Origin: Mycobacterium sp. IS-1496
GTDB taxonomy: Bacteria; Actinomycetota; Actinomycetes; Mycobacteriales; Mycobacteriaceae
DNA length: 64,000 nt
Direction of reading: 5' to 3'
Assembly (NCBI RefSeq): GCF_001499995.1
Contig: NZ_LQIU01000009.1
Span: forward strand, 44,611-108,610
Shown here: in pieces, positions 1 through 64,000 of the stretch
Position numbering within the stretch: the first letter of the stretch is position 1
How the letters are laid out: each line of letters begins with the position of its first letter
Translations under genes and position numbers: made by a program
The notes under the pieces: generated by a model
Databases searched by the model: none
What the model was told of the DNA's origin: nothing
The model's input: only the letters and a program-made list of their open reading frames with translations

Positions 1-250
1 GCGCGCCGACCATGCCGGCCTCGGCGGCGGCGCGCACGTAGCCGACCCACGGGGCGGCGGTGCCCTGGGACTGCGCCCAGGTGCAGAGCAGGAAGATCAC
101 CGTGGCCCCGAGCAGGAAGCCCAGTGCGACGGTCTTCATGCGCCGCAGGCCGCGACGGCGTTCGGCGTCGGCGGCCGAGTCCGCGCCCGCGATCGCCTCG
201 GCGAAGCTGGGCCGTCCGGACTGCTGAGTAGATACCACGGGTTCCATCAT
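1..250 (-). CDS. DUF445 family membrane protein, N-terminal part (Rv0473-like)
   Basis: Only the first 83 residues are present; the rest lies beyond the left edge. Two adjacent ATG codons (250 and 247) can start it. A charged N-terminus of about 40 residues rich in Ala, Asp and Arg leads into one clear membrane segment (VALGFLLGATVIFLLCTW). The position, divergent from a madR-type TetR gene, matches Rv0473 next to Rv0472c in M. tuberculosis, which encodes a DUF445 membrane protein. The function of DUF445 is not established. The family assignment rests mainly on the N-terminal pattern and synteny. Confidence 0.7.
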   Translation of the reverse strand, partial: MMEPVVSTQQSGRPSFAEAIAGADSAADAERRRGLRRMKTVALGFLLGATVIFLLCTWAQSQGTAAPWVGYVRAAAEAGMVGA

Positions 251-301
251 CCGCTATCCGCAGAGCGCAGCGGTCCGACGCGGCTGTAGACGCCTGTTCG
301 C

Positions 302-342
302 CGTAGTATCGAGACGGACTAGTGAACGGGACTACGGGGATA
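302..342 (+). promoter_or_regulatory. Candidate madR promoter and small inverted repeat
   Basis: TAGTAT at 304-309 fits a mycobacterial -10 hexamer (TANNNT) for the gene starting at 343. CGTAGT (302-307) is mirrored by ACTACG (331-336), so the transcription start would lie inside an inverted repeat, a layout that could allow autoregulation. A GGGGA ribosome-binding sequence at 336-340 favours the GTG at 343 over the earlier GTG at 322. Confidence 0.35.
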
Positions 343-1050
343 GTGACACAACAGACCCCGCCTTTGGCGGTCAAGACCGATGGTCGGAAGCGGCGCTGGC
401 ACCAGCACAAGGTCGAGCGCCGCAACGAGTTGGTCGATGGCACCCTCGAGGCGATCCGCCGTCTGGGCAGCAACGTCAGCATGGACGAGATCGCCGCGGA
501 GATCGGTGTCTCGAAAACCGTCCTGTACCGCTACTTCGTCGACAAGAACGACCTCACAACCGCGGTGATGATGCGGTTCGCCCAGACCACGCTGATCCCG
601 AACATGGCCGCCGCGCTGATGTCGAACCTCGACGGCTACGAGCTGACCCGCGAGATCATCAAGGTCTACGTGGACACGGTCGCCAACGAGCCGGAGCCGT
701 ACCGCTTCGTGATGGCCAACAACTCGGCCAGCAAGAGCAAGGCCGTCGCGGCTTCCGAGGAGATCATCGCCCGCATGCTCGCGGTGATGCTGCGCCGCCG
801 GATGGCCGGGGCCGGCATGGACACCGGTGGCGTCGAACCGTGGGCCTATCACATCGTCGGCGGCGTGCAGCTGGCCACGCACTCGTGGATGTCGAATCCG
901 CGGATGAGTGCCGACGAGCTCATCGACTACCTGACAATGCTGTCGTGGAGCGCGTTGTGCGGCATCGTCGAAGTAGGCGGATCGCTCGAGAAGTTCCGGT
1001 CCGTACCGCACCCCTCCCCGATCCTGCCTCCCCAGTCGATGGAGCAATGA
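343..1050 (+). CDS. madR: TetR-family regulator MadR (mycolic acid desaturase regulator)
   Basis: A TetR repressor of 235 residues with its N-terminal helix-turn-helix at about residues 45-66 (MDEIAAEIGVSKTVLYRYF), followed by an all-helical ligand domain. Orthologous position to Rv0472c (divergent from the DUF445 gene). In M. tuberculosis that protein, MadR, controls the mycolate desaturase genes desA1/desA2 and responds to acyl-CoAs; the same role here is inferred from family and synteny. GTG 343 is preferred because of the GGGGA sequence just upstream; GTG 322 is an in-frame alternative. Its stop overlaps the ATG of the polyphosphate kinase gene (ATGA), so the two are probably cotranscribed and translationally coupled. 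Confidence 0.85.
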   Translation: MTQQTPPLAVKTDGRKRRWHQHKVERRNELVDGTLEAIRRLGSNVSMDEIAAEIGVSKTVLYRYFVDKNDLTTAVMMRFAQTTLIPNMAAALMSNLDGYELTREIIKVYVDTVANEPEPYRFVMANNSASKSKAVAASEEIIARMLAVMLRRRMAGAGMDTGGVEPWAYHIVGGVQLATHSWMSNPRMSADELIDYLTMLSWSALCGIVEVGGSLEKFRSVPHPSPILPPQSMEQ

Positions 1051-1913
1051 GACCAGAATCCGATCTGCCTGCCCTGTGGTCCCACGAGCCGCACGTCCAC
1101 CTCCGGTTCCGGCCGGGCGACAAGGTGGCCGACATCGACACCTCCGCGACGCCGGGTTTCACCGGCTCCAAGACCGACGCCCCGGCGCTGCACGCCGAGC
1201 GCAGTTCGCGGCTCGGTGAGCTGCAGGAGAAGCTGTACGCCAACAGCCGCGCCGGCGACACCCGCTCGGTGCTGCTGATCCTGCAGGGGATGGACACCGC
1301 GGGAAAGGGCGGCATCGTCAAACACGTTGTCGGAGCAGCCAATCCGCAGGGCATCAAATACACGAGCTTCGGTAGACCCACCGAGGAGGAGTTGGCCCAC
1401 CACTACTTGTGGCGCATCCGCAAGGCGCTCCCGACGCCCGGGCACATCGGCGTGTTCGACCGGTCGCACTACGAGGACGTGCTGATAGTGCGCGTGCACA
1501 ACCTGGTCCCGCCCGACGTGTGGGGCGCCCGCTACGACGAGATCAACGCCTTCGAACGCGAACTCGTCGACAGCGGTACCTCGATCGTGAAGGTCGCGAT
1601 GTTCGTGTCGCTGCAGGAGCAGAAGCGCCGGCTGGCCGAACGGCTCGAACGCCCCGACAAGTACTGGAAGTACAACCCCGCCGACATCGACGAACGGCTG
1701 CTGTGGCCGAAGTACGAGCAGGCCTACCAGGCGGTGCTCGACCGCACGTCGACCGACCATGCGCCGTGGTACGTGGTGCCGTGCGACCGGAAGTGGTACA
1801 GCCGGCTGGTGATCACCGAACTGCTCATCGAGGCGCTCAAGGGCCTCAACATGTCCTGGCCGCCACCGGATTTCGACGTCAAGGCGGAGAAGCGGCGCCT
1901 GGCGGACGCCTGA
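1047..1913 (+). CDS. ppk2: PPK2-family polyphosphate kinase / polyP:nucleotide phosphotransferase
   Basis: A 288-residue PPK2-family protein, which moves phosphate between inorganic polyphosphate and nucleotides in the cytosol. Visible signatures are the Walker A loop GMDTAGKGG (81-89), the Walker B region VFDRSHYEDVL starting near residue 136, and the lid helix ERPDKYWKYNP near residue 200. The length is typical of a one-domain PPK2. The start is the ATG overlapping the madR stop; longer in-frame readings begin inside madR and lack homology. Which nucleotide (ADP, GDP or AMP) is used cannot be told from sequence. The gene is not at this place in M. tuberculosis. Confidence 0.88.
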   Translation: MRPESDLPALWSHEPHVHLRFRPGDKVADIDTSATPGFTGSKTDAPALHAERSSRLGELQEKLYANSRAGDTRSVLLILQGMDTAGKGGIVKHVVGAANPQGIKYTSFGRPTEEELAHHYLWRIRKALPTPGHIGVFDRSHYEDVLIVRVHNLVPPDVWGARYDEINAFERELVDSGTSIVKVAMFVSLQEQKRRLAERLERPDKYWKYNPADIDERLLWPKYEQAYQAVLDRTSTDHAPWYVVPCDRKWYSRLVITELLIEALKGLNMSWPPPDFDVKAEKRRLADA

Positions 1914-1928
1914 TTCTCGCCATTCTGT

Positions 1929-1986
1929 CGACTGCGCGGTTGGCGCCACGCCTTCTTGGGATTCGCGTACAACAACCGTGCGGTCG
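1929..1986 (+). terminator. Hairpin 1 of the CGCACGGTTG family, likely ppk2 terminator
   Basis: CGACTGCGCGGTTG (1929-1942) pairs with CAACCGTGCGGTCG (1973-1986), 12 of 14 canonical pairs plus two G-U pairs, with a 30-nt loop. It begins 16 bases after the ppk2 stop. No U-run follows, as is usual for mycobacterial terminators. It is related in sequence to the hairpins at 2892-2949 and 3842-3890. Confidence 0.5.
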
Positions 1987-1992
1987 CCGCAG
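1951..1992 (+). repeat. 42-bp direct repeat, left copy, before the DUF559 gene
   Basis: This copy and the one at 2914-2955 agree at 36 of 42 positions, including an unbroken GCGTACAACAACCGTGCG core. Together they bracket the DUF559 gene. TTGTCCACA, a match to a mycobacterial DnaA-box-like nonamer, follows at 1993-2001. Confidence 0.6.
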
Positions 1993-2054
1993 TTGTCCAC
2001 AGGTCGAGCGATTGCCGTCGAGGCGGCCGCCTACACGGGCTCACGATGTAAGGC

Positions 2055-2909
2055 GTGGGAGCCACGTTGATCGTCGCCACCGAAGTGCTCAACTCGGGCG
2101 AACTGACGCGTCGGGATCTACGGCGCCGGTACACGATGGTCTATCGCAACGTGTACGTCCGCAACGGCACACAGTTGACCGCCGCGGACCGGGCGCGCGC
2201 GGCCTGGCTCTGGTCGGGAAGGCGGGCCACGCTCACCGGCCACTGCGCGGCAGCACTTCTCGGCAGCCGCTGGATTCCGGCGGACGCCCCAGTGGAGATC
2301 GCGCATTCCCGTCGGCCGGCAGCCAGCGGAATGATCGCCCGCTGCAACACATTTGATGGCGACGAGGTATGTTCCGTCGACGCCATCCGCTGCACAACCG
2401 CGGCCAGGACCGCTTACGACCTGGGACGGCGACTCCCCGAACAGATGGGCGTGATTCGCATCGACGCGCTGCTGAACGCGACCGGCGTGGGGCCCGCGTC
2501 CGTCGGCGCGGTCGCCGCCCGGTATCCCGGCGCCAGAGGCATCCGCCGGCTGCGCAAGACGATGACGCTTGTCGACGCAGGCGCGGAGTCCCCGCAGGAG
2601 ACGCGGCTGCGCCTGCTGATCGTCCGGTCAGGATTGCCGCGGCCGCTCACGCAGATTCCGGTGCGCGACGATCTCGGACGCGTTGCTCGGCGTATCGACA
2701 TGGGGTGGCCGGACATCCGGGTCGGTGTGGAGTACGACGGTGAACACCACTTCACCAATCCGGACGAGTACGCGAAGGACATCGAGCGACTCGAATTCCT
2801 CGCATCGCGGGGCTGGCTCATCGTTCGGGTGAGTGCCACCCAACTGCGTTACCGCAGGGCCGAGATCCTCGAACGAGTGACGGCGGCTCGTCGAGCGCAC
2901 GGTTGTTAA
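2055..2909 (+). CDS. DUF559 endonuclease-like protein with AbiEi-like N-terminus
   Basis: A 284-residue protein. The N-terminal 60-70 residues (LTRRDLRRRYTMVYRNVYVR) look like the winged-helix part of AbiEi-type proteins. The C-terminus has the DUF559/Vsr-like nuclease pattern RRIDMGWPD..VGVEYDGEHHF..D..R, a PD-(D/E)XK arrangement. Such genes are present in many copies in mycobacteria; no substrate is known and DNA cleavage is inference. GTG 2055 is chosen as the most upstream plausible start. The gene is bracketed by 42-bp direct repeats, and its last codons form the left arm of the hairpin at 2892-2949. M. tuberculosis has different genes between its madR and fadB2, so this is a variable slot. 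Confidence 0.75.
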   Translation: MGATLIVATEVLNSGELTRRDLRRRYTMVYRNVYVRNGTQLTAADRARAAWLWSGRRATLTGHCAAALLGSRWIPADAPVEIAHSRRPAASGMIARCNTFDGDEVCSVDAIRCTTAARTAYDLGRRLPEQMGVIRIDALLNATGVGPASVGAVAARYPGARGIRRLRKTMTLVDAGAESPQETRLRLLIVRSGLPRPLTQIPVRDDLGRVARRIDMGWPDIRVGVEYDGEHHFTNPDEYAKDIERLEFLASRGWLIVRVSATQLRYRRAEILERVTAARRAHGC

Positions 2910-2949
2910 CGGGCCTTCTCGGCGTTTGCGTACAACAACCGTGCGCTCG
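2892..2949. terminator. Hairpin 2, convergent terminator overlapping a stop codon
   Basis: CGAGCGCACGGTTGTT (2892-2907) and AACAACCGTGCGCTCG (2934-2949) form a perfect 16-bp inverted repeat with a 26-nt loop, placed between the converging DUF559 and fadB2 genes. The left arm includes the last sense codons of the DUF559 gene and the first base of its stop codon (TAA at 2907-2909). It can act in both directions. Confidence 0.7.
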
Positions 2950-2955
2950 GCGCAG
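2914..2955 (+). repeat. 42-bp direct repeat, right copy, after the DUF559 gene
   Basis: Right partner of the repeat at 1951-1992 (36 of 42 identical). It supplies the loop and right arm of hairpin 2. TTCTCGGCGTTT at 2916-2927 also occurs at 62816-62827, upstream of the DUF222/HNH gene. Confidence 0.6.
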
Positions 2956-2960
2956 GCAGA

Positions 2961-3821
2961 TCAGTACGAGTAGAAACCCTGGCCCGACTTCTTGCCCAGC
3001 TGTCCGGCCTCGACCATGCGCAGCAGCAGCGGCGGCGGGCCGTAATGCGGCTCCTTGAACTCCTCGAACATCTTGTCCGCGATGAGCTTGAGGGTGTCGA
3101 GCCCGACCAGGTCCGAGAGTCGCAGCGGGCCCATGGGATGCGACAGCCCGGCGACCACGGCCTTGTCGACGTCCTCGACGGTGGCGAAGCCCGCTTCGAC
3201 CATCCGGATGGCCGAGAGCAGGTACGGCACCAGCAGCGCGTTGACCACGAAGCCCGACCGGTCGCTGCAACGCACCACCTGCTTGCCGAGCACGTCGCTG
3301 GCGAACCGCTCGACCCGCTCGATCGCCGACTCCGACGTCACCAGCGTGCTGACGAGTTCGACCAGCGGCAGCACCGGCACCGGGTTGAAGAAGTGCAGAC
3401 CCAGCACCCGGCCCGGATTCTGCGTTGCCGCACCCAGTTTCATGATGGGAATGCTCGACGTGTTCGACGCCAGCACGGCGTCGGGGTCGGTGATGACCCG
3501 GTCGAGTTCGGCGAAGACCTCGGCCTTGATCGCCTCGTCCTCGATGATCGCCTCGATGACCAGCTGGCGATCGGCCAAGTCGGCGAGGTCGGTGGTGAAC
3601 CGCAGTTTCGCCAGCGCCGCCGACTTCTCCCGGTCCGTCACCTTGCCCGCGCTCACGCCGCGCTCCAGCGACTTGGTGATGCGGTTGCGGCCGGCGGTGA
3701 CCAGCGCCTCGGTGGTCTCGAAGACCAGCACGTCGACACCGGCGCGGGCGGACACCTCCGCGATGCCCGCGCCCATCTGGCCGGCGCCGATGACGCCTAC
3801 TCGGTCAATGGAATTGCTCAC
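2961..3821 (-). CDS. fadB2: 3-hydroxybutyryl-CoA dehydrogenase FadB2
   Basis: A 286-residue NAD(P)-dependent 3-hydroxyacyl-CoA dehydrogenase that interconverts 3-hydroxybutyryl-CoA and acetoacetyl-CoA. The N-terminal Rossmann motif is GAGQMG (12-17). The catalytic region SNTSS (119-123) and HFFNP (His143) with Glu155 follow, then the helical C-terminal dimer domain. It ends in GKKSGQGFYSY, typical of the family. The GTG start is preceded by AGGAAG at good spacing. It lies 83 bases downstream of aceA on the same strand, with a hairpin between, as fadB2 follows icl1 in M. tuberculosis. It links short-chain acyl-CoA metabolism with the glyoxylate shunt. Confidence 0.93.
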   Translation of the reverse strand: MSNSIDRVGVIGAGQMGAGIAEVSARAGVDVLVFETTEALVTAGRNRITKSLERGVSAGKVTDREKSAALAKLRFTTDLADLADRQLVIEAIIEDEAIKAEVFAELDRVITDPDAVLASNTSSIPIMKLGAATQNPGRVLGLHFFNPVPVLPLVELVSTLVTSESAIERVERFASDVLGKQVVRCSDRSGFVVNALLVPYLLSAIRMVEAGFATVEDVDKAVVAGLSHPMGPLRLSDLVGLDTLKLIADKMFEEFKEPHYGPPPLLLRMVEAGQLGKKSGQGFYSY

Positions 3822-3841
3822 TGCTACTTCCTAACAGACGA

Positions 3842-3890
3842 CGAGCGCACGGTTGCCGACACGTCGGAACGTGCGACAACCGTGCGCTCG
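3842..3890 (-). terminator. Hairpin 3 of the CGCACGGTTG family, aceA terminator
   Basis: CGAGCGCACGGTTG (3842-3855) and CAACCGTGCGCTCG (3877-3890) are a perfect 14-bp inverted repeat with a 21-nt loop that itself contains CCGAC/GTCGG. It lies just after the aceA stop on the minus strand and before fadB2, so it may attenuate read-through from aceA. The arms are nearly identical to those of hairpin 2. Confidence 0.65.
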
Positions 3891-3904
3891 GCGGTGGATG
3901 ACTC

Positions 3905-5191
3905 TTAGTGGAACTGACCCTCTTCGGTGGAACCGGTCAGCGCGGTGGTCGAGCTGGTCGGGTCCACGGTGGTGGCGATCCGGTCGAAGTAGCCGGCGCC
4001 GACCTCGCGCTGGTGGCGGGTCGCGGTGTAGCCGCGCTCCTCGGCGGCGAACTCGCGCTCCTGCAGCTCGACGTAGGCCGACATCTGGTTGCGGGCGTAG
4101 CCGTAGGCCAGATCGAACATCGAGTAGTTCAGGGCGTGGAAGCCGGCCAGCGTGATGAACTGGAACTTGAAGCCCATCGCGCCGAGCTCCTTCTGGAACT
4201 TCGCGATCGTGGCGTCGTCGAGGTGCTTCTTCCAGTTGAACGACGGCGAGCAGTTGTAGGCCAGCATCTGGTCCGGGAACTCGGCCTGCACGCCTTCGGC
4301 GAACTTGCGGGCCAGCTCCAGGTCCGGCGTGCCGGTCTCCATCCAGATCAGGTCGGAGTACGGCGCGTAGGCCTTGGCGCGGGCGATGCACGGCTCGATG
4401 CCGTTCTTGACCCGGTAGAAGCCTTCCTTGGTCCGCTCACCGGTGATGAACGGCTGGTCGCGCTCGTCGACGTCGGAGGTGATCAGGGTGGCGGCCTCGG
4501 CGTCGGTGCGGGCGATGACGACGGTCGGCACGTCGGCGACGTCGGCGGCCAGGCGGGCCGAGGTCAGGGTGCGGATGTGCTGCTGGGTCGGGATCAGCAC
4601 CTTGCCACCGAGGTGGCCGCACTTCTTCTCCGAGGCCAGCTGGTCCTCCCAGTGCGAACCCGCGACACCCGCGGCGATCATCGCCTTCTGCAGCTCGTAG
4701 ACGTTGAGCGCGCCACCGAAGCCGGCTTCGCCGTCGGCGACGATCGGCGCCAGCCAGTTCTCGACCGAGGTGTCGCCCTCGACCTTGGCGATCTCGTCGG
4801 CACGCAGCAGCGCGTTGTTGATGCGGCGGACGACCTGCGGGACCGAGTTGGCCGGGTAGAGGCTCTGGTCGGGGTAGGTGTGGCCGGACAGGTTCGCGTC
4901 ACCGGCGACCTGCCACCCGGACAGGTAGATGGCCTTCAGGCCGGCGCGGACCTGCTGGACCGCCATGTTGCCGGTCAGCGCACCGAGCGCGTTCACGAAC
5001 TCCATGTCGTGCAGCTGGTTCCACAGCACCTCGGCGCCGCGGCGGGCCAGCGTGGCCTCCTCGACGACGCTGCCCTGCAGCGCGACGACGTCCGCGGCGG
5101 AGTACTCGCGGGTGATGCCCTTCCAGCGGGGGTTGGTGTCCCAGTCCTTCTGGATCTCTTCGGGGGACTTCGGCGTGCCAACGGTCGACAT
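3905..5191 (-). CDS. aceA: Isocitrate lyase
   Basis: A 428-residue isocitrate lyase, the same length as M. tuberculosis Icl1. It splits isocitrate to glyoxylate and succinate, the first glyoxylate-shunt step needed for growth on fatty acids and acetate; family members also have 2-methylisocitrate lyase activity. The catalytic loop KKCGH is at 189-193 with Cys191. The ATG at 5191 is chosen because AAGGAG lies 8-13 bases upstream and the protein then begins [17 protein letters not shown] as in Icl1; an in-frame extension to 5254 lacks homology. Likely controlled by RamB through sites at 5326-5371. Confidence 0.97.
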
Positions 5192-5325
5192 CGGGCTGCT
5201 CCTTCGGTTACTTGCATCGCTGCCGGCGCCGCCGGAGTTCCGGCTTGTTAACACCAGCAGGGTTTCACTGCCTTGCTAAAGCGAGGATGCCTTACCGCAT
5301 AACCGCAGGTCCACCCGTTTCAATC

Positions 5326-5371
5326 GCCAACTTTTGCCAAGGGCGTCAGAAAAGTTGCGAAGGTTGCGAAG
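5326..5371. promoter_or_regulatory. Candidate RamB operators in the aceA leader
   Basis: The 266-bp space between aceA and the thioesterase gene is AT-richer than its surroundings. CCAACTTTTGCCAAG (5328-5342) resembles one RamB-type site, and AAAAGTTGCGAAGGTTGCGAA (5350-5370) holds two direct copies of GTTGCGAA. RamB of Corynebacterium and M. tuberculosis binds AAAGTTTGCAAA-like sequences and regulates icl. The TGCGAAGG core recurs before ramB at 6358-6365. Assignment is by motif resemblance and gene context. Confidence 0.5.
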
Positions 5372-5457
5372 CCGCAATCAGCTTGACCGGTTCAGTAGCT
5401 ACTCGTCGGTAACCTGTTTCCGCTGGTCAGTACGCCCGTACTGTTAAACCGGGAACG

Positions 5458-6279
5458 TCAGAGCGGGAAGATGCACGCGACGGCTTTCGTCTCGTCGCCG
5501 ACGGCATATGTGAGCGTTGTAACAGTCCGATCCGTCAGATCCGCGCCGAACTTGTCGGTCGAACCGGGCGGATGGACGTGACTGATGATCTCCAGCTTGT
5601 CGCCGAGCGCCACCGGAAGGTCGTGTTCGATCGTCACCCGCAGCGGTGCCTGCAGCAACTCGGGACGGCTGTAGAGGTAGTCCTCGACCACCGACCAGTA
5701 CACCGCGTTGTTCATGTGGTCGAAGATGTCGATGTCGCTGACCCGGACCGGGTACTCGCGGATCTCCTGGGCGTCGTCGCGGCCGCCCGCACTCAGGTAG
5801 GCCTTCCACCGCAACCGGTTGATGTCGGTGGTGCGCTGCAATCCGGCGATGAAGTCGTCGGCGATGCGCGCCGGCCCCTGCGTCTCCCGGTTGATGTTGA
5901 TCCAGAACGCCTCGGATTCCATCAGCCCGCCCTTGCGGCCGTCGATGCGCACCCGCATCTCGCACCAGCGGTTCGACGTGCCCGAACACCAGCGCCGCAG
6001 CCTCAGCATGTCCTGGAACTCGATGGGGCGGATCAGGTCGATCATCGTGCGGCGCACGATCCAGAGCGGGTGCGTCTTCTCGTAGCCGAGTTCGCGTAGG
6101 TGGTCGGTCCCGATGTCCTGGATGTGGCGGGTCGCGGCGTCGAACTTCAGGCGCCCGGTGCGGTCGACGTCGGCGACGCGCAGCGGCCAGCCGGTGTCGA
6201 ACACGTCGGGGTGCGGATCCGGTACCGGCATCATGGTCTTGTTCAGGCCCGTGTTGCCTGTGGGCTTCGTGCCGGTCAC
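5458..6279 (-). CDS. Acyl-ACP thioesterase-like protein (Rv0466-like)
   Basis: A 273-residue member of the FatA/acyl-ACP thioesterase family with two hot-dog halves. The first (about 20-150) contains HPLWIVRRTMIDLIRPIEF, and the second (about 170-270) contains VRVSDIDIFDHMNNAVYW. Hydrolysis of acyl-ACP or acyl-CoA is the family activity; the physiological substrate is not known. The GTG at 6279 is supported by AGGAGG seven bases upstream. It is divergent from ramB and upstream of aceA on the same strand, as in M. tuberculosis. Confidence 0.87.
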   Translation of the reverse strand: MTGTKPTGNTGLNKTMMPVPDPHPDVFDTGWPLRVADVDRTGRLKFDAATRHIQDIGTDHLRELGYEKTHPLWIVRRTMIDLIRPIEFQDMLRLRRWCSGTSNRWCEMRVRIDGRKGGLMESEAFWININRETQGPARIADDFIAGLQRTTDINRLRWKAYLSAGGRDDAQEIREYPVRVSDIDIFDHMNNAVYWSVVEDYLYSRPELLQAPLRVTIEHDLPVALGDKLEIISHVHPPGSTDKFGADLTDRTVTTLTYAVGDETKAVACIFPL

Positions 6280-6356
6280 TCGTGTTCCTCCTGACTACCT
6301 GCCCGCCGATACATGGCAGGCGACCCGATACTGCCACAGCCCCCGGCTTGGCAAGA

Positions 6357-6390
6357 CTGCGAAGGCAGATGTTCGCAGCGTTGTTACGCT
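6357..6390. promoter_or_regulatory. ramB promoter with candidate autoregulatory RamB site
   Basis: CTGCGAA (6357-6363) and TTCGCAG (6372-6378) form a perfect 7-bp inverted repeat with an 8-bp spacer. TACGCT at 6385-6390 fits a -10 hexamer, and seven bases later comes the GTG of ramB, the geometry of a leaderless transcript. The inverted repeat would cover about -41 to -20. RamB is known to regulate its own gene in M. tuberculosis. Confidence 0.5.
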
Positions 6391-6397
6391 GGTTGAC

Positions 6398-7813
6398 GTG
6401 GCAAAAACGTTCGTGGGGTCGCGTGTTCGGCAGTTGCGCAACGAACGCGGCTACAGCCAGGCCGCACTGGCGCAGATGCTCGAGATCTCCCCGAGTTACC
6501 TCAACCAGATCGAGCACGACGTCCGTCCGCTGACGGTCGCGGTGCTGCTGCGCATCACCGAGGTGTTCGGCGTCGACGCCACCTTCTTCGCCTCGCAGGA
6601 CGACACCCGGCTCGTCGCCGAACTCCGCGAGGTGGCGATGGACAGGGAACTGGGCGTCGAGGTCGACGTGTCCGAGATCGCCGAGATGGTCTCGGCGCAC
6701 CCCGCGCTGGCCCGCGCGATGGTCAACCTGCACCGTCGCTACCGGCTGACCACCACACAGTTGGCCGCCGCGACCGAGGACCGGTTCACCGACGGCAGCG
6801 GAAGCGGGTCCATCACCATGCCGCACGAGGAGGTCCGCGACTACTTCTACCAACGCCAGAACTATCTGCATGAACTCGACAGCGCCGCCGAGGACCTCAC
6901 CGTCCGGATGCGCATGCACCGCGGCGACCTGGCCGGCGAACTGTCCAACCGGCTGTCGACGGTGCACGGTGTGCACCTCGTGCGGCGCATCGACCTCGGG
7001 GAGACCGTGCTGCACCGGTTCGAACCGGGCACCAAGACGCTCGAGATGAGCACGCACCTGTCGGTGGGTCAGCAGGTGTTCAAGATGGCCGCCGAACTGG
7101 CCTATCTCGAATTCGGCGACCTCATCGACAAGATGGTCGACGAGGGCATGTTCACCAGCGACGAGTCGCGCACCCTGGCCCGCCTCGGCCTTGCCAATTA
7201 CTTCGCCGCGGCCACGGTGCTGCCGTATCGGCAGTTCCACGACGTCGCGGAGAACTTCCGCTACGACGTCGAACGGCTCTCGGCGTTCTATCAGGTCAGC
7301 TACGAGACGATCGGGCACCGGCTCTCGACTCTGCAGCGGCCGTCGATGCGCGGGGTGCCGTTCTCCTTCGTTCGCGTGGACCGTGCGGGCAACATGTCGA
7401 AACGCCAGTCCGCGACGGGTTTCCACTTCTCGTCCAGCGGGGGCACCTGCCCGCTGTGGAATGTCTACGAGACCTTCGCCAACCCGGGCAAGATCCTGGT
7501 GCAGATCGCGCAGATGCCCGACGGCCGCAACTACATGTGGGTGGCGCGGACAGTGGAGCGCCGGGCGTCGCGCTATGGTCAGCCGGGTAAGACGTTCGCG
7601 ATCGGTCTCGGATGCGAACGGCGCCATGCACATCGGCTGGTCTACTCCGAGGGATTGGATCTATCTGGTGAGAATGCGACGCCCATCGGGGCCGGCTGCC
7701 GCGTCTGCGAGCGGGACAACTGCCCGCAGCGGGCGTTCCCAGCGCTGGGCCGCGCCCTCGACCTCGACGAGCACCGGTCCACGGTCTCGCCCTACCTGGT
7801 GAAGCAGACATGA
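6398..7813 (+). CDS. ramB: Glyoxylate-cycle regulator RamB
   Basis: A 471-residue XRE-type regulator of acetate and glyoxylate metabolism. Domains in order are an N-terminal HTH (about 6-60, RQLRNERGYSQAALAQMLEI), an ImmA/IrrE-like middle region (about 150-280), and the C-terminal short-chain acyl regulator domain, ending with a cysteine cluster C434-x2-C437-x4-C442. The GTG at 6398 gives the MAKTFVGSRVRQLRNERG start seen in M. tuberculosis Rv0465c. Longer readings upstream run through the divergent promoter. It represses or tunes aceA, whose leader holds matching motifs. Its stop overlaps the ATG of the next gene (ATGA). Confidence 0.95.
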   Translation: MAKTFVGSRVRQLRNERGYSQAALAQMLEISPSYLNQIEHDVRPLTVAVLLRITEVFGVDATFFASQDDTRLVAELREVAMDRELGVEVDVSEIAEMVSAHPALARAMVNLHRRYRLTTTQLAAATEDRFTDGSGSGSITMPHEEVRDYFYQRQNYLHELDSAAEDLTVRMRMHRGDLAGELSNRLSTVHGVHLVRRIDLGETVLHRFEPGTKTLEMSTHLSVGQQVFKMAAELAYLEFGDLIDKMVDEGMFTSDESRTLARLGLANYFAAATVLPYRQFHDVAENFRYDVERLSAFYQVSYETIGHRLSTLQRPSMRGVPFSFVRVDRAGNMSKRQSATGFHFSSSGGTCPLWNVYETFANPGKILVQIAQMPDGRNYMWVARTVERRASRYGQPGKTFAIGLGCERRHAHRLVYSEGLDLSGENATPIGAGCRVCERDNCPQRAFPALGRALDLDEHRSTVSPYLVKQT

Positions 7814-8346
7814 CCCGCATCGCGCCCGGCGGCTTCCGGGAACTCGGCCCGCTGAACTGGGTCATCGCCAAGGCCGGCGCCCGCGCCATCCGCGCACCGC
7901 GCTTCAGCCTCTTCGACGTGCTCGGCCAGCACCGCCTGCTGTTCCTGGCGTTCCTGCCCTACAGCGGTGTGCTGCTCGGCCGGCTGGGCAAGCTGACCCG
8001 CCAGGACGCCGAGCTGGTGATCCTGCGGGTGGGCCATCTGCGGGAGTGCGAGTACGAACTGCAGCAGCACCGCCGGCTGGCCCGCAGCCGCGGCCTCGGC
8101 GCCGACCTGCAGGCCCGGATCTTCGAGGGCCCCGACGCCGAGGGCCTCACCGACCGGCAGCGGGTGCTCGTCACCGCGACCGACGAGTTCGTCGTCACCC
8201 GCGGGGTGTCACCGCAGACGTGGTCGGTGCTGGCCCGGCATCTGACGAAGCCTCAGCTCATCGAATTCTGCCTGCTGGCAGCGCATTACGACGGTCTGGC
8301 GGCGACCATCAGCACGCTGCAGGTGCCGCTCGACTTCCCCGACTAG
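7810..8346 (+). CDS. Carboxymuconolactone decarboxylase family protein (Rv0464c-like)
   Basis: A 178-residue all-helical protein of the CMD/AhpD-like fold. The conserved segment LVILRVGHLRECEYELQQHRRLAR carries the Glu and His of the family but lacks the CxxC pair of AhpD, so peroxidase activity is unlikely. It is translationally coupled to ramB (4-base ATGA overlap) as Rv0464c is to Rv0465c. The substrate is unknown. It converges on the small membrane protein gene with a 4-base CTAG overlap of stop codons. Confidence 0.8.
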   Translation: MTRIAPGGFRELGPLNWVIAKAGARAIRAPRFSLFDVLGQHRLLFLAFLPYSGVLLGRLGKLTRQDAELVILRVGHLRECEYELQQHRRLARSRGLGADLQARIFEGPDAEGLTDRQRVLVTATDEFVVTRGVSPQTWSVLARHLTKPQLIEFCLLAAHYDGLAATISTLQVPLDFPD

Positions 8347-8612
8347 AGGTACGTCACGCCGAGGACGACGATCGAGAACAGCACCGGCGAGACCGCCAGA
8401 CCCCACACGAACGTCGACCACACGTGTTCCTTGCGCTGGAACCTGCGCCAGCCGAGGTAACCCAGCGCGGCGCCCACCACGAACGACAGCGCAGCGACCA
8501 CCAGCACCCAGGTGCTGACGTCGGAGGTGTTGGTGGCCAACGTGATCGCGATCAGCCACAGGATGTGACCGAGCACGAATCCGCCGACACCGGCGACGAT
8601 TTCGTTTCTCAA
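8343..8612 (-). CDS. Small three-helix membrane protein (Rv0463-like)
   Basis: An 89-residue membrane protein with three hydrophobic stretches (about 5-26, 31-50 and 63-85) separated by a basic loop (WRRFQRKEH). The start is a TTG overlapping the lpdC stop (TTGA), which fits strict translational coupling; a longer reading would extend into lpdC. Position and topology match Rv0463, which follows lpdC. No function is known. Confidence 0.75.
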
Positions 8613-10003
8613 AAGTTGATCATGTGGCCGGCAAGCCCGTGGAAGGCCTCCTGCAGCGCCTCCGACAGCGTCGGGTGGGTGTGCACGTTGCGGGCCAGTT
8701 CGTTGGCGGTCAGATCCCACTTCTGCGCCAGCGTGAGTTCGGGCAGCAGTTCGGAGACGTCGTGGCCGATGAGGTGGCCGCCGATCAGTTCGCCGTACTT
8801 CGCGTCGGCGATGAGCTTGACGAAGCCGGCCGGGGCGCCCATCCCGTGCGCCTTGCCGTTGGCGGTGAACGGGAACTTGGCAACCTTGACGTCGTAGCCC
8901 TCCTCGCGGGCCTGTTCCTCGGTGAGCCCGAAGCTGGCGACCTGCGGCTGGCAGAAGGTCGCGCGCGGCATCATCCGGTAGTCGCCCAACGGCAGCGTCT
9001 CGGCCCCGGCGATGGTCTCGGCGGCGACGACGCCCATCGCCTCGGCGACGTGGGCGAGTTGCAGTTTGCCGGTGACGTCGCCGATCGCGTAGATGTGCGG
9101 TTTGTTGGTGCGCATGTAGTCGTCGATGCCGATGCCCTTTCGGTCGGTCAACTCGACGCCGGCCTTGTCCAGGCCGTAACCCTCGACGTTCGGCGAGAAG
9201 CCGATGGCCTGCAGCACCTTGTCGGCCTTGATGTCCTGGGACTTGCCGTCCTTGGACACCGCGACGGTCACCTGCTCACCGTCGTCGGTGATCTTCTCGA
9301 CCTTGGTGCCGGTCATGATCTTGACGCCCAGCTTCTTGAACTGCTTCTCGATCTCCTTGGAGACCTCGGCGTCCTCGTTGGGCAGCGCGCGCGGCAGGAA
9401 CTCGACGATCGTGACGTCGACGCCGTAGTTCTTCATCACGTAGCCGAACTCCATGCCGATGGCACCCGCGCCGGCGATGACGATCGAGCCGGGCAGTTCG
9501 CGCTCCATGATCTGCTCTTCGTAGGTGACCACGTTCTCCGACAGCGACGTGTTGGGCACCAGTTTCGTGCTGGCCCCGGTGGAGATGATCGCGTTGTCGA
9601 AGGTGAGCGTCTCGGTGTCACCCTCGTTGAGATCGACCTCGATGGTGTGGTCGTCGGTGAACTTGCCGTACCCGTGGACCTCGGTGATCTTGTTCTTCTT
9701 CATCAGGAAGTGCACGCCGGCGACGCGGCCCTCGGCCACCTTGCGGCTGCGGTCGAATGCGGCGCCGTAGTCGAACGTCGCCTCACCGCTGATGCCGAAG
9801 GTCTTGGCCTCCTTGGTGAAGATGTGGGCCAGTTCGGCGTTGCGCAGCAGCGCCTTCGACGGGATGCATCCCACGTTGAGACACACGCCGCCCCAGTACT
9901 TGGGTTCGACGATGGCGGTGTTCAGCCCGAGTTGGGCGGCGCGAATGGCCGCGACGTATCCGCCGGGACCTGCTCCGAGTACGACGACGTCATAGTGGGT
10001 CAC
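8609..10003 (-). CDS. lpdC: Dihydrolipoamide dehydrogenase (E3)
   Basis: A 464-residue flavoprotein disulfide reductase, the E3 subunit of 2-oxoacid dehydrogenase complexes. In M. tuberculosis LpdC also serves the peroxynitrite reductase system with AhpC/AhpD/SucB. Visible are the FAD motif GAGPGG (10-15), the redox disulfide GGVCLNVGC (Cys41, Cys46), the NAD motif GAGAIG and the C-terminal active-site base HTHPTLSE (His443, Glu448). GTG 10003 is chosen because the protein then starts [12 protein letters not shown] as in Rv0462; GTG 10012 is a weak alternative. It is the sixth gene of the minus-strand unit that begins with the GAF regulator. Confidence 0.97.
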
Positions 10004-10034
10004 CCTGACCACACTAGTGGTCGCGGCGGCTATG

Positions 10035-10577
10035 TCAGCGTGTGATCCAGCCGAATACGTAGGCGCCGTAGAGCGCGGCGGCGCCTGCGGTGGATGCCAA
10101 CGGCGCCGACATCAGCGCGATGGCCAACGCGGAGATGACGGGCTTCCTGGCGACCATGGCGACGATCAGGCCGGCGACCGTGCAGCCGAGCAGGTAGAGC
10201 AGCACGCCGTAGACGGGCCACGTCTTGTCGGGGTCCAGGTCGCCGACCCACCAGTGGTAGAGGCCCGCGCCGACGGCGGCCGCGACGACCCACACCGCGG
10301 CCAGCACGAGCGCGAACACCCACCGCTTGAGGAACTGGTAGGAGCCCGGCAGGACGACCGGTTGTGCGGGCGGCACGATCATCGGCTCGGAGTCGGGTTC
10401 GAAGTCGAGCGCCTCGTAGGCGATCGGGTCGGGCTCGCGGTCGAGGGTGAGCGTGGGTTCGGGCTTGGCGGCCAGCGGCGTCAGCGGATCGGGCTGGCTG
10501 AACCCGCCCGTGTCGAACGTCGGCAGGTAGGGCGACGTGTGCTCGCCGGTCGCGGTGTCGTTGCCGTTGTCAGCCAC
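10035..10577 (-). CDS. Membrane protein with acidic N-terminal tail (Rv0461-like)
   Basis: A 180-residue protein with an acidic, proline-rich cytosolic tail of about 80 residues and three transmembrane segments (about 88-108, 120-142 and 148-175). The GTG start overlaps the previous gene by eight bases. Position before lpdC and topology match Rv0461. The function is unknown. Confidence 0.75.
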
Positions 10578-10848
10578 CGTTGACCACCTCGATCAGCGTC
10601 AGCGCGCCCAGCCAGCCCGGCGCGATGGCCAGTACGAACGCCCCCGCTGTGGTGACCCAGCGCCGGCCCGAGCACAGGATCATGACCACGCCGAGGACGG
10701 CGGGCACACCGACGACGAGCCCGATGACGACGTCGGGACGGACGGTCGCCGTGATGAGCAGCGTCGATGTGACGGCGGCGACCAGTCCGACCGCGGCGCC
10801 GACCAGCATCGCACTGGACAGCAGCCAGGGGCGGGGCAGCGGAATCAC
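10570..10848 (-). CDS. Small hydrophobic membrane protein (Rv0460-like)
   Basis: A 92-residue protein with three hydrophobic stretches (LLSSAMLVGAAVGLVAAV, VVIGLVVGVPAVLGVVMIL and a C-terminal AGAFVLAIAPGWLGAL). GTG 10848 leaves a 28-base gap to the DUF779 gene; an internal ATG would give an 80-residue protein, close to the length of Rv0460. Its stop lies inside the next gene start. The function is unknown. Confidence 0.65.
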   Translation of the reverse strand: MIPLPRPWLLSSAMLVGAAVGLVAAVTSTLLITATVRPDVVIGLVVGVPAVLGVVMILCSGRRWVTTAGAFVLAIAPGWLGALTLIEVVNGG

Positions 10849-10876
10849 GCATTCGACGATAACGCCGCCGGGCGCG

Positions 10877-11431
10877 TCAGCCCTGCATGCGCGCGGCGCG
10901 CCTCGCAGGTATCGGGCATGCGTCCTCGGCTTCCGCGACGACCGGTGCGCGGTCGGCCGGGCGGTCCCCGTCGGCGTAGCGGGCACCGGTCACCGGGGAA
11001 TCCTCGGCCAACGCCGCGTTCTCCGCATCGGTGAACGCCCGGGCGCGGCTGAGGAACCGCATCCCCTCGGGCGCCTCGAGGCTGAACCCGCCGCCGCGGC
11101 CGGGGACCACGTCGATGACGAGCTGGGTGTGTTTCCAGGTGTCGAACTGGGGGCCGGAGATCCACACCGGCACACCGTCGGCCCCGACGTCGAGCACGGC
11201 GAGCAGCACGTCGCGGTCGCCGACGATGAACTCGCCGTCGGGGTAGCACATCGGCGACGACCCGTCGCAGCAGCCGCCGGACTGATGGAACATCAGCGCA
11301 CCGTGGCGACCCTGCAGTGTGGCGAGCAGGTCGGCGGCGGCGCGGGTGATCAGCGCCCTGGGCGGGCGAACGTGAGCTTGCGCGCGAGATCCGGGCGAAT
11401 CGTCGCGCACAGGCTCACGTTCGGCATCCAT
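10877..11431 (-). CDS. DUF779 protein, aldehyde dehydrogenase partner (Rv0459-like)
   Basis: A 184-residue DUF779 protein. The family core runs from about residue 25 to 130 with the cysteine-rich signature GGCCDGSSPMC and the segment GPQFDTWKHTQLVIDVV. DUF779 genes usually sit beside alcohol or aldehyde dehydrogenase genes; a metal-binding or accessory role is possible but unproven. The ATG at 11431 overlaps a TGA that ends the tandem repeat unit (TGATG). The C-terminal tail rich in Ala and Arg is variable in the family. Confidence 0.8.
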   Translation of the reverse strand: MDAEREPVRDDSPGSRAQAHVRPPRALITRAAADLLATLQGRHGALMFHQSGGCCDGSSPMCYPDGEFIVGDRDVLLAVLDVGADGVPVWISGPQFDTWKHTQLVIDVVPGRGGGFSLEAPEGMRFLSRARAFTDAENAALAEDSPVTGARYADGDRPADRAPVVAEAEDACPIPARRAARMQG

Positions 11432-11526
11432 CAGTGTTGTCGCTTCCTCGCGTCAGCGCTCGTCAGTGTTGTCGCTTCCTCGCGCAAGCGCTCGTCAGTG
11501 TTGTCGCTTCCTCGCGCAAGCGCTCG
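11431..11526 (-). repeat. Three tandem 32-bp units between ALDH and DUF779 genes
   Basis: Units at 11431-11462, 11463-11494 and 11495-11526 begin TCAGTGTTGTCGCTTCCTCG on the plus strand. The second and third are identical; the first differs at two places near its end (GTCAGCG for GCAAGCG). On the coding (minus) strand each unit runs from one TGA to the next and carries GCGAGGAAGCG, a ribosome-binding sequence. The array exactly fills the space between the ALDH stop codon and the DUF779 start codon. Confidence 0.9.
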
Positions 11527-13046
<1,520 letters not shown>

Positions 13047-13050
<4 letters not shown>

Positions 13051-14366
13051 GCGTTTCCTCCTTGATGGGATGGGGGTTCGGGTGGTTCGAGCCGTGCGGC
13101 GTGGACGACGGGGGCGGTCGAGGTCGGCAGGAGTCGCATCCTATCGACGGGGTACTGCACGTCGAGACGCACGGAGTGGACGATGCGGTACGGCTGCGCG
13201 GCGAGCAGCCCGACGAACTGCTTGCGCATTCGTGACACCTCGGCGCGCACCGTCACCACGCGCGAGGCATCTCCGTAGAGATCGAGGGCCAACTCCGGCG
13301 CGGACCGGCCGGCACGCCGAAACGACAGCGCGAGAAGGATTTCCGCGTGCCGAAGACTCAGAGTGCGGCGCCAGCCACCGGCCTCGCCGACCATCTCGAG
13401 CGCCGGCGCATCGGGGTTGCGCAGATCCAGCGCCAACTGCGCTCCGACCCCGGATGCGGCCTCGGGGTCGTCGGCCAACCGGACCAGCCACCCGCCCGGC
13501 AGCGGGTCGACATCGCACAGCCCCAGCGCCGGCACCAGCAGCCGTCCGGGTGTGACCCCGCGGGGAAGCGCGATCCGGTTGTGCGGCGGAAGCGAATCCA
13601 CCGCCGCGACCCATCCGTCGGGGTCGACTGCGAGGGCGGGGCTGCCGATGCGCGCGAGGATGGGCGCCGCGACCATCCGCAGGCTGTTGAGGGTGCGGTT
13701 GTGCTGTTCGCGCAGATGTGATTCGGCCAGCCGCGCGACCGCGTCGACCAGAGCCACCGTCGTGGGGTGCACGGTCGCCGCGGGACCGGACACGTCGACC
13801 ACACCGATGACGTGGCCCGTCCGCGGATCCTTGATCGGGGCGCCCGCGCAGGTCCACGGGTGATGGCTGCGGGAGTAGTGCTCGGCGGAGAACACCTGCA
13901 CCGCACTGTTCGACATCAGCGCGGTGCCGATCCCGTTGGTGCCGACGGCGTTCTCACCCCAGTGCGCGCCCTCGACGAAACCCAGCCGGTCCGCGGATCC
14001 GAGCACCGCGCGCGATCCGGCCCGCCACAGCACCCGCCCGCGCGCATCGGCGACGACGAGGATGTTGTCACCCTCGACGATCAGCGATTCCAGTCCCCGC
14101 GAGAGGTCCTCGAGCACCGACATCAGCCCGGACGCCTGCCGCAACTCCTCGAGGGTGGTGCCCTGCACTTCCGGTTCGGGCAGCGTGTCGGGGTCGATAC
14201 CGCGCGCCATCAACCGGTGCCAGGACTCCTCGATGACCTTGCGGGGCCGTGCCGGGGCGCGGTCGCCCGCCATGGTGGCGTCGTAGACCGCCGACATCAG
14301 CCGGGCGTACTGACGTGGATCCTCGCCCGCCGCGACGGCGGGTTCGGGGACGGGCGGACGGGGCAT
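13047..14366 (-). CDS. AcoR-like GAF-domain transcriptional regulator lacking an AAA+ domain
   Basis: A 439-residue regulator. Residues about 40-220 resemble the sensory half of AcoR-type activators, including the GAF segment [19 protein letters not shown] and [16 protein letters not shown]. No sigma-54 AAA+ domain (GAFTGA, Walker A) follows, as expected in an organism group without sigma-54. The last 110 residues ([30 protein letters not shown]) look like a winged-helix DNA-binding region. ATG 14366 is chosen; GTG 14369 directly before it is equally possible. Coupled to the ALDH gene, which it probably controls in response to an aldehyde or related metabolite. Confidence 0.8.
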
Positions 14367-14409
14367 CACAGCCGATTGTGCTCCCCGTCACAACGACGCG
14401 GCAACGAGG

Positions 14410-15207
14410 TCACCGGTAGACCATGCCGCCGTCGATGAGGCCGGCCTGTCCGGTCATGTAGTCGGCGCCGGGTCCGGCCAGGTAGGCCACGAATCCGGCG
14501 ACGTCCTGCGGCGTCTCCGGTCGGCCCAGTGCGATGGTCTCGGAGAACTTGGCGAAGGTCTCGCCCTCGGCGGCGCCGGTGAGTTGGGCGAACCGCTTGT
14601 CGATCTCCACCCACATGTCGGTGCCGACCACCCCGGGGCAGTAGGCGTTGACGGTGATGCCGTCGGCGGCGTGCTCCTTGGCGGCGGCCTGGGTCAGCGC
14701 GCGCACCGCGAACTTGGTGGCGCTGTACGGGCCGAGCATCGCGAAACCTTCGTGGCCGGCGATCGACGAGGCATTGATGATCTTGCCGGGCCGCGAGAGT
14801 TCCTTGAATTTCGCGACGGCCGCCTGGATCCCCCAGAGCACGCCGTCGACGTTGATCGCCCAGAGTCGCGCGAGGTCCTGTGGGGTCACCTCGGCGATGG
14901 GGCCGACGAGCGCGATCCCGGCGTTGTTCACCATCACGTCGAAGCCGCCGAGCGCGGAGGCCGCATGGTCGACTGCGGCGAACACCGCGTCGCGGTCGCT
15001 CACGTCGGCCACGAATGTCGTTGCCTTCGAACCGATCCCGGTCACCTCGTCGGCCACCTCGGTCAGTCCGCCCTCGGAGACGTCGACCAGCGCCACGTCG
15101 GCACCCTGCCGGGCGAGTTCGACGGCGATGCCGCGGCCGATGCCGCGGCCGGCGCCGGTGACCAGGGCGACCTTGCCCGCCAGCGGGGCGGGAATCTGCG
15201 TTGCCAT
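14410..15207 (-). CDS. SDR oxidoreductase, acetoin/butanediol dehydrogenase-like
   Basis: A 265-residue classical short-chain dehydrogenase: TGAGRGIG (17-24), NNAG (94-97), catalytic Ser147 or Ser148, Tyr161 and Lys165 (YSATK). The C-terminal half (YCPGVVGTDMW, ALGRPETPQDVAGFVAYLAG) is most like meso-2,3-butanediol dehydrogenases/acetoin reductases, which agrees with the AcoR-like regulator 43 bases downstream. It may be the first gene of the long minus-strand unit. Exact substrate unproven. Confidence 0.82.
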   Translation of the reverse strand: MATQIPAPLAGKVALVTGAGRGIGRGIAVELARQGADVALVDVSEGGLTEVADEVTGIGSKATTFVADVSDRDAVFAAVDHAASALGGFDVMVNNAGIALVGPIAEVTPQDLARLWAINVDGVLWGIQAAVAKFKELSRPGKIINASSIAGHEGFAMLGPYSATKFAVRALTQAAAKEHAADGITVNAYCPGVVGTDMWVEIDKRFAQLTGAAEGETFAKFSETIALGRPETPQDVAGFVAYLAGPGADYMTGQAGLIDGGMVYR

Positions 15208-15253
15208 GCCGCAGTTCTATGTGACGGCGACCACACGCCGAAAGAGTTGCATC

Positions 15254-15287
15254 GGGTTGCACGCCGGCGTGCAACGGCGTGCAACCC
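15254..15287. promoter_or_regulatory. Perfect 20-bp palindrome plus third half-site in divergent promoter
   Basis: GTTGCACGCCGGCGTGCAAC (15256-15275) is a perfect palindrome, followed directly by a third half-site GGCGTGCAACCC (15276-15287). GGGTTGCACGCC (15254-15265) and GGCGTGCAACCC also form a 12-bp inverted pair. It sits in the 117-bp space between the divergent SDR and FMO genes. The binding protein is not identified; the GAF regulator encoded nearby is the obvious candidate. Confidence 0.65.
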
Positions 15288-15324
15288 TTGTGCCGGCACC
15301 GGCCCGCGGTGTGCCCTGGGTCAC

Positions 15325-17154
15325 ATGACACAGACTTTGGAACCGACCACCGACGTGACGCCGCAGCAGCGCGTCGACGCCTGGCTCGCCGACTTCGAGG
15401 CCGCCCTGGCGGTGCGTGACATCGAACGGGTGGTCGCGAAGTTCGCGATCGACAGCTTCTGGCGCGACCTCGTCGCGTTCACGTGGAACCTCAAGACCCT
15501 CGAGGGCCGCGACGGCATCGCGGACATGCTGACCGCCCGCCTCGCCGAGACGGATCCCGCACACTTCCGCACTCGCGAGGCGCCCACGGTCGACGGTGAC
15601 GTCACCACCGCGTTCATCGAGTTCGAGACCGCCGTCGGCCGCGGTGTCGGGCACCTGCGGTTGCGCGGCGACTCCGCGGGAAATGATGTGGCCTGGACGC
15701 TGCTGACCACCATGCAGGAGATCAAGGGTCACGAAGAGCGCAAAGGTCCGTCGCGGGTGCTCGGCGCGGTGCACGGGTCGGATCCCGATCCCCGGTCGTG
15801 GGCGGAGAAGCGGGCCGCGGAGGACGCGGCGCTGGGGCGGACCGTCCAGCCGTACGCACTAGTGATCGGCGGCGGCCAAGGCGGTATCGCGCTCGGCGCG
15901 CGGTTGCGCCAGCTCGGGGTGCCCGCCATCGTCGTGGACCGCCACGAGCGCCCGGGAGACCAGTGGCGCAAGCGCTACAAGTCGCTGTGTCTGCACGACC
16001 CGGTCTGGTACGACCACCTGCCCTACCTGCCGTTCCCGCCGAACTGGCCGGTGTTCGCGCCGAAAGACAAGATCGGTGACTGGCTCGAGTTCTACACCCG
16101 GGTGATGGAGGTGCCGTACTGGTCGAAGACGACGTGCCTGTCGGCATCCTTCGACGAGGCGTCCGGGACGTGGACGGTCGAGGTCGACCGCGACGGTGAG
16201 CGGCTCACCCTCCGTCCGACGCAGTTGATCCTGGCCACCGGCATGTCCGGTAAGCCGCACGTGCCGACGCTGCCCGGCCAGGATGTGTTCCGCGGCGAGC
16301 AACACCACAGCAGCGCACACCCGGGCCCGGATCGCTATGTCGGCAAGCGGGCCGTGGTGATCGGGTCGAACAACTCCGCCCACGACATCTGCAAGGCCCT
16401 CGTGGAGAACGGTGTCGACACCACGATGGTGCAGCGGTCCTCGACGCACATCGTCAAATCGGATTCCCTGATGGACCTCGGGCTCGGCGACCTGTACTCC
16501 GAGCGCGCGCTGGCGGCGGGGATGACGACGGAGAAGGCCGACCTCACGTTCGCCTCGCTGCCCTACCGGATCATGCACGAGTTCCAGACGCCCATCTATG
16601 ACGCGATCCGCGAGCGGGACAAGGACTTCTACGAGCGGCTGGCCGCCGCGGGCTTCGAATTGGACTGGGGCGACGACGGTTCCGGGCTATTCATGAAGTA
16701 CCTGCGCCGCGGTTCGGGTTACTACATCGACGTCGGGGCGTGCGATCTGGTGGCCGACGGCACGATCAGGCTCGCCCACGGCGAGGTCTCCCACCTGACG
16801 GAGGACTCGGTGGTGCTCGCGGACGGGACAGAGCTGCCTGCCGACGTCGTGGTCTACGCGACGGGCTACGGCTCGATGAACGGCTGGGCCGCCGACCTGA
16901 TCGGCCAGGACGTCGCCGACAAGGTGGGCAAGGTGTGGGGGCTGGGCTCGTCGACCACCAAGGACCCCGGGCCGTGGGAAGGCGAACAACGCAACATGTG
17001 GAAGCCCACGCAGCAGGAGAACCTGTGGTTCCACGGCGGCAACCTGCACCAGTCCCGGCACTACTCGCTGTATCTGGCGCTGCAACTCAAGGCCCGCCAC
17101 GAAGGCATCCCGACACCGGTGTACGGACTGCAGGAGGTGCACCACCTGAGCTGA
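15325..17154 (+). CDS. FAD/NAD(P)-dependent monooxygenase with NTF2-like N-terminal domain
   Basis: A 609-residue flavoprotein. Residues about 10-135 form an NTF2/SnoaL-like domain. Then comes the FAD Rossmann motif GGGQGG (182-187), the FMO/Baeyer-Villiger-like segment FRGEQHHSSAHP, the NADP Rossmann motif VVIGSNNSAHD, and the late motif VVYATGY. The family oxygenates carbonyl or heteroatom substrates; the substrate here is unknown. The ATG at 15325 leaves the palindromic promoter region outside; longer readings run back into the opposite-strand SDR. A 27-base gap separates it from the peptidase gene. Confidence 0.85.
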   Translation: MTQTLEPTTDVTPQQRVDAWLADFEAALAVRDIERVVAKFAIDSFWRDLVAFTWNLKTLEGRDGIADMLTARLAETDPAHFRTREAPTVDGDVTTAFIEFETAVGRGVGHLRLRGDSAGNDVAWTLLTTMQEIKGHEERKGPSRVLGAVHGSDPDPRSWAEKRAAEDAALGRTVQPYALVIGGGQGGIALGARLRQLGVPAIVVDRHERPGDQWRKRYKSLCLHDPVWYDHLPYLPFPPNWPVFAPKDKIGDWLEFYTRVMEVPYWSKTTCLSASFDEASGTWTVEVDRDGERLTLRPTQLILATGMSGKPHVPTLPGQDVFRGEQHHSSAHPGPDRYVGKRAVVIGSNNSAHDICKALVENGVDTTMVQRSSTHIVKSDSLMDLGLGDLYSERALAAGMTTEKADLTFASLPYRIMHEFQTPIYDAIRERDKDFYERLAAAGFELDWGDDGSGLFMKYLRRGSGYYIDVGACDLVADGTIRLAHGEVSHLTEDSVVLADGTELPADVVVYATGYGSMNGWAADLIGQDVADKVGKVWGLGSSTTKDPGPWEGEQRNMWKPTQQENLWFHGGNLHQSRHYSLYLALQLKARHEGIPTPVYGLQEVHHLS

Positions 17155-17181
17155 CGGCCGGCGTTCGCGCAGAATGGGGGC

Positions 17182-19170
17182 GTGACTGACGACGCGTACC
17201 TGTGGCTCGAGGACATCACCGGCGACGACGCCCTGGACTGGGTGCGACGGCACAACGAGCCGACCCTGGCCGACCTCGGTGGTGAGCGCTTCGAGCAGAT
17301 GCGCAGCGAGGCGCTCGAGGTGCTCGACACCGACGCCCGCATCCCCTACGTCCGACGGCGCGGGGAGCACCTCTACAACTTCTGGCGCGATGCGGCGAAC
17401 CCGCGGGGCTTGTGGCGGCGCACCACGCTGGAGAGCTACCGCACCGAGGAACCGGCCTGGGAGGTGGTCATCGACGTCGACGAGCTCGCCCGCGCCGACG
17501 ACGAGAACTGGGTGTGGGCCGGGGCCGATGTCCTCGAACCCGACCACACGCGCGCGTTGGTCAGCCTCTCGCGCGGCGGTGCGGATGCCGCGATCGTGCG
17601 CGAATTCGACATGGAGGCAATGCAGTTCGTCGCCGACGGGTTCGAGCTTCCCGAGGCCAAGACGGCGATCTCCTGGGAAGACCCCGACACCGTGCTGGTG
17701 GGCACCGATTTCGGGGACGGTGCGCTGACCGACTCCGGGTATCCGCGACTGGTCAAGCGGTGGCGCCGCGGCACACCGCTGGCCGAGGCCGAGACGGTCT
17801 ACAGCGGTGAGCCGACCGACGTCATCGTCACCGCGTCGGTGGACCGGACCCCGGGGTTCGAGCGCACCATGGTGCGCCGCGCTGTCGACTTCTTCAACGA
17901 CGAGGTCCACGAGCTGCGCGACGGCGAACTGAGCCGCATCGACGCCCCGACCGACGCGACGGTGTCGGTGCACCGCGAGTGGCTGCTGATCGAGTTGCGC
18001 AGCGACTGGCGGGACTACCGGGCCGGCTCGCTGCTCGCCGCGAAGTACGACGAATACCGCAGCGGCACAGGGGAACTACAGGTGGTGTTCGAGCCCGACG
18101 AGCACACGTGCCTGCACCACTACGCGTGGACGCGCGACCGACTCGTCGTCGTCACCCTCGCCGACGTGGCGAGCCGCGTCGAGGTGTACACCCCGGGCGA
18201 GTGGACGTCGCTGCCCGTCCCCGGACTGCCCGACAACACCAACACCGTGATCGTGGCCGCCGACGACCTCGGCGACGAGATCTTCCTGGACTCCAGCGGA
18301 TTCGACACCCCGTCGCGGTTGCTGCACGGCACCGCGGGTGGCGAGCTCGCCGAGATCAAGCGCGCCCCATCGTTCTTCGACGCCGCCGACCTCAAGGTCG
18401 ACCAGCACTTCGCCACGTCGGCCGACGGCACCAAGATCCCGTACTTCGTGGTCGACCACCGGCACAAACAGGCCCCCGGGCCGACGCTGCTGGGTGGGTA
18501 TGGCGGCTTCGAGGTGGCGCGGACACCCGGCTATGACGGCGTGCTGGGCCGGCTGTGGTTGTCACGCGGGGGCACCTACGTACTGGCGAACATCCGCGGC
18601 GGCGGGGAGTACGGACCGACGTGGCACACCCAGGCCATGCGGGAGGGCCGGCACCTCGTCGGTGAGGATTTCGCGGCCGTGGCGGCGGATCTCGTGGACC
18701 GCGGCATCACCACGGTCGAGCAGCTGGGCGCCCAGGGCGGCAGCAACGGCGGTCTACTCATGGGGATCATGCTCACGCAGTACCCGGAGTTGTTCGGCGG
18801 TCTGGTGTGCAGCGTGCCGCTGCTGGACATGCGCCGGTTCCACCTGCTGCTGGCCGGAGCGTCGTGGGTGGCCGAGTACGGCAACCCCGACGACGCGGAA
18901 GACTGGGAGTTCATCTCGAAATACTCTCCCTACCAGAATATCTCGGCCGACCGCCGGTATCCGCCGGTGTTGATCACGACGTCGACGCGCGACGACCGGG
19001 TGCACCCCGGGCATGCGCGGAAGATGACCGCGGCACTCGAAGACGCCGGGCAACCGGTGCAGTACTACGAGAACATCGAGGGCGGCCACGGCGGCGCCGC
19101 GGACAACTCGCAGGCGGCGTTCCGCGCGGCGCTGATCTACGAGTTCCTGTGGCGCAAGTTGGGTGGGTAG
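17182..19170 (+). CDS. S9 prolyl oligopeptidase family serine peptidase (Rv0457c-like)
   Basis: A 662-residue cytosolic serine peptidase of the prolyl oligopeptidase family, with an N-terminal beta-propeller (about 70-380) and a C-terminal alpha/beta hydrolase. The catalytic Ser521 lies in GGSNGG, the Asp is in RDDRVHP (604/605) and His636 in GGHGG. There is no signal peptide. The family cuts short peptides after proline; substrate here is not known. GTG start. The length and position between ALDH and echA2 blocks match Rv0457c (673 residues). Confidence 0.92.
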   Translation: MTDDAYLWLEDITGDDALDWVRRHNEPTLADLGGERFEQMRSEALEVLDTDARIPYVRRRGEHLYNFWRDAANPRGLWRRTTLESYRTEEPAWEVVIDVDELARADDENWVWAGADVLEPDHTRALVSLSRGGADAAIVREFDMEAMQFVADGFELPEAKTAISWEDPDTVLVGTDFGDGALTDSGYPRLVKRWRRGTPLAEAETVYSGEPTDVIVTASVDRTPGFERTMVRRAVDFFNDEVHELRDGELSRIDAPTDATVSVHREWLLIELRSDWRDYRAGSLLAAKYDEYRSGTGELQVVFEPDEHTCLHHYAWTRDRLVVVTLADVASRVEVYTPGEWTSLPVPGLPDNTNTVIVAADDLGDEIFLDSSGFDTPSRLLHGTAGGELAEIKRAPSFFDAADLKVDQHFATSADGTKIPYFVVDHRHKQAPGPTLLGGYGGFEVARTPGYDGVLGRLWLSRGGTYVLANIRGGGEYGPTWHTQAMREGRHLVGEDFAAVAADLVDRGITTVEQLGAQGGSNGGLLMGIMLTQYPELFGGLVCSVPLLDMRRFHLLLAGASWVAEYGNPDDAEDWEFISKYSPYQNISADRRYPPVLITTSTRDDRVHPGHARKMTAALEDAGQPVQYYENIEGGHGGAADNSQAAFRAALIYEFLWRKLGG

Positions 19171-19196
19171 CGGCGCGGTGTAACGGATGGCGGGTG

Positions 19197-19220
19197 GCAG
19201 TGCACTACAGCGTGTACTGC
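19197..19220. promoter_or_regulatory. Inverted repeat before the DUF417 gene
   Basis: GCAGTGCAC (19197-19205) and GTGTACTGC (19212-19220) match at 8 of 9 positions as an inverted repeat with a 6-bp spacer, 23 bases before the DUF417 start codon and 26 bases after the peptidase stop. Size and symmetry suit a dimeric repressor operator. The binding protein is unknown. Confidence 0.45.
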
Positions 19221-19243
19221 ACCGCCATTCGAGAGGAACGATC

Positions 19244-19726
19244 ATGTCGACCTTCACCGCACCCACCACGTTGTCCACCAGGGTCCTGCCGGTCATCGAC
19301 CGGTTGGGGACCGCACTCCCCCGCTACGGCCTCGTGGTCGTCATCGCCTGGATCGGGTTGATGAAGTTCACGGCCTTCGAAGCCAACGGCATCCAGCCAC
19401 TCGTCGCGAACAGCCCGTTCATGAGCTGGGCGTACGGCATCTTCTCGGCCACCACGTTCTCGGCGCTGCTTGGCGTCGTCGAGGTCGCGGCCGCGGTTCT
19501 GCTGGCGGTCAAGCCCTGGTGGCCGCGTCTCTCGGCGATCGGCAGCGTCATCGCGATCGGCCTGTTCGTCGCGACCCTGAGCTTCCTGTTCACCACGCCC
19601 GGCGTCTTCGAGGCCTCCGCGGGCGGCTTCCCGCTGCTGTCGGCCACCGGCCAGTTCCTGATCAAGGACGTCGCGCTGCTGGGTGTCTCGGTATGGACCT
19701 TGGCCGATGCGCTGAAGCGCCGGTAG
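19244..19726 (+). CDS. DUF417 (YkgB/RclC-like) membrane protein
   Basis: A 160-residue inner-membrane protein with four hydrophobic segments and the DUF417 pattern (VVVIAWIGLMKFTAFEANGIQPLVANSPFMSW is its core; residues about 30-60 count from the start). The E. coli relative RclC belongs to the reactive-chlorine response, but its biochemical role is unclear. ATG 19244 follows GAGAGGAA at good spacing; the longer in-frame reading crosses the putative operator. An ECF sigma/anti-sigma pair follows 32 bases later and may be part of its regulation. Confidence 0.8.
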   Translation: MSTFTAPTTLSTRVLPVIDRLGTALPRYGLVVVIAWIGLMKFTAFEANGIQPLVANSPFMSWAYGIFSATTFSALLGVVEVAAAVLLAVKPWWPRLSAIGSVIAIGLFVATLSFLFTTPGVFEASAGGFPLLSATGQFLIKDVALLGVSVWTLADALKRR

Positions 19727-19736
19727 ACCGCCTGTT

Positions 19737-19750
19737 GAGCGCATACGCTC
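19737..19750 (+). promoter_or_regulatory. Small palindrome and -10 element before the ECF sigma gene
   Basis: GAGCG-CATA-CGCTC (19737-19750) overlaps TACGCT (19744-19749), a -10 hexamer identical to that proposed for ramB, placed about nine bases before the sigma-factor ATG. It could be a promoter with an operator, or a short terminator for the DUF417 gene. Confidence 0.3.
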
Positions 19751-19758
19751 GGCCCCAG

Positions 19759-20394
19759 ATGACCCGGCAGAGACTCGACGAGAGCGACCTCATCGCGGCG
19801 CTACGACACCGCGATGAGGCCGCGTTCGCCGAACTGGTCGACCGCCACTCACCCTCGATGCTGCGGGTGGCCCGCGGATACGTCCGCACACACGAGACCG
19901 CCGAGGAAGTCGTCCAGGACACCTGGATGGCGCTACTCAAGGGCATCGACAGGTTCGAGGGCCGATCATCCCTGCGCACATGGCTTTTCACTGTGCTGAT
20001 CAACATTGCGAAGGCGCGGGGCACCCGTGAGCACCGCGATGGCGAAGCGGTGGCCCGCGCGTATGGCAGCGCGGCGGTCGATCCGGCACGCTTTCGCCCT
20101 GCCGGCGACGAATGGGCCGGTCATTGGCGTGACGCCGAGACCCCCGCACCGTTCCCCGACACCCCCGAAGGTTCGGCGCTGGGACACGAACTGACCGACG
20201 TGGCCCGCCGAGCGCTCGACCGGCTGCCGGAACGGCAACGGATGGTTGTGACGCTGCGCGACATGCTCGGCTTCGAATCCGAGGAAGTTCGCGACCTCCT
20301 CGACCTGAGCGTGGCCAACCAGCGAGTGCTGCTCCATCGCGGCCGGTCAGCCGTGCGGCAGGTGCTCGAGGACTACATGAAAGACGTGACCTGA
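19759..20394 (+). CDS. ECF RNA polymerase sigma factor
   Basis: A 211-residue extracytoplasmic-function sigma factor. Region 2 (about 25-95) contains FAELVDRHSPSMLRVARGYV, ETAEEVVQDTWMALLK and SLRTWLFTVLINIAK. Region 4 (about 150-205) contains LPERQRMVVTLRDMLGFESEEV. A long linker of about 50 residues joins them. ATG 19759 is the first start after the upstream gene; earlier in-frame codons lie in it. It overlaps the anti-sigma gene by one base (TGATG), so the two proteins are made together. The target promoters are unknown. Confidence 0.88.
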   Translation: MTRQRLDESDLIAALRHRDEAAFAELVDRHSPSMLRVARGYVRTHETAEEVVQDTWMALLKGIDRFEGRSSLRTWLFTVLINIAKARGTREHRDGEAVARAYGSAAVDPARFRPAGDEWAGHWRDAETPAPFPDTPEGSALGHELTDVARRALDRLPERQRMVVTLRDMLGFESEEVRDLLDLSVANQRVLLHRGRSAVRQVLEDYMKDVT

Positions 20395-20630
20395 TGACCG
20401 GAGCGATGAATTGCAACGAACTCGTCGAGCTCGTGACGGCCTACCTCGACGAGTCGCTCGATCTCGAGACACGGGCCCGGTTCGACGTGCACCTGCTCGA
20501 CTGCGACGGCTGCACGAACTACCTGCAACAGTTCCGCACCACCGTCCGGACGGTGGGCCGGATCCAGGACGACGACCTCGACCCCGCGTTCCGGAACCGC
20601 CTTCTCGACGCATTCAGGGAATGGGACTGA
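20394..20630 (+). CDS. Zinc-binding anti-sigma factor (ZAS / zf-HC2)
   Basis: A 78-residue soluble anti-sigma factor with the ZAS motif H33-x3-C37-x2-C40 (HLLDCDGC). In such proteins the zinc cluster can release the sigma factor on oxidation, so a redox or thiol signal is plausible; this one has only the two cysteines of the motif plus Cys7. It has no transmembrane segment. ATG 20394 is coupled to the sigma gene; ATG 20406 is an alternative start. Confidence 0.85.
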   Translation: MTGAMNCNELVELVTAYLDESLDLETRARFDVHLLDCDGCTNYLQQFRTTVRTVGRIQDDDLDPAFRNRLLDAFREWD

Positions 20631-20672
20631 GCCGCCCCGACGCAGTGTTCACCAGCAGGTGCGTTCACCGGC

Positions 20673-21260
20673 TCATCGTTCGGACCGGATGTCTCGGCCG
20701 TGCGGCGTGCGCAATCCCAGCGTGCGCCGCCCGGCCGCGAGCAACGCGTCGCGCAGTTCCGCCTCGTCGACGCCGCCGTAGTCGACGCCCGCGGCCGATG
20801 CGATCCCGGACATGACCAGCGCGGCTTTCACCTGCCCGCCCAACCCGGGTTCGACGGCGGCGAACACTGCCATCTGGCGGTCGACGACCGCACCCCAGTC
20901 GGTGCGGATCCTCAGCAGGGCGACCACGCCGGGGTCGCCGGTGAGCAGGGGGATCAACTCGCGGTGCGACGCGGCGAGCGCGGCGTAGCCGGCGAGCAGG
21001 TGTTCGGCGCGGGCACGGGGTCCGGTACGGGCTTCCGCAGCGTTGACGAGCGCGGTCACCTCGGCGATGAGCGGTTCCATCACAGCGCTCAGCAGCTCGT
21101 CGCGGGTGCGGAAGTGGTGGTAGATGGCGGACTTCGTCAGACCGAGCTCATCGGAGATCATCTGCAGAGACGTGCCGGCCACGCTGTGCTGTTGGAACAA
21201 CCCGATCGCTGTGTCGATGAGACGCTGCCGGGTCGGCCCCCCGGGTGTCTGACCGCTCAC
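20673..21260 (-). CDS. TetR-family repressor, divergent from SDR gene
   Basis: About 195 residues. The N-terminal HTH (TSLQMISDELGLTKSAIYHHF, about residues 30-50) is typical TetR; the C-terminal helical domain is poorly conserved. Start is uncertain: GTG 21260 or GTG 21269 are favoured over the ATG at 21293, which lies inside the operator. A 43-bp imperfect palindrome between it and the divergent SDR gene is its probable binding site, implying control of both genes. Ligand unknown; such pairs in mycobacteria often respond to acyl-CoA or steroid-type compounds. Confidence 0.83.
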   Translation of the reverse strand: MSGQTPGGPTRQRLIDTAIGLFQQHSVAGTSLQMISDELGLTKSAIYHHFRTRDELLSAVMEPLIAEVTALVNAAEARTGPRARAEHLLAGYAALAASHRELIPLLTGDPGVVALLRIRTDWGAVVDRQMAVFAAVEPGLGGQVKAALVMSGIASAAGVDYGGVDEAELRDALLAAGRRTLGLRTPHGRDIRSER

Positions 21261-21272
21261 ACCGTGCACTTT

Positions 21273-21315
21273 ACCTGACCATTCGTACAGCAATGTGCTG
21301 TACGTTTGGTCAGGT
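21273..21315. promoter_or_regulatory. Large TetR operator between tetR and SDR genes
   Basis: ACCTGACCATTCGTACAGCA (21273-21292) and TGCTGTACGTTTGGTCAGGT (21296-21315) form an inverted repeat with 18 of 20 matches and a 3-bp centre. The inner half (CGTACAGCA / TGCTGTACG) is perfect. It lies in the short divergent promoter, 62 bases before the SDR start. Confidence 0.75.
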
Positions 21316-21377
21316 GACGCCTGTATGTCTGGTCGGGAGACGGCGGCCAGGCCGAGGCCACATCACTGAGGAGGACC

Positions 21378-22232
21378 ATGTCAACTGACTTCGGCTCGAG
21401 GGACCACAGGGCGTTCGACCTGTCCGGCAAGGTCGTCGTCGTGGTCGGAGCGGGGCAGAGCCCCGGCCCCGGCATGGGCAACGGACGGGCCATCTCGCTG
21501 CTGGCCGCGCGCCACGGCGCAGAGGTCGTGGCCGTCGACCTGAACGCCGCGGCAGTGAAGGAGACCGTCGAGATGATCATCGCCGAAGGCGGCAGTGCCT
21601 ACGCCGTCGAAGCGAACGTCGCCGACAAGGACGACTGTCGACGCATCTTCGACACGGCGATGGAGACGAGCGGCCGGATCGACGGCATGGTCTACAGCGT
21701 GGCGACCAACCCGCCGTTCGACTTCGAGACGAACTCGATGACCGTCGCGAACTTCAACCTCGGCATCAACGTCAACATGCTGGGCTGCTACTACTGCAAT
21801 CTCTTTGCCGCACAGTGCATGGAGCGTAACGACGGTGACACGACCGGCAGCATCGTCAACATCTCGTCGATCGCCAGCGTGAAGAACGAGCTCGGCCTGA
21901 ACATCGGCATCATGCCCTACGCCCTCGGCAAGGCCGGGCTCAACCAGATCACCGAACTCACCGCCGTGCAGTACGCGGAGGCGGGCATTCGCGCCAACAC
22001 GTTGATGCTGGGACCGATCAATTCTGTCTTGGCGAACCGAGATTCCCAGTCGTTGTTCGGCTTGGACGCAGACGAGGCGACCGCGCGGCACAACGAGGTG
22101 GTCAAGCTCAAGATGGGCCGGGGCAGCGTGTGGGAGAGCGCTTACGCGGCGGTGTATCTGCTCGCCGACGAATCGCGGTTCATGACCGGCCAGCAGATTC
22201 GGCTCGATGGGGGCGCGACTCTGGTGCGGTGA
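21378..22232 (+). CDS. SDR-family oxidoreductase with unusual glycine motif
   Basis: A 284-residue short-chain dehydrogenase/reductase. The nucleotide-binding loop is expanded to GAGQSPGPGMGNG (about residues 25-37) instead of TGxxxGxG; the catalytic Ser lies in NISSIAS and Tyr/Lys in YALGK. It ends with the usual C-terminal FMTGQQIRLDGG. The ATG is preceded by GAGGAGG. Regulated with the divergent TetR gene through the operator at 21273-21315. The last 53 bases overlap the converging P450 gene. Substrate unknown. Confidence 0.85.
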   Translation: MSTDFGSRDHRAFDLSGKVVVVVGAGQSPGPGMGNGRAISLLAARHGAEVVAVDLNAAAVKETVEMIIAEGGSAYAVEANVADKDDCRRIFDTAMETSGRIDGMVYSVATNPPFDFETNSMTVANFNLGINVNMLGCYYCNLFAAQCMERNDGDTTGSIVNISSIASVKNELGLNIGIMPYALGKAGLNQITELTAVQYAEAGIRANTLMLGPINSVLANRDSQSLFGLDADEATARHNEVVKLKMGRGSVWESAYAAVYLLADESRFMTGQQIRLDGGATLVR

Positions 22233-23556
22233 CCGGCGCAGCGGTGAACTCCACCCCGTACTGGTTCAGCGTCACCGGCAGCGGCTCGTCCGCCGACAGC
22301 TGCGGCGTCGACGACAACCGGAAGTCCAAGGCGCTCAACAGCTTCGCCAACAGCGTGCTCGTCGTGAACAGGACCAGGTTGCGTCCGGGACACTCGGCGG
22401 GTCCGGCGGAGAACGGCACCAACTGCGGATAGGAGCGGGCGCGTCCGTCGAGCCAGATGTCGGGCACGAAGTCGTGCGCGAACGGCAGCAGGTCGGGGTC
22501 GCGGTGGAACGCGGGTGTCACGATCATCACTCCGGCGCCCTTCTCGATGGTGATCGCACCGTCACGCCACGTGGTGTCCTCGGTCGTATCCCGCAGAATC
22601 GTCGGCGTGGTCGGCCACAACCGCACCGACTCCAGCACGCATGCCCGCAGGAACGGCCGCAGCCGCAGCTGATCGGGTTCGGCGGCGTCCTCGATCGCCC
22701 GGACCATGGCCACGGAATGGGTGGCCAGTGCGGCCAGCGCGCGCACCTGCGCCATCCCCGCTGCGTCGAAGGCGAACAACCACTGCGGCAACTGGCCCAC
22801 CGGGTCCACCGCACCGCAGGTGGGCACCTCGGCCACCGCGGCCGCCAGCGTGCCGATCTGGGGATCCTCGACGTACTCGTAGAGCCGCTCGAGGAACTTC
22901 GCGCGCTTGCGGTAGTGCGGGAGCGACAGGAACGACCAGTTCCCCGCCCTGCGCAGGCGGAGCAGGGCGTCGGTGATCTCTTCGTCGTCGCGGGCGCGGT
23001 CACCCAGCGCGACCCGGCGCACGATCCGCCACCACGCGGCCATGAACTGATCGGCGTCCATGGTCCCGCGCGCCGTCACCGCCTCCACCAGTTCCTGCGC
23101 CTCCGCGGTGATCACGTCCGCGAACGCGCCGGCGAGCCGATGCATCTCGGCACCCGAGTCGAGTGCGGAGTCGTTGAGGGCGCGGCGCTGCTGACGGATC
23201 GGGCCCTGCGAGATCAGCACGCCGTGGGGCTGGAACCACTCGAGGGCCTTGCGCTTCTCGCGGTTGGCCGGGTGGAACGGGTCGGGCGCTCCGGCGAGCA
23301 CCCGGTCGACGTCGTCGGGGTCGAGCACCACCACCATGCGCCGGCCCGGAAGCACCAGCTCGACGGGCCCCGCGCCGAACTCCTCCCGCAACTGCTGCAT
23401 CCGGCGGACCGCCCTGGCGTCGGCCTGCACGGTTTCCAGTGCCCGGACCGCGGGTTTGCGCCGTGCGATCACCCCGGCGGCGATCGACGCCGAGCCCAGG
23501 TCGGCCAGCGTCGCGGCGGCCCTCGCCCCGGTCAGTCGATGCGCACTCGCTCCCAT
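22180..23556 (-). CDS. Cytochrome P450
   Basis: A 458-residue P450. It has the ExxR motif (ESVRLWPTTP), the heme-binding loop FSAGPAECPG with the thiolate Cys389, and the PERF-like region FVPDIWLDGRA. The I-helix region lacks an obvious AGxxT. No membrane anchor is seen. The start is taken at ATG 23556, 42 bases from the divergent echA2. Its final 17 codons overlap the end of the converging SDR gene. Redox partners are not encoded nearby; substrate unknown. It has no counterpart in the syntenic M. tuberculosis block, so it is an accessory gene here. Confidence 0.85.
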   Translation of the reverse strand: MGASAHRLTGARAAATLADLGSASIAAGVIARRKPAVRALETVQADARAVRRMQQLREEFGAGPVELVLPGRRMVVVLDPDDVDRVLAGAPDPFHPANREKRKALEWFQPHGVLISQGPIRQQRRALNDSALDSGAEMHRLAGAFADVITAEAQELVEAVTARGTMDADQFMAAWWRIVRRVALGDRARDDEEITDALLRLRRAGNWSFLSLPHYRKRAKFLERLYEYVEDPQIGTLAAAVAEVPTCGAVDPVGQLPQWLFAFDAAGMAQVRALAALATHSVAMVRAIEDAAEPDQLRLRPFLRACVLESVRLWPTTPTILRDTTEDTTWRDGAITIEKGAGVMIVTPAFHRDPDLLPFAHDFVPDIWLDGRARSYPQLVPFSAGPAECPGRNLVLFTTSTLLAKLLSALDFRLSSTPQLSADEPLPVTLNQYGVEFTAAPVTAPESRPHRAESAGRS

Positions 23557-23598
23557 GAACTCGCATTTCCCCGGGCCGCACCCTGCCAAACTGCAGGC

Positions 23599-24495
23599 AT
23601 GTCCGAGTTCGAGACGCTGCTGTACCGCACCGATGCCGCCGTCGCGACGATCACGCTGAACCGGCCCGATCACCTGAACACGATCGTGCCGCCGATGCCC
23701 GACGAGATCGAGGCCGCGATCGCACTCGCCGAGCGGGATCCCCACGTCAAGGTCATCGTGCTACGCGGTGCAGGCCGGGCGTTCTCGGGTGGCTACGACT
23801 TCGGCGGCGGCTTCGCGCACTGGGACGAGTCGATGACCAGCGACGGGCGCTGGGACCCGGGAAAGGACTTCGCGTTCGTCACCGGCCGCGCGACCGCACC
23901 CACCGGGAAGTTCATGGCGATCTGGCGGGCGTCGAAACCCGTGATCGCGCAGGTGCACGGATGGTGTGTCGGCGGCGCGAGCGACTACGCGCTGTGCGCC
24001 GACATCGTGATCGCCAGCGACGACGCGGTCATCGGCACGCCGTACGCCCGGATGTGGGGCGCCTATTTGACCGGCATGTGGCTCTACCGGCTGAGCCTGG
24101 CCAAGGTGAAGTGGCATTCGCTGACCGGTGAACCGCTGACCGGCGTGGAGGCCGCGGCGGTCGAACTGATCAACGAGTCGGTGCCGTTCGAGCGGCTCGA
24201 GGCGCGGGTGGCCGAGGTGGCCGCGCACCTGTGCCGGATCCCGTTGTCCCAGTTGCAGGCCCAGAAGCTGATCGTCAACCAGGCCTACGAGAACATGGGG
24301 CTGGCCTCCACGCAGACCCTCGGCGGCGTCCTCGACGGATTGATGCGCAACACCCCCGAGGCGCTGGAGTTCGTCGCGACGGCCGAGTCACAGGGCGTAC
24401 GTGCCGCGGTCGAACGCCGCGACGGTCCGTGGGGTGACTACAGCCAGGCTCCCCCGCACCGGCGCCCGGATCCCTCACACGTCATCGAACCCTGA
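23599..24495 (+). CDS. echA2: Enoyl-CoA hydratase/isomerase family protein EchA2
   Basis: A 298-residue crotonase-fold protein. It has the oxyanion-hole segments GAGRAFSGGYDF and VHGWCVGGASDYALCADIVIAS and the C-terminal helical extension. The family hydrates or isomerises enoyl-CoA; the usual catalytic glutamates of true hydratases are not evident (GTPYARMWGAY in their place), so the reaction may differ. Position after the S9 peptidase block matches Rv0456c (echA2). It converges with a membrane protein gene, the two stops overlapping by 21 bases. Confidence 0.85.
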   Translation: MSEFETLLYRTDAAVATITLNRPDHLNTIVPPMPDEIEAAIALAERDPHVKVIVLRGAGRAFSGGYDFGGGFAHWDESMTSDGRWDPGKDFAFVTGRATAPTGKFMAIWRASKPVIAQVHGWCVGGASDYALCADIVIASDDAVIGTPYARMWGAYLTGMWLYRLSLAKVKWHSLTGEPLTGVEAAAVELINESVPFERLEARVAEVAAHLCRIPLSQLQAQKLIVNQAYENMGLASTQTLGGVLDGLMRNTPEALEFVATAESQGVRAAVERRDGPWGDYSQAPPHRRPDPSHVIEP

Positions 24496-25338
24496 CGGGG
24501 TGCGCCGAAGACCCCCGAGCATCGAGACCACCACACCGACGACCACGAGCGCCGCTCCGGCGGCCAGCGTCAGGTTGAGCCAGTGGTGCAGGCTGTCCTC
24601 GGCGTGCAGGACCATCTCGTCGGCGATCCGGCGGACGTTGCCCTCGGTGCGGTTGAGCGCCGCGTCGAGGTAGCCGTCGGCCACCTCCAGCCCGGCCCAT
24701 CCGGCCGCGCCGACCAGGAGCGCCGAAACGCCAAGTGCCGCCAGCCCTTTCCCACGCCGGCGTGAAACCGCCAGGGTGAGCAGGGCGCACACCGCGGCCA
24801 GCACCGCCAACCCGACGCTGACCCACGGCCCCCACGTCGCCACGGCCTGCAGACGGCCCGGCCGCAGTTCGGGCGACGGCACGGTGACCGGCACCATCAG
24901 CGTGTCGGGCACGTCGAGGTCGAGGTTTCCCAGCGTGGCGGCCAGCGACGGATCCGACAGCATCGGTGCGATGTCGATCAGCCACTGATCGTCATTGTTG
25001 GCCTGCGGGATGTCGTCGGAGAACATCCAGCGGTGCGCGATGCGGTTGGCCTGCGCGAACTGCCCGGGGAAGCCGGAGTTGCCGGTGTACGCCGACGTCA
25101 CCTGGTGCACCAGCATCTCGTTGAGGCCGTACCCGCGGTCGGCCGCGAGCTCGGTGATCTGGTCGGTGAGCTCGTCGGCCATCGCGTCCCGCAGGCGCGT
25201 CTCGGTGGCCGCGGACTCGGCGAGTTCGGCGTACCCCTGTTCACTGACGAGGTGCTGCTGCGCCCACACCGCGGGCACGGCGGCAGCCAGCAGCACCGTC
25301 GTCAGCAGCCACAGCAGGGCTGTCAGGACGAACCGCAC
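24475..25338 (-). CDS. Membrane protein with large extracytoplasmic loop
   Basis: A 287-residue protein of unrecognised family. An N-terminal membrane segment (VLTALLWLLTTVLLAAAVPAVW) is followed by about 140 polar, helix-prone residues and then three membrane segments (about 160-180, 190-208 and 250-275). GTG 25338 is the first start after the upstream ALDH stop, 17 bases away, suggesting cotranscription. No catalytic motif is visible. Confidence 0.7.
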   Translation of the reverse strand: MRFVLTALLWLLTTVLLAAAVPAVWAQQHLVSEQGYAELAESAATETRLRDAMADELTDQITELAADRGYGLNEMLVHQVTSAYTGNSGFPGQFAQANRIAHRWMFSDDIPQANNDDQWLIDIAPMLSDPSLAATLGNLDLDVPDTLMVPVTVPSPELRPGRLQAVATWGPWVSVGLAVLAAVCALLTLAVSRRRGKGLAALGVSALLVGAAGWAGLEVADGYLDAALNRTEGNVRRIADEMVLHAEDSLHHWLNLTLAAGAALVVVGVVVSMLGGLRRTPSGFDDV

Positions 25339-25355
25339 GCGGCGGGACCGGCGCC

Positions 25356-26873
25356 CTACTTGGCCACGCGGCGCGGGCGGATCAACGCGAGCTTGGTCAT
25401 CATCGTGTTCATCCGCTTGAGCGCCTTGGGCGAGTTGTTGTAGTAGTTGCCACCGGCGCCGACGTTGGTCCGCGGTGCGACCACCGTCTCGATCCGGCAG
25501 TACTTGCGCAACCCTTCGGGCCCGCCGAAGCGCGCACCGATGCCCGAGGTCTTCCAGCCGCCCATCGGCGCGGTGGTGCACATCAGGTTGGAGATCACGT
25601 CGTTGACATTGACCCCGCCACAATCCAGCTGCAGCGCAACGGCTTTCGCTCGCTCGATGTCCTTCGAGAACACCGCGGCCGACAGGCCGTAGGGGCTGTC
25701 GTTGGCCAGGCGGACGGCCTCCTCCACCGACGCGACCTTCATGATCGGCAGCGTGGGGCCGAAGGTCTCCTCGGTCATACACGCCATCGAGTGGTCGACG
25801 TCGACGAGCACCGTCGGCTCGTAGAAGCTGCCCGGGCCGGTGCGCCGCTTGCCGCCGGTGAGCGCCTTGGCGCCCTTGGCGATCGCGTCCTCGACGTGCC
25901 GTTCGGTGATGGACACCTGACCGTCGTCGATGAGCGCCCCCAAGTCGTTGCCCTCACCGGCGCCCACCTTGAGGTTCTTGACGTCGCGCACCACGGCGTC
26001 GACGAACTGGTCGTAGACCGACTCGAGGACGTACACCCGTTCCACCGAGACACACGTCTGGCCGGCGTTGAACATCGCGCCCCACACCGCGGCGTGCGCG
26101 GCGAGGTCCACGTCGGCGTCCTCGAGCACGATCATCGGATCCTTGCCGCCGAGTTCGAGGCTGACCGGCGTGAGGCGGCGCGCGGCGCGTTCGGCCACCT
26201 TGACGCCCGTGGCGCTGGAACCGGTGAACTGGATGAACTCGGAGTTGTCGATGACGGCCTCGGACACCTCGCGGGCGCCCTGCGCGAGCGCGAGGACCTC
26301 GGGGGCGCCGGAGTCCTGCCAGCCGCGCAACAGCAGTTCGGCGGTCAACGGGGTGCGCTCGGACGGCTTGAGCAGCACCGCACACCCGGCGGCCAGGGCG
26401 CCGATCGCGTCCATCAGCGCGTTGGCGACGGGGTAGTTCCACGGCGCGATGATCCCGACCACCGACCGCGGCCGGTAGTGCACGGTGATCTTCTTGATCG
26501 ACAGGAACGGCAGGGCCGCCGGACGCGAATCCGGGGCCAGCGCCTTCTCCATCGTGCGGATGTAGTACGAGGTGATCATGAGGATCAGCGGCACTTCCTG
26601 GGCCGCGTCCACGGCCGACTTGCCGGTCTCCTTGATCAGCAGATCCTCGATCTCGGCGCGGTGCTCGCCCAGCCACACCGCGTAGCGGGCCAGCACCTTG
26701 GCGCGACCCTTCGCCCCGCGGGCTTCCCAGTCCTTCTGGGCGGTACGCAGGCCGGCGGCGATCCTGGGCACGTCGGCGGGATCGGTCCAGCGCACCTGCC
26801 CGGCGACGGCACCTGTCGCCGGATTGCGGATGGTGCTGTTGTCGAGCGCATCAACTTCTGGCGTCGCGGTCAT
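25356..26873 (-). CDS. Aldehyde dehydrogenase, succinate-semialdehyde dehydrogenase-like
   Basis: A 505-residue aldehyde dehydrogenase of a different subgroup from the one at 11527-13050. It has PWNYPVANALMDAIGALAAG, catalytic Glu240 (LELGGKDP) and catalytic Cys274 (GQTCVSVERV). The sequence is close to the group annotated as succinic semialdehyde dehydrogenases (GabD2 type) in mycobacteria; the substrate is an inference. An ATG start follows a leader that contains TTGACACCTGTCAA. The membrane protein gene follows 17 bases downstream. Confidence 0.9.
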   Translation of the reverse strand: MTATPEVDALDNSTIRNPATGAVAGQVRWTDPADVPRIAAGLRTAQKDWEARGAKGRAKVLARYAVWLGEHRAEIEDLLIKETGKSAVDAAQEVPLILMITSYYIRTMEKALAPDSRPAALPFLSIKKITVHYRPRSVVGIIAPWNYPVANALMDAIGALAAGCAVLLKPSERTPLTAELLLRGWQDSGAPEVLALAQGAREVSEAVIDNSEFIQFTGSSATGVKVAERAARRLTPVSLELGGKDPMIVLEDADVDLAAHAAVWGAMFNAGQTCVSVERVYVLESVYDQFVDAVVRDVKNLKVGAGEGNDLGALIDDGQVSITERHVEDAIAKGAKALTGGKRRTGPGSFYEPTVLVDVDHSMACMTEETFGPTLPIMKVASVEEAVRLANDSPYGLSAAVFSKDIERAKAVALQLDCGGVNVNDVISNLMCTTAPMGGWKTSGIGARFGGPEGLRKYCRIETVVAPRTNVGAGGNYYNNSPKALKRMNTMMTKLALIRPRRVAK

Positions 26874-26916
26874 AGGGCTATGTTAACCACCCTTTGTGAC
26901 CCAGATCGCACCGGGG

Positions 26917-26930
26917 TTGACACCTGTCAA
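26917..26930. promoter_or_regulatory. Palindrome before the second ALDH gene
   Basis: TTGACA-CC-TGTCAA is a perfect 6-bp inverted repeat, 43 bases upstream of the ALDH ATG, overlapping the stop codon of the PAP2 gene. On the minus strand it also supplies a TTGACA that could serve as a -35 element. Its role is unproven. Confidence 0.35.
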
Positions 26931-27466
26931 GTAATGCGGAGAGGTGTGCGCGCGACCAGCCGGGCGGCCACCGCGACGTAGGCGCTGCCGAGCAGCAGGG
27001 CGCCCACCGTGTCGGTGAAGTAGTGGAACGACATCCCGACCAGGACCATGCCGACCATGACCGCCACCGCCGCGGACAGCACCGCCCACAACCGCCCGCC
27101 GGCCACGAGCACGACCATCCCGGCGACCACCACCAGCGCGGTGATGTGCCCGCTGGGGTAGGCGAGCTCACCGTCGCGGGTGCGGCCGAAGACCCTCTTC
27201 AGCAACTGCGCGGAGACGACGGCCACCGGCGGGCACAGCGCCGCCACCACGGCCAGCCGCCACTGCTTCCGCCACAGCGCGTAGGCCACCGCGGCGCCGA
27301 GGACCGCCACCTGGACCGGCGCCTCGACGAACGTCAGCACCCGGTCCGGTGCGTCGACGGCCAGCAGCCGGCTGTCGAGCGGCGTCGAACCCTTGCCCAC
27401 CAGCCAGCCGAGCGCGAACAACCCGGTGACGGCGGCCGCCGGCCACCAATGCAGCGCAGTCCTCAT
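26927..27466 (-). CDS. PAP2-superfamily membrane phosphatase
   Basis: A 179-residue polytopic membrane protein with the three PAP2 motifs: KRVFGRTRDG (a variant of KxxxxxxRP, with Asp for Pro), PSGH, and SFHYFTD with the catalytic His. The family removes phosphate from lipid or prenyl phosphates at the outer membrane face; the substrate here is unknown. One base separates its start from the DinB-like gene stop, so both are likely in one transcript. Confidence 0.85.
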   Translation of the reverse strand: MRTALHWWPAAAVTGLFALGWLVGKGSTPLDSRLLAVDAPDRVLTFVEAPVQVAVLGAAVAYALWRKQWRLAVVAALCPPVAVVSAQLLKRVFGRTRDGELAYPSGHITALVVVAGMVVLVAGGRLWAVLSAAVAVMVGMVLVGMSFHYFTDTVGALLLGSAYVAVAARLVARTPLRIT

Positions 27467-27467
27467 C

Positions 27468-27986
27468 TCAGCGTGAGATGCCCTGGATGTAGGCGGCCTG
27501 ACCGAGGTGCTGGGCGCAGTCGTCGATGATGCTGACCAACCGGGCGCCGGCCGTGACCGGCGGGTCCCAGCGGCGGTCGATGATCTCGGCGAGGTCGTCG
27601 GGCGTCACGGACGCGATGTAGGCCAACGTCATCTTGTGCACCGCGGAGTAGTAGCCGGCCAGCAGGTCGGCCGAGACCCGCACCTTGCCGACATCGTCGG
27701 GGCGGTGGCCGTAGCCGGTGTCGTCGCGCGGCAGATCGAGGGCGAACTGGTCGACCCAGCCCTCCCTGGTCCACACCTGTTCGACGCCGGCGATCTCGCA
27801 GAGCTGGGCGTCCTGTACCCGGGCGCTGTGCCACAGCAACCACGCGATGCTGTTGGCCGTCGCGGTCGGACGGTAGAGCGCCACCTCGTCGGTCAGGTCG
27901 TCGGTGAGAGCCTCGACGTGCTCGATCAAGCGGGTGAACGAGTCACGCAGCAGTTCGCGGGCGGCGGCCGCATCCGAGTCAGGCAT
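27468..27986 (-). CDS. DinB/DUF664-like protein
   Basis: A 172-residue four-helix-bundle protein of the DinB/DUF664 superfamily. Conserved His residues (LLWHSARVQD, AVHKM and DCAQHLGQAAY) fit the metal-binding triad. Relatives include mycothiol- or bacillithiol-dependent transferases, so a thiol-transferase role is possible but not shown. It lies in a compact minus-strand run with the glyoxalase-like and PAP2 genes. Confidence 0.78.
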   Translation of the reverse strand: MPDSDAAAARELLRDSFTRLIEHVEALTDDLTDEVALYRPTATANSIAWLLWHSARVQDAQLCEIAGVEQVWTREGWVDQFALDLPRDDTGYGHRPDDVGKVRVSADLLAGYYSAVHKMTLAYIASVTPDDLAEIIDRRWDPPVTAGARLVSIIDDCAQHLGQAAYIQGISR

Positions 27987-28009
27987 ACCGCCAACCTACC
28001 CAGCGAACG

Positions 28010-28399
28010 TCAGGTGCGCGGCCCACCGCCGTGGAAGACGGCCTCGACGTTGTTGCCGTCCGGGTCGCGGACGAACGCACCGTAGTAGTTCTCGTGATAC
28101 TCCGGCCACAGCCGCGGCTCGTGCAGGGGTTCGGCGCCGAGCGCCAGCGCGGTGCGGTAGAACGCCTGCACGCTCTCGGGGTCCTTGGCCGCGAACCCGA
28201 CGTGGATCTCGCGGTTCGGCCCGGGCACGTTGCCTGCGTTCATATCGGCGATCCAGAAATCGGGATGGCCCTCGGTGCCGTAACCGACGGCCACCCCGAA
28301 ATCCATCTGGCGCGTGTAGCCCAGGACGCCGAGCACCTTGTCGTAGAACTCTTTTGACCTGTCGAAGTCGGCGCAGTTGATTCCGAAGTGATCGATCAC
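28010..28399 (-). CDS. VOC/glyoxalase-family protein
   Basis: A 129-residue vicinal-oxygen-chelate protein with paired beta-alpha-beta-beta-beta modules. It begins VIDHFGINCADFDRSKEFYDKVL and ends FVRDPDGNNVEAVFHG, carrying the family His and Glu ligands. The GTG at 28399 gives the usual start; ATG 28414 is an alternative that would nearly touch the divergent amidohydrolase promoter. The activity is unknown. Confidence 0.82.
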   Translation of the reverse strand: MIDHFGINCADFDRSKEFYDKVLGVLGYTRQMDFGVAVGYGTEGHPDFWIADMNAGNVPGPNREIHVGFAAKDPESVQAFYRTALALGAEPLHEPRLWPEYHENYYGAFVRDPDGNNVEAVFHGGGPRT

Positions 28400-28421
28400 C
28401 CTGTCACCGTACATTCGGGGT

Positions 28422-30146
28422 ATGACATTGGATCTCGTCATCCGCAACGGCACGATCGTCGACGGCCTGGGCGGTGAACCGTACGTCGGCGACGTCGCGG
28501 TGAGCGGCGGGGTGATCACCTCGGTCGGCGCCGTCGAGGAGCGCGGCGAGCGGGAGATCGACGCCACCGGCCTGCTCGTCACGCCGGGTTTCGTCGATCT
28601 GCACACCCACTACGACGGGCAGGCCATCTGGTCGGACCGGATGACGCCGTCGTCGGCGCACGGGGTGACCACCGCGGTGATGGGCAACTGCGGTGTGGGT
28701 TTCGCGCCGTGCCGGCCGGAGGACCACGACGTGCTCGTCGACGTGATGGCAGGCGTCGAGGACATCCCCGGGGTGGTGATGGTCGACGGGTTGCCGTGGG
28801 ACTGGGAGACGTTCCCGCAGTACCTCGACGCGGTCGACGCGCGCGCCCGCGACATCGACGTGGCGGCGTACCTGCCGCATTCACCACTGCGGGTGTACAC
28901 GATGGGTCAGCGGGGGGCGGACCGCGAACCGGCCACCGAGGAGGACCTGGCGCGGATGCGGTCGCTGGCCAGGGAGGCGGTCGAGGCCGGTGCACTCGGG
29001 TTCGCCTCGTCGCGGTTCGCACTGCACAAGACCTCGAGCGGATCGCCGATCCCGACCTACGACGCGGCGCAGGCCGAGATCGCGGCGATCGCGGCGGGAG
29101 TCGCCGACGGCGGCGGCGGGCTGTTGCAGTTCGTCCCGGACATCCCGGCCGGCGGGTACGAGACGGTGCTGCGGCAGGTGTTCGAGGTCGCCGCGGACGT
29201 CGGTCTGCCGGTGACGTTCTCGCTTCTCACGGGCAACACCGGCGATCCGGTCTGGCCGCAGGCGATGAACCTGGTCGAGAAGTTCAACTCCGCGGGCGCA
29301 TCCGTCACCGCGCAGATGTTCCCCCGGCCGATCGGCATGGTGATCGGCCTCGAGGTGAGCGGCAACCCGTTCGTCATGTACCCGAGCTATCAGGAGATCG
29401 TCGGGCTGCCGCTGGCCGAACGCGTCGCCGAGATGCGTAAACCCGAAGTGCGCGAACGCATCCTGAACGACAAGCCGTCGAATCCGGGGCATCCCCTGAT
29501 GTTCATGGTGCAGGCGTGGAACTGGATCTTCCCGCTCGGCGACGACCCCGACTACGAGCCGGCCGCATCGACGTCCATCGCGGCCCGCGCCGCGGCGCGC
29601 GGGGTGAGCCCCGTCGAGGAGGCCTACGACCGGCTGCTCGACGACGACGGGCACGCCATGATGCTGCTCGCGTTGGGCAACTACGAGAACAACTCGCTCG
29701 ACACCGTCGGGCAACTGATGCGCCGCGACGACGTGGTGCTCGGCCTCGGCGACGGCGGCGCGCATTACGGGATGATCTGCGACGCAAGCTTTCCCACGTT
29801 CCTGCTGGCGCACTGGGCGCGGGACCGGGCCGCCGGGCGGTTGTCGGTCCCCGAGGCGGTGCGCGAACTGACGTCGATCCCCGCGGGTGTCGCGGGGCTG
29901 GCCGACCGCGGCCGCATCGCCGTCGGGTACAAGGCCGATCTGAACGTCATCGACCATGCCGCCCTGCGTCTGCACAAGCCCGTCGTCGTCCACGATCTGC
30001 CCGCCGGGGGTAAGCGCCTCGACCAGACCGCGGACGGCTACGTCGCCACGGTGGTCAGCGGCGTGGTGATCGCCGAACGCGGGGTGCCGACCGAGGCGCG
30101 GCCCGGCAAGCTGATCCGTGGACGGCAACCGGCACCGGCGGCCTGA
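28422..30146 (+). CDS. Amidohydrolase, N-acyl-D-amino-acid deacylase family
   Basis: A 574-residue metal-dependent hydrolase. It starts with the small beta domain (DLVIRNGTIVDGLGGEP) and has the metal motif DLHTHYDG (His61, His63) and the late catalytic Asp in LGDGGAHYG, ending with the second half of the beta domain. It is like the D-aminoacylase/dihydroorotase branch; the actual substrate is unknown. Its ATG is 22 bases from the divergent VOC gene start. Confidence 0.87.
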   Translation: MTLDLVIRNGTIVDGLGGEPYVGDVAVSGGVITSVGAVEERGEREIDATGLLVTPGFVDLHTHYDGQAIWSDRMTPSSAHGVTTAVMGNCGVGFAPCRPEDHDVLVDVMAGVEDIPGVVMVDGLPWDWETFPQYLDAVDARARDIDVAAYLPHSPLRVYTMGQRGADREPATEEDLARMRSLAREAVEAGALGFASSRFALHKTSSGSPIPTYDAAQAEIAAIAAGVADGGGGLLQFVPDIPAGGYETVLRQVFEVAADVGLPVTFSLLTGNTGDPVWPQAMNLVEKFNSAGASVTAQMFPRPIGMVIGLEVSGNPFVMYPSYQEIVGLPLAERVAEMRKPEVRERILNDKPSNPGHPLMFMVQAWNWIFPLGDDPDYEPAASTSIAARAAARGVSPVEEAYDRLLDDDGHAMMLLALGNYENNSLDTVGQLMRRDDVVLGLGDGGAHYGMICDASFPTFLLAHWARDRAAGRLSVPEAVRELTSIPAGVAGLADRGRIAVGYKADLNVIDHAALRLHKPVVVHDLPAGGKRLDQTADGYVATVVSGVVIAERGVPTEARPGKLIRGRQPAPAA

Positions 30147-30209
30147 CGCCCACGAAACCCACTGAGGGACAGCTGAACTGAGATTCGGCCAGATGGGTAG
30201 TCTCAGACG

Positions 30210-33097
<2,888 letters not shown>

Positions 33098-33098
33098 C

Positions 33099-33123
33099 TA
33101 GCACTCACCGGTCGCGAGTGCCA
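33099..33123. promoter_or_regulatory. CIRCE element 1 (HrcA operator)
   Basis: TAGCACTC (33099-33106), nine bases, GAGTGCCA (33116-33123). This matches the CIRCE consensus TTAGCACTC-N9-GAGTGCTAA at nearly all positions and lies in the groEL2 upstream region. Confidence 0.92.
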
Positions 33124-33132
33124 ATTGCATTC

Positions 33133-33159
33133 TTAGCACTCGGCCAGGGAGAGTGCAAG
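33133..33159. promoter_or_regulatory. CIRCE element 2 (HrcA operator)
   Basis: TTAGCACTC (33133-33141), nine bases, GAGTGCAAG (33151-33159). A second CIRCE site whose left arm starts 34 bases from that of the first, so two HrcA dimers could bind on nearby faces. hrcA itself is not in the window. Confidence 0.92.
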
Positions 33160-33172
33160 GCAGTTCCGCGGG

Positions 33173-33748
33173 TCAGCGCGCGGGCCGCAAACCATCCGTC
33201 ACCACGGTCGTCGCCCGCGCGGCGACATCGGAGTCATACGCCCCGATGGCCTGGCACCCGACCAGGATCGCCTTGAGTTCGGCGACGCCGATGTCGTCGC
33301 GGACCGTCCCCGCCCGTTGCGCGGCCGCCAGCAGCTCGCCGAGCAGCGCCCGGGCGGCGGCGTCCGCCTCCGGCGCGACGGTGCGCACGTCGATCCCCCA
33401 CCCCGCCAGCCCGTCGATCAGCACGCGGTCGGAGGCACCCCACTCCAGCGCGATCGCGCGCAGGAACGCGAACAGCGCCTCGCCCGGGTCGCCCGACTCC
33501 AGCAGCCGCCTGCCGCGGTCGGCCATCTCCTGCAGACGGTGTTCCACCACGGCGGTGTAGAGCGCCTCCTTGGTCGGGAAGTGGCGGTAGATCGTTCCCG
33601 CGCCGACGCCGGCTCGCCGGGCGATCTCGTCGACCGGGACGGTCAGGCCCTCGGTCGCGAACGTCTCGTAGGCGACCCGCAGCACGCGGTCGCGGTTGCG
33701 CGCGGCGTCCGCCCGCAGCGGTCGCGGCCTCGCGACGTTCCCGGCCAT
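33173..33748 (-). CDS. TetR-family repressor, divergent from SDR gene
   Basis: A 191-residue TetR protein. HTH at about residues 33-58 (TVPVDEIARRAGVGAGTIYRHFPTKEAL without the first residue), C-terminal helical domain of the SBP-like TetR_C class. The ATG at 33748 is preceded by GGAGGG. Two inverted repeats at 33778-33826 lie between it and the SDR gene at 33848 and are probably its operators. Ligand unknown. Confidence 0.87.
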   Translation of the reverse strand: MAGNVARPRPLRADAARNRDRVLRVAYETFATEGLTVPVDEIARRAGVGAGTIYRHFPTKEALYTAVVEHRLQEMADRGRRLLESGDPGEALFAFLRAIALEWGASDRVLIDGLAGWGIDVRTVAPEADAAARALLGELLAAAQRAGTVRDDIGVAELKAILVGCQAIGAYDSDVAARATTVVTDGLRPAR

Positions 33749-33777
33749 ATCCCTCCGCTCTCTCGGGAATCATTGAA

Positions 33778-33826
33778 ACGGAGCGATCGTTCCGTATAGT
33801 GACAACCAACCGGAGCGCACGCTCCG
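33778..33826. promoter_or_regulatory. Two related TetR operators
   Basis: ACGGAGCGATCGTTCCGT (33778-33795) is a palindrome with one mismatched pair, and CGGAGCG-CA-CGCTCCG (33811-33826) has perfect 7-bp arms. They share the CGGAGCG half-site and have centres about 32 bp apart (three helical turns), placing two repressor dimers on the same face. They lie between the divergent tetR and SDR starts. Confidence 0.75.
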
Positions 33827-33847
33827 CTTCAAGTGTAGGAGGACCCC

Positions 33848-34759
33848 ATGACGTCATCCTCTCGGTGGACTGCCGACGAGATCCCCGACCAGTCCGGTCG
33901 CACCGCGATCGTCACCGGCGCCAACACCGGCCTCGGGCTGGCCACCGCCGAAGCCCTCGCCGGCCGCGGCGCGCACGTGGTGCTCGCCGTCCGGGACACC
34001 GAGAAGGGCGAGCAGGCCGCCGGCGAGATCACCGCCGCCCACCCCGACGCCACCGTCACCGTGCAGAGCCTCGACCTCGGGTCGCTGCGCTCGGTGCGCG
34101 CGGCGGCCGAGGCGCTCGGGGCGGAGTTCCCGCGGATCGACCTGCTGATCAACAACGCCGGGGTGATGTACCCGCCGAAGCAGACCACCGAGGACGGCTT
34201 CGAACTCGCCTTCGGCACCAACCACCTCGGCCACTTCGCGCTGACCGGCCTGCTGCTCGGGAATCTGCTGGCGACTCCGAACTCTCGCGTCGTGACGGTC
34301 AGCAGCGTCGGGCACCGCATCCTGGCCGAGATCCACTTCGACGACCTGCAGTGGGAGCGCAGTTACAACCGCGTGGGTGCGTACGGACAGTCGAAACTGG
34401 CGAATCTGCTGTTCACCTACGAGCTGCAGCGACGGCTCGGCGGTGGCAACACGATCGCGGTCGCCGCCCACCCGGGGGTGTCGAACACCGAGTTGTTGCG
34501 CCACCTGCATGTGCCGTCCGTCTTCAACCCGCTGATCGGCCTGGTGACCCAGAGCCCCGCAATGGGTGCGCTGCCCACGCTGCGCGCCGCCACCGACCCC
34601 GGGGTGCGCGGCGGCCAGTACTACGGTCCCGGCGGGCTCGGCCAGACGCGTGGCTACCCGAAGCTCGTGGACTCCAGCGGCCAGTCGCACGACGAAGAGT
34701 TGGCGCGCCGGCTGTGGGCGGTCTCCGAAGAGCTCACCGGGGTGACGTTCCCGGCCTAG
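33848..34759 (+). CDS. SDR oxidoreductase (retinol dehydrogenase-like), paralogue A
   Basis: A 303-residue short-chain dehydrogenase of the extended retinol dehydrogenase/WW-domain-oxidoreductase-like group: TGANTGLG (about 23-30), NNAGVM, SSVGHR and YGQSK. It has a close paralogue at 45254-46183 in the same window; the two share long segments such as GTNHLGHFALTG and GALPTLRAATDP. The ATG is preceded by TAGGAGGACC. Controlled with the divergent TetR gene. Substrate unknown. Confidence 0.87.
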   Translation: MTSSSRWTADEIPDQSGRTAIVTGANTGLGLATAEALAGRGAHVVLAVRDTEKGEQAAGEITAAHPDATVTVQSLDLGSLRSVRAAAEALGAEFPRIDLLINNAGVMYPPKQTTEDGFELAFGTNHLGHFALTGLLLGNLLATPNSRVVTVSSVGHRILAEIHFDDLQWERSYNRVGAYGQSKLANLLFTYELQRRLGGGNTIAVAAHPGVSNTELLRHLHVPSVFNPLIGLVTQSPAMGALPTLRAATDPGVRGGQYYGPGGLGQTRGYPKLVDSSGQSHDEELARRLWAVSEELTGVTFPA

Positions 34760-34769
34760 TCTCGGTCCT

Positions 34770-35267
34770 GTGTCGCTGGTCGTCCCGCCCTATCCGCCGC
34801 CGCGCTACACCGCCGACGAACCGGAGGTGAGTGCGTGGCTCAAACGGGGTGACGAACCGCCGGACTACGACGCCTTCGGTCACGTCCAGTACCACTACCT
34901 GGCGAACCAGCAGGACACCGGCGGCGACTACGGCCTGTACCGGGTGCAGATCGCGCCGAAGGGTGGCGGCCCCGGCCCGCACTACCACCGCGGGATGTCG
35001 GAGGCGTTCTACGTCCTGTCGGGTGTGCTGTCGCTCTACAACGGCACCGAGTGGGTCGACGGGCGCGCCGGCGACTTCCTCTACGTGCCGCCCGGCGGCA
35101 TCCACGGTTTCCGCAACGAGGCCGACGAGCCGGCGTCCATTCTCATGCTGTTCGCGCCGGGGGCGCCGCGCGAGCACTACTTCGAGGGGCTCGCTCAGCT
35201 CGGCGAACTCACCGACGAGGAACGCCGGGAGTGGTTCGTCAAGAACGACAACTATTTCGTGGACTGA
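34770..35267 (+). CDS. Cupin-domain protein
   Basis: A 165-residue single-domain cupin. Motif 1 is GPHYHRGMSEAFYVLSG with two His and a Glu metal ligand; motif 2 is GDFLYVPPGGIHGFRN with the third His. The GTG start is 10 bases past the SDR stop, so it is likely cotranscribed with that gene. The end overlaps the converging uvrA-like gene by 16 bases. Enzymatic role unknown. Confidence 0.82.
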   Translation: MSLVVPPYPPPRYTADEPEVSAWLKRGDEPPDYDAFGHVQYHYLANQQDTGGDYGLYRVQIAPKGGGPGPHYHRGMSEAFYVLSGVLSLYNGTEWVDGRAGDFLYVPPGGIHGFRNEADEPASILMLFAPGAPREHYFEGLAQLGELTDEERREWFVKNDNYFVD

Positions 35268-37792
35268 CCAAGCCGCGCGGCCAGATACGGTGCGGTACGG
35301 CTGCGCTCGGCCCGGCTCACCTCGTGTGGGGTGCCCGCGGCGACCACCCGCCCGCCGTCGGCGCCCGCACCCGGCCCGAGGTCGACCACCCAGTCGGATC
35401 CCGCGACCATCCGCATGTCGTGTTCGGCCACCACGACCGTGTTGCCCGCATCGACGAGGCGGTGCAGCTGCGCGTCGAGGAGGTCCACGTCGGCCGGGTG
35501 CAGGCCGGTGGTCGGTTCGTCCAGCACGTAGAGCGTGTGGCCGCGTTTGGGCCGCTGCAGCTCCGACGCCAGCTTGATGCGTTGCGCCTCACCGCCGGAC
35601 AGTTCGGTGGCGGGCTGCCCCAGCCGTAGGTAGCCCAGCCCGACCTCGCGCAGCGTCGCCAGGCTGCGCGCGGCGCCCGCGATGTCGGCGAAGAACTCCA
35701 GCGCCTCGTCGACGGTCATCGCCAGGACGTCGGCGATCGTGCGGCCGCGATACCGCACCGCCAACGTGGCCTCGTTGTAGCGGGCGCCGCCGCACGTCGG
35801 GCAGGTGGCGTATGTCCCTGGGAGGAATAGCAATTCGACCGAGACGAATCCCTCACCCTGACAGGTCGGACAGCGGCCTTCGGCGACGTTGAACGAGAAG
35901 CGGCCCGCCGTCCAGCCCCGTCGGCGCGCGGTGGGCGTCGCCGCGAACTCGCGCCGGACGGCGTCGAAAAGCCCGGTGTAGGTGGCCAGCGTCGAGCGGG
36001 GGGTCCGGCCGATCGGCCGCTGGTCGACCGCCACCAGCCGGGTGATCGTCTCGACGCCCTCGGCGCTCACCCCGATGGACGCGTCGTGGTCGAGGTCGAC
36101 GATCTCGGCATCCGGGTCCTCGCCGTCCGTGTCCGAATCCGTTTGATACGCAGCGCGACCCAGATGACGGTTGACCACGTCGCCCAGCACCTTCACCACC
36201 AGCGTCGACTTGCCCGAACCCGACACCCCGGTGACCGCGGCGAGGACGCCGAGCGGCAGGTCGACGTCGAGGCCACGCAGATTGTGCGACGAGATGCCGC
36301 GCATGCGCAGCCAGCCCGACGGCGTGCGCGGTGACCGTGTCGCGGTCGGCGCAGAGCCGAAAAGGTACCTGCCGGTGACCGATTCGCCCACCTCGGCGAG
36401 ACCGTCGACGGGTCCGCTGTAGATCACCCGGCCGCCGAGTTCGCCCGCGCCGGGGCCGACGTCGACGATCCAATCGGCGCGCCGCACCACATCCATGTCG
36501 TGCTCGACGACGAACACCGAGTTCCCGGCCCGGCGAAGCCGATCCAGGACCTCGAGGAGGGGCTCCGCGTCGGCGGGGTGCAGACCCGCGGACGGTTCGT
36601 CGAGGACGTAGAGCACCCCGAACAGTCCCGCGCGGAGTTGGGTGGCCAGCCGGAGCCGCTGCAGTTCTCCGGGCGAGACGGTGGGGGTGCGGCGGTTCAG
36701 CGTCAGGTAGCCCAGCCCCAGGTCGATGAGCACCTGGATTCGCGCGACGAGGTCGGCGGCGATCATCGTGGCCACCTCGGTCATTTCACCGGACTCCGTC
36801 GACTCGAACGCCGGCGCCGCATCGGTGCGCGCGGCGACCGGGCGGAGCGCGTCGGCGAGTCGGGCCAGCGGCATCGCCACGTAGTCGGCGATGGTGCGGC
36901 CGGCGAAGGTCACCTTCAACGCCTCCGGGCGCAGTCCGGACCCGCCGCACGTCCCGCATTCGACGGTGTTGACGTATTGCAGCACCCGGCGGCGCATCGT
37001 CGCGCTCTGCGAGTTGGCCAGGGTGTGCCGGACGTGGCGTTCGGCGCTCGAGAACGTCCCGTTGTAGTAGTAGTCGGCGATGACGGGGTGCCGGCCCGGA
37101 TCGATCTCGACGGTCGGCTGATCGTCGGTGAACAGGATCCAATCACGTTGACGCTTCGGCAGTTTGCGCCATGGTCTGTCGATGTCGTAGCCCAGCGTGA
37201 TGAGGATGTCGCGCAGGTTCTGGCCCTGCCACGCCCCCGGCCACGCCGCGACGGCGCCCTCCCGGATGGTCAGCGACGGGTCGGGGACCAACGTCTGCTC
37301 CGTCACCTGATGGATCCGGCCTAGGCCGTGGCACTCCGGACAGGCGCCGACCGCGGTGTTCGGGGAGAACGCGTCGGAGTCCAGGCGTTCGGTGGCCCCG
37401 CGCGGGTAGGTACCCGCGCGGGAGAACAGCATCCTCAGCAGGTTGGACAGCGTTGTGACGGTACCCACGGTCGATCGCGACGTCGCGGTCCCCCGCCGCT
37501 GCTGCAGCGCCACCGCGGGCGGCAACCCGGTGATGTCGTCCACCTTCGGCGCACCGCTCGGCAACAGCAGCCGCCGCGCGTACGGGGCCACCGATTCGAA
37601 ATACCGTCGCTGCGCCTCGGCGTAGATCGTCCCGAACGCCAGGGACGATTTGCCAGATCCGGAGATCCCGGTGAACGCGACCAGCGCGTCGCGCGGAGCG
37701 GCAACGTCGACACCTTTGAGGTTGTGCACGCGCGTCCCGAACACGCGCACGCACGGATCGTGCTCGTCCGCCTGCTCACCGGTCGCCGTCAT
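35252..37792 (-). CDS. UvrA-like ABC ATPase (UvrA2 type)
   Basis: An 846-residue UvrA paralogue. Two ABC modules are visible: Walker A GISGSGKSS (42-50) and a second GVSGSGKST near residue 540, each with its own signature region (VSPGELQRLRLA and LSGGEAQRIKLA) and Walker B (LYVLDEPSAGLHP, LYVLDEPTTGLHP). Zinc-finger cysteine pairs occur in CPECHG, CGTCGG and CPTCQG/CPTCGG. The length, over 100 residues below canonical UvrA, fits UvrA2/DrrC-type proteins that lack the UvrB-binding domain. Such proteins are linked to tolerance of DNA-binding drugs. ATG 37792 is chosen; upstream extension lacks homology. An acidic insert (DTDGEDPDAE) lies in the second module. Confidence 0.88.
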   Translation of the reverse strand: MTATGEQADEHDPCVRVFGTRVHNLKGVDVAAPRDALVAFTGISGSGKSSLAFGTIYAEAQRRYFESVAPYARRLLLPSGAPKVDDITGLPPAVALQQRRGTATSRSTVGTVTTLSNLLRMLFSRAGTYPRGATERLDSDAFSPNTAVGACPECHGLGRIHQVTEQTLVPDPSLTIREGAVAAWPGAWQGQNLRDILITLGYDIDRPWRKLPKRQRDWILFTDDQPTVEIDPGRHPVIADYYYNGTFSSAERHVRHTLANSQSATMRRRVLQYVNTVECGTCGGSGLRPEALKVTFAGRTIADYVAMPLARLADALRPVAARTDAAPAFESTESGEMTEVATMIAADLVARIQVLIDLGLGYLTLNRRTPTVSPGELQRLRLATQLRAGLFGVLYVLDEPSAGLHPADAEPLLEVLDRLRRAGNSVFVVEHDMDVVRRADWIVDVGPGAGELGGRVIYSGPVDGLAEVGESVTGRYLFGSAPTATRSPRTPSGWLRMRGISSHNLRGLDVDLPLGVLAAVTGVSGSGKSTLVVKVLGDVVNRHLGRAAYQTDSDTDGEDPDAEIVDLDHDASIGVSAEGVETITRLVAVDQRPIGRTPRSTLATYTGLFDAVRREFAATPTARRRGWTAGRFSFNVAEGRCPTCQGEGFVSVELLFLPGTYATCPTCGGARYNEATLAVRYRGRTIADVLAMTVDEALEFFADIAGAARSLATLREVGLGYLRLGQPATELSGGEAQRIKLASELQRPKRGHTLYVLDEPTTGLHPADVDLLDAQLHRLVDAGNTVVVAEHDMRMVAGSDWVVDLGPGAGADGGRVVAAGTPHEVSRAERSRTAPYLAARLGQSTK

Positions 37793-37922
37793 CGTGCGCA
37801 GAAGAGTACCCACGACGGGCTCGCCCGGCAGCGCGTTTGCTGCCACCTTGCGGCGGGTCCGGACGGACGTCGGACCGGGTCGACGGAGGCGCACCGTGCG
37901 GACCCGGCCGCGGGCGCAGGGC

Positions 37923-37987
37923 GACACACCGTGTGTCCGGCGGCGCGCCAAGCAGATGTGCGCGCCCGGAATCCGTTGCGTTAGGCT
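37923..37987 (+). promoter_or_regulatory. Divergent promoter region of uvrA2 and helicase
   Basis: The 222-bp space 37793-38014 holds GACACAC-C-GTGTGTC (37923-37937), a perfect 7-bp inverted repeat with one central base, and TAGGCT (37982-37987), a likely -10 hexamer for the helicase gene, which would give a leader of about 20 bases containing GAGGAG. No SOS box (GAAC-N4-GTTC type) was seen. Confidence 0.4.
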
Positions 37988-38014
37988 GCTGTCCGATCAG
38001 TGAGGAGTCTTTGG

Positions 38015-39697
38015 GTGCGGGCTTATGCAGCGCCCGACACCCAGGCTTTGCGTGGCTGGCAGCGTCGGGCATTGGTGCGGTATCTTGCCGCCAAGCCGCG
38101 CGACTTCCTGGCCGTCGCCACCCCCGGTGCAGGTAAGACCACGTTTGCCCTGCGCATCGCGGGTGAGCTGCTCGCCGACGGCACCGTCGAACGCGTCACC
38201 GTGGTGGTGCCGACCGAGCACCTGAAGATCCAGTGGGCGCTGGCCGCGTCCCGGGTGGGCATCGCGCTGGACCCGAAGTTCAGCAACTCCTCGGCGCAGA
38301 CGTCGTCGGAGTACCACGGCGTCGTCGTGACCTACGCACAGGTGGCCAGCCACCCGACCCGGCACCGGGTGCGGACGGAGAACTACCGCACCCTGGTCAT
38401 CTTCGACGAGATCCACCACGGCGGGGACGCCAAGACGTGGGGTGAGGCGATGCGCGAGGCGTTCAGCGACGCCACCCGCCGCCTGTCGCTGACCGGGACC
38501 CCGTTCCGCAGCGACGACAGCCCGATCCCGTTCGTGACCTACGTCCCGGACGCCGAAGGTTTGCTGCGCTCGGAGTCCGACCACACCTACGGATACGCCG
38601 ACGCGCTGGCCGACGGGGTGGTGCGACCGGTGATCTTCCTGGCCTACTCCGGTGAGGCGCGGTGGCGCAGCAGTGCCGGCGAGGAACACGCCGCCCGCCT
38701 CGGCGAACCGCTGAGCGCCGAGCAGACCGCGCGGGCGTGGCGCACCGTGCTGGACGCGAACGGGGAGTGGATCCCGGCGGTGCTCAAGGCCGCGGACACC
38801 AGACTGCGCCAGCTGCGCGAGGGGGGCATACCGGACGCCGGCGCGATGATCATCGCCACCGATCAGACCGCCGCCCGCCAGTACGCGGCGCTGCTGACGA
38901 AGATGACCGGCCGGGCGCCGACCCTGGTGCTGTCCGACGACCCCGGCTCGTCGGCGCGGATCGCGGAGTACGCGGCCGGTGACACGCCGTGGCTGGTGGC
39001 GGTCCGAATGGTGTCCGAGGGGGTCGACGTGCCGCGGCTGGCGGTGGGCGTCTACGCCACCAGCGCATCGACCCCGTTGTTCTTCGCCCAGGCGATCGGG
39101 CGTTTCGTGCGGTCGCGACGCCCCGGCGAGACCGCCAGCATTTTCGTGCCGTCGGTGCCGACGCTCCTCGAGCTGGCCAGCCAGATGGAAGCGCAGCGCG
39201 ACCATGTGCTCGGCAAACCCCACCGCGAGTCGATGGGTGACGAGGAACTGATCGAACGCCGCCGCACCGAGCCCACCGAAGAGGATCGCGGGTTCGAATC
39301 GCTGGGCGCCAGCGCGGAACTGGACCAGGTCATCTTCGACGGCGCGTCCTTCGGCACCGCCACGCCTGCGGGCAGCGACGAAGAGGCCGACTACCTCGGA
39401 ATTCCCGGTCTGCTCGACTCCGATCAGATGCGAGATCTGCTGCGGCGCAGGCAGGAAGAGCAGCTGACCAGACGCACCGCCTCGGGCGAGCCGCCGCCGG
39501 TCACCCCCTACGGCCAGCTGCGCGAGCTGCGTCAGGAACTGAACACGCTGGTGTCGTTGGCGCATCACCGGCTCAACAAACCGCACGGGTGGATCCACAA
39601 CGAACTGCGCCGCATCTGCGGTGGACCGCCGGTGGCCGCAGCGACGTCGGATCAGTTGCAGGCCCGCATCGCCGCGGTGCGCACACTCAAGGCCTGA
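38015..39697 (+). CDS. SF2 DEAD/DEAH-box helicase, XPB-like
   Basis: A 560-residue superfamily-2 helicase. Motif I ATPGAGKTT (Lys41), motif II DEIHH (131-135), motif III SLTGTPFR, and motif VI QAIGRFVRSRR are in order, with a roughly 150-residue C-terminal extension of unknown function. GTG 38015 is chosen because GAGGAG is seven bases upstream; GTG 38000 would place that sequence inside the gene. Divergent from uvrA2, suggesting but not proving a DNA-repair role. DNA or RNA as substrate is not decided. Confidence 0.86.
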   Translation: MRAYAAPDTQALRGWQRRALVRYLAAKPRDFLAVATPGAGKTTFALRIAGELLADGTVERVTVVVPTEHLKIQWALAASRVGIALDPKFSNSSAQTSSEYHGVVVTYAQVASHPTRHRVRTENYRTLVIFDEIHHGGDAKTWGEAMREAFSDATRRLSLTGTPFRSDDSPIPFVTYVPDAEGLLRSESDHTYGYADALADGVVRPVIFLAYSGEARWRSSAGEEHAARLGEPLSAEQTARAWRTVLDANGEWIPAVLKAADTRLRQLREGGIPDAGAMIIATDQTAARQYAALLTKMTGRAPTLVLSDDPGSSARIAEYAAGDTPWLVAVRMVSEGVDVPRLAVGVYATSASTPLFFAQAIGRFVRSRRPGETASIFVPSVPTLLELASQMEAQRDHVLGKPHRESMGDEELIERRRTEPTEEDRGFESLGASAELDQVIFDGASFGTATPAGSDEEADYLGIPGLLDSDQMRDLLRRRQEEQLTRRTASGEPPPVTPYGQLRELRQELNTLVSLAHHRLNKPHGWIHNELRRICGGPPVAAATSDQLQARIAAVRTLKA

Positions 39698-39832
39698 CCA
39701 GCGCGGCGTCCGTTGACGATGTAAGCAGTCCGCTCAGCGGTGGCTGTGACCGGTCTGATCGAGAACTACAGTCGGGGTACGCACAATTCGGGGGTCTGCG
39801 ATGAACACGGTTGTCCGCACGGGGTACCGGCG

Positions 39833-40933
39833 ATGGTCACGCTGGATGAGTTCTCGCGCCTAGTCTCGGCGATCCACGACGCCGCCGTCACGCCCGAGCA
39901 CTGGGTGGACGCGATGGCCGACATCCGGCACTCGCTCGGCGCGGTCACCGGGGCGATGCTGATCGCCGACGACGTCGGGCGCAGTGCCGAGCGGGCCAGC
40001 CTGCCCCCCGACGCCCACCGCACCTACCGCGAGTACTACCACCGGATCGACTACGTGCTCGAGGCGGTGGAACGAGGTCCCGTCGGCCTGATCCACAGCG
40101 GGCGGGTGCTGGTCGACCTCGACGAGCGCTCCGAGTTCAACGGTGACTGGATTCAGCCCAATCACATGGACGACGGCCTGTTCGTCCGGTTGACCGCAGA
40201 CGGCCATCCCGCCTGTTTCATCGTGGCCGACCGGCGGCGCGACGAACCGTTCGTCACCGCCGAGCGCGCGGCACTCGTCACGGCCCTGATCCCCCACTTC
40301 CAGCAGGCGTTGCGCACCGAGAAGCACCTCGCGGAGCTCAGGCGTGACGCCGGTGACCTCGCCGGGGCGATCGACAGCATGCGGCAGGCAGTTCTGGTCG
40401 TCACCGCCAACAGCGTTGTGCTGTACTGCAATTCGTCGGCATCGATGCTGCTGCGCCGCGCCGACGGCCTGGCGGTCCGGTCCGGTCGGCTCCGCGCCTT
40501 GCGCTCGGATGTGGACGCCGCCCTCGCCCATGCGGTGTACGACGCGCTGGGGATGGGCGACGGCGGTGCGCGCAGCGGTGCGTCAGTGCTGTGCCCGCGC
40601 CCGTCGGGCGGACATGCCTTCGTCGCTCACACGTTCCCGTTCCCGGCCGGCGAAGAGCGCGGGTGGGCCGAGCCGCGCGCCCTGGTCGTCATCGCCGATC
40701 CCGACAACCGGCCGCAGCCGCCGAAGGAGATGTTGCGCAACCTCTTCGGACTCACGAACGGTGAATGCGACGTGGCGCTGCGGGTCGCGGGCGGACAGGG
40801 GCTCACGCCGATCTCCGAGGAGTTGTCGGTCTCGCTGGCCACGGTCAAGACCCACCTGCAGCACGTCTTCGACAAGACCGACACTCACCGTCAGGCCGAG
40901 CTGGTCCGTCTCCTCACCGCGCTGCTGCCGTGA
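39833..40933 (+). CDS. LuxR-family transcriptional regulator with PAS-like sensor region
   Basis: A regulator of about 366 residues. The C-terminal LuxR HTH is LTNGECDVALRVAGGQGLTPISEELSVS-type (it starts near residue 305) followed by TVKTHLQHVFDKT. The N-terminal 150 residues lack a response-regulator Asp; a PAS-like stretch is around 190-260 (AVLVVTANSVVLYCNSSA). ATG 39833 is chosen; a GTG at 39740 would add 31 residues without clear homology. Signal and targets unknown. Its end overlaps the converging oxidoreductase gene by 20 bases. Confidence 0.8.
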   Translation: MVTLDEFSRLVSAIHDAAVTPEHWVDAMADIRHSLGAVTGAMLIADDVGRSAERASLPPDAHRTYREYYHRIDYVLEAVERGPVGLIHSGRVLVDLDERSEFNGDWIQPNHMDDGLFVRLTADGHPACFIVADRRRDEPFVTAERAALVTALIPHFQQALRTEKHLAELRRDAGDLAGAIDSMRQAVLVVTANSVVLYCNSSASMLLRRADGLAVRSGRLRALRSDVDAALAHAVYDALGMGDGGARSGASVLCPRPSGGHAFVAHTFPFPAGEERGWAEPRALVVIADPDNRPQPPKEMLRNLFGLTNGECDVALRVAGGQGLTPISEELSVSLATVKTHLQHVFDKTDTHRQAELVRLLTALLP

Positions 40934-42296
40934 GGGCCGACTCACTGCCTCCCGCCGCGGGCGCGCGGCGGCGCTGACCCCGTGCCACCCTGGCCAGCGT
41001 CGCCGGATGCACCAACTGTGCGGGCGGCGCGACCATTCCCACGACACGGAGGAAGTCCAGGGCCACCACCGCGTCTGTCTCGGCGGCCCGCAACACGCGG
41101 TCGGTGTAGGCGTTGGTGAGCCGCATCGACATCGACGGCCTGCCCTGTACCTCAGGCAATGCCAGATCGCTGCCGACGGCAGTCTGCCAGGCCACCCGGA
41201 TCGTTTTGGCCGCCGTGCGGTGGAAGCGGCGCGGCAGGTCGGCATCGCCGGCACGCAGGCAGTCCCGCAGGACCGTCGCCTCGATCGCGGCGACCGTCAT
41301 GCCCTGACCGTAGATGGGGTTGAAGCTGCAGGCTGCGTCGCCGAGGACGATGAAGCCCGCGGGGAACCGCTTGAGCTTGTCGTAGCGCCGCCACCGGTTA
41401 CTCGGATACTGGTGCACCCGGACACCGCCCAGCGGTTCGGCCGCCCGCGCCGCGGCGAGCGCGTACGCCGGAGCGATCCCCTCGCCGAAGTCGAGGAGTT
41501 CGGCCGGGGTGCTCGGCGGGCGGACCGGTCCGAGCGTGCCGGCGGCGACCAGCCAGACGTCCCGCTCGCACCGGAACATCACGAAGCCACGCGGGCGTCC
41601 CGGCTCGAACATCCGGATGATCATGTTCTGCCGCAGCGTATCCGGCGGGATGCGCACCGGCATGCTGGCATACGCGACGCGGATGACCAGCTCCTCGACC
41701 TCGGGTCGCTCGTAGCCGAGTTCGGCCAGCAACGCGGGGGTCCGGGAACCGCGTCCGGACGCGTCGACCACCAGATCGGCGGGCAGATCCGTTGTGGGCC
41801 CGTCGGTCTGGCTCACCCGTACCCCGGTGATGCGGGACCCTGAGCGCAGCAGTGTCTCGACTCGATGCCCGTCGAGGATGTTCACCTGGGGCAGGGCGCG
41901 CACCCGGCGCCACACCTGGTGCTCGAGCATCGGCCGGCTCGCGTAGTGCTGTACCAGGCTCTCCGGCCTCGGCAGCCGGCAGTTGTTCAGGATGACGTGG
42001 CCGCCGAAGCTGATGTCGAACTTCGACATGTCGCCGTCGTCCCAGCGGTGGGCTCCCGCGGCGACCAGCTCGTCGAGGTATCCCGGGAACAGTTCGTCGA
42101 GGATCTGCGCGCACCGCGCGAGCAAGGCGTGCGGTTGGCAGCCCTGCGGTACGCCGCGGCGGGCCACCGGCTCGTCGATCAGCCGGTCCCGTTCGACCAC
42201 CGTGACCCGGTCGTAGTGTTCGGTGAGCACCCGGGCGGCCAGGAGCCCCGCCATGCTCGCCCCGCACACCACAGCGTGCTCGCCGATTCTGGGCAT
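40914..42296 (-). CDS. FAD-dependent oxidoreductase / aromatic-ring monooxygenase-like
   Basis: A 460-residue flavoprotein. The N-terminal nucleotide motif is VVCGASMAGLLAARVL with the second strand VTVVERD; the second FAD motif is FIVLGDAACSFNPIYGQGMT. It resembles the tryptophan halogenase / p-hydroxybenzoate hydroxylase-like oxidoreductases common in actinobacteria. ATG 42296 follows GGGGAGGG; a longer reading has no homology. Substrate unknown. Confidence 0.83.
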   Translation of the reverse strand: MPRIGEHAVVCGASMAGLLAARVLTEHYDRVTVVERDRLIDEPVARRGVPQGCQPHALLARCAQILDELFPGYLDELVAAGAHRWDDGDMSKFDISFGGHVILNNCRLPRPESLVQHYASRPMLEHQVWRRVRALPQVNILDGHRVETLLRSGSRITGVRVSQTDGPTTDLPADLVVDASGRGSRTPALLAELGYERPEVEELVIRVAYASMPVRIPPDTLRQNMIIRMFEPGRPRGFVMFRCERDVWLVAAGTLGPVRPPSTPAELLDFGEGIAPAYALAAARAAEPLGGVRVHQYPSNRWRRYDKLKRFPAGFIVLGDAACSFNPIYGQGMTVAAIEATVLRDCLRAGDADLPRRFHRTAAKTIRVAWQTAVGSDLALPEVQGRPSMSMRLTNAYTDRVLRAAETDAVVALDFLRVVGMVAPPAQLVHPATLARVARGQRRRAPAAGGSESALTAAAR

Positions 42297-42408
42297 GGGT
42301 GATCCCTCCCCGTGATAGGTGTCGAGGTCGACCCAACCACCCCGCAGGGTGTCGCGCCTCAGCCGAACGGTTGAGATGCGCTGGCGCAGCGGGCAACCGA
42401 TTGCGGCT

Positions 42409-43224
42409 TCACAGGCCGAGCAGTCCGGGCAGATCGGCAACGGAGTCGATCACGTGGTTCGGCTGCATCGCGAATTCGTCGGCGGCCCAACGGTCCAGCG
42501 TGTCCTGCCGGAACTTGCCGGTGCGCACCAGCACCCCCGTCATCCCCACCACCTGCGCCGCCAGCACGTCGTTGTTGAGATCGTCACCAACCATGTACAT
42601 CTCGTCGGGGTCCACACCGAGGGCCCCCGCGGCGGCCAGGAATCCCTCGGGTGCGGGTTTGCCGACCGCCGTCGCCTTGCGGCCCGACGTCTCCTCCATC
42701 CCGATGAGGTACATCCCGGTGTCGATGCGCAGACCGTCGGCGGTGTTCCACGATGTGCTGCGGTGCATGGCGACCACCGGCACGCCGCGGGCCATCCAGT
42801 CGTAGACCCAGCTCAGCGTCAGATGGTCGTACTCCGGGCCCGCGCCGCCGAGCAGCACCACATCCGGTTGCTCGGGGACGTGGCCGGGGCCGTACTCACC
42901 GGCGTACACCAGGTCGACGCCGGGCATGTCCTCGCCGATCCTGCCGCTGTTCACCAGGAAGCACCGGGCGCCGGGGTAACGGTCGCGGACGTACTCGGCG
43001 GTGAGCACCGCGGCGGTGATCACCTCATCGAGGGTGACATGCATCCCGGCATCGACGAGCAGGTCGGCGATCTGCCTGCGCGTCTTGGTGGTGGTGTTCG
43101 TCAGATAGGACCGCGCGACCTGGTGCTCGGCGAGCACCCCCAGGGTCTCGGCGGCCCCGTCGATCGGCCGCCACGAGGTCACCAGCACGCCATCGATGTC
43201 GAAGAGCACCCCACCGATCGCCAT
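42409..43224 (-). CDS. HAD-superfamily phosphatase (NagD-like, subclass IIA)
   Basis: A 271-residue HAD hydrolase. The nucleophile motif is FDIDGVL (Asp9, Asp11), motif II is LTNTTT, the conserved Lys is in VGKPAPEGF, and motif III is MVGDDLNNDV. A C2 cap sits between motifs II and III. It hydrolyses phosphate esters; substrate unknown. ATG 43224 gives the usual start; the upstream ATG (43245) adds seven residues. Confidence 0.87.
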   Translation of the reverse strand: MAIGGVLFDIDGVLVTSWRPIDGAAETLGVLAEHQVARSYLTNTTTKTRRQIADLLVDAGMHVTLDEVITAAVLTAEYVRDRYPGARCFLVNSGRIGEDMPGVDLVYAGEYGPGHVPEQPDVVLLGGAGPEYDHLTLSWVYDWMARGVPVVAMHRSTSWNTADGLRIDTGMYLIGMEETSGRKATAVGKPAPEGFLAAAGALGVDPDEMYMVGDDLNNDVLAAQVVGMTGVLVRTGKFRQDTLDRWAADEFAMQPNHVIDSVADLPGLLGL

Positions 43225-43269
43225 GCGCCGACAGTAAACCGCCACCGACGGCGCGCAACTCGGACCCGG

Positions 43270-44730
43270 TCAATGACGCACCCAGGGGACGTCCCCCACC
43301 CACGGCGAGGCCGCCGCCACGATCGACCACGCCGCATCGGCGGGTACGTCGATGACGCGGTAGGCCTTCTCGCCCGCGGCGGTGGCGGCGATCAGCGTCG
43401 CCACGCCGGACCGCCGCTGAAAGAACGTCTGCCGCACCGTCCACCCGATGATGCCGGGCCCGGCGATGCAGTCGCGGCGCCGCTCGAGGCTGCCGGTGCG
43501 CGCCACCAGCCAGCCGTCGCCGACCCGGTGCCCGAGCGCGCGGACCCGGTCGGCGGCGACCAGCGCGCAGCTCACCGCGAGCACCGCCCACACCACCCAG
43601 AGCCAGACCGGCGGGGCCGTCAGCACGGTCGCCACCGTCAGCGCGACACCCAGCGCCGTGGGCACGACGAGCGCTCGGGTCCACCGCCGCCGCGCCGCGG
43701 CCGCCCCGTGGCTGCGCAGCGGTCCGGTGACCTCCTGGTCGCGGGCGATCAGATCGCTCAGCACCGCGCGTGCGGTCACCGCCGGGCAGGGCGGCAACAG
43801 CAACGACGCCTCGCCCTCACCGCCCACCCCGGTCATCACCGCGTCCAGCCGCGCACCGCCGAATGCCCTGACCAGCAGCGGTTCGCGCAGCGTGCCGCCG
43901 CGGAGCCGGCGCATGTCGTAGGTGTGTTCCTGCCGGCGCAGCATGCCGTGTTCGAGGTGCAGGACATCCGCATCCCGCCGCAGCAGCAGATTCCCGTACG
44001 TCACCAGGGACCGCAGCACCGACAGCACCACGGACCCGATCAGCACGGCGAGCACGACGGCGGCCACGGTCGCCGCAACGCCGAAGCGCTGCGCGACATC
44101 GCGGCCGTCCTCGGCGAGGTCCGAATCACGCAGCAGCGCACCGACTCCCGCCTGATACAGCAGACCGGCCGCGGCGGCGATCATCGCCAGACCCGTGAAG
44201 CTGAGTGGGCTGTACCGCAGCCATGCCGGCTGCCAGCGCGCCAGCACCCGGCCCTGTGGTCCGGCATCGGCGGCGACGGTCAGCGAGCCGGCGAGCAGCT
44301 CGGCCCGCAGATGCGGCACCTGGCCCGCCTCGACGGCGTCGAGCGCGAACGCGGCGTCCCCGCGCGCCTCCTGCCCGGTGCTCACCCGCAGCACGGTCAG
44401 GCCGAGCAACCGGTGCAGCAGCCGGGCATCGGTGGACACCGACCGAATCCTGTTGCGCGGCACCGAGAGCACCCGGCGCTGCAGCACACCGGCGCGCAGC
44501 TGGACCTCCTCGGCGTCGATCCGGTAGGTCGTCGTGAACCACCGCGCCACCCCGACGGCGACCGTCGCGACCAGCGCGGCAACCGCCCACAACGGATTCC
44601 CGGTCGCCGATCCGAGCACCACCGACCCGATCAGCACCGGGACCTGGCGCAACACCTCGTGCACCGGGTGGACCAGCAGCATGCGCGGGCTCAGCCGTAG
44701 CCACGACGGTTCCGAAGCCGGGGCCGTCAC
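43270..44730 (-). CDS. Membrane protein with repeated bacterial PH (bPH2) domains, YdbT-like
   Basis: A 486-residue membrane protein. Several paired transmembrane segments alternate with YdbT-type bPH2 domains (for example TTYRIDAEEVQLRAGVLQRR, RNRIRSVSTD and IIGWTVRQTFFQRRSG). The start is a GTG whose TGA overlap ties it to the shorter PH protein gene before it (GTGA). Such pairs (YdbS/YdbT) are widespread in Gram-positives; a role in envelope stress is only suspected. Confidence 0.83.
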   Translation of the reverse strand: MTAPASEPSWLRLSPRMLLVHPVHEVLRQVPVLIGSVVLGSATGNPLWAVAALVATVAVGVARWFTTTYRIDAEEVQLRAGVLQRRVLSVPRNRIRSVSTDARLLHRLLGLTVLRVSTGQEARGDAAFALDAVEAGQVPHLRAELLAGSLTVAADAGPQGRVLARWQPAWLRYSPLSFTGLAMIAAAAGLLYQAGVGALLRDSDLAEDGRDVAQRFGVAATVAAVVLAVLIGSVVLSVLRSLVTYGNLLLRRDADVLHLEHGMLRRQEHTYDMRRLRGGTLREPLLVRAFGGARLDAVMTGVGGEGEASLLLPPCPAVTARAVLSDLIARDQEVTGPLRSHGAAAARRRWTRALVVPTALGVALTVATVLTAPPVWLWVVWAVLAVSCALVAADRVRALGHRVGDGWLVARTGSLERRRDCIAGPGIIGWTVRQTFFQRRSGVATLIAATAAGEKAYRVIDVPADAAWSIVAAASPWVGDVPWVRH

Positions 44731-45218
44731 GTCGCGTCCTGTTCCCCGAGCGCCGCGATGTCGGTCAACTGCGCGACGATCCGTTCGGCCACCGGGGCAT
44801 CGAGCGCGACGATGCGCACCGCCCCGGCCGACGACGCCGTCGTCACCGTCACGCTGGCTAACCCGAACAACCGGTCCAGCGGACCGCGCTGGGTGTCGAC
44901 GGTCTGCACGCGGGAGATCGGGGCGATCCGGCGTTCCTGCACGAGCCAACCGGTGCGCGTGTACACCGCCCGCGCGTCGATGGCCCAGCGGTGCACCCGA
45001 TACCGCCACACCGGCACGACGCCGACGAACACGACGATGCCGAGGACGGTGCCCACCGCCGCGACGGCGTGCGGCCACCCCGTCACCGGGTCCGTCGCCC
45101 ACCAGACCACCTGCGCCACCACGAGCACCGACCACGGCAGCGCCGCCGACGTCGCCCACAGCAGGGGCGCCTTGGCGCTCGGCCGGTTCTCCGGATCGGC
45201 GAGAACGACTTCGTCCAT
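44727..45218 (-). CDS. Membrane protein with single PH domain, YdbS-like
   Basis: A 163-residue protein with two N-terminal transmembrane segments (about 22-42 and 50-70) and one bPH2 domain (WAIDARAVYTRTGWLVQERR, ISRVQTVDTQRGPLDRLFGL). ATG 45218 is preferred; ATG 45236 would place the start within 18 bases of the divergent SDR gene. Partner of the downstream YdbT-like protein. Confidence 0.83.
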   Translation of the reverse strand: MDEVVLADPENRPSAKAPLLWATSAALPWSVLVVAQVVWWATDPVTGWPHAVAAVGTVLGIVVFVGVVPVWRYRVHRWAIDARAVYTRTGWLVQERRIAPISRVQTVDTQRGPLDRLFGLASVTVTTASSAGAVRIVALDAPVAERIVAQLTDIAALGEQDAT

Positions 45219-45253
45219 GGGTCGAGCATGGCGCATCTGGGTAGGGTTTCGGC

Positions 45254-46183
45254 ATGACCCAAGAGACAGCGGCGACCAAATGGACCGCGGCGCGCGTGCC
45301 CGACCAGGAAGGCCGTGTCGCCGTCATCACCGGCGCCAATACGGGCATCGGTTACGAGGCGGCCGCGGTGCTGGCCGGTAAGGGCGCGCACGTGGTGCTG
45401 GCCGTGCGCAACACCGAGAAGGGCCGCGCTGCCGCCGAGCGCATCCGTGCGGGGCTGCCGCATGCCGACGTGACGGTGCGCGAACTCGATCTCACCTCAC
45501 TGGACAGCATCCGCGCGGCGGCGGACCAGTTGCGCGCCGACTACTCACGGATCGACCTGCTGATCAACAACGCGGGCGTGATGATGACCGAGAAGGGCAC
45601 CACCAAGGACGGTTTCGAGCTCCAGCTCGGCACCAACCACCTCGGGCACTTCGCACTCACCGGCCAACTGCTCGACAACCTGCTCCCCGTCGAGGGCTCG
45701 CGCGTCGTGACCGTCAGCAGCGGCGCGCATCGCTTCGGCCGCATGAATTTCGACGATCTGCAGTCCGAACGCGGCTACAACCGCGTCACCGCCTACGGGC
45801 AGAGCAAGCTCGCCAATCTGCTGTTCACCTACGAGCTCAACCGCCGGCTGTCGGCCAAGGGCGCCCCGACCATCGCCGTCGCGGCGCATCCCGGTGGATC
45901 CGACACCGAGCTGACGCGGAACCTCTGGCCCGTGGTGCGCAAACCCGTTCAGCTGGTCTGGGGCCTGCTGGCGCAGAGCGCCGAGATGGGTGCGCTGCCG
46001 ACGCTGCGCGCGGCGACCGACCCCGACGTGCGCGGCGGGCAGTATTTCGGTCCCGACGGTATCGGCGAACAGCGCGGCCACCCGAAACTCGTGCAGTCCA
46101 ACGCCCGCTCGTACGACGAGGCCGCACAGCGGCGGCTGTGGAGCGTGTCCGAGGAACTCACCGGCGTCACCTTCCCCGTCTGA
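45254..46183 (+). CDS. SDR oxidoreductase (Rv0439c-like), paralogue B
   Basis: A 309-residue short-chain dehydrogenase, paralogue of the gene at 33848-34759. TGANTGIG, NNAGVM, SSGAHR and YGQSK are the cofactor and catalytic motifs. It stands directly before moeA2 with two bases between, the same order as Rv0439c and Rv0438c, so this copy is the syntenic orthologue. Substrate unknown. Confidence 0.9.
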   Translation: MTQETAATKWTAARVPDQEGRVAVITGANTGIGYEAAAVLAGKGAHVVLAVRNTEKGRAAAERIRAGLPHADVTVRELDLTSLDSIRAAADQLRADYSRIDLLINNAGVMMTEKGTTKDGFELQLGTNHLGHFALTGQLLDNLLPVEGSRVVTVSSGAHRFGRMNFDDLQSERGYNRVTAYGQSKLANLLFTYELNRRLSAKGAPTIAVAAHPGGSDTELTRNLWPVVRKPVQLVWGLLAQSAEMGALPTLRAATDPDVRGGQYFGPDGIGEQRGHPKLVQSNARSYDEAAQRRLWSVSEELTGVTFPV

Positions 46184-46185
46184 CC

Positions 46186-47382
46186 ATGCGGACCGTCGAA
46201 GAGCACCAGCGGGTCGTCGCGGGGCTGATCGAAAGGCGTCCTCCGGTCCGGCTGCCGATCGCCGCCACGCTCGGCCTCACGCTGGCCGAGGACATCGTCG
46301 CGCCGCTGTCGCTGCCCGGTTTCGACAACTCCGCGATGGACGGATACGCCGTCGTCGCCGAAGACGTCGCGGACGCGACCGACGACCGGCCGGTGCGTCT
46401 GCCGGTCGCCGAGGACATCCCGGCCGGGCGCACCGATCCGCTGGTGCTGCAACCGGGCAGCGCGCACCGCATCATGACGGGCGCGCCACTGCCTCGCGGG
46501 GCGACCGCGGTGGTCCCGGTCGAGGCGACGAACGCCGCCACCGACACCGTCGAGATCCGTTCCGCCGTCCGGCCCGGCCAGCACGTCCGCACCGCCGGTG
46601 AGGACGTCACCGCGGGCACCACGGTGCTGCGGACCGGAGTCGCGCTCACCCCGGCGGCCCTGGGTCTCGCGGCGGCGCTCGGTCTCGGCGAACTGTCGGT
46701 CATTCCGCCGCAGCGGGTGTTGGTCATGTCGACGGGGACCGAACTGGTCTCCCCCGGCACCCCGCTGCTGCCCGGGCAGATCTACGAGTCCAACGCCGTC
46801 ATGCTCGCCGCGGCCGTGCGGGAGGCGGGCGGTGAGGTGATCGCCTCGCCGATGACCGGCGACGATGTCGACGCGTTCCGGGCCACCCTGGAGCGGTACG
46901 CCGGACAGGCCGATCTGATCGTCACCACCGGCGGCGTGAGCGCCGGTGCGTACGAGGTCGTCAAGGACACCCTGGGCGCCGGTGAGGTCGAGTTCACGAA
47001 GGTGGCCATGCAACCCGGAATGCCGCAGGGCGCGGGCCGCGTCGGCGGGACGCCCATCATCACGCTGCCCGGCAACCCGGTCAGCGCGCTGGTCTCGTTC
47101 GAGGTGTTCCTGCGGGCGCCGCTGCGCGCGGCGATGGGCGCAGCGGCGCCCGAACGCCCCCGCCGCAGCGCGGTACTGACCGAGGATCTGACGTCGCCGC
47201 GCGGTAAGCGCCAGTTCCGCCGCGGGGTATTCGACCAGCACACCGGCGAGGTGATGAGCTACGGCCCGCCCGCGTCGCACCACCTGCGCTGGCTGGCGTC
47301 GGCCAACTGTCTGCTCGAGATCCCCGAGGACGTGGGCGAGCTGCCCGCCGGATCGCGGGTGGATCTATGGGACCTGAGTTAG
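46186..47382 (+). CDS. moeA2: Molybdopterin molybdenumtransferase MoeA2
   Basis: A 398-residue MoeA, which inserts molybdate into adenylylated molybdopterin in molybdenum-cofactor synthesis. The signature regions are [27 protein letters not shown], and the MPT-binding domain [23 protein letters not shown] and [11 protein letters not shown] 46186 lies two bases past the SDR stop. Position matches Rv0438c. Other moco genes are not in the window. Confidence 0.95.
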
Positions 47383-47404
47383 CCAGGCCGACACCCCACG
47401 CACG

Positions 47405-47410
47405 TAGAAT
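47405..47410 (+). promoter_or_regulatory. -10 element for a leaderless psd transcript
   Basis: TAGAAT, seven bases before the psd ATG at 47418. This spacing puts the transcription start on the A of the ATG, the arrangement of leaderless mycobacterial genes. The same ACGTAGAAT string is found before mnhA (55640-55648). Confidence 0.5.
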
Positions 47411-47417
47411 CCAGCCG

Positions 47418-48125
47418 ATGGCCAGACGCCCCCGCACCGATGACCTGAGATCCGGCCCAGAGCGGTTCATGGCGCTGGTGAAGACCACCGTTCCGCCGGT
47501 TCACCCGGCCGGCCTGCCGTTCATCGGCGCCGGCCTCGCGGTGGCCGCCGCAGGCCGCCGCAACAGGTGGGTGCGGGGCGCGGGCCTGGTCGCCGCCGGC
47601 GCGAACGCCGCCTTCTTCCGGCATCCGCCGCGCGTGCCACCGACCCGGCCGGGTGTGGTGGTAGCCCCCGCCGACGGGCTGATCTGCCTGGTCGAGGAGG
47701 CCGAACCGCCCGCCGAGCTCAACCTGCCTGCCCGGCCGGTGCCCCGGGTGAGCATCTTCCTGTCGATCTTCGACGCCCACGTGCAGCGGATCCCGATCAG
47801 CGGTGAGGTGGTCGCCGTCGAACACCGGCCCGGCCTGTTCGGATCCGCCGAGTTGGCGGCGGCCAGCGAGGACAACGAACGCAACAGCGTGGTGATCCGC
47901 ACCGACACCGGCGCCCAGGTGATCGCCGTGCAGATCGCGGGCCTGGTCGCCCGCCGCATCGTCTGCGACCTCACCCCCGGCGACAAGGTGACCATCGGCG
48001 ACACCTACGGGCTCATCCGCTACGGCTCGCGACTGGACACCTACCTTCCCGAGGGCACCGAGATCAAGGTGCTGCCCGGCCAGCGCGCGGTCGGCGGCGA
48101 GACGATCCTGGCGGAGCTGCCGTGA
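47418..48125 (+). CDS. psd: Phosphatidylserine decarboxylase
   Basis: A 235-residue decarboxylase that turns phosphatidylserine into phosphatidylethanolamine at the membrane. It is the short type (Rv0437c, 231 residues). The serine of RYGSR near residue 213 is the self-cleavage point that creates the pyruvoyl group and separates beta and alpha chains. ATG 47418 gives the MARRPRTDD start of the family. Its stop overlaps the GTG of pssA (GTGA), so synthesis and consumption of phosphatidylserine are coupled. Confidence 0.95.
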
Positions 48126-48985
48126 TCCAGCCCCGCATCTCCAAACGCGTCGTCAGCCTGCGCATCCTGCCGAGCGCGATGACCGTCGCCGCGATCTGTC
48201 TCGGCCTGTCCTCGGTGAAGTTCGCACTCGATGACCGGCCCACCGAGGCGATGGCGTTCCTCGCCGTCGCGGCCATCCTGGACGCCCTCGACGGCCGGAT
48301 CGCCCGCATGCTCAACGCCACGTCGAAGATGGGCGAGGAGATCGACTCCCTGGCCGACGCGGTGAACTTCGGTGTGGCGCCGGCGTTCATCGTCTACGGC
48401 ACGCTGCTGTCGCAGTCGCGCATCGGCTGGATCGTGGTGCTGCTCTACGCGGTGTGCATCGTCCTGCGGTTGGCCCGGTTCAACGCGATGCTGGCCGAGG
48501 ACCTGCCCGCTTACACCAAGGAGTTCTTCGTCGGGATGCCCGCGCCGGCCGGGGCGATCGGCGCGATCGGCCCGCTGGCGGCGAAGATGCAGTTCGGTGA
48601 GGGCTGGTGGACATCGGAGGCCGCGGTCGTCATCTGGATGGTCGGTGTCTCGCTGCTGGTGGTCAGCACGATCCCGATGCGCAAGATCCACACGTTCTCG
48701 GTGCCGCCGAACATGGTGGCGCCACTGCTCGCGCTGCTGGCGATCGGCGTGACCGCCTCGATCCTCTACGGCTACCTGGTGATCCTGGTGATCATCCTGG
48801 CCTACGTCATCCACATCCCGTTCGCGGTGCGCACCGAGCGGTGGCTGGCCGCGCACCCCGAGACGTGGGACGACAAACCGCGGCAGCGCCGTGCGATCCG
48901 CCGCGCCTCCCGCCGCGAGGTCCGGCGCACGCAACCGCACCGGCGTTCCGTGGCCCGGCTCGGCCTGCGCAAACCCGGCAGGTGA
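48122..48985 (+). CDS. pssA: CDP-diacylglycerol-serine O-phosphatidyltransferase
   Basis: A 287-residue membrane enzyme that makes phosphatidylserine from CDP-diacylglycerol and serine. The CDP-alcohol phosphotransferase motif is complete: [10 protein letters not shown], then GEEIDSLAD with the last two Asp residues. About eight transmembrane segments; the C-terminal 45 residues are very basic ([15 protein letters not shown]). GTG start coupled to psd. Supplies substrate to psd. Confidence 0.96.
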
Positions 48986-48986
48986 C

Positions 48987-51209
48987 ATGACGGGGTCCGA
49001 ACTGTCCGAGGACGGCCCGCCGAGCCACCTGCGGCTGACGGCGCGGCTGAACACCTCGGCGCTGGACTCCCGTCGTGGCGTGGTGCGGCTGCATCCGGAG
49101 GCGATCGCCGCGCTCGGTGTGCGGGAGTGGGATGCGGTGTCGCTCATCGGCGCACGGACGACGGCCGCGGTGGTCGGCGTCGCCCCGCCGGGCACCCCGA
49201 CGGGCACGGCCCTGCTCGACGACGTGACGCTGTCCAATGCGGGGCTGCGCGAGGACAGCAGCGTCCTCGTGGCGCCGGTGACGGTCTACGGGGCGCGCTC
49301 GGTGACGGTGTCGGGGTCGCGGCTCGCCACCAACTCGATCTCGCCGGCCACCCTGCGCCAAGCGCTGTTAGGCAAGGTCATGACGGTCGGCGACACCGTC
49401 TCGCTGCTGCCGCGTGATCTGGGACCCGGCACCTCCACATCGAGCGCGACCAGCGCACTCGCGTCGTCGGTGGGCATCACCTGGACCTCGGAACTGCTGA
49501 CGGTCACCGCCGTCGACCCCAGGGGCACGGTGAGCGTCCAACCGAACTCGGCGGTCAGCTGGGGTGAGGGACCCGCACCGGAGGCCGGGCCCGCCGGTCC
49601 GACCGTCGGCGCCACGGTCGGCGAGGCCACCGTGACCGCGCCGCCGACGCAGCGGCCCGCGGTGTCCTTCGACGATCTCAAGGGCAGCCACGCGCAGGCC
49701 GGCCGGCTCACGGAATGGCTGAAACTCTCCCTCGACGAGCCGTCACTACTCGAGACCCTGGGCGCCACAGCGCATCTGGGCGTGCTGGTGTCCGGTCCGG
49801 CCGGGGTGGGCAAGGCCACGATGGTGCGCACGGTGTGCGCGCAACGCCGGCTCGTCGAATTGGACGGCCCCGAGGTCGGCGCGCTGCACGCCCCCGACCG
49901 GCTCGACCGGGTGTCGTCGGCGGCCGCGACGGTGCGCGACGGCGGTGGCGTGCTGCTGATCACCGACATCGACGCGCTGCTGCCCGCGACGCCGGAACCG
50001 GTGGGCACGCTGATCCTCAACGAGCTGCGCGCGGCCGTCGCGACGCCCGGCGTCGCGTTCGTGGCGACGTCGGCCAGGCCGGACAACCTCGACGCCCGCC
50101 TGCGCGAGCCCGACCTCTGCGACCGTGAGCTCGGGTTGAGCCTGCCCGACGCCGCCACCCGCAGGGCGCTGCTGGAGGTGCTGCTGCGCGGCGTCCCGGC
50201 GCAGGATCTGGACCTCGACGAGGTCGCCGGGCGCACACCCGGTTTCGTGATCGCCGACCTGTGCGCGCTGGTCCGTGAGGCGGCGCTGCGGGCGGCGGCG
50301 CGCGCCAGCGCCGACGGGGCGCCGCCGCAGCTCACCCAGGCCGATCTCACCGGCGCGCTCACGGTGATCCGGCCGTTGTCCCGGTCGGCGACCGAAGAGG
50401 TGTCGGTCGGGTCGGTGACGCTGGCGGACGTCGGCGACATGGCCGAGACCAAACAGGCGCTGACCGAGGCGGTCCTGTGGCCGCTGCAGCATCCGGACAC
50501 CTTCGAACGCCTCGGCATCGAACCGCCGCGCGGTGTGCTGCTGTACGGGCCGCCGGGTTGCGGCAAGACCTTCGTGGTGCGCGCGCTCGCGAGTTCCGGG
50601 CGGCTGTCGGTGCACGCCGTCAAGGGCGCCGAACTCATGGACAAATGGGTGGGCGCCTCGGAGAAGGCGGTGCGCGAACTCTTCCGCAGGGCCCGCGACT
50701 CGGCGCCGTCGCTGGTGTTCCTCGACGAGATCGACGCGCTCGCGCCGCGGCGCGGGCAGAGCTTCGACTCCGGGGTGACCGACCGGGTGGTCGCGTCGCT
50801 GCTGACCGAGCTGGACGGCATCGAACCGATGCGCAACGTCGTCGTGCTGGGCGCCACGAACCGGCCCGATCTGATCGACCCCGCCCTGCTGCGCCCGGGC
50901 CGCCTGGAGCGGCTCGTGTTCGTCGAGCCGCCCGACGCCGAGGCGCGACGCGAGATCCTGCGCACGGCAGGCAAATCCGTCCCGCTGGCCGACGACGTCG
51001 ACCTCGATGCACTGGCCGAGGGTCTCGACGGCTACAGCGCCGCGGACTGCGTCGCACTGCTGCGCGAGGCGGCGCTGACGGCGATGCGGCGGTCGATCGA
51101 CGCCGCCGACGTCACCGCAGCCGGCGCCGTGGCCGCCCGGCAGACCGTGCGCCCGTCGCTGGACCCGGTCCAGGTCGACACGCTGCGCGCCTTCGCCGAA
51201 GGCCGCTGA
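48987..51209 (+). CDS. CDC48/p97-like AAA ATPase (Rv0435c-like)
   Basis: A 740-residue protein with an N-terminal double-psi-barrel-like region (about 15-200) and two AAA modules. D1 looks degenerate: Walker A GPAGVGKAT has Ala where Ser/Thr is expected, and Walker B reads TDIDAL instead of DEIDAL. D2 is canonical with GPPGCGKTF, LDEIDALAPRRG and the second-region-of-homology arginines (LLRPGRLERL). It follows pssA by one base. The M. tuberculosis orthologue is Rv0435c (728 residues). A role in membrane-protein unfolding is inferred from family only. Confidence 0.9.
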   Translation: MTGSELSEDGPPSHLRLTARLNTSALDSRRGVVRLHPEAIAALGVREWDAVSLIGARTTAAVVGVAPPGTPTGTALLDDVTLSNAGLREDSSVLVAPVTVYGARSVTVSGSRLATNSISPATLRQALLGKVMTVGDTVSLLPRDLGPGTSTSSATSALASSVGITWTSELLTVTAVDPRGTVSVQPNSAVSWGEGPAPEAGPAGPTVGATVGEATVTAPPTQRPAVSFDDLKGSHAQAGRLTEWLKLSLDEPSLLETLGATAHLGVLVSGPAGVGKATMVRTVCAQRRLVELDGPEVGALHAPDRLDRVSSAAATVRDGGGVLLITDIDALLPATPEPVGTLILNELRAAVATPGVAFVATSARPDNLDARLREPDLCDRELGLSLPDAATRRALLEVLLRGVPAQDLDLDEVAGRTPGFVIADLCALVREAALRAAARASADGAPPQLTQADLTGALTVIRPLSRSATEEVSVGSVTLADVGDMAETKQALTEAVLWPLQHPDTFERLGIEPPRGVLLYGPPGCGKTFVVRALASSGRLSVHAVKGAELMDKWVGASEKAVRELFRRARDSAPSLVFLDEIDALAPRRGQSFDSGVTDRVVASLLTELDGIEPMRNVVVLGATNRPDLIDPALLRPGRLERLVFVEPPDAEARREILRTAGKSVPLADDVDLDALAEGLDGYSAADCVALLREAALTAMRRSIDAADVTAAGAVAARQTVRPSLDPVQVDTLRAFAEGR

Positions 51210-51222
51210 CACCGGAAATCTT

Positions 51223-51274
51223 GACAGTGCCAAGTTGTGGTGGGACAGTGGACCCCATCGAACTAGTCACTGTC
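51223..51274 (+). promoter_or_regulatory. GACAGTG repeats before the DUF1707 gene
   Basis: GACAGTG occurs at 51223-51229 and 51244-51250 and inverted as CACTGTC at 51268-51274. The first is part of TTGACAGTG, a possible -35 element. The spacing (21 and 24 bases) suits a cooperative regulator, unidentified. Confidence 0.4.
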
Positions 51275-51294
51275 TAGATGTCTCGGGAGCCACC

Positions 51295-51762
51295 ATGACC
51301 GTCCCCACCGCGGTACGCATCGGCGACGACGACCGCACCCGCACGGCCACCCTGCTCGGCCTGGCGCTGACCCAGGGCTACCTCGACATGGCCGACTACG
51401 AACAGCGTCTGCAGCACGCGTTCGCCGCGCAGACCGGAACCGAACTGCACAGCCTCACCGCCGACCTGCCGGTCGCCACCCTGCGCCGCAACGATCCCGC
51501 GCGGCAGGCCGAACGCCGCCGCGCCGCCCGTCGCGGCGTGCGGTGGCATCTCGCGGGCTACCTGACGATGGTCGTCATCGTCCTCACGGTGTGGCTGGCC
51601 GTCGGGCTCACCGCGGGCGCCTGGTACTTCTGGCCGATCTGGCCGATCCTCGGCGCCGGCATCGGGGTGCTCGGCCACGCGCTGCCGATGCGCCATGTCG
51701 GCGGCTCGGTCTGCGGGCGGATCACGGCTCGATCAATCCCGCCCGGATGGCGTATCGGGTGA
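51295..51762 (+). CDS. DUF1707 (SHOCT-like) membrane protein
   Basis: A 155-residue protein. The N-terminal DUF1707 domain (VRIGDDDRTRTATLLGLALTQGYLDM is its start, residues about 8-60) is followed by a basic linker and two transmembrane segments (about 82-104 and 109-128). DUF1707 is common in actinobacteria and without known function. ATG 51295 was chosen as the first codon giving the domain at the N-terminus. The final 41 bases overlap the converging response regulator gene. Confidence 0.8.
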   Translation: MTVPTAVRIGDDDRTRTATLLGLALTQGYLDMADYEQRLQHAFAAQTGTELHSLTADLPVATLRRNDPARQAERRRAARRGVRWHLAGYLTMVVIVLTVWLAVGLTAGAWYFWPIWPILGAGIGVLGHALPMRHVGGSVCGRITARSIPPGWRIG

Positions 51763-52381
51763 GCGCCAAGCGATCCCGCAGACCCAGCTTGGCGAGGATG
51801 TTCGCGCGGTGCCGGTCGACGGTCTTGGCGCTGATGCTCAGCGTGGCCGCGATCTCGCGCGTCGAGTAACCCTCGGCGATCAACTTGAGCACCTCCTCCT
51901 CCCGCGGGGTGAGGATGGTGTCAGGCAATTCGTCGCCGCTGCGCGCCCGGTGCAGGTAGTCGCGGATCAGCGCGGTCACCGCACCGGCGTACAGGAACGG
52001 TTCGCCGCGCAGCGTGGCCCGGCATGCCGCGAGCAGGTCACGGTCGGCGACCGACTTGAGCACATAGCCCGATGCGCCGGCCTTGAGCGCTTCGAAGAAG
52101 TACTGCTCGTTGTCGTGCATCGACAGGATCAGGATCCGCACGTGCGGATGCACGCGGCTGATCTCGCGGGCGGCCTGCAGACCCGTCATCCGCGGCATCG
52201 CGATGTCGAGGATCGCCAGATCGGTGGGCGTCCGCTCCAGCGCTTCGAGCGCCTCGTGCCCGTCGGCCGCCTCGGCGACCACCCGCAGGTCGGGTTCGGC
52301 ATCGATGATCCGCCGCAGCCCGCTGCGCACCAGCGCGTGGTCGGCGGCGAGCAGGATCCGGGCCGGTGCGGTCGGCGTCAC
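51722..52381 (-). CDS. NarL/LuxR-family response regulator with altered acidic pocket
   Basis: A 219-residue response regulator. The receiver has the phospho-acceptor Asp59 (LAILDIAMP) and Lys108 (LKS), but the acidic pair is Ala13-Asp14 (LLAADHALV) rather than the usual Asp-Asp. The C-terminal HTH (LTPREEEVLKLIAEGYSTREI without the last residues) is NarL type. GTG start overlaps the kinase stop (GTGA). Its genomic targets are unknown; the divergent KhtT-like operon is the nearest candidate. Confidence 0.9.
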   Translation of the reverse strand: MTPTAPARILLAADHALVRSGLRRIIDAEPDLRVVAEAADGHEALEALERTPTDLAILDIAMPRMTGLQAAREISRVHPHVRILILSMHDNEQYFFEALKAGASGYVLKSVADRDLLAACRATLRGEPFLYAGAVTALIRDYLHRARSGDELPDTILTPREEEVLKLIAEGYSTREIAATLSISAKTVDRHRANILAKLGLRDRLALTRYAIRAGLIEP

Positions 52382-53358
52382 TCCTCACCGCCGCGGTACG
52401 GAATCGCCAACCGCACCTCGGTGCCGTCGCGCGGCGGCGAGGTGATCGTCAGCGCCGCATCGATCAACAGGGCCCGCTCCCGCATCCCGCTGATCCCGGC
52501 GCCCTCCCCCGCCTCACCCGCGCCGCCCTTGCCGTCGTCGGCGATGCGCAGCGTCACCTGTCCGGCGGCGACGTGCAGGTCGACCCAGGCCTTGCCGGCC
52601 TCGGCGTGGCGGGCGATGTTGGTGAGCGACTCCTGGGCGATGCGGTAACAGACCAGCTCCACATCGGGCGCCAGCCGCGCGGCGGGCAGCGCGATGTGCT
52701 TGACCACCGGCAGTCCGGTGGCCTGGGCGAATTCGCTGCACAGAGCGTTCAGCGCGCTCTGCAGGCCGAGGTCCTCGAGCGCGTCGGGCCGCAACCGGCG
52801 GGCGATGCCGCGCACCTCGTCGAGGCTCGCCCGCACCGTCTCCTGGGTCTCCTCGAGTTCGCCGCGGATCTCGGTGGGCGCGCGGTCCACCGCGCGTTTG
52901 AGCGTGAGCAGGGCGACGGTCAACGTCTGCCCGATCTCGTCGTGCAGTTCCCGCGCGATGCGCTGCCGTTCGTTCTCCTGCGCGGCGAGCGCCGACGCGC
53001 TGGCCGTGGTCCGCTCGGTCTCCAGCCGGTCGAGCATCGCGTTGAACGATTCGATCAGGTGGTGCAGATCGCCGCTGCCCCGATCGTCGACGCGGTCGCT
53101 GCGCCGCGGCGGATCGACCCGCCGCATAGACGCGGCCAGCCGGTCGAGCGGGGCCAGACTGGACCGCAGCAGAAATGCGTTGGCGCTCAACATGATCGCC
53201 AGCCCGACCACCAGAACCGGGATCTCGGTGAGCCGGATGCGCGACGACACCGTGGCAGGCGAGACGGCAAGGATGAGGGTGCCGAGCGTGAAGATGAGGC
53301 CGTTGATCAGAAAGACCCGGCGAAACAGTGCGGCCGCGGGGGTACGCGCCCGATTCAT
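52378..53358 (-). CDS. NarL-system sensor histidine kinase (HisKA_3)
   Basis: A 326-residue kinase. Two transmembrane segments (about 12-32 and 47-65) with almost no periplasmic loop, a HAMP domain (about 66-118), the HisKA_3 phospho-acceptor RELHDEIGQT (His139), and a HATPase with ADDGKGG. The short exterior suggests it senses the membrane or a cytoplasmic state rather than an outside ligand. It forms an operon with the response regulator. Confidence 0.9.
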   Translation of the reverse strand: MNRARTPAAALFRRVFLINGLIFTLGTLILAVSPATVSSRIRLTEIPVLVVGLAIMLSANAFLLRSSLAPLDRLAASMRRVDPPRRSDRVDDRGSGDLHHLIESFNAMLDRLETERTTASASALAAQENERQRIARELHDEIGQTLTVALLTLKRAVDRAPTEIRGELEETQETVRASLDEVRGIARRLRPDALEDLGLQSALNALCSEFAQATGLPVVKHIALPAARLAPDVELVCYRIAQESLTNIARHAEAGKAWVDLHVAAGQVTLRIADDGKGGAGEAGEGAGISGMRERALLIDAALTITSPPRDGTEVRLAIPYRGGEE

Positions 53359-53486
53359 ACCACCAGCCTGGCGTCCCGGTCAGCGGATGTCCATACACGC
53401 CGCCACCCCCCGGAAATGGGTGTCAGCCCCGATGGCGGCCCTCGCCTCTCGCGCGAAGGCTCGACAGTGACCTGCAAGGAGCTGCG

Positions 53487-53759
53487 ATGCGAATCGATCG
53501 GACGACGGTGCCCGGCGGCGGGACGCTGCATCACATCGTCACCCGGGCCGGCGGTCGGCTGTGCGTCCTGGTCACCCATGACGGCGACCGGCAGGTGTTC
53601 GTCTACGACGACGGCAGCGACGAGCCAGCAGAGGAGCTCATGCTGGCCCCCGACGAGGCCGACGGGCTCGCCGAGATCCTGCACAGCCGACCCATCGCCG
53701 ATCGGGTCCGGTCGCTGGAACGCCGGGTCGATGCGCTGATCGGAGAACGAGGATCATGA
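53487..53759 (+). CDS. KhtT-like N-terminal domain protein
   Basis: A 90-residue protein resembling the N-terminal domain of KhtT, the regulatory subunit of KhtTU K+/H+ antiporters ([20 protein letters not shown], then [20 protein letters not shown]). The TrkA_C/RCK_C part normally found after it is missing. AAGGAG precedes the ATG at proper spacing. Coupled to the CBS protein gene (ATGA). It may modulate a cation carrier such as the one encoded at 54284. Confidence 0.72.
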
Positions 53760-54265
53760 CGGTTACTACGGCAACCCGACGGACCGCCCGATTGAATGAA
53801 GTCGCCATGCAAGCACACGAGATCGCGGTGTCGCCCCCGACCGTCCGCATGGACGATCCGGTGTCCAAGGCGGTCCAGCTCATGGTCGTCAACCGACTGC
53901 CCGGGCTCGTCGTCGTCGACGAGGCGGACCGCCCGATTGCGGTGCTGCCCGGCACGCAGGTCCTGCGCCTGGCCATCCCCGAGACCTACCGCGACGATCC
54001 GGCGCTCGTCCGCACCGTCGACGAGATTCACGCCGACCTGTTCTGGCACGGCCCGGGGCGCCTCACCGTCGGTGACTGCCTGCCCTCGCCTGTCGCGAAA
54101 CCCGCGACGGTGGCGCCCGACGCCACCCTGCTCGAGGTCGCGACCGTGATGGCGACGAAGAGGAGCCCGTTGATCGCCATCATCGACAGCGCCGGTCGGC
54201 TGACCGGCGCGGTGACCCTCGAACGGCTGTTGACCAGTCTGGCTGTCGCCGGTCCGGGCGACTGA
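53756..54265 (+). CDS. Paired CBS-domain protein
   Basis: A 169-residue protein made of two CBS domains (about 20-75 and 102-160), which usually bind adenine nucleotides. The first ends [16 protein letters not shown]; the second contains [21 protein letters not shown]. Coupled to the KhtT-like gene and 18 bases before the carrier gene, so it is probably a regulatory subunit or energy sensor for the carrier. ATG 53756 or ATG 53807 could be the start. Confidence 0.83.
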
Positions 54266-54283
54266 CCCTGTCACGGCGAGCGC

Positions 54284-55597
54284 GTGTCAGCTGCTCCGGC
54301 CGTGTTGTCGTCGCTGGCCCCGGTGCTGGCACTGGCGATCTTCGTCGTCGCGTTCTGGTTCATCGCCACCGAGCGGGCCGACAAGGTCAGAACAGTCCTC
54401 GTCGCCGCGGGGCTGATGGCCCTGCTCGGGCTGATCCCCGGCGAGCGGGTCTTCTACTCCGAGCACGAGGGCATCGACTGGAACGTCATCTTTCTGCTGC
54501 TCGGCATGATGATCATCGTCGGCGTCGTGAAGCAGACCGGGCTGTTCGACTTCCTGGCGATCTGGGCGGCGAAGCGTTCGCGCGGCAGTCCGTACCGGCT
54601 GATGGTCATGCTGATGCTGATCACGGCGTTCGCCTCACCGGTGCTCGACAACGTCACGATCATCCTGTTGATCGCGCCCGTCACGCTGGTGATCTGCGAC
54701 CGACTGCGGATCGCGCCGCAGCCCTATCTCATCGCCGAGGTGCTCGCGTCCAACATCGGCGGTGCCGCCACCCTGATCGGCGATCCGCCGAACATCATCA
54801 TCGGCAGCCGCGCCGGGCTCACGTTCAACGACTTCCTGGTGCACATGGCGCCGATCGTGTTGATCATCTTCGTCCTGTTCGTGGGGTTCACCCGGGTGTT
54901 GTTCCGCAAGGATCTGCGCGCGGACGACGTCCACATGGACGAGGTGATGGCACTGCAGGAGCGCCGCGCGATCAAGGACACCAGGCTGCTGGTCCGCTCC
55001 CTGGTGGTGCTGAACCTGGTCATCGCCGGGTTCGCCCTGCACTCCGTGCTGCACGTGGCGCCGTCGGTGGTGGCGCTGCTCGGCGCCGGGGCGATGCTGC
55101 TGGTCACCGACATCGACGTGGGCGAGGTGCTGCCGGAGGTGGAGTGGCCGACGCTGGTGTTCTTCATGGGCCTGTTCGTGATGGTGGCCGGCCTCACGCA
55201 CACCGGGGTGATCGGCGCGCTCGGTTCGGTGGCCGAATCGGCCTTCGGCGACAACTGGTTCGGGGCGGCCTCGGCACTGCTGTTCGGGTCGTCGATCGTC
55301 GGCGCGTTCGTCGACAACATCCCCTACACCGCGACGATGACGCCGGTCGTCGAGTCGATGGTGGCTCAGACTCCCGACGCGGGCACCGGCCAGGCGCTGT
55401 GGTGGGCCTTCGCGCTGGGCGCCTGCTTCAGCGGCAATGGCACCGCCATCGCGGCCAGCGCGAACGTCGTCGCCATCGGCATCGCCGCGCGAGCCGGCCA
55501 CCCGATCAGCTTCTGGCGGTTCACCCGGTGCGGGATCGTCGTGACGCTGCTCAGCACCACCCTGGCCTGGGTCTACGTCTGGCTGAGGTACTTCTGA
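54284..55597 (+). CDS. ArsB/NhaD-superfamily ion transporter
   Basis: A 437-residue membrane protein with about eleven transmembrane segments. SNIGGAATLIGDPPNIIIG and VDNIPYTATMTP are typical of the ion-transporter superfamily (ArsB, NhaD, citrate carriers). Close in size to M. tuberculosis ArsA/ArsB1 (Rv2684/Rv2685). No arsR or arsC is near, while the KhtT-like, CBS and Mrp genes suggest Na+/H+ or similar cation exchange; arsenite is the alternative. GTG start. Confidence 0.83.
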   Translation: MSAAPAVLSSLAPVLALAIFVVAFWFIATERADKVRTVLVAAGLMALLGLIPGERVFYSEHEGIDWNVIFLLLGMMIIVGVVKQTGLFDFLAIWAAKRSRGSPYRLMVMLMLITAFASPVLDNVTIILLIAPVTLVICDRLRIAPQPYLIAEVLASNIGGAATLIGDPPNIIIGSRAGLTFNDFLVHMAPIVLIIFVLFVGFTRVLFRKDLRADDVHMDEVMALQERRAIKDTRLLVRSLVVLNLVIAGFALHSVLHVAPSVVALLGAGAMLLVTDIDVGEVLPEVEWPTLVFFMGLFVMVAGLTHTGVIGALGSVAESAFGDNWFGAASALLFGSSIVGAFVDNIPYTATMTPVVESMVAQTPDAGTGQALWWAFALGACFSGNGTAIAASANVVAIGIAARAGHPISFWRFTRCGIVVTLLSTTLAWVYVWLRYF

Positions 55598-55639
55598 CGG
55601 AAACCGTTCGCAGTGCGCCGGTGACGCCGCCAGCAACCC

Positions 55640-55706
55640 ACGTAGAATGGACACAATCCAAAGCAGCTCACGCTGACACCCCGACCCCAATCAAGATCGG
55701 AGTGCC
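55640..55706 (+). promoter_or_regulatory. mnh operon promoter and leader
   Basis: TAGAAT (55643-55648), in the same ACGTAGAAT context as before psd, is a good -10 hexamer. It would give a leader of about 52 bases before the mnhA ATG at 55707, which has a weak GGAG eight bases upstream. Confidence 0.45.
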
Positions 55707-58607
55707 ATGCTGGCCATCCTCTGTGCCCATGCGGTCGCGACCGCGTTGGCACCCCTCATGGTGGCCAGATGGGGACGGATCGCGTTCTACCCGTTGGCGG
55801 TCGTTCCGCTGGCCTCCCTGGTCTGGGTTGCGCTGAACTGGCCGGAGCCGGGCAGCGCGCAGACCGTGAACCTGGTCTGGCTGCCCGAGCTGTCGATGGA
55901 CATCACGCTGCGGTTCGACACGCTCGCCGCGATCATGAGCGTGCTCATCCTGGGTATCGGCGCGCTCGTGCTGTTCTACTGCGGCACGTATTTCCACCAT
56001 CGCGACGGGCACGTCGAGAAGCGTCTGCCCAGCTTCGCGGCCGAGATGGTGGCGTTCGCCGGGTCGATGTTCGGTCTCGTCATCAGCGACAACATGCTGA
56101 TCCTGTACGTCTTCTGGGAAACGACGACGGTGTTGTCGTTCCTGCTGGTCGGCCACTACGCCGAACGGGCGACGAGCCGCCGCGCCGCCACCCAGGCGTT
56201 GCTGGTCACCACGTTCGGCGGGCTGGCGATGCTGGTCGGCATCATCATCCTCGGCAACCTCGCCGGCACGTACCTGCTCTCCGAACTGGTCGCGTCACCG
56301 CCGTCGGGGGTGGCCGCCGCGGTCGGGGTGGCGCTCATCCTCGTTGGCGCCCTGTCGAAATCCGCGATCGTGCCGCTGCACTTCTGGCTGCCCGGGGCGA
56401 TGGCCGCCCCCACCCCCGTCAGCGCGTACCTGCACGCCGCGGCCATGGTGAAGGCCGGGGTGTTCCTGGTGGCGCGGATGACGCCCGGCTTCGCCGACTC
56501 CCCGGTGTGGCGGCCGATGATCATCACCCTCGGCCTGGCGACGATGCTGCTGGCCGGCTGGCGCGCGGTGCGCGAGTACGACCTCAAACTCATCCTGGCG
56601 TTCGGCACGGTCAGCCAGCTCGGGCTGATCACCGTCATGGTCGGCACCGGCGGGCGCGACATGATGCTGGCCGGGCTGGCGATGCTGGTCGCACACGCGA
56701 TGTTCAAGGCGTCGCTGTTCATGGTGGTCGGTGTCATCGACCACTCGACCGGCACGCGCGACATCCGTCGGCTGGCGTGGCTCGGCGACCGCAGCAACCC
56801 GCTGCTGTTCATCGCCGTCGGTGCGACGGCCAGCATGGCGGCGCTCCCGCCGTTCCTCGGCTTCGTCGCCAAGGAGGCCGACTTCGAGACCGTGCTGCAC
56901 AGCGCCGCACTGGGCCCGTTCGCCCCCTGGGTGCTCGCCGGCATCGTCTTCGGTTCGGTGTTCACCACCATCTACAGCCTGCGGTTCCTGTGGGGCGCGT
57001 TCAGCCGCAAAGGTCTACACGAGCCGAGCGTGCGCGTCCGCGAGATGCACCGTCCGTCAGCGGCGTTCCTGGCCGCGCCGGCGTTCCTCGCCGCCGCCGG
57101 CCTGGTCTCGGGTCTGTGGCCCGCCCCGCTGGACGCCGTGCTCGGCGAATACGCGCAGACCGTGCCCGGCGGCGAGGATTACCACCTGGCGTTGTGGCAC
57201 GGCCTGAACCTGCCGCTCCTGCTGTCGGCGCTGGTGATCGCGACCGGTGTCGCCGCGTTCTTCGAGCGGTCCAAGCTGCGGCGGGCCCGGGTGGCCTACC
57301 TTCCGCTCGGCAACGCCGACCACGTCTACGACTCGTTGATCCGCGGGCTCGACATGGTGTCGGTGCGGCTGACCGCGACCACCCAGCGCGGCTCCATCCC
57401 GGCCACCCAGTCGGTCATCCTCTGCACCCTGGTGGTCGTGCCCGCGGTGGCGCTGCTGCTCGGTGCGCGGGACCGGCCGGACTTCGCGCTGTGGGATTCG
57501 CCGTGGGTGGTCGTGGTCGGGCTGCTGATGCTCGCCGCCGCGGTGGGCGCCGCCGTGATGCGCAACCGCCTGGCCGCGGTCCTGCTGATCGGGGTCACCG
57601 GTTACGGCTGCGGTGCGATCTTCGCGCTGCACGGCGCGCCGGATCTGGCGCTCACCCAGTTCCTGGTCGAGACGCTGGTGCTGGTCATCTTCGTGCTGGT
57701 ACTGCGCACCCTGCCCGCGGAGGCCGAAAAGGCCCACATCAACCACAAGCGCCTGCCACGCGCGGTGCTGTCGCTGGCGGTCGGCGTGACGGTCACGTCG
57801 CTGGCGGTGTACGCGATGGCCGCCCGCACCGGGGCGGGCATCGCCGAACTGATCCCCGACGCGGCCTACTACCGCGGCCAGGGAGCCAACGCGGTCAACG
57901 TCCTGCTTGTCGACATCCGCGCCTGGGACACCATGGGCGAGATCTCGGTGCTGCTCGTCGCGGCCACCGGCGTGGCCTCGCTGGTGTTCCGCAACCGCCG
58001 TTTCGGGACCGCGCCGCGGGTGTCGGACGCCGGACAACCCGACATCGGACGCATCGGCACCTTCGCCAACAGCCCGGCCGTCGGCGACATCACCTGGCTG
58101 CGCGGCAGCGAACTGCGCGATCCGCGACACCGTTCGCTGGTGCTGGAGGTGGCGACGCGCGTCATCTTCCCGCTCATCATGGTGCTCTCGGCGTACTTCT
58201 TCTTCGCCGGCCACAACACGCCCGGCGGCGGGTTCGCAGGCGGCCTGACGGCGGGCCTGGCCCTGGTGCTGCGCTATCTCGCCGGCGGTCGTTACGAGTT
58301 GGGTGAGACGCTGCCGCTGGATGCGGGCAAGATCCTCGGCGTCGGGCTGGCGCTGTCCGCGGGCACGGCGGTGGCCTCGCTGTTCCTCGGCGCGCCCGCA
58401 TTGTCCTCGGCGGTCATCGAATTCGACCTGCCGGTCCTCGGCACCGTCAAGTTGGTGACCGCACTGTTCTTCGATTTGGGGGTGTATCTGATCGTCGTCG
58501 GTCTGGTTCTCGACGTACTGCGCAGCCTGGGCGCTCAGGTCGACGTGGAGATGTCCGCGCCGAATCCCGGTTCGGGCAGGTCGGCGGCGAAGGTGGGTGC
58601 GCGGTGA
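55707..58607 (+). CDS. mnhA: Na+/H+ antiporter subunit MnhA fused to MnhB (MrpAB)
   Basis: A 966-residue fused subunit of the Mrp antiporter, a multi-protein Na+(Li+)/H+ exchanger related to complex I. The first 650 residues are the NuoL-like proton-channel module (ETTTVLSFLLVGHYAERATS, KSAIVPLHFWLPGAMAAPTPVSAYLHAAAMVKAG region). Residues about 690-760 are the MrpA C-terminal part. From about 810 comes an MnhB domain (RVIFPLIMVLSAYFFFAGHN, then TPGGGFAGGL). No separate mnhB exists in the operon. Its stop overlaps the GTG of mnhC. Confidence 0.95.
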   Translation: MLAILCAHAVATALAPLMVARWGRIAFYPLAVVPLASLVWVALNWPEPGSAQTVNLVWLPELSMDITLRFDTLAAIMSVLILGIGALVLFYCGTYFHHRDGHVEKRLPSFAAEMVAFAGSMFGLVISDNMLILYVFWETTTVLSFLLVGHYAERATSRRAATQALLVTTFGGLAMLVGIIILGNLAGTYLLSELVASPPSGVAAAVGVALILVGALSKSAIVPLHFWLPGAMAAPTPVSAYLHAAAMVKAGVFLVARMTPGFADSPVWRPMIITLGLATMLLAGWRAVREYDLKLILAFGTVSQLGLITVMVGTGGRDMMLAGLAMLVAHAMFKASLFMVVGVIDHSTGTRDIRRLAWLGDRSNPLLFIAVGATASMAALPPFLGFVAKEADFETVLHSAALGPFAPWVLAGIVFGSVFTTIYSLRFLWGAFSRKGLHEPSVRVREMHRPSAAFLAAPAFLAAAGLVSGLWPAPLDAVLGEYAQTVPGGEDYHLALWHGLNLPLLLSALVIATGVAAFFERSKLRRARVAYLPLGNADHVYDSLIRGLDMVSVRLTATTQRGSIPATQSVILCTLVVVPAVALLLGARDRPDFALWDSPWVVVVGLLMLAAAVGAAVMRNRLAAVLLIGVTGYGCGAIFALHGAPDLALTQFLVETLVLVIFVLVLRTLPAEAEKAHINHKRLPRAVLSLAVGVTVTSLAVYAMAARTGAGIAELIPDAAYYRGQGANAVNVLLVDIRAWDTMGEISVLLVAATGVASLVFRNRRFGTAPRVSDAGQPDIGRIGTFANSPAVGDITWLRGSELRDPRHRSLVLEVATRVIFPLIMVLSAYFFFAGHNTPGGGFAGGLTAGLALVLRYLAGGRYELGETLPLDAGKILGVGLALSAGTAVASLFLGAPALSSAVIEFDLPVLGTVKLVTALFFDLGVYLIVVGLVLDVLRSLGAQVDVEMSAPNPGSGRSAAKVGAR

Positions 58608-59077
58608 CCACCTACCTCGTTCCCCTGATCCTGATCGGCGGTCTCACCAGCGTGGGCGTCTACCTGCTGCTCGAGCGCAATCTGACCCGAATGTTGTTGG
58701 GGCTGTTGCTGATCGGCAATGCGATCAATCTGCTCGTCCTCACGGTGGCCGGGCCGTCCGGCAATCCGCCGGTCCGCGGACGCACCAGCGCGGGCGAGAC
58801 GTCCACCGCTGATCCGTTGGCGCAGGGCATGATCCTCACCGCGATCGTGATCAGCATGGGCATCGCGGCGTTCGTGCTGGCATTGACCTACCGGTCCTAC
58901 CGACTGACCACCGCCGAAGAGGTCGGCAACGACCCCGAGGACACCCGCGTCTCCGAGATGGCCGCCAAGGAGGCCGCCGCCCTCGACGAGGACCGGCCAC
59001 CGGAGCCGGATCTGGCGATCGACACCGACCTGCCCGACGAGCTCGACGCGCTCCCGGGTCGGGAGGGTTCCCGGTGA
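58604..59077 (+). CDS. mnhC: Na+/H+ antiporter subunit MnhC
   Basis: A 157-residue NuoK-like subunit with three transmembrane segments (LVPLILIGGLTSVGVYLLLE, then LTRMLLGLLLIGNAINLLVL and TAIVISMGIAAFVLAL) and an acidic cytosolic tail of about 50 residues. The GTG overlaps the mnhA stop. Its own stop overlaps the start of a 12-codon mini-ORF that leads into mnhD. Confidence 0.93.
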   Translation: MTTYLVPLILIGGLTSVGVYLLLERNLTRMLLGLLLIGNAINLLVLTVAGPSGNPPVRGRTSAGETSTADPLAQGMILTAIVISMGIAAFVLALTYRSYRLTTAEEVGNDPEDTRVSEMAAKEAAALDEDRPPEPDLAIDTDLPDELDALPGREGSR

Positions 59078-59112
59078 CCGCGCAGCGAGAAGCGAAGGCG
59101 GATCGCGCATGA
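59074..59112 (+). repeat. MIRU-like linker mini-ORF between mnhC and mnhD
   Basis: GTG at 59074 opens a 12-codon frame (M-T-A-Q-REAKADRA) that ends in TGA 59110-59112. Its start overlaps the mnhC stop (GTGA) and its stop overlaps the mnhD start (ATGA). The same peptide frame occurs three times between mnhE and mnhF. The GAAGCGAAGG segment can act as the ribosome-binding site of mnhD. Confidence 0.85.
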
Positions 59113-60716
59113 CGTTGGCCACGGTGCTCACACCGCTGCCCGTACTCATCCCGACCATCGCCGCCGCGCTGACGCTGTTCGCGGGCCGTCGCCCGGTGCT
59201 GCAACGGGTGCTCGCCCAGCTGGCGCTCGTCGCGGTCGTCGCGGTCTGCGCGGTGCTGGTCTACCTCACCGACCGTGACGGCACGTTGGCGGTGCACGTG
59301 GGCGGGTGGGGCCAGAGCGTCCCCGGCATGGGGCCGCTCGGCATCACCCTGGTCGTGGACCGGCTGTCGGCGCTGATGCTGATGGTGTCGTCCATCGTGC
59401 TGTTGGCGGTGGTCGCCTACGCCATCGGGCAGGGCATCCGCGACGGCGACGGCCGTCAGCCGGTGTCGATCTTCCTGCCCACCTACCTGGTGCTGTCGGC
59501 CGGTGTGTGCACCGCCTTCCTGGCCGGTGACCTGTTCAACCTGTACGTCGGGTTCGAGGTGTTGCTGTCCGCGAGCTTCGTGCTGCTCACCATCGGCGCG
59601 AGCGCCGAGCGGGTGCGGGCGGGCATCTCGTACGTGATGGTGTCGATGGTGTCGTCGCTGATCTTCCTGCTCGGCATCGGCCTCGTGTACGCGGCCACCG
59701 GCACGCTCAACATGGCCGAACTGGCCGTGCGTCTCGACGACGTCTCCGAGGGCACGCGGATGGCGCTGTTCGCGGTGCTGCTGGTGGCGTTCGGCATCAA
59801 GGCGGCGGTGTTCCCGCTCTCGACGTGGTTGCCCGACTCCTACCCGACCGCACCGGCGCCGGTCACCGCGGTGTTCGCCGGCCTGCTGACGAAAGTCGGT
59901 GTTTACGCGATCATCCGCGCGCATTCGCTGCTGTTCCCCGGCGGCGGGCTGGACCAGGTGCTGCTCTGGGCGGCGCTGCTGACCATGGTGGTCGGCATCC
60001 TCGGCGCCATCGCGCAGAGCGACATCAAACGACTGTTGTCGTTCACGCTCGTCAGCCACATCGGGTACATGGTCTTCGGTATCGCGCTGTCCAACGACCT
60101 CGGCATGGCCGGCGCCATCTACTACGTCGCGCACCACATCGTCGTGCAGACCACCCTGTTCCTCGTGGTGGGCCTGATCGAGCGCCAGGCCGGGGCGTCG
60201 ACGATGACGCGCCTGGGCGGGCTGGCCGCCGCCAGCCCGCTACTCGCCTTCGTCTTCGTCGTGCCCGCGCTGAATCTCGGTGGCATACCGCCGTTCTCGG
60301 GCTTCATCGGCAAGGTGGCGCTGCTCGAGGCGGGCGCGTCCAACGGCACACCGCTGGCCTGGGCGCTGGTGGCCGGCGGTGTGGTGACGAGCCTGCTGAC
60401 CCTCTACGTGGTGGCCCGGGTGTGGACGAAGGCCTTCTGGCGGTCGCGTGACGACGCACCGGAGGGGCACCTGTCCTCGACCGCCCCGGCGGCGCTGCTG
60501 GACGACACCGCGGAATCGGAGGACATTCAGTTCGTGGACCGCGATCACGTCGGCCGCATGCCCGTCGGCATGCTGGCGCCGACGGGTGCGTTGATCGCGG
60601 TCGGTCTGGCGCTGACCGTGGCGGCGGGGCCGATCTTCGCCTACAGCGGCCGAGCGGCCGACGAGGTGATCAACCGCGATCACTACATCACCGCGGTGGT
60701 GGGTGAGCGGCCATGA
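59109..60716 (+). CDS. mnhD: Na+/H+ antiporter subunit MnhD
   Basis: A 535-residue NuoN/NuoM-like antiporter subunit with about 13-14 transmembrane segments. The family core includes GFEVLLSASFVLLTIG with its Glu, IKAAVFPLSTWLPDSYPTAP with the conserved Lys, and SDIKRLLSFTLVSHIGYMVF. The ATG overlaps the stop of the linker mini-ORF, and its stop overlaps the mnhE start (ATGA). Confidence 0.95.
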   Translation: MTLATVLTPLPVLIPTIAAALTLFAGRRPVLQRVLAQLALVAVVAVCAVLVYLTDRDGTLAVHVGGWGQSVPGMGPLGITLVVDRLSALMLMVSSIVLLAVVAYAIGQGIRDGDGRQPVSIFLPTYLVLSAGVCTAFLAGDLFNLYVGFEVLLSASFVLLTIGASAERVRAGISYVMVSMVSSLIFLLGIGLVYAATGTLNMAELAVRLDDVSEGTRMALFAVLLVAFGIKAAVFPLSTWLPDSYPTAPAPVTAVFAGLLTKVGVYAIIRAHSLLFPGGGLDQVLLWAALLTMVVGILGAIAQSDIKRLLSFTLVSHIGYMVFGIALSNDLGMAGAIYYVAHHIVVQTTLFLVVGLIERQAGASTMTRLGGLAAASPLLAFVFVVPALNLGGIPPFSGFIGKVALLEAGASNGTPLAWALVAGGVVTSLLTLYVVARVWTKAFWRSRDDAPEGHLSSTAPAALLDDTAESEDIQFVDRDHVGRMPVGMLAPTGALIAVGLALTVAAGPIFAYSGRAADEVINRDHYITAVVGERP

Positions 60717-61282
60717 AGGTTCTCGAGGGTACGCGGTGGTCGCCACGTCGGCTGGCGCTGCGGGCATGGGTGCTGTGCTGGCTGACACTGGTGTGGATCC
60801 TGTTGTGGGGCACGCTGTCTGCGGCCAACATCGTCAGCGGCCTGGCCATCGCGCTGATGATCACGCTGCTGCTGCCCCTGCCGCCGGTGCCTGTGGAGGG
60901 CCGGGTCCACCTGCTGTCGCTGCTGCGCCTGATCGCCACCGTGGCGTACTACCTGGTGGTGTCCTCGGTGCAGGTGGCGTGGCTGGCGGTCAAACCGGGC
61001 CCGCCGCCGCTGACCGCGGTGCTGCGGGCGCATTTCGCGGTGAAGTCGGACCTGGTGCTCGCGCTCGCGGTGAACATCGTGAATCTGACGCCGGGCACCA
61101 TCGCGCTGGAGATCGACCAGACCAGGCGCGTGGTCTACGTCCATGTCATCGACGTCGGCTCCGACCGCGCACTGAGTCGCTTCTACCGCCAGATCGGACA
61201 GTTCGAGCGGTTGCTGATCGCCGCGTTCGAACGGGAATCGGACTGGCGGCCATCGACGGAGAGGGAGGCCGATCCCGAATGA
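60713..61282 (+). CDS. mnhE: Na+/H+ antiporter subunit MnhE
   Basis: A 189-residue subunit with three hydrophobic segments in its first 100 residues and a cytosolic C-terminal domain containing NIVNLTPGTIALEI and VYVHVIDVGSD, both typical of MnhE. The stop TGA (61280-61282) overlaps the first repeat unit (ATGA). Confidence 0.93.
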   Translation: MKVLEGTRWSPRRLALRAWVLCWLTLVWILLWGTLSAANIVSGLAIALMITLLLPLPPVPVEGRVHLLSLLRLIATVAYYLVVSSVQVAWLAVKPGPPPLTAVLRAHFAVKSDLVLALAVNIVNLTPGTIALEIDQTRRVVYVHVIDVGSDRALSRFYRQIGQFERLLIAAFERESDWRPSTEREADPE

Positions 61283-61387
61283 ACGCCGAGCGAGAAGCGA
61301 AGGCGGATCGAGCATGAACGCCGAGCGAGAAGCGAAGGCGGATCGAGCATGAACGCCGAGCGAGAAGCGAAGGCGGATCGCGCATGA
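61279..61387 (+). repeat. Three tandem 35-bp MIRU-like units between mnhE and mnhF
   Basis: Units at 61279-61313, 61314-61348 and 61349-61383; the first two are identical and the third differs in one base (CGC for AGC at the end). Each opens with ATGA and encodes MNAEREAKADRA followed by a TGA that overlaps the ATG of the next unit. The last TGA (61385-61387) overlaps the mnhF ATG. The chain therefore gives four successive ATGA couplings from mnhE to mnhF. Confidence 0.92.
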
Positions 61388-61671
61388 ACTGGGTGTGGAT
61401 CATCGCGGGGGTGATGCTCAGCGCCGCCGCGGCCGCGACGATGTTCCGGCTGCTGGCCGGACCGAGCACGCTGGACCGGCTGGTCGCGCTGGACACGCTC
61501 GTCGCAGTCACCATGTGCGCGATCGGCACGTGGGCCGCGTTCAGCCTCAACACCACCGTGACCTACAGCCTGACCGCTCTGGCTCTGATCAGTTTCGTCG
61601 GGTCGGTCAGCGTGGCGCGCTTCCGCGTACCTGATGTCCGTAGGCCCGACAGGTCACGGAGGACATCGTGA
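61384..61671 (+). CDS. mnhF: Na+/H+ antiporter subunit MnhF
   Basis: A 95-residue subunit with three transmembrane segments; FRLLAGPSTLDRLVALDTLV is the MnhF signature. ATG 61384 overlaps the last linker stop and the gene overlaps mnhG by four bases (GTGA). Confidence 0.93.
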   Translation: MNWVWIIAGVMLSAAAAATMFRLLAGPSTLDRLVALDTLVAVTMCAIGTWAAFSLNTTVTYSLTALALISFVGSVSVARFRVPDVRRPDRSRRTS

Positions 61672-62030
61672 GCGCCTTCGACATCGTCGCCAGCGTCCTG
61701 GTGCTGGGCGGATCGACGCTGGCTCTGACCGCCGCGATCGGCGTCGTCCGGTTCCCGGACACGCTCTCGCGGATGCACGCCGCGACCAAGCCGCAGGTGC
61801 TCGGTCTGCTCCTCGTGCTGGCGGGTGCGGCCATCCGGCTGCGCGGGAACGTCGACGTCGGGATGCTCATTCTGACCGGACTTTTCACGGTCATCACCGC
61901 GCCGGTGATCGCCAATCGCGTGGGCCAACTCGCCTACCACGAGCAGAACATCCGTGACGACCTGTTGACCAGGGACGAGATGCTTGAAGTCGCCGCGGAA
62001 AGGGAACACCGCGGCCATGACGACTCCTGA
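61668..62030 (+). CDS. mnhG: Na+/H+ antiporter subunit MnhG
   Basis: A 120-residue subunit with three transmembrane segments; RFPDTLSRMHAATKPQVLGL is the MnhG signature. GTG start. It completes the set A(B)-C-D-E-F-G. Its last 14 bases overlap the methyltransferase start. Confidence 0.93.
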   Translation: MSAFDIVASVLVLGGSTLALTAAIGVVRFPDTLSRMHAATKPQVLGLLLVLAGAAIRLRGNVDVGMLILTGLFTVITAPVIANRVGQLAYHEQNIRDDLLTRDEMLEVAAEREHRGHDDS

Positions 62031-62766
62031 CGGCATCGTGAACGCACTGGCCGTCGCGCTGGCCAGACAAAGTGAGTCGCACGCCGACTGTCCGTTGTTC
62101 GACGACCCGTACGCGCAGGTGTTCATCGACGCCGCGTTGAACCGGGGGTGTCAGCTCCCCAGCGACGAGACGGCCGAACGGATAAACGGCATCGCCAACT
62201 ACGCGTCGTCGCGCACCAAGTGGTTCGACGAGTTCTTCATCGCCGCAGGCGCGCACGGGCTCGAGCAGATGGTGATCGTCGCCGCCGGACTCGACGCACG
62301 AGCGTGGCGACTGCCCTGGGTCGACGGCACCGCGGTCTACGAGATCGACCACCCCGGGGTGTTGAAGTTCAAGAACGAGGCCCTGCGTGAACACGGCGAC
62401 AGTCCTTCGGTGTCCCGCTACGTTCCGGTACCTGCTGATCTGTTCGACGAGTGGACGAACACGTTGATCGAGGCCGGATTCGACGCTTCGGAACCGACGG
62501 CGTGGGCGGTCGAGGGACTACTTCCGTACATGGCGGACGGCCCACACCTGTTGTTCGACCGCATCCACGAGATGAGCCCACCCGGGAGCCGGTTGGCCGT
62601 CGAGGCGGTCGGGCCGGGCGTGGCCGACTGGTTGACCGCACGGGGCTGGCAGGTCACGACGATCGGCGCGCAGGAACTGATGACGCGGTACGGACGGTGC
62701 GGCGACCACGGCGACACCGACACGGCCAAGGACACGGTATTCGTCGACGCCAGACGTAATCGCTGA
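62017..62766 (+). CDS. SAM-dependent methyltransferase, shortened member of mycobacterial TIGR00027 family
   Basis: A 249-residue class I methyltransferase of the family with many paralogues in mycobacteria. It keeps the N-terminal RTKWFDEF, the SAM motif VIVAAGLDARAWRLPW, YEIDHPGVLKFK and AVEGLLPYM. Family members are usually about 300 residues; here the stretch between RLAVEAV and DWLTARGWQV is about 35-45 residues shorter. It overlaps mnhG by 14 bases in another frame, suggesting cotranscription. Substrate unknown. Confidence 0.82.
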   Translation: MTTPDGIVNALAVALARQSESHADCPLFDDPYAQVFIDAALNRGCQLPSDETAERINGIANYASSRTKWFDEFFIAAGAHGLEQMVIVAAGLDARAWRLPWVDGTAVYEIDHPGVLKFKNEALREHGDSPSVSRYVPVPADLFDEWTNTLIEAGFDASEPTAWAVEGLLPYMADGPHLLFDRIHEMSPPGSRLAVEAVGPGVADWLTARGWQVTTIGAQELMTRYGRCGDHGDTDTAKDTVFVDARRNR

Positions 62767-62777
62767 CTTCTGCCGGG

Positions 62778-62827
62778 ATTCATCCACAACGGCGAATTCA
62801 TCCACAGGGCAGGCTTTCTCGGCGTTT
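62778..62827 (+). repeat. Leader of the DUF222/HNH gene with ATTCATCCACA repeat
   Basis: ATTCATCCACA is present at 62778-62788 and 62796-62806. It is followed by TTCTCGGCGTTT (62816-62827), which also occurs next to the DUF559 gene at 2916-2927. Such conserved leaders usually travel with multi-copy 13E12-type genes. Confidence 0.5.
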
Positions 62828-62858
62828 CCTGTCGGCGCCGCGTGACACAATCGAATAC

Positions 62859-64000
62859 ATGTTCGATGGTTCGCTTCCCGAGACCGGCGATATGCCTGCG
62901 CTCAGCGACGCCGAACTGGTCGCAGCCGCCGCGGGATGGGGACGCGTCGAATCCGCCGCCGCAGCCCGCAAACTGGCCGCCATGGCCGAAGTGTTCCGCC
63001 GCCGCACCGGCCTCGACCACGCCGACGACCGCAACAACTGGTTCGTCGACCCCGAAACCAGCGTCATCAGCGAACTGGCCGCCACCCAGAACATCACTGA
63101 AACCCTGGCGATGTTCCAAACCCACCGCGCCGTCATGCTCGGCGACCGGCTCCCCAAGGTCGCTGCCCTCTTCGAGGCCGGCCAGATCAACGACCTGCTC
63201 GTGCGCGCCATCGTCACCCGCACCGCCCTGATCACCGACCCCGCCACCATCGCCGCTGTCGACACCGCCCTGGCCGACCAGATCACCACCTGGGGCCCTA
63301 AATCTAAGAAGAAGACCGCTGCCGCCATCGACGCCGTCGTCGAATCCCACGACCCCGCAGCACTGCGCCGCACCCAGGCCGCCGAACAAGACCGCGACAT
63401 CGAATTCGGGTTCATGGGCGACGCCGCCGGCTTCATGACCGTCTGGGCCCGCATGTACGCCCCCGACGGCGCCGCCTTCGAACAACGCGTCCACGACGCA
63501 GCCCGCACCCTGTGCCCCGACGACCCCCGCAGCCCCAAAGAACGCCGCAACGACGCCCTCGCCGCCATTGCCACGGGCACCACGCTGCGCTGCGAATGCG
63601 ACAACCCCGACTGCCCCGCCGCCACCACCGACGCGCGCCCCACCAAAGACGTCGTCATGCACGTCATCACCACCCAAGACACCCTCTCCCAAGCTCAAGA
63701 CCTCAGCGCCGCTGGAGATTCAACGGCCGAGGCTGCGGGTGACGATGCGCCGGAGTCTGACGCCGAGCCGGAGCCCGAGCACGAGGTCCAGCCCGAACCC
63801 GAGCCGGAGGCCGCGACCGACAACACCGCTCCGAAGTCGGCGTCCGCGCCGCGGCAATCAGCCTGCCCGGCACCGGCATTCGTCTTCGGCGCCGGCGTCA
63901 CCAACCCCACCGTGCTCGCCGCTTTCCTCGACCGCGCCACGATCCGCCCCATCATCCACCCCGGCGACGCCCCACCCGAACCCCGCTACCGGCCGTCCAC
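62859..64000 (+). CDS. DUF222 / 13E12-repeat HNH endonuclease, 5' part
   Basis: The first 380 codons of a gene that runs off the right edge. The N-terminus (LSDAELVAAAAGWGRVESAAAARKLAAM is its pattern, residues about 15-42) and the following helical region are typical of DUF222, the 13E12 family of mycobacteria. An acidic Pro/Glu linker (EPEPEHEVQPEPEPEA) lies at about residues 305-320. The HNH motif would come after the window end. These proteins are often near mobile elements; 13E12 copies serve as prophage attachment sites in M. tuberculosis. ATG 62859 fits the family start. Confidence 0.85.
   Translation, partial: MFDGSLPETGDMPALSDAELVAAAAGWGRVESAAAARKLAAMAEVFRRRTGLDHADDRNNWFVDPETSVISELAATQNITETLAMFQTHRAVMLGDRLPKVAALFEAGQINDLLVRAIVTRTALITDPATIAAVDTALADQITTWGPKSKKKTAAAIDAVVESHDPAALRRTQAAEQDRDIEFGFMGDAAGFMTVWARMYAPDGAAFEQRVHDAARTLCPDDPRSPKERRNDALAAIATGTTLRCECDNPDCPAATTDARPTKDVVMHVITTQDTLSQAQDLSAAGDSTAEAAGDDAPESDAEPEPEHEVQPEPEPEAATDNTAPKSASAPRQSACPAPAFVFGAGVTNPTVLAAFLDRATIRPIIHPGDAPPEPRYRPS

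Follow-up and report, generated by a model that had tools for sequence, protein, structure and literature searches.

The repeat array and its neighbours

The window, by which we mean the whole analysed stretch of 64,000 nucleotides from Mycobacterium sp. IS-1496, carries an mrp/mnh operon in which three tandem 35 bp units (61279–61383) lie between mnhE and mnhF. The gene mnhE (60713–61282, plus strand) encodes a Na+/H+ antiporter subunit and matches PF01899 (MNHE), and mnhF (61384–61671, plus strand) matches PF04066 (MrpF_PhaF). TRF reports the array at 61279–61389 with a period of 35, 3.2 copies and 98% matches. The array unit reads ATG AAC GCC GAG CGA GAA GCG AAG GCG GAT CGA/CGC GCA TGA, and each unit is an ATG…TGA open reading frame (ORF) that encodes MNAEREAKADRA and whose TGA falls inside the following ATGA. 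All three units are on the plus strand. The first (61279–61313; mini-ORF 61279–61317) holds the mnhE stop codon (61280–61282) within its ATGA, the second (61314–61348; mini-ORF 61314–61352) is identical to it, and the third (61349–61383; mini-ORF 61349–61387) departs from both by a single base, CGAGC being changed to CGCGC; its TGA overlaps the ATG of mnhF, and the start codon of this gene is supplied by the repeat. Four overlaps, with ATGA at 61279, 61314, 61349 and 61384, lead from mnhE through to mnhF. The TRF result and the unit coordinates confirm the sequence-only reading of this DNA, which had described three 35 bp tandem units joined by start/stop overlaps at four ATGA motifs.

A single further unit (59074–59108, plus strand) occupies the mnhC/mnhD junction of the same operon. 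Its mini-ORF (59074–59112) is initiated by GTG and encodes VTAQREAKADRA; the stop codon of mnhC (58604–59077, plus strand; PF00420) lies within the GTGA of the unit, and mnhD (59109–60716, plus strand; PF00361) begins with the ATG at 59109. The source genome as a whole gives six matches to the core of the unit at four loci, the remaining single copies standing before a gene for an XPB-type helicase and before one for a LuxR-type response regulator. Contig 24 of this genome (locus L274, 4800–7200) also holds a 34 bp copy with a one-base deletion. This copy has ATGAGTGAC on either flank and lies outside any start/stop overlap, the neighbour upstream of the following gene ending about 40 nt away.

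Distribution in the genus

The array between mnhE and mnhF belongs to a dispersed family. Among 297 genomes of the genus, 104 contain matches to a pattern restricted to the core of the unit with one mismatch allowed, 335 in all, and the reversed pattern gave none in the same set. The unit stands at many further junctions in related genomes, where the sequence-only reading had proposed to look for it, and the absence elsewhere that would have spoken against that reading did not occur. When a TGA was demanded at a distance of exactly 4 nt after the core, 301 matches in 100 genomes remained; among the 34 without TGA at that spot, some (L130, L150 and L276) are shifted or decayed starts, at least one (L125) lies away from any start codon, and in another (L284) the start codon has been lost. 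A 40-position profile that includes the ATGA matched in 144 of the 297 genomes and is biased to start codons. The same bias holds for sites found with our first-look model, which also contained the ATGA and consequently favours start codons; the core-only searches are free of it, and in a core-only sample 29 of 31 site groups run directly into ATGA or GTGA. Named carriers include Mycobacterium sp. 1274761.0, M. frederiksbergense (one unit, at mnhE/mnhF) and M. agri (two loci). At the level of the order, where the 200 genomes searched include members of the genus of the window, 12 matched: 11 belong to this genus, and the remaining match, a weak one, lies at a contig end where no unit is readable. 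No paper on the 35 bp repeat was found in the open-access literature searched.

Anatomy of the insertion sites

After stretches with N or short flanks had been dropped 127 sites were available, and removal of an identical downstream flank left 126. A single copy is present at 88 of these; the other 38 carry two (19 sites), three (12), four (5), five (1) or six (1). Of the 67 steps from one unit to the next, 62 measure 35, three measure 32, and one each measures 36 and 37. The 3′ DTGA is found at a fixed offset in 124 of the 126 sites. At 93 of 122 sites a reading frame of 150 codons or more ends at the TGA within the upstream DTGA, compared with 196 of 2330 control TGAs, and the usual target, as judged from these frames, is the start/stop overlap of co-directional genes. 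The gene behind the element starts with ATG at 122 and with GTG at two of 124 sites; two of these 124 genes (L091 and L093) are open for only seven codons from that ATG. The mini-ORF in front starts with ATG at 85, GTG at 39 and TTG at one of 125 sites, and the 60 mnhF starts that are free of the element comprise 39 ATG, 18 GTG and three others. The original start codon seems to be left on the upstream side, with the element contributing a new A. Since the element ends in A, the gene behind it has an ATG start even at sites whose mini-ORF is initiated by GTG.

TGA is present on both flanks, and in 76 single-copy sites the base that follows it matches across the flanks in 79%, compared with 41% after shuffling; bases 6 and 7 match more weakly. 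In 26 copies with the consensus core the base after TGA matches in 81% versus 36% shuffled, with none of the later bases significant, and with one site taken from each of 43 gene families it matches in 71% versus 36%. These flanks suggest a target duplication of 4 bp, TGAN, such as a 4 bp staggered insertion would leave. A 9 bp duplication was considered and rejected in favour of 4 bp, because the consensus-core copies are significant only at the base after TGA. Bases 6–9 of the unit vary even among the consensus-core copies. A plain 4 bp duplication leaves one feature unexplained, namely flank matches of at least eight bases behind the start base, which occur in seven of the 76 single-copy sites against 0.5 expected.

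Presence and copy number at mnhE/mnhF

A search for MnhF in 118 genomes of the genus matched 72, of which 70 junctions were read and two were left out. Ten of the 70 are filled, with one to six copies, and the remaining 60 are plain junctions. A junction was counted as filled when DTGA stood on both sides and a unit was visible, which excludes L161, L166 and L215. On a rapidly built tree of mnhE plus mnhF, in which some forks are unresolved and branches are long, the filled junctions require nine changes, at least seven of them forced by well supported branches, and their labels are as scattered as shuffled ones (200 of 500 shuffles are equally low). Where the window has three units, a single one is present in a relative whose locus shows 84% identity over 2.9 kb. 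One genome per species was sampled, and all differences in presence and copy number are accordingly differences between species; within this scope copy number is variable, from one to six, as had been surmised from the array, and is not fixed across relatives.

Variation of this kind might indicate that copy number acts as a regulatory dial, with reinitiation lowering or an internal Shine–Dalgarno (SD) sequence raising mnhF relative to mnhE and so setting the subunit stoichiometry of the antiporter, a possibility that the sequence-only reading also raised. The range of copies at this junction agrees with such a function, as does a report (PMC2734929) that longer MIRU-VNTR arrays before fpg1 of M. 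tuberculosis went with higher mRNA. However, 60 of the 70 mnhE/mnhF junctions do without the unit, and the unit precedes 43 unrelated gene families. We therefore consider a dial improbable and favour an element that likely spreads among start codons.

Two other kinds of sequence were seen at this junction. At L175 and L211 inserts of about 60 and 90 bp, in which the 35 bp unit has no match, occupy the same ATGA, as if the mnhF start attracted several kinds of insert. At L181, L191 and L023 mnhE itself ends in GAGGCGGATCGCGC directly before the ATGA, resembling the 3′ end of the element; these ends may be old units fused into mnhE, or may represent the type of sequence from which the element arose.

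Comparison with MIRUs and other known systems

A standard typing scheme for tuberculosis is built on mycobacterial interspersed repetitive units (MIRUs). Supply and co-workers, writing in 1997, reportedly placed them at DTGA sites at gene starts or start/stop overlaps. In a 2025 review MIRUs are described as mobile; they insert at start codons and contain an internal ORF coupled at −4 nt to the gene behind (PMC12548453), so that the kind of element described here is already known. The 35 bp element is like them in consisting of short interspersed units at gene junctions, in tandem at some loci, in having an internal ORF that overlaps the neighbouring ORFs at −4 nt, as that review words it for MIRUs, and in combining a DTGA target at gene starts with duplication of the base after TGA. 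It is unlike them in its unit of 35 (or 32) bp, compared with the 46–101 bp given for MIRUs in PMC3914561, in the gene behind it, which nearly always starts with ATG while both ATG and GTG occur behind MIRUs, in the genomes that carry it, which are largely different ones, and in sequence. The supposition that the design is MIRU-like, with mini-ORFs overlapping starts and stops at gene junctions, is hence supported, and the accompanying remarks that the unit is shorter than a MIRU and different in sequence hold as well.

A presumed MIRU fragment, searched with two mismatches allowed, was widespread in the genus, occurring in 143 of the 297 genomes, and absent from the genome of the window; this contrasts with PMC4213456, which restricts the senX3–regX3 MIRUs to M. 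leprae and members of the M. tuberculosis complex. At the MIRU loci (L225–L254) 25 of 32 sites are flanked by DTGA at either end, with a match at the next base in 88% versus 30%. One of them (L240) is an array upstream of a gene whose product resembles RegX3 at its beginning.

The common target, the duplicated base after TGA, the internal ORF and the tandem arrays could mean that the 35 bp units belong by sequence to the MIRUs and have only been shortened. Six of 19 MIRU-bearing gene families, moreover, carry the 35 bp unit in other species, one of the six through paralogues (response regulators matched by both families are paralogues and were not counted as the same site). Against this, local alignment of the unit with MIRU is equalled in score by 16% and 54% of dinucleotide-shuffled MIRUs for two core types, and the two repeats seldom share a genome: the MIRU fragment is present in 18 of 104 unit-bearing genomes versus 125 of 193 unit-free ones (odds ratio 0.11, uncorrected for kinship). 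A shortened MIRU is on these grounds slightly less probable still than a dial, and the best reading is a new, shorter MIRU-like family with no detectable MIRU homology.

On the minus strand of the window, at 11431–11530, three tandem 32 bp units (TGACGAGCGCTTGCGCGAGGAAGCGACAACAC) lie between the stop codon of the upstream gene, which presumably encodes an aldehyde dehydrogenase, and a TGATG at which the following gene overlaps. This repeat was found in ten of the 297 genomes at several different junctions, one copy occurring in a relative (L264), and may represent a third family that behaves alike. Homology between it and the 35 bp unit was likewise rejected, the alignment being no better than with shuffles. 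A tentative grouping, less likely to be right than wrong, would unite the families of 35 bp, 53 bp and perhaps 32 bp, although the first two show no detectable homology, as a class of start-codon-homing micro-elements that share the DTGA target, the TGAN duplication, some gene starts and a single host machinery. This machinery would bring them to junctions of translational coupling, where they would rewrite the start codon of the following gene and place a ribosome relay ahead of it.

Two further systems offer partial parallels. The RU-1, RU-2 and RU-3 sequences of enterobacteria, which the abstract of PMC2759123 likens to MITEs, are small, mobile intergenic sequences able to carry open reading frames; the comparison extends to that description, and at 103–168 bp they are far longer than the 35 bp unit. 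Translational coupling by stop/start overlap shares with the repeat the −4 nt ATGA between co-directional ORFs, as outlined in PMC12548453, but joins two host genes only, while the 35 bp repeat multiplies the overlap as a dispersed insert.

The mini-ORF as a relay

The mini-ORF is intact from start to stop in 169 of 171 units of 35 bp. Of the single copies, 80 of 85 are in frame, which gives a 4 nt overlap between the TGA of the mini-ORF and the ATG that follows. An SD-like stretch precedes the ATG of the gene behind the element. With an assumed anti-SD string, the mean pairing energy, which is −3.3 for random positions, reaches −6.9 ahead of the gene start within the element and −8.2 ahead of the mini-ORF. 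Substitutions are concentrated at codon positions 1 and 2, the third being nearly invariant, and L276 has a mini-ORF that uses a different frame of this core and so specifies a different peptide, with the relay length of 35 nt kept. Because the substitutions do not spare the amino acids, the relay rather than the 12-residue peptide seems to be what persists. That the peptide itself is conserved, for instance as a small regulator of which the repeats are gene copies, would fit the intact frames, but this pattern of variation and L276 speak against it, and we regard it as highly improbable. A structured RNA was also rejected: the fold of one unit is weak (z = −1.76), and a search of 58500–62100 with Rfam covariance models returned one sub-threshold match (E = 0.93), away from the units, and no family at the units.

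Discussion

The reading we prefer, with a probability of roughly 0.7, is that the 35 bp repeat, which recurs at start codons throughout the genus, spreads as a tiny non-autonomous element into DTGA overlaps and relays ribosomes through its 12-codon ORF to mnhF. Placement at start codons and variable copy number are established by the genome comparison; present-day mobility and translational coupling are likely. The element would insert into a DTGA start/stop overlap with a 4 bp stagger, whereby TGAN would be duplicated, and further copies would most likely arise by local tandem duplication. Translation of every copy as a mini-ORF of 12 codons, followed by termination–reinitiation at the ATGA overlaps, would pass ribosomes on to mnhF. 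Since the former ribosome-binding site of mnhF would now drive the first mini-ORF, insertion is proposed to change the output of mnhF little, and gene starts may tolerate the element for the reason that the output of the gene behind it would change little. The copy at mnhC/mnhD, the signs of insertion with target duplication and the variation that does not spare the peptide go beyond the sequence-only reading.

A second family, without detectable homology to MIRUs and with a MIRU-like target and a duplication of TGA plus one base indicates that this habit is no quirk of one sequence, and two families that share a target offer a route, by genome comparison, to a shared mobilizing mechanism. The natural series of zero to six ATGA relays before the same gene could be used to measure reinitiation in mycobacteria. 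The 35 bp element, which is likely to be mobile, would stay almost harmless by handing ribosomes on to the gene behind its landing site.
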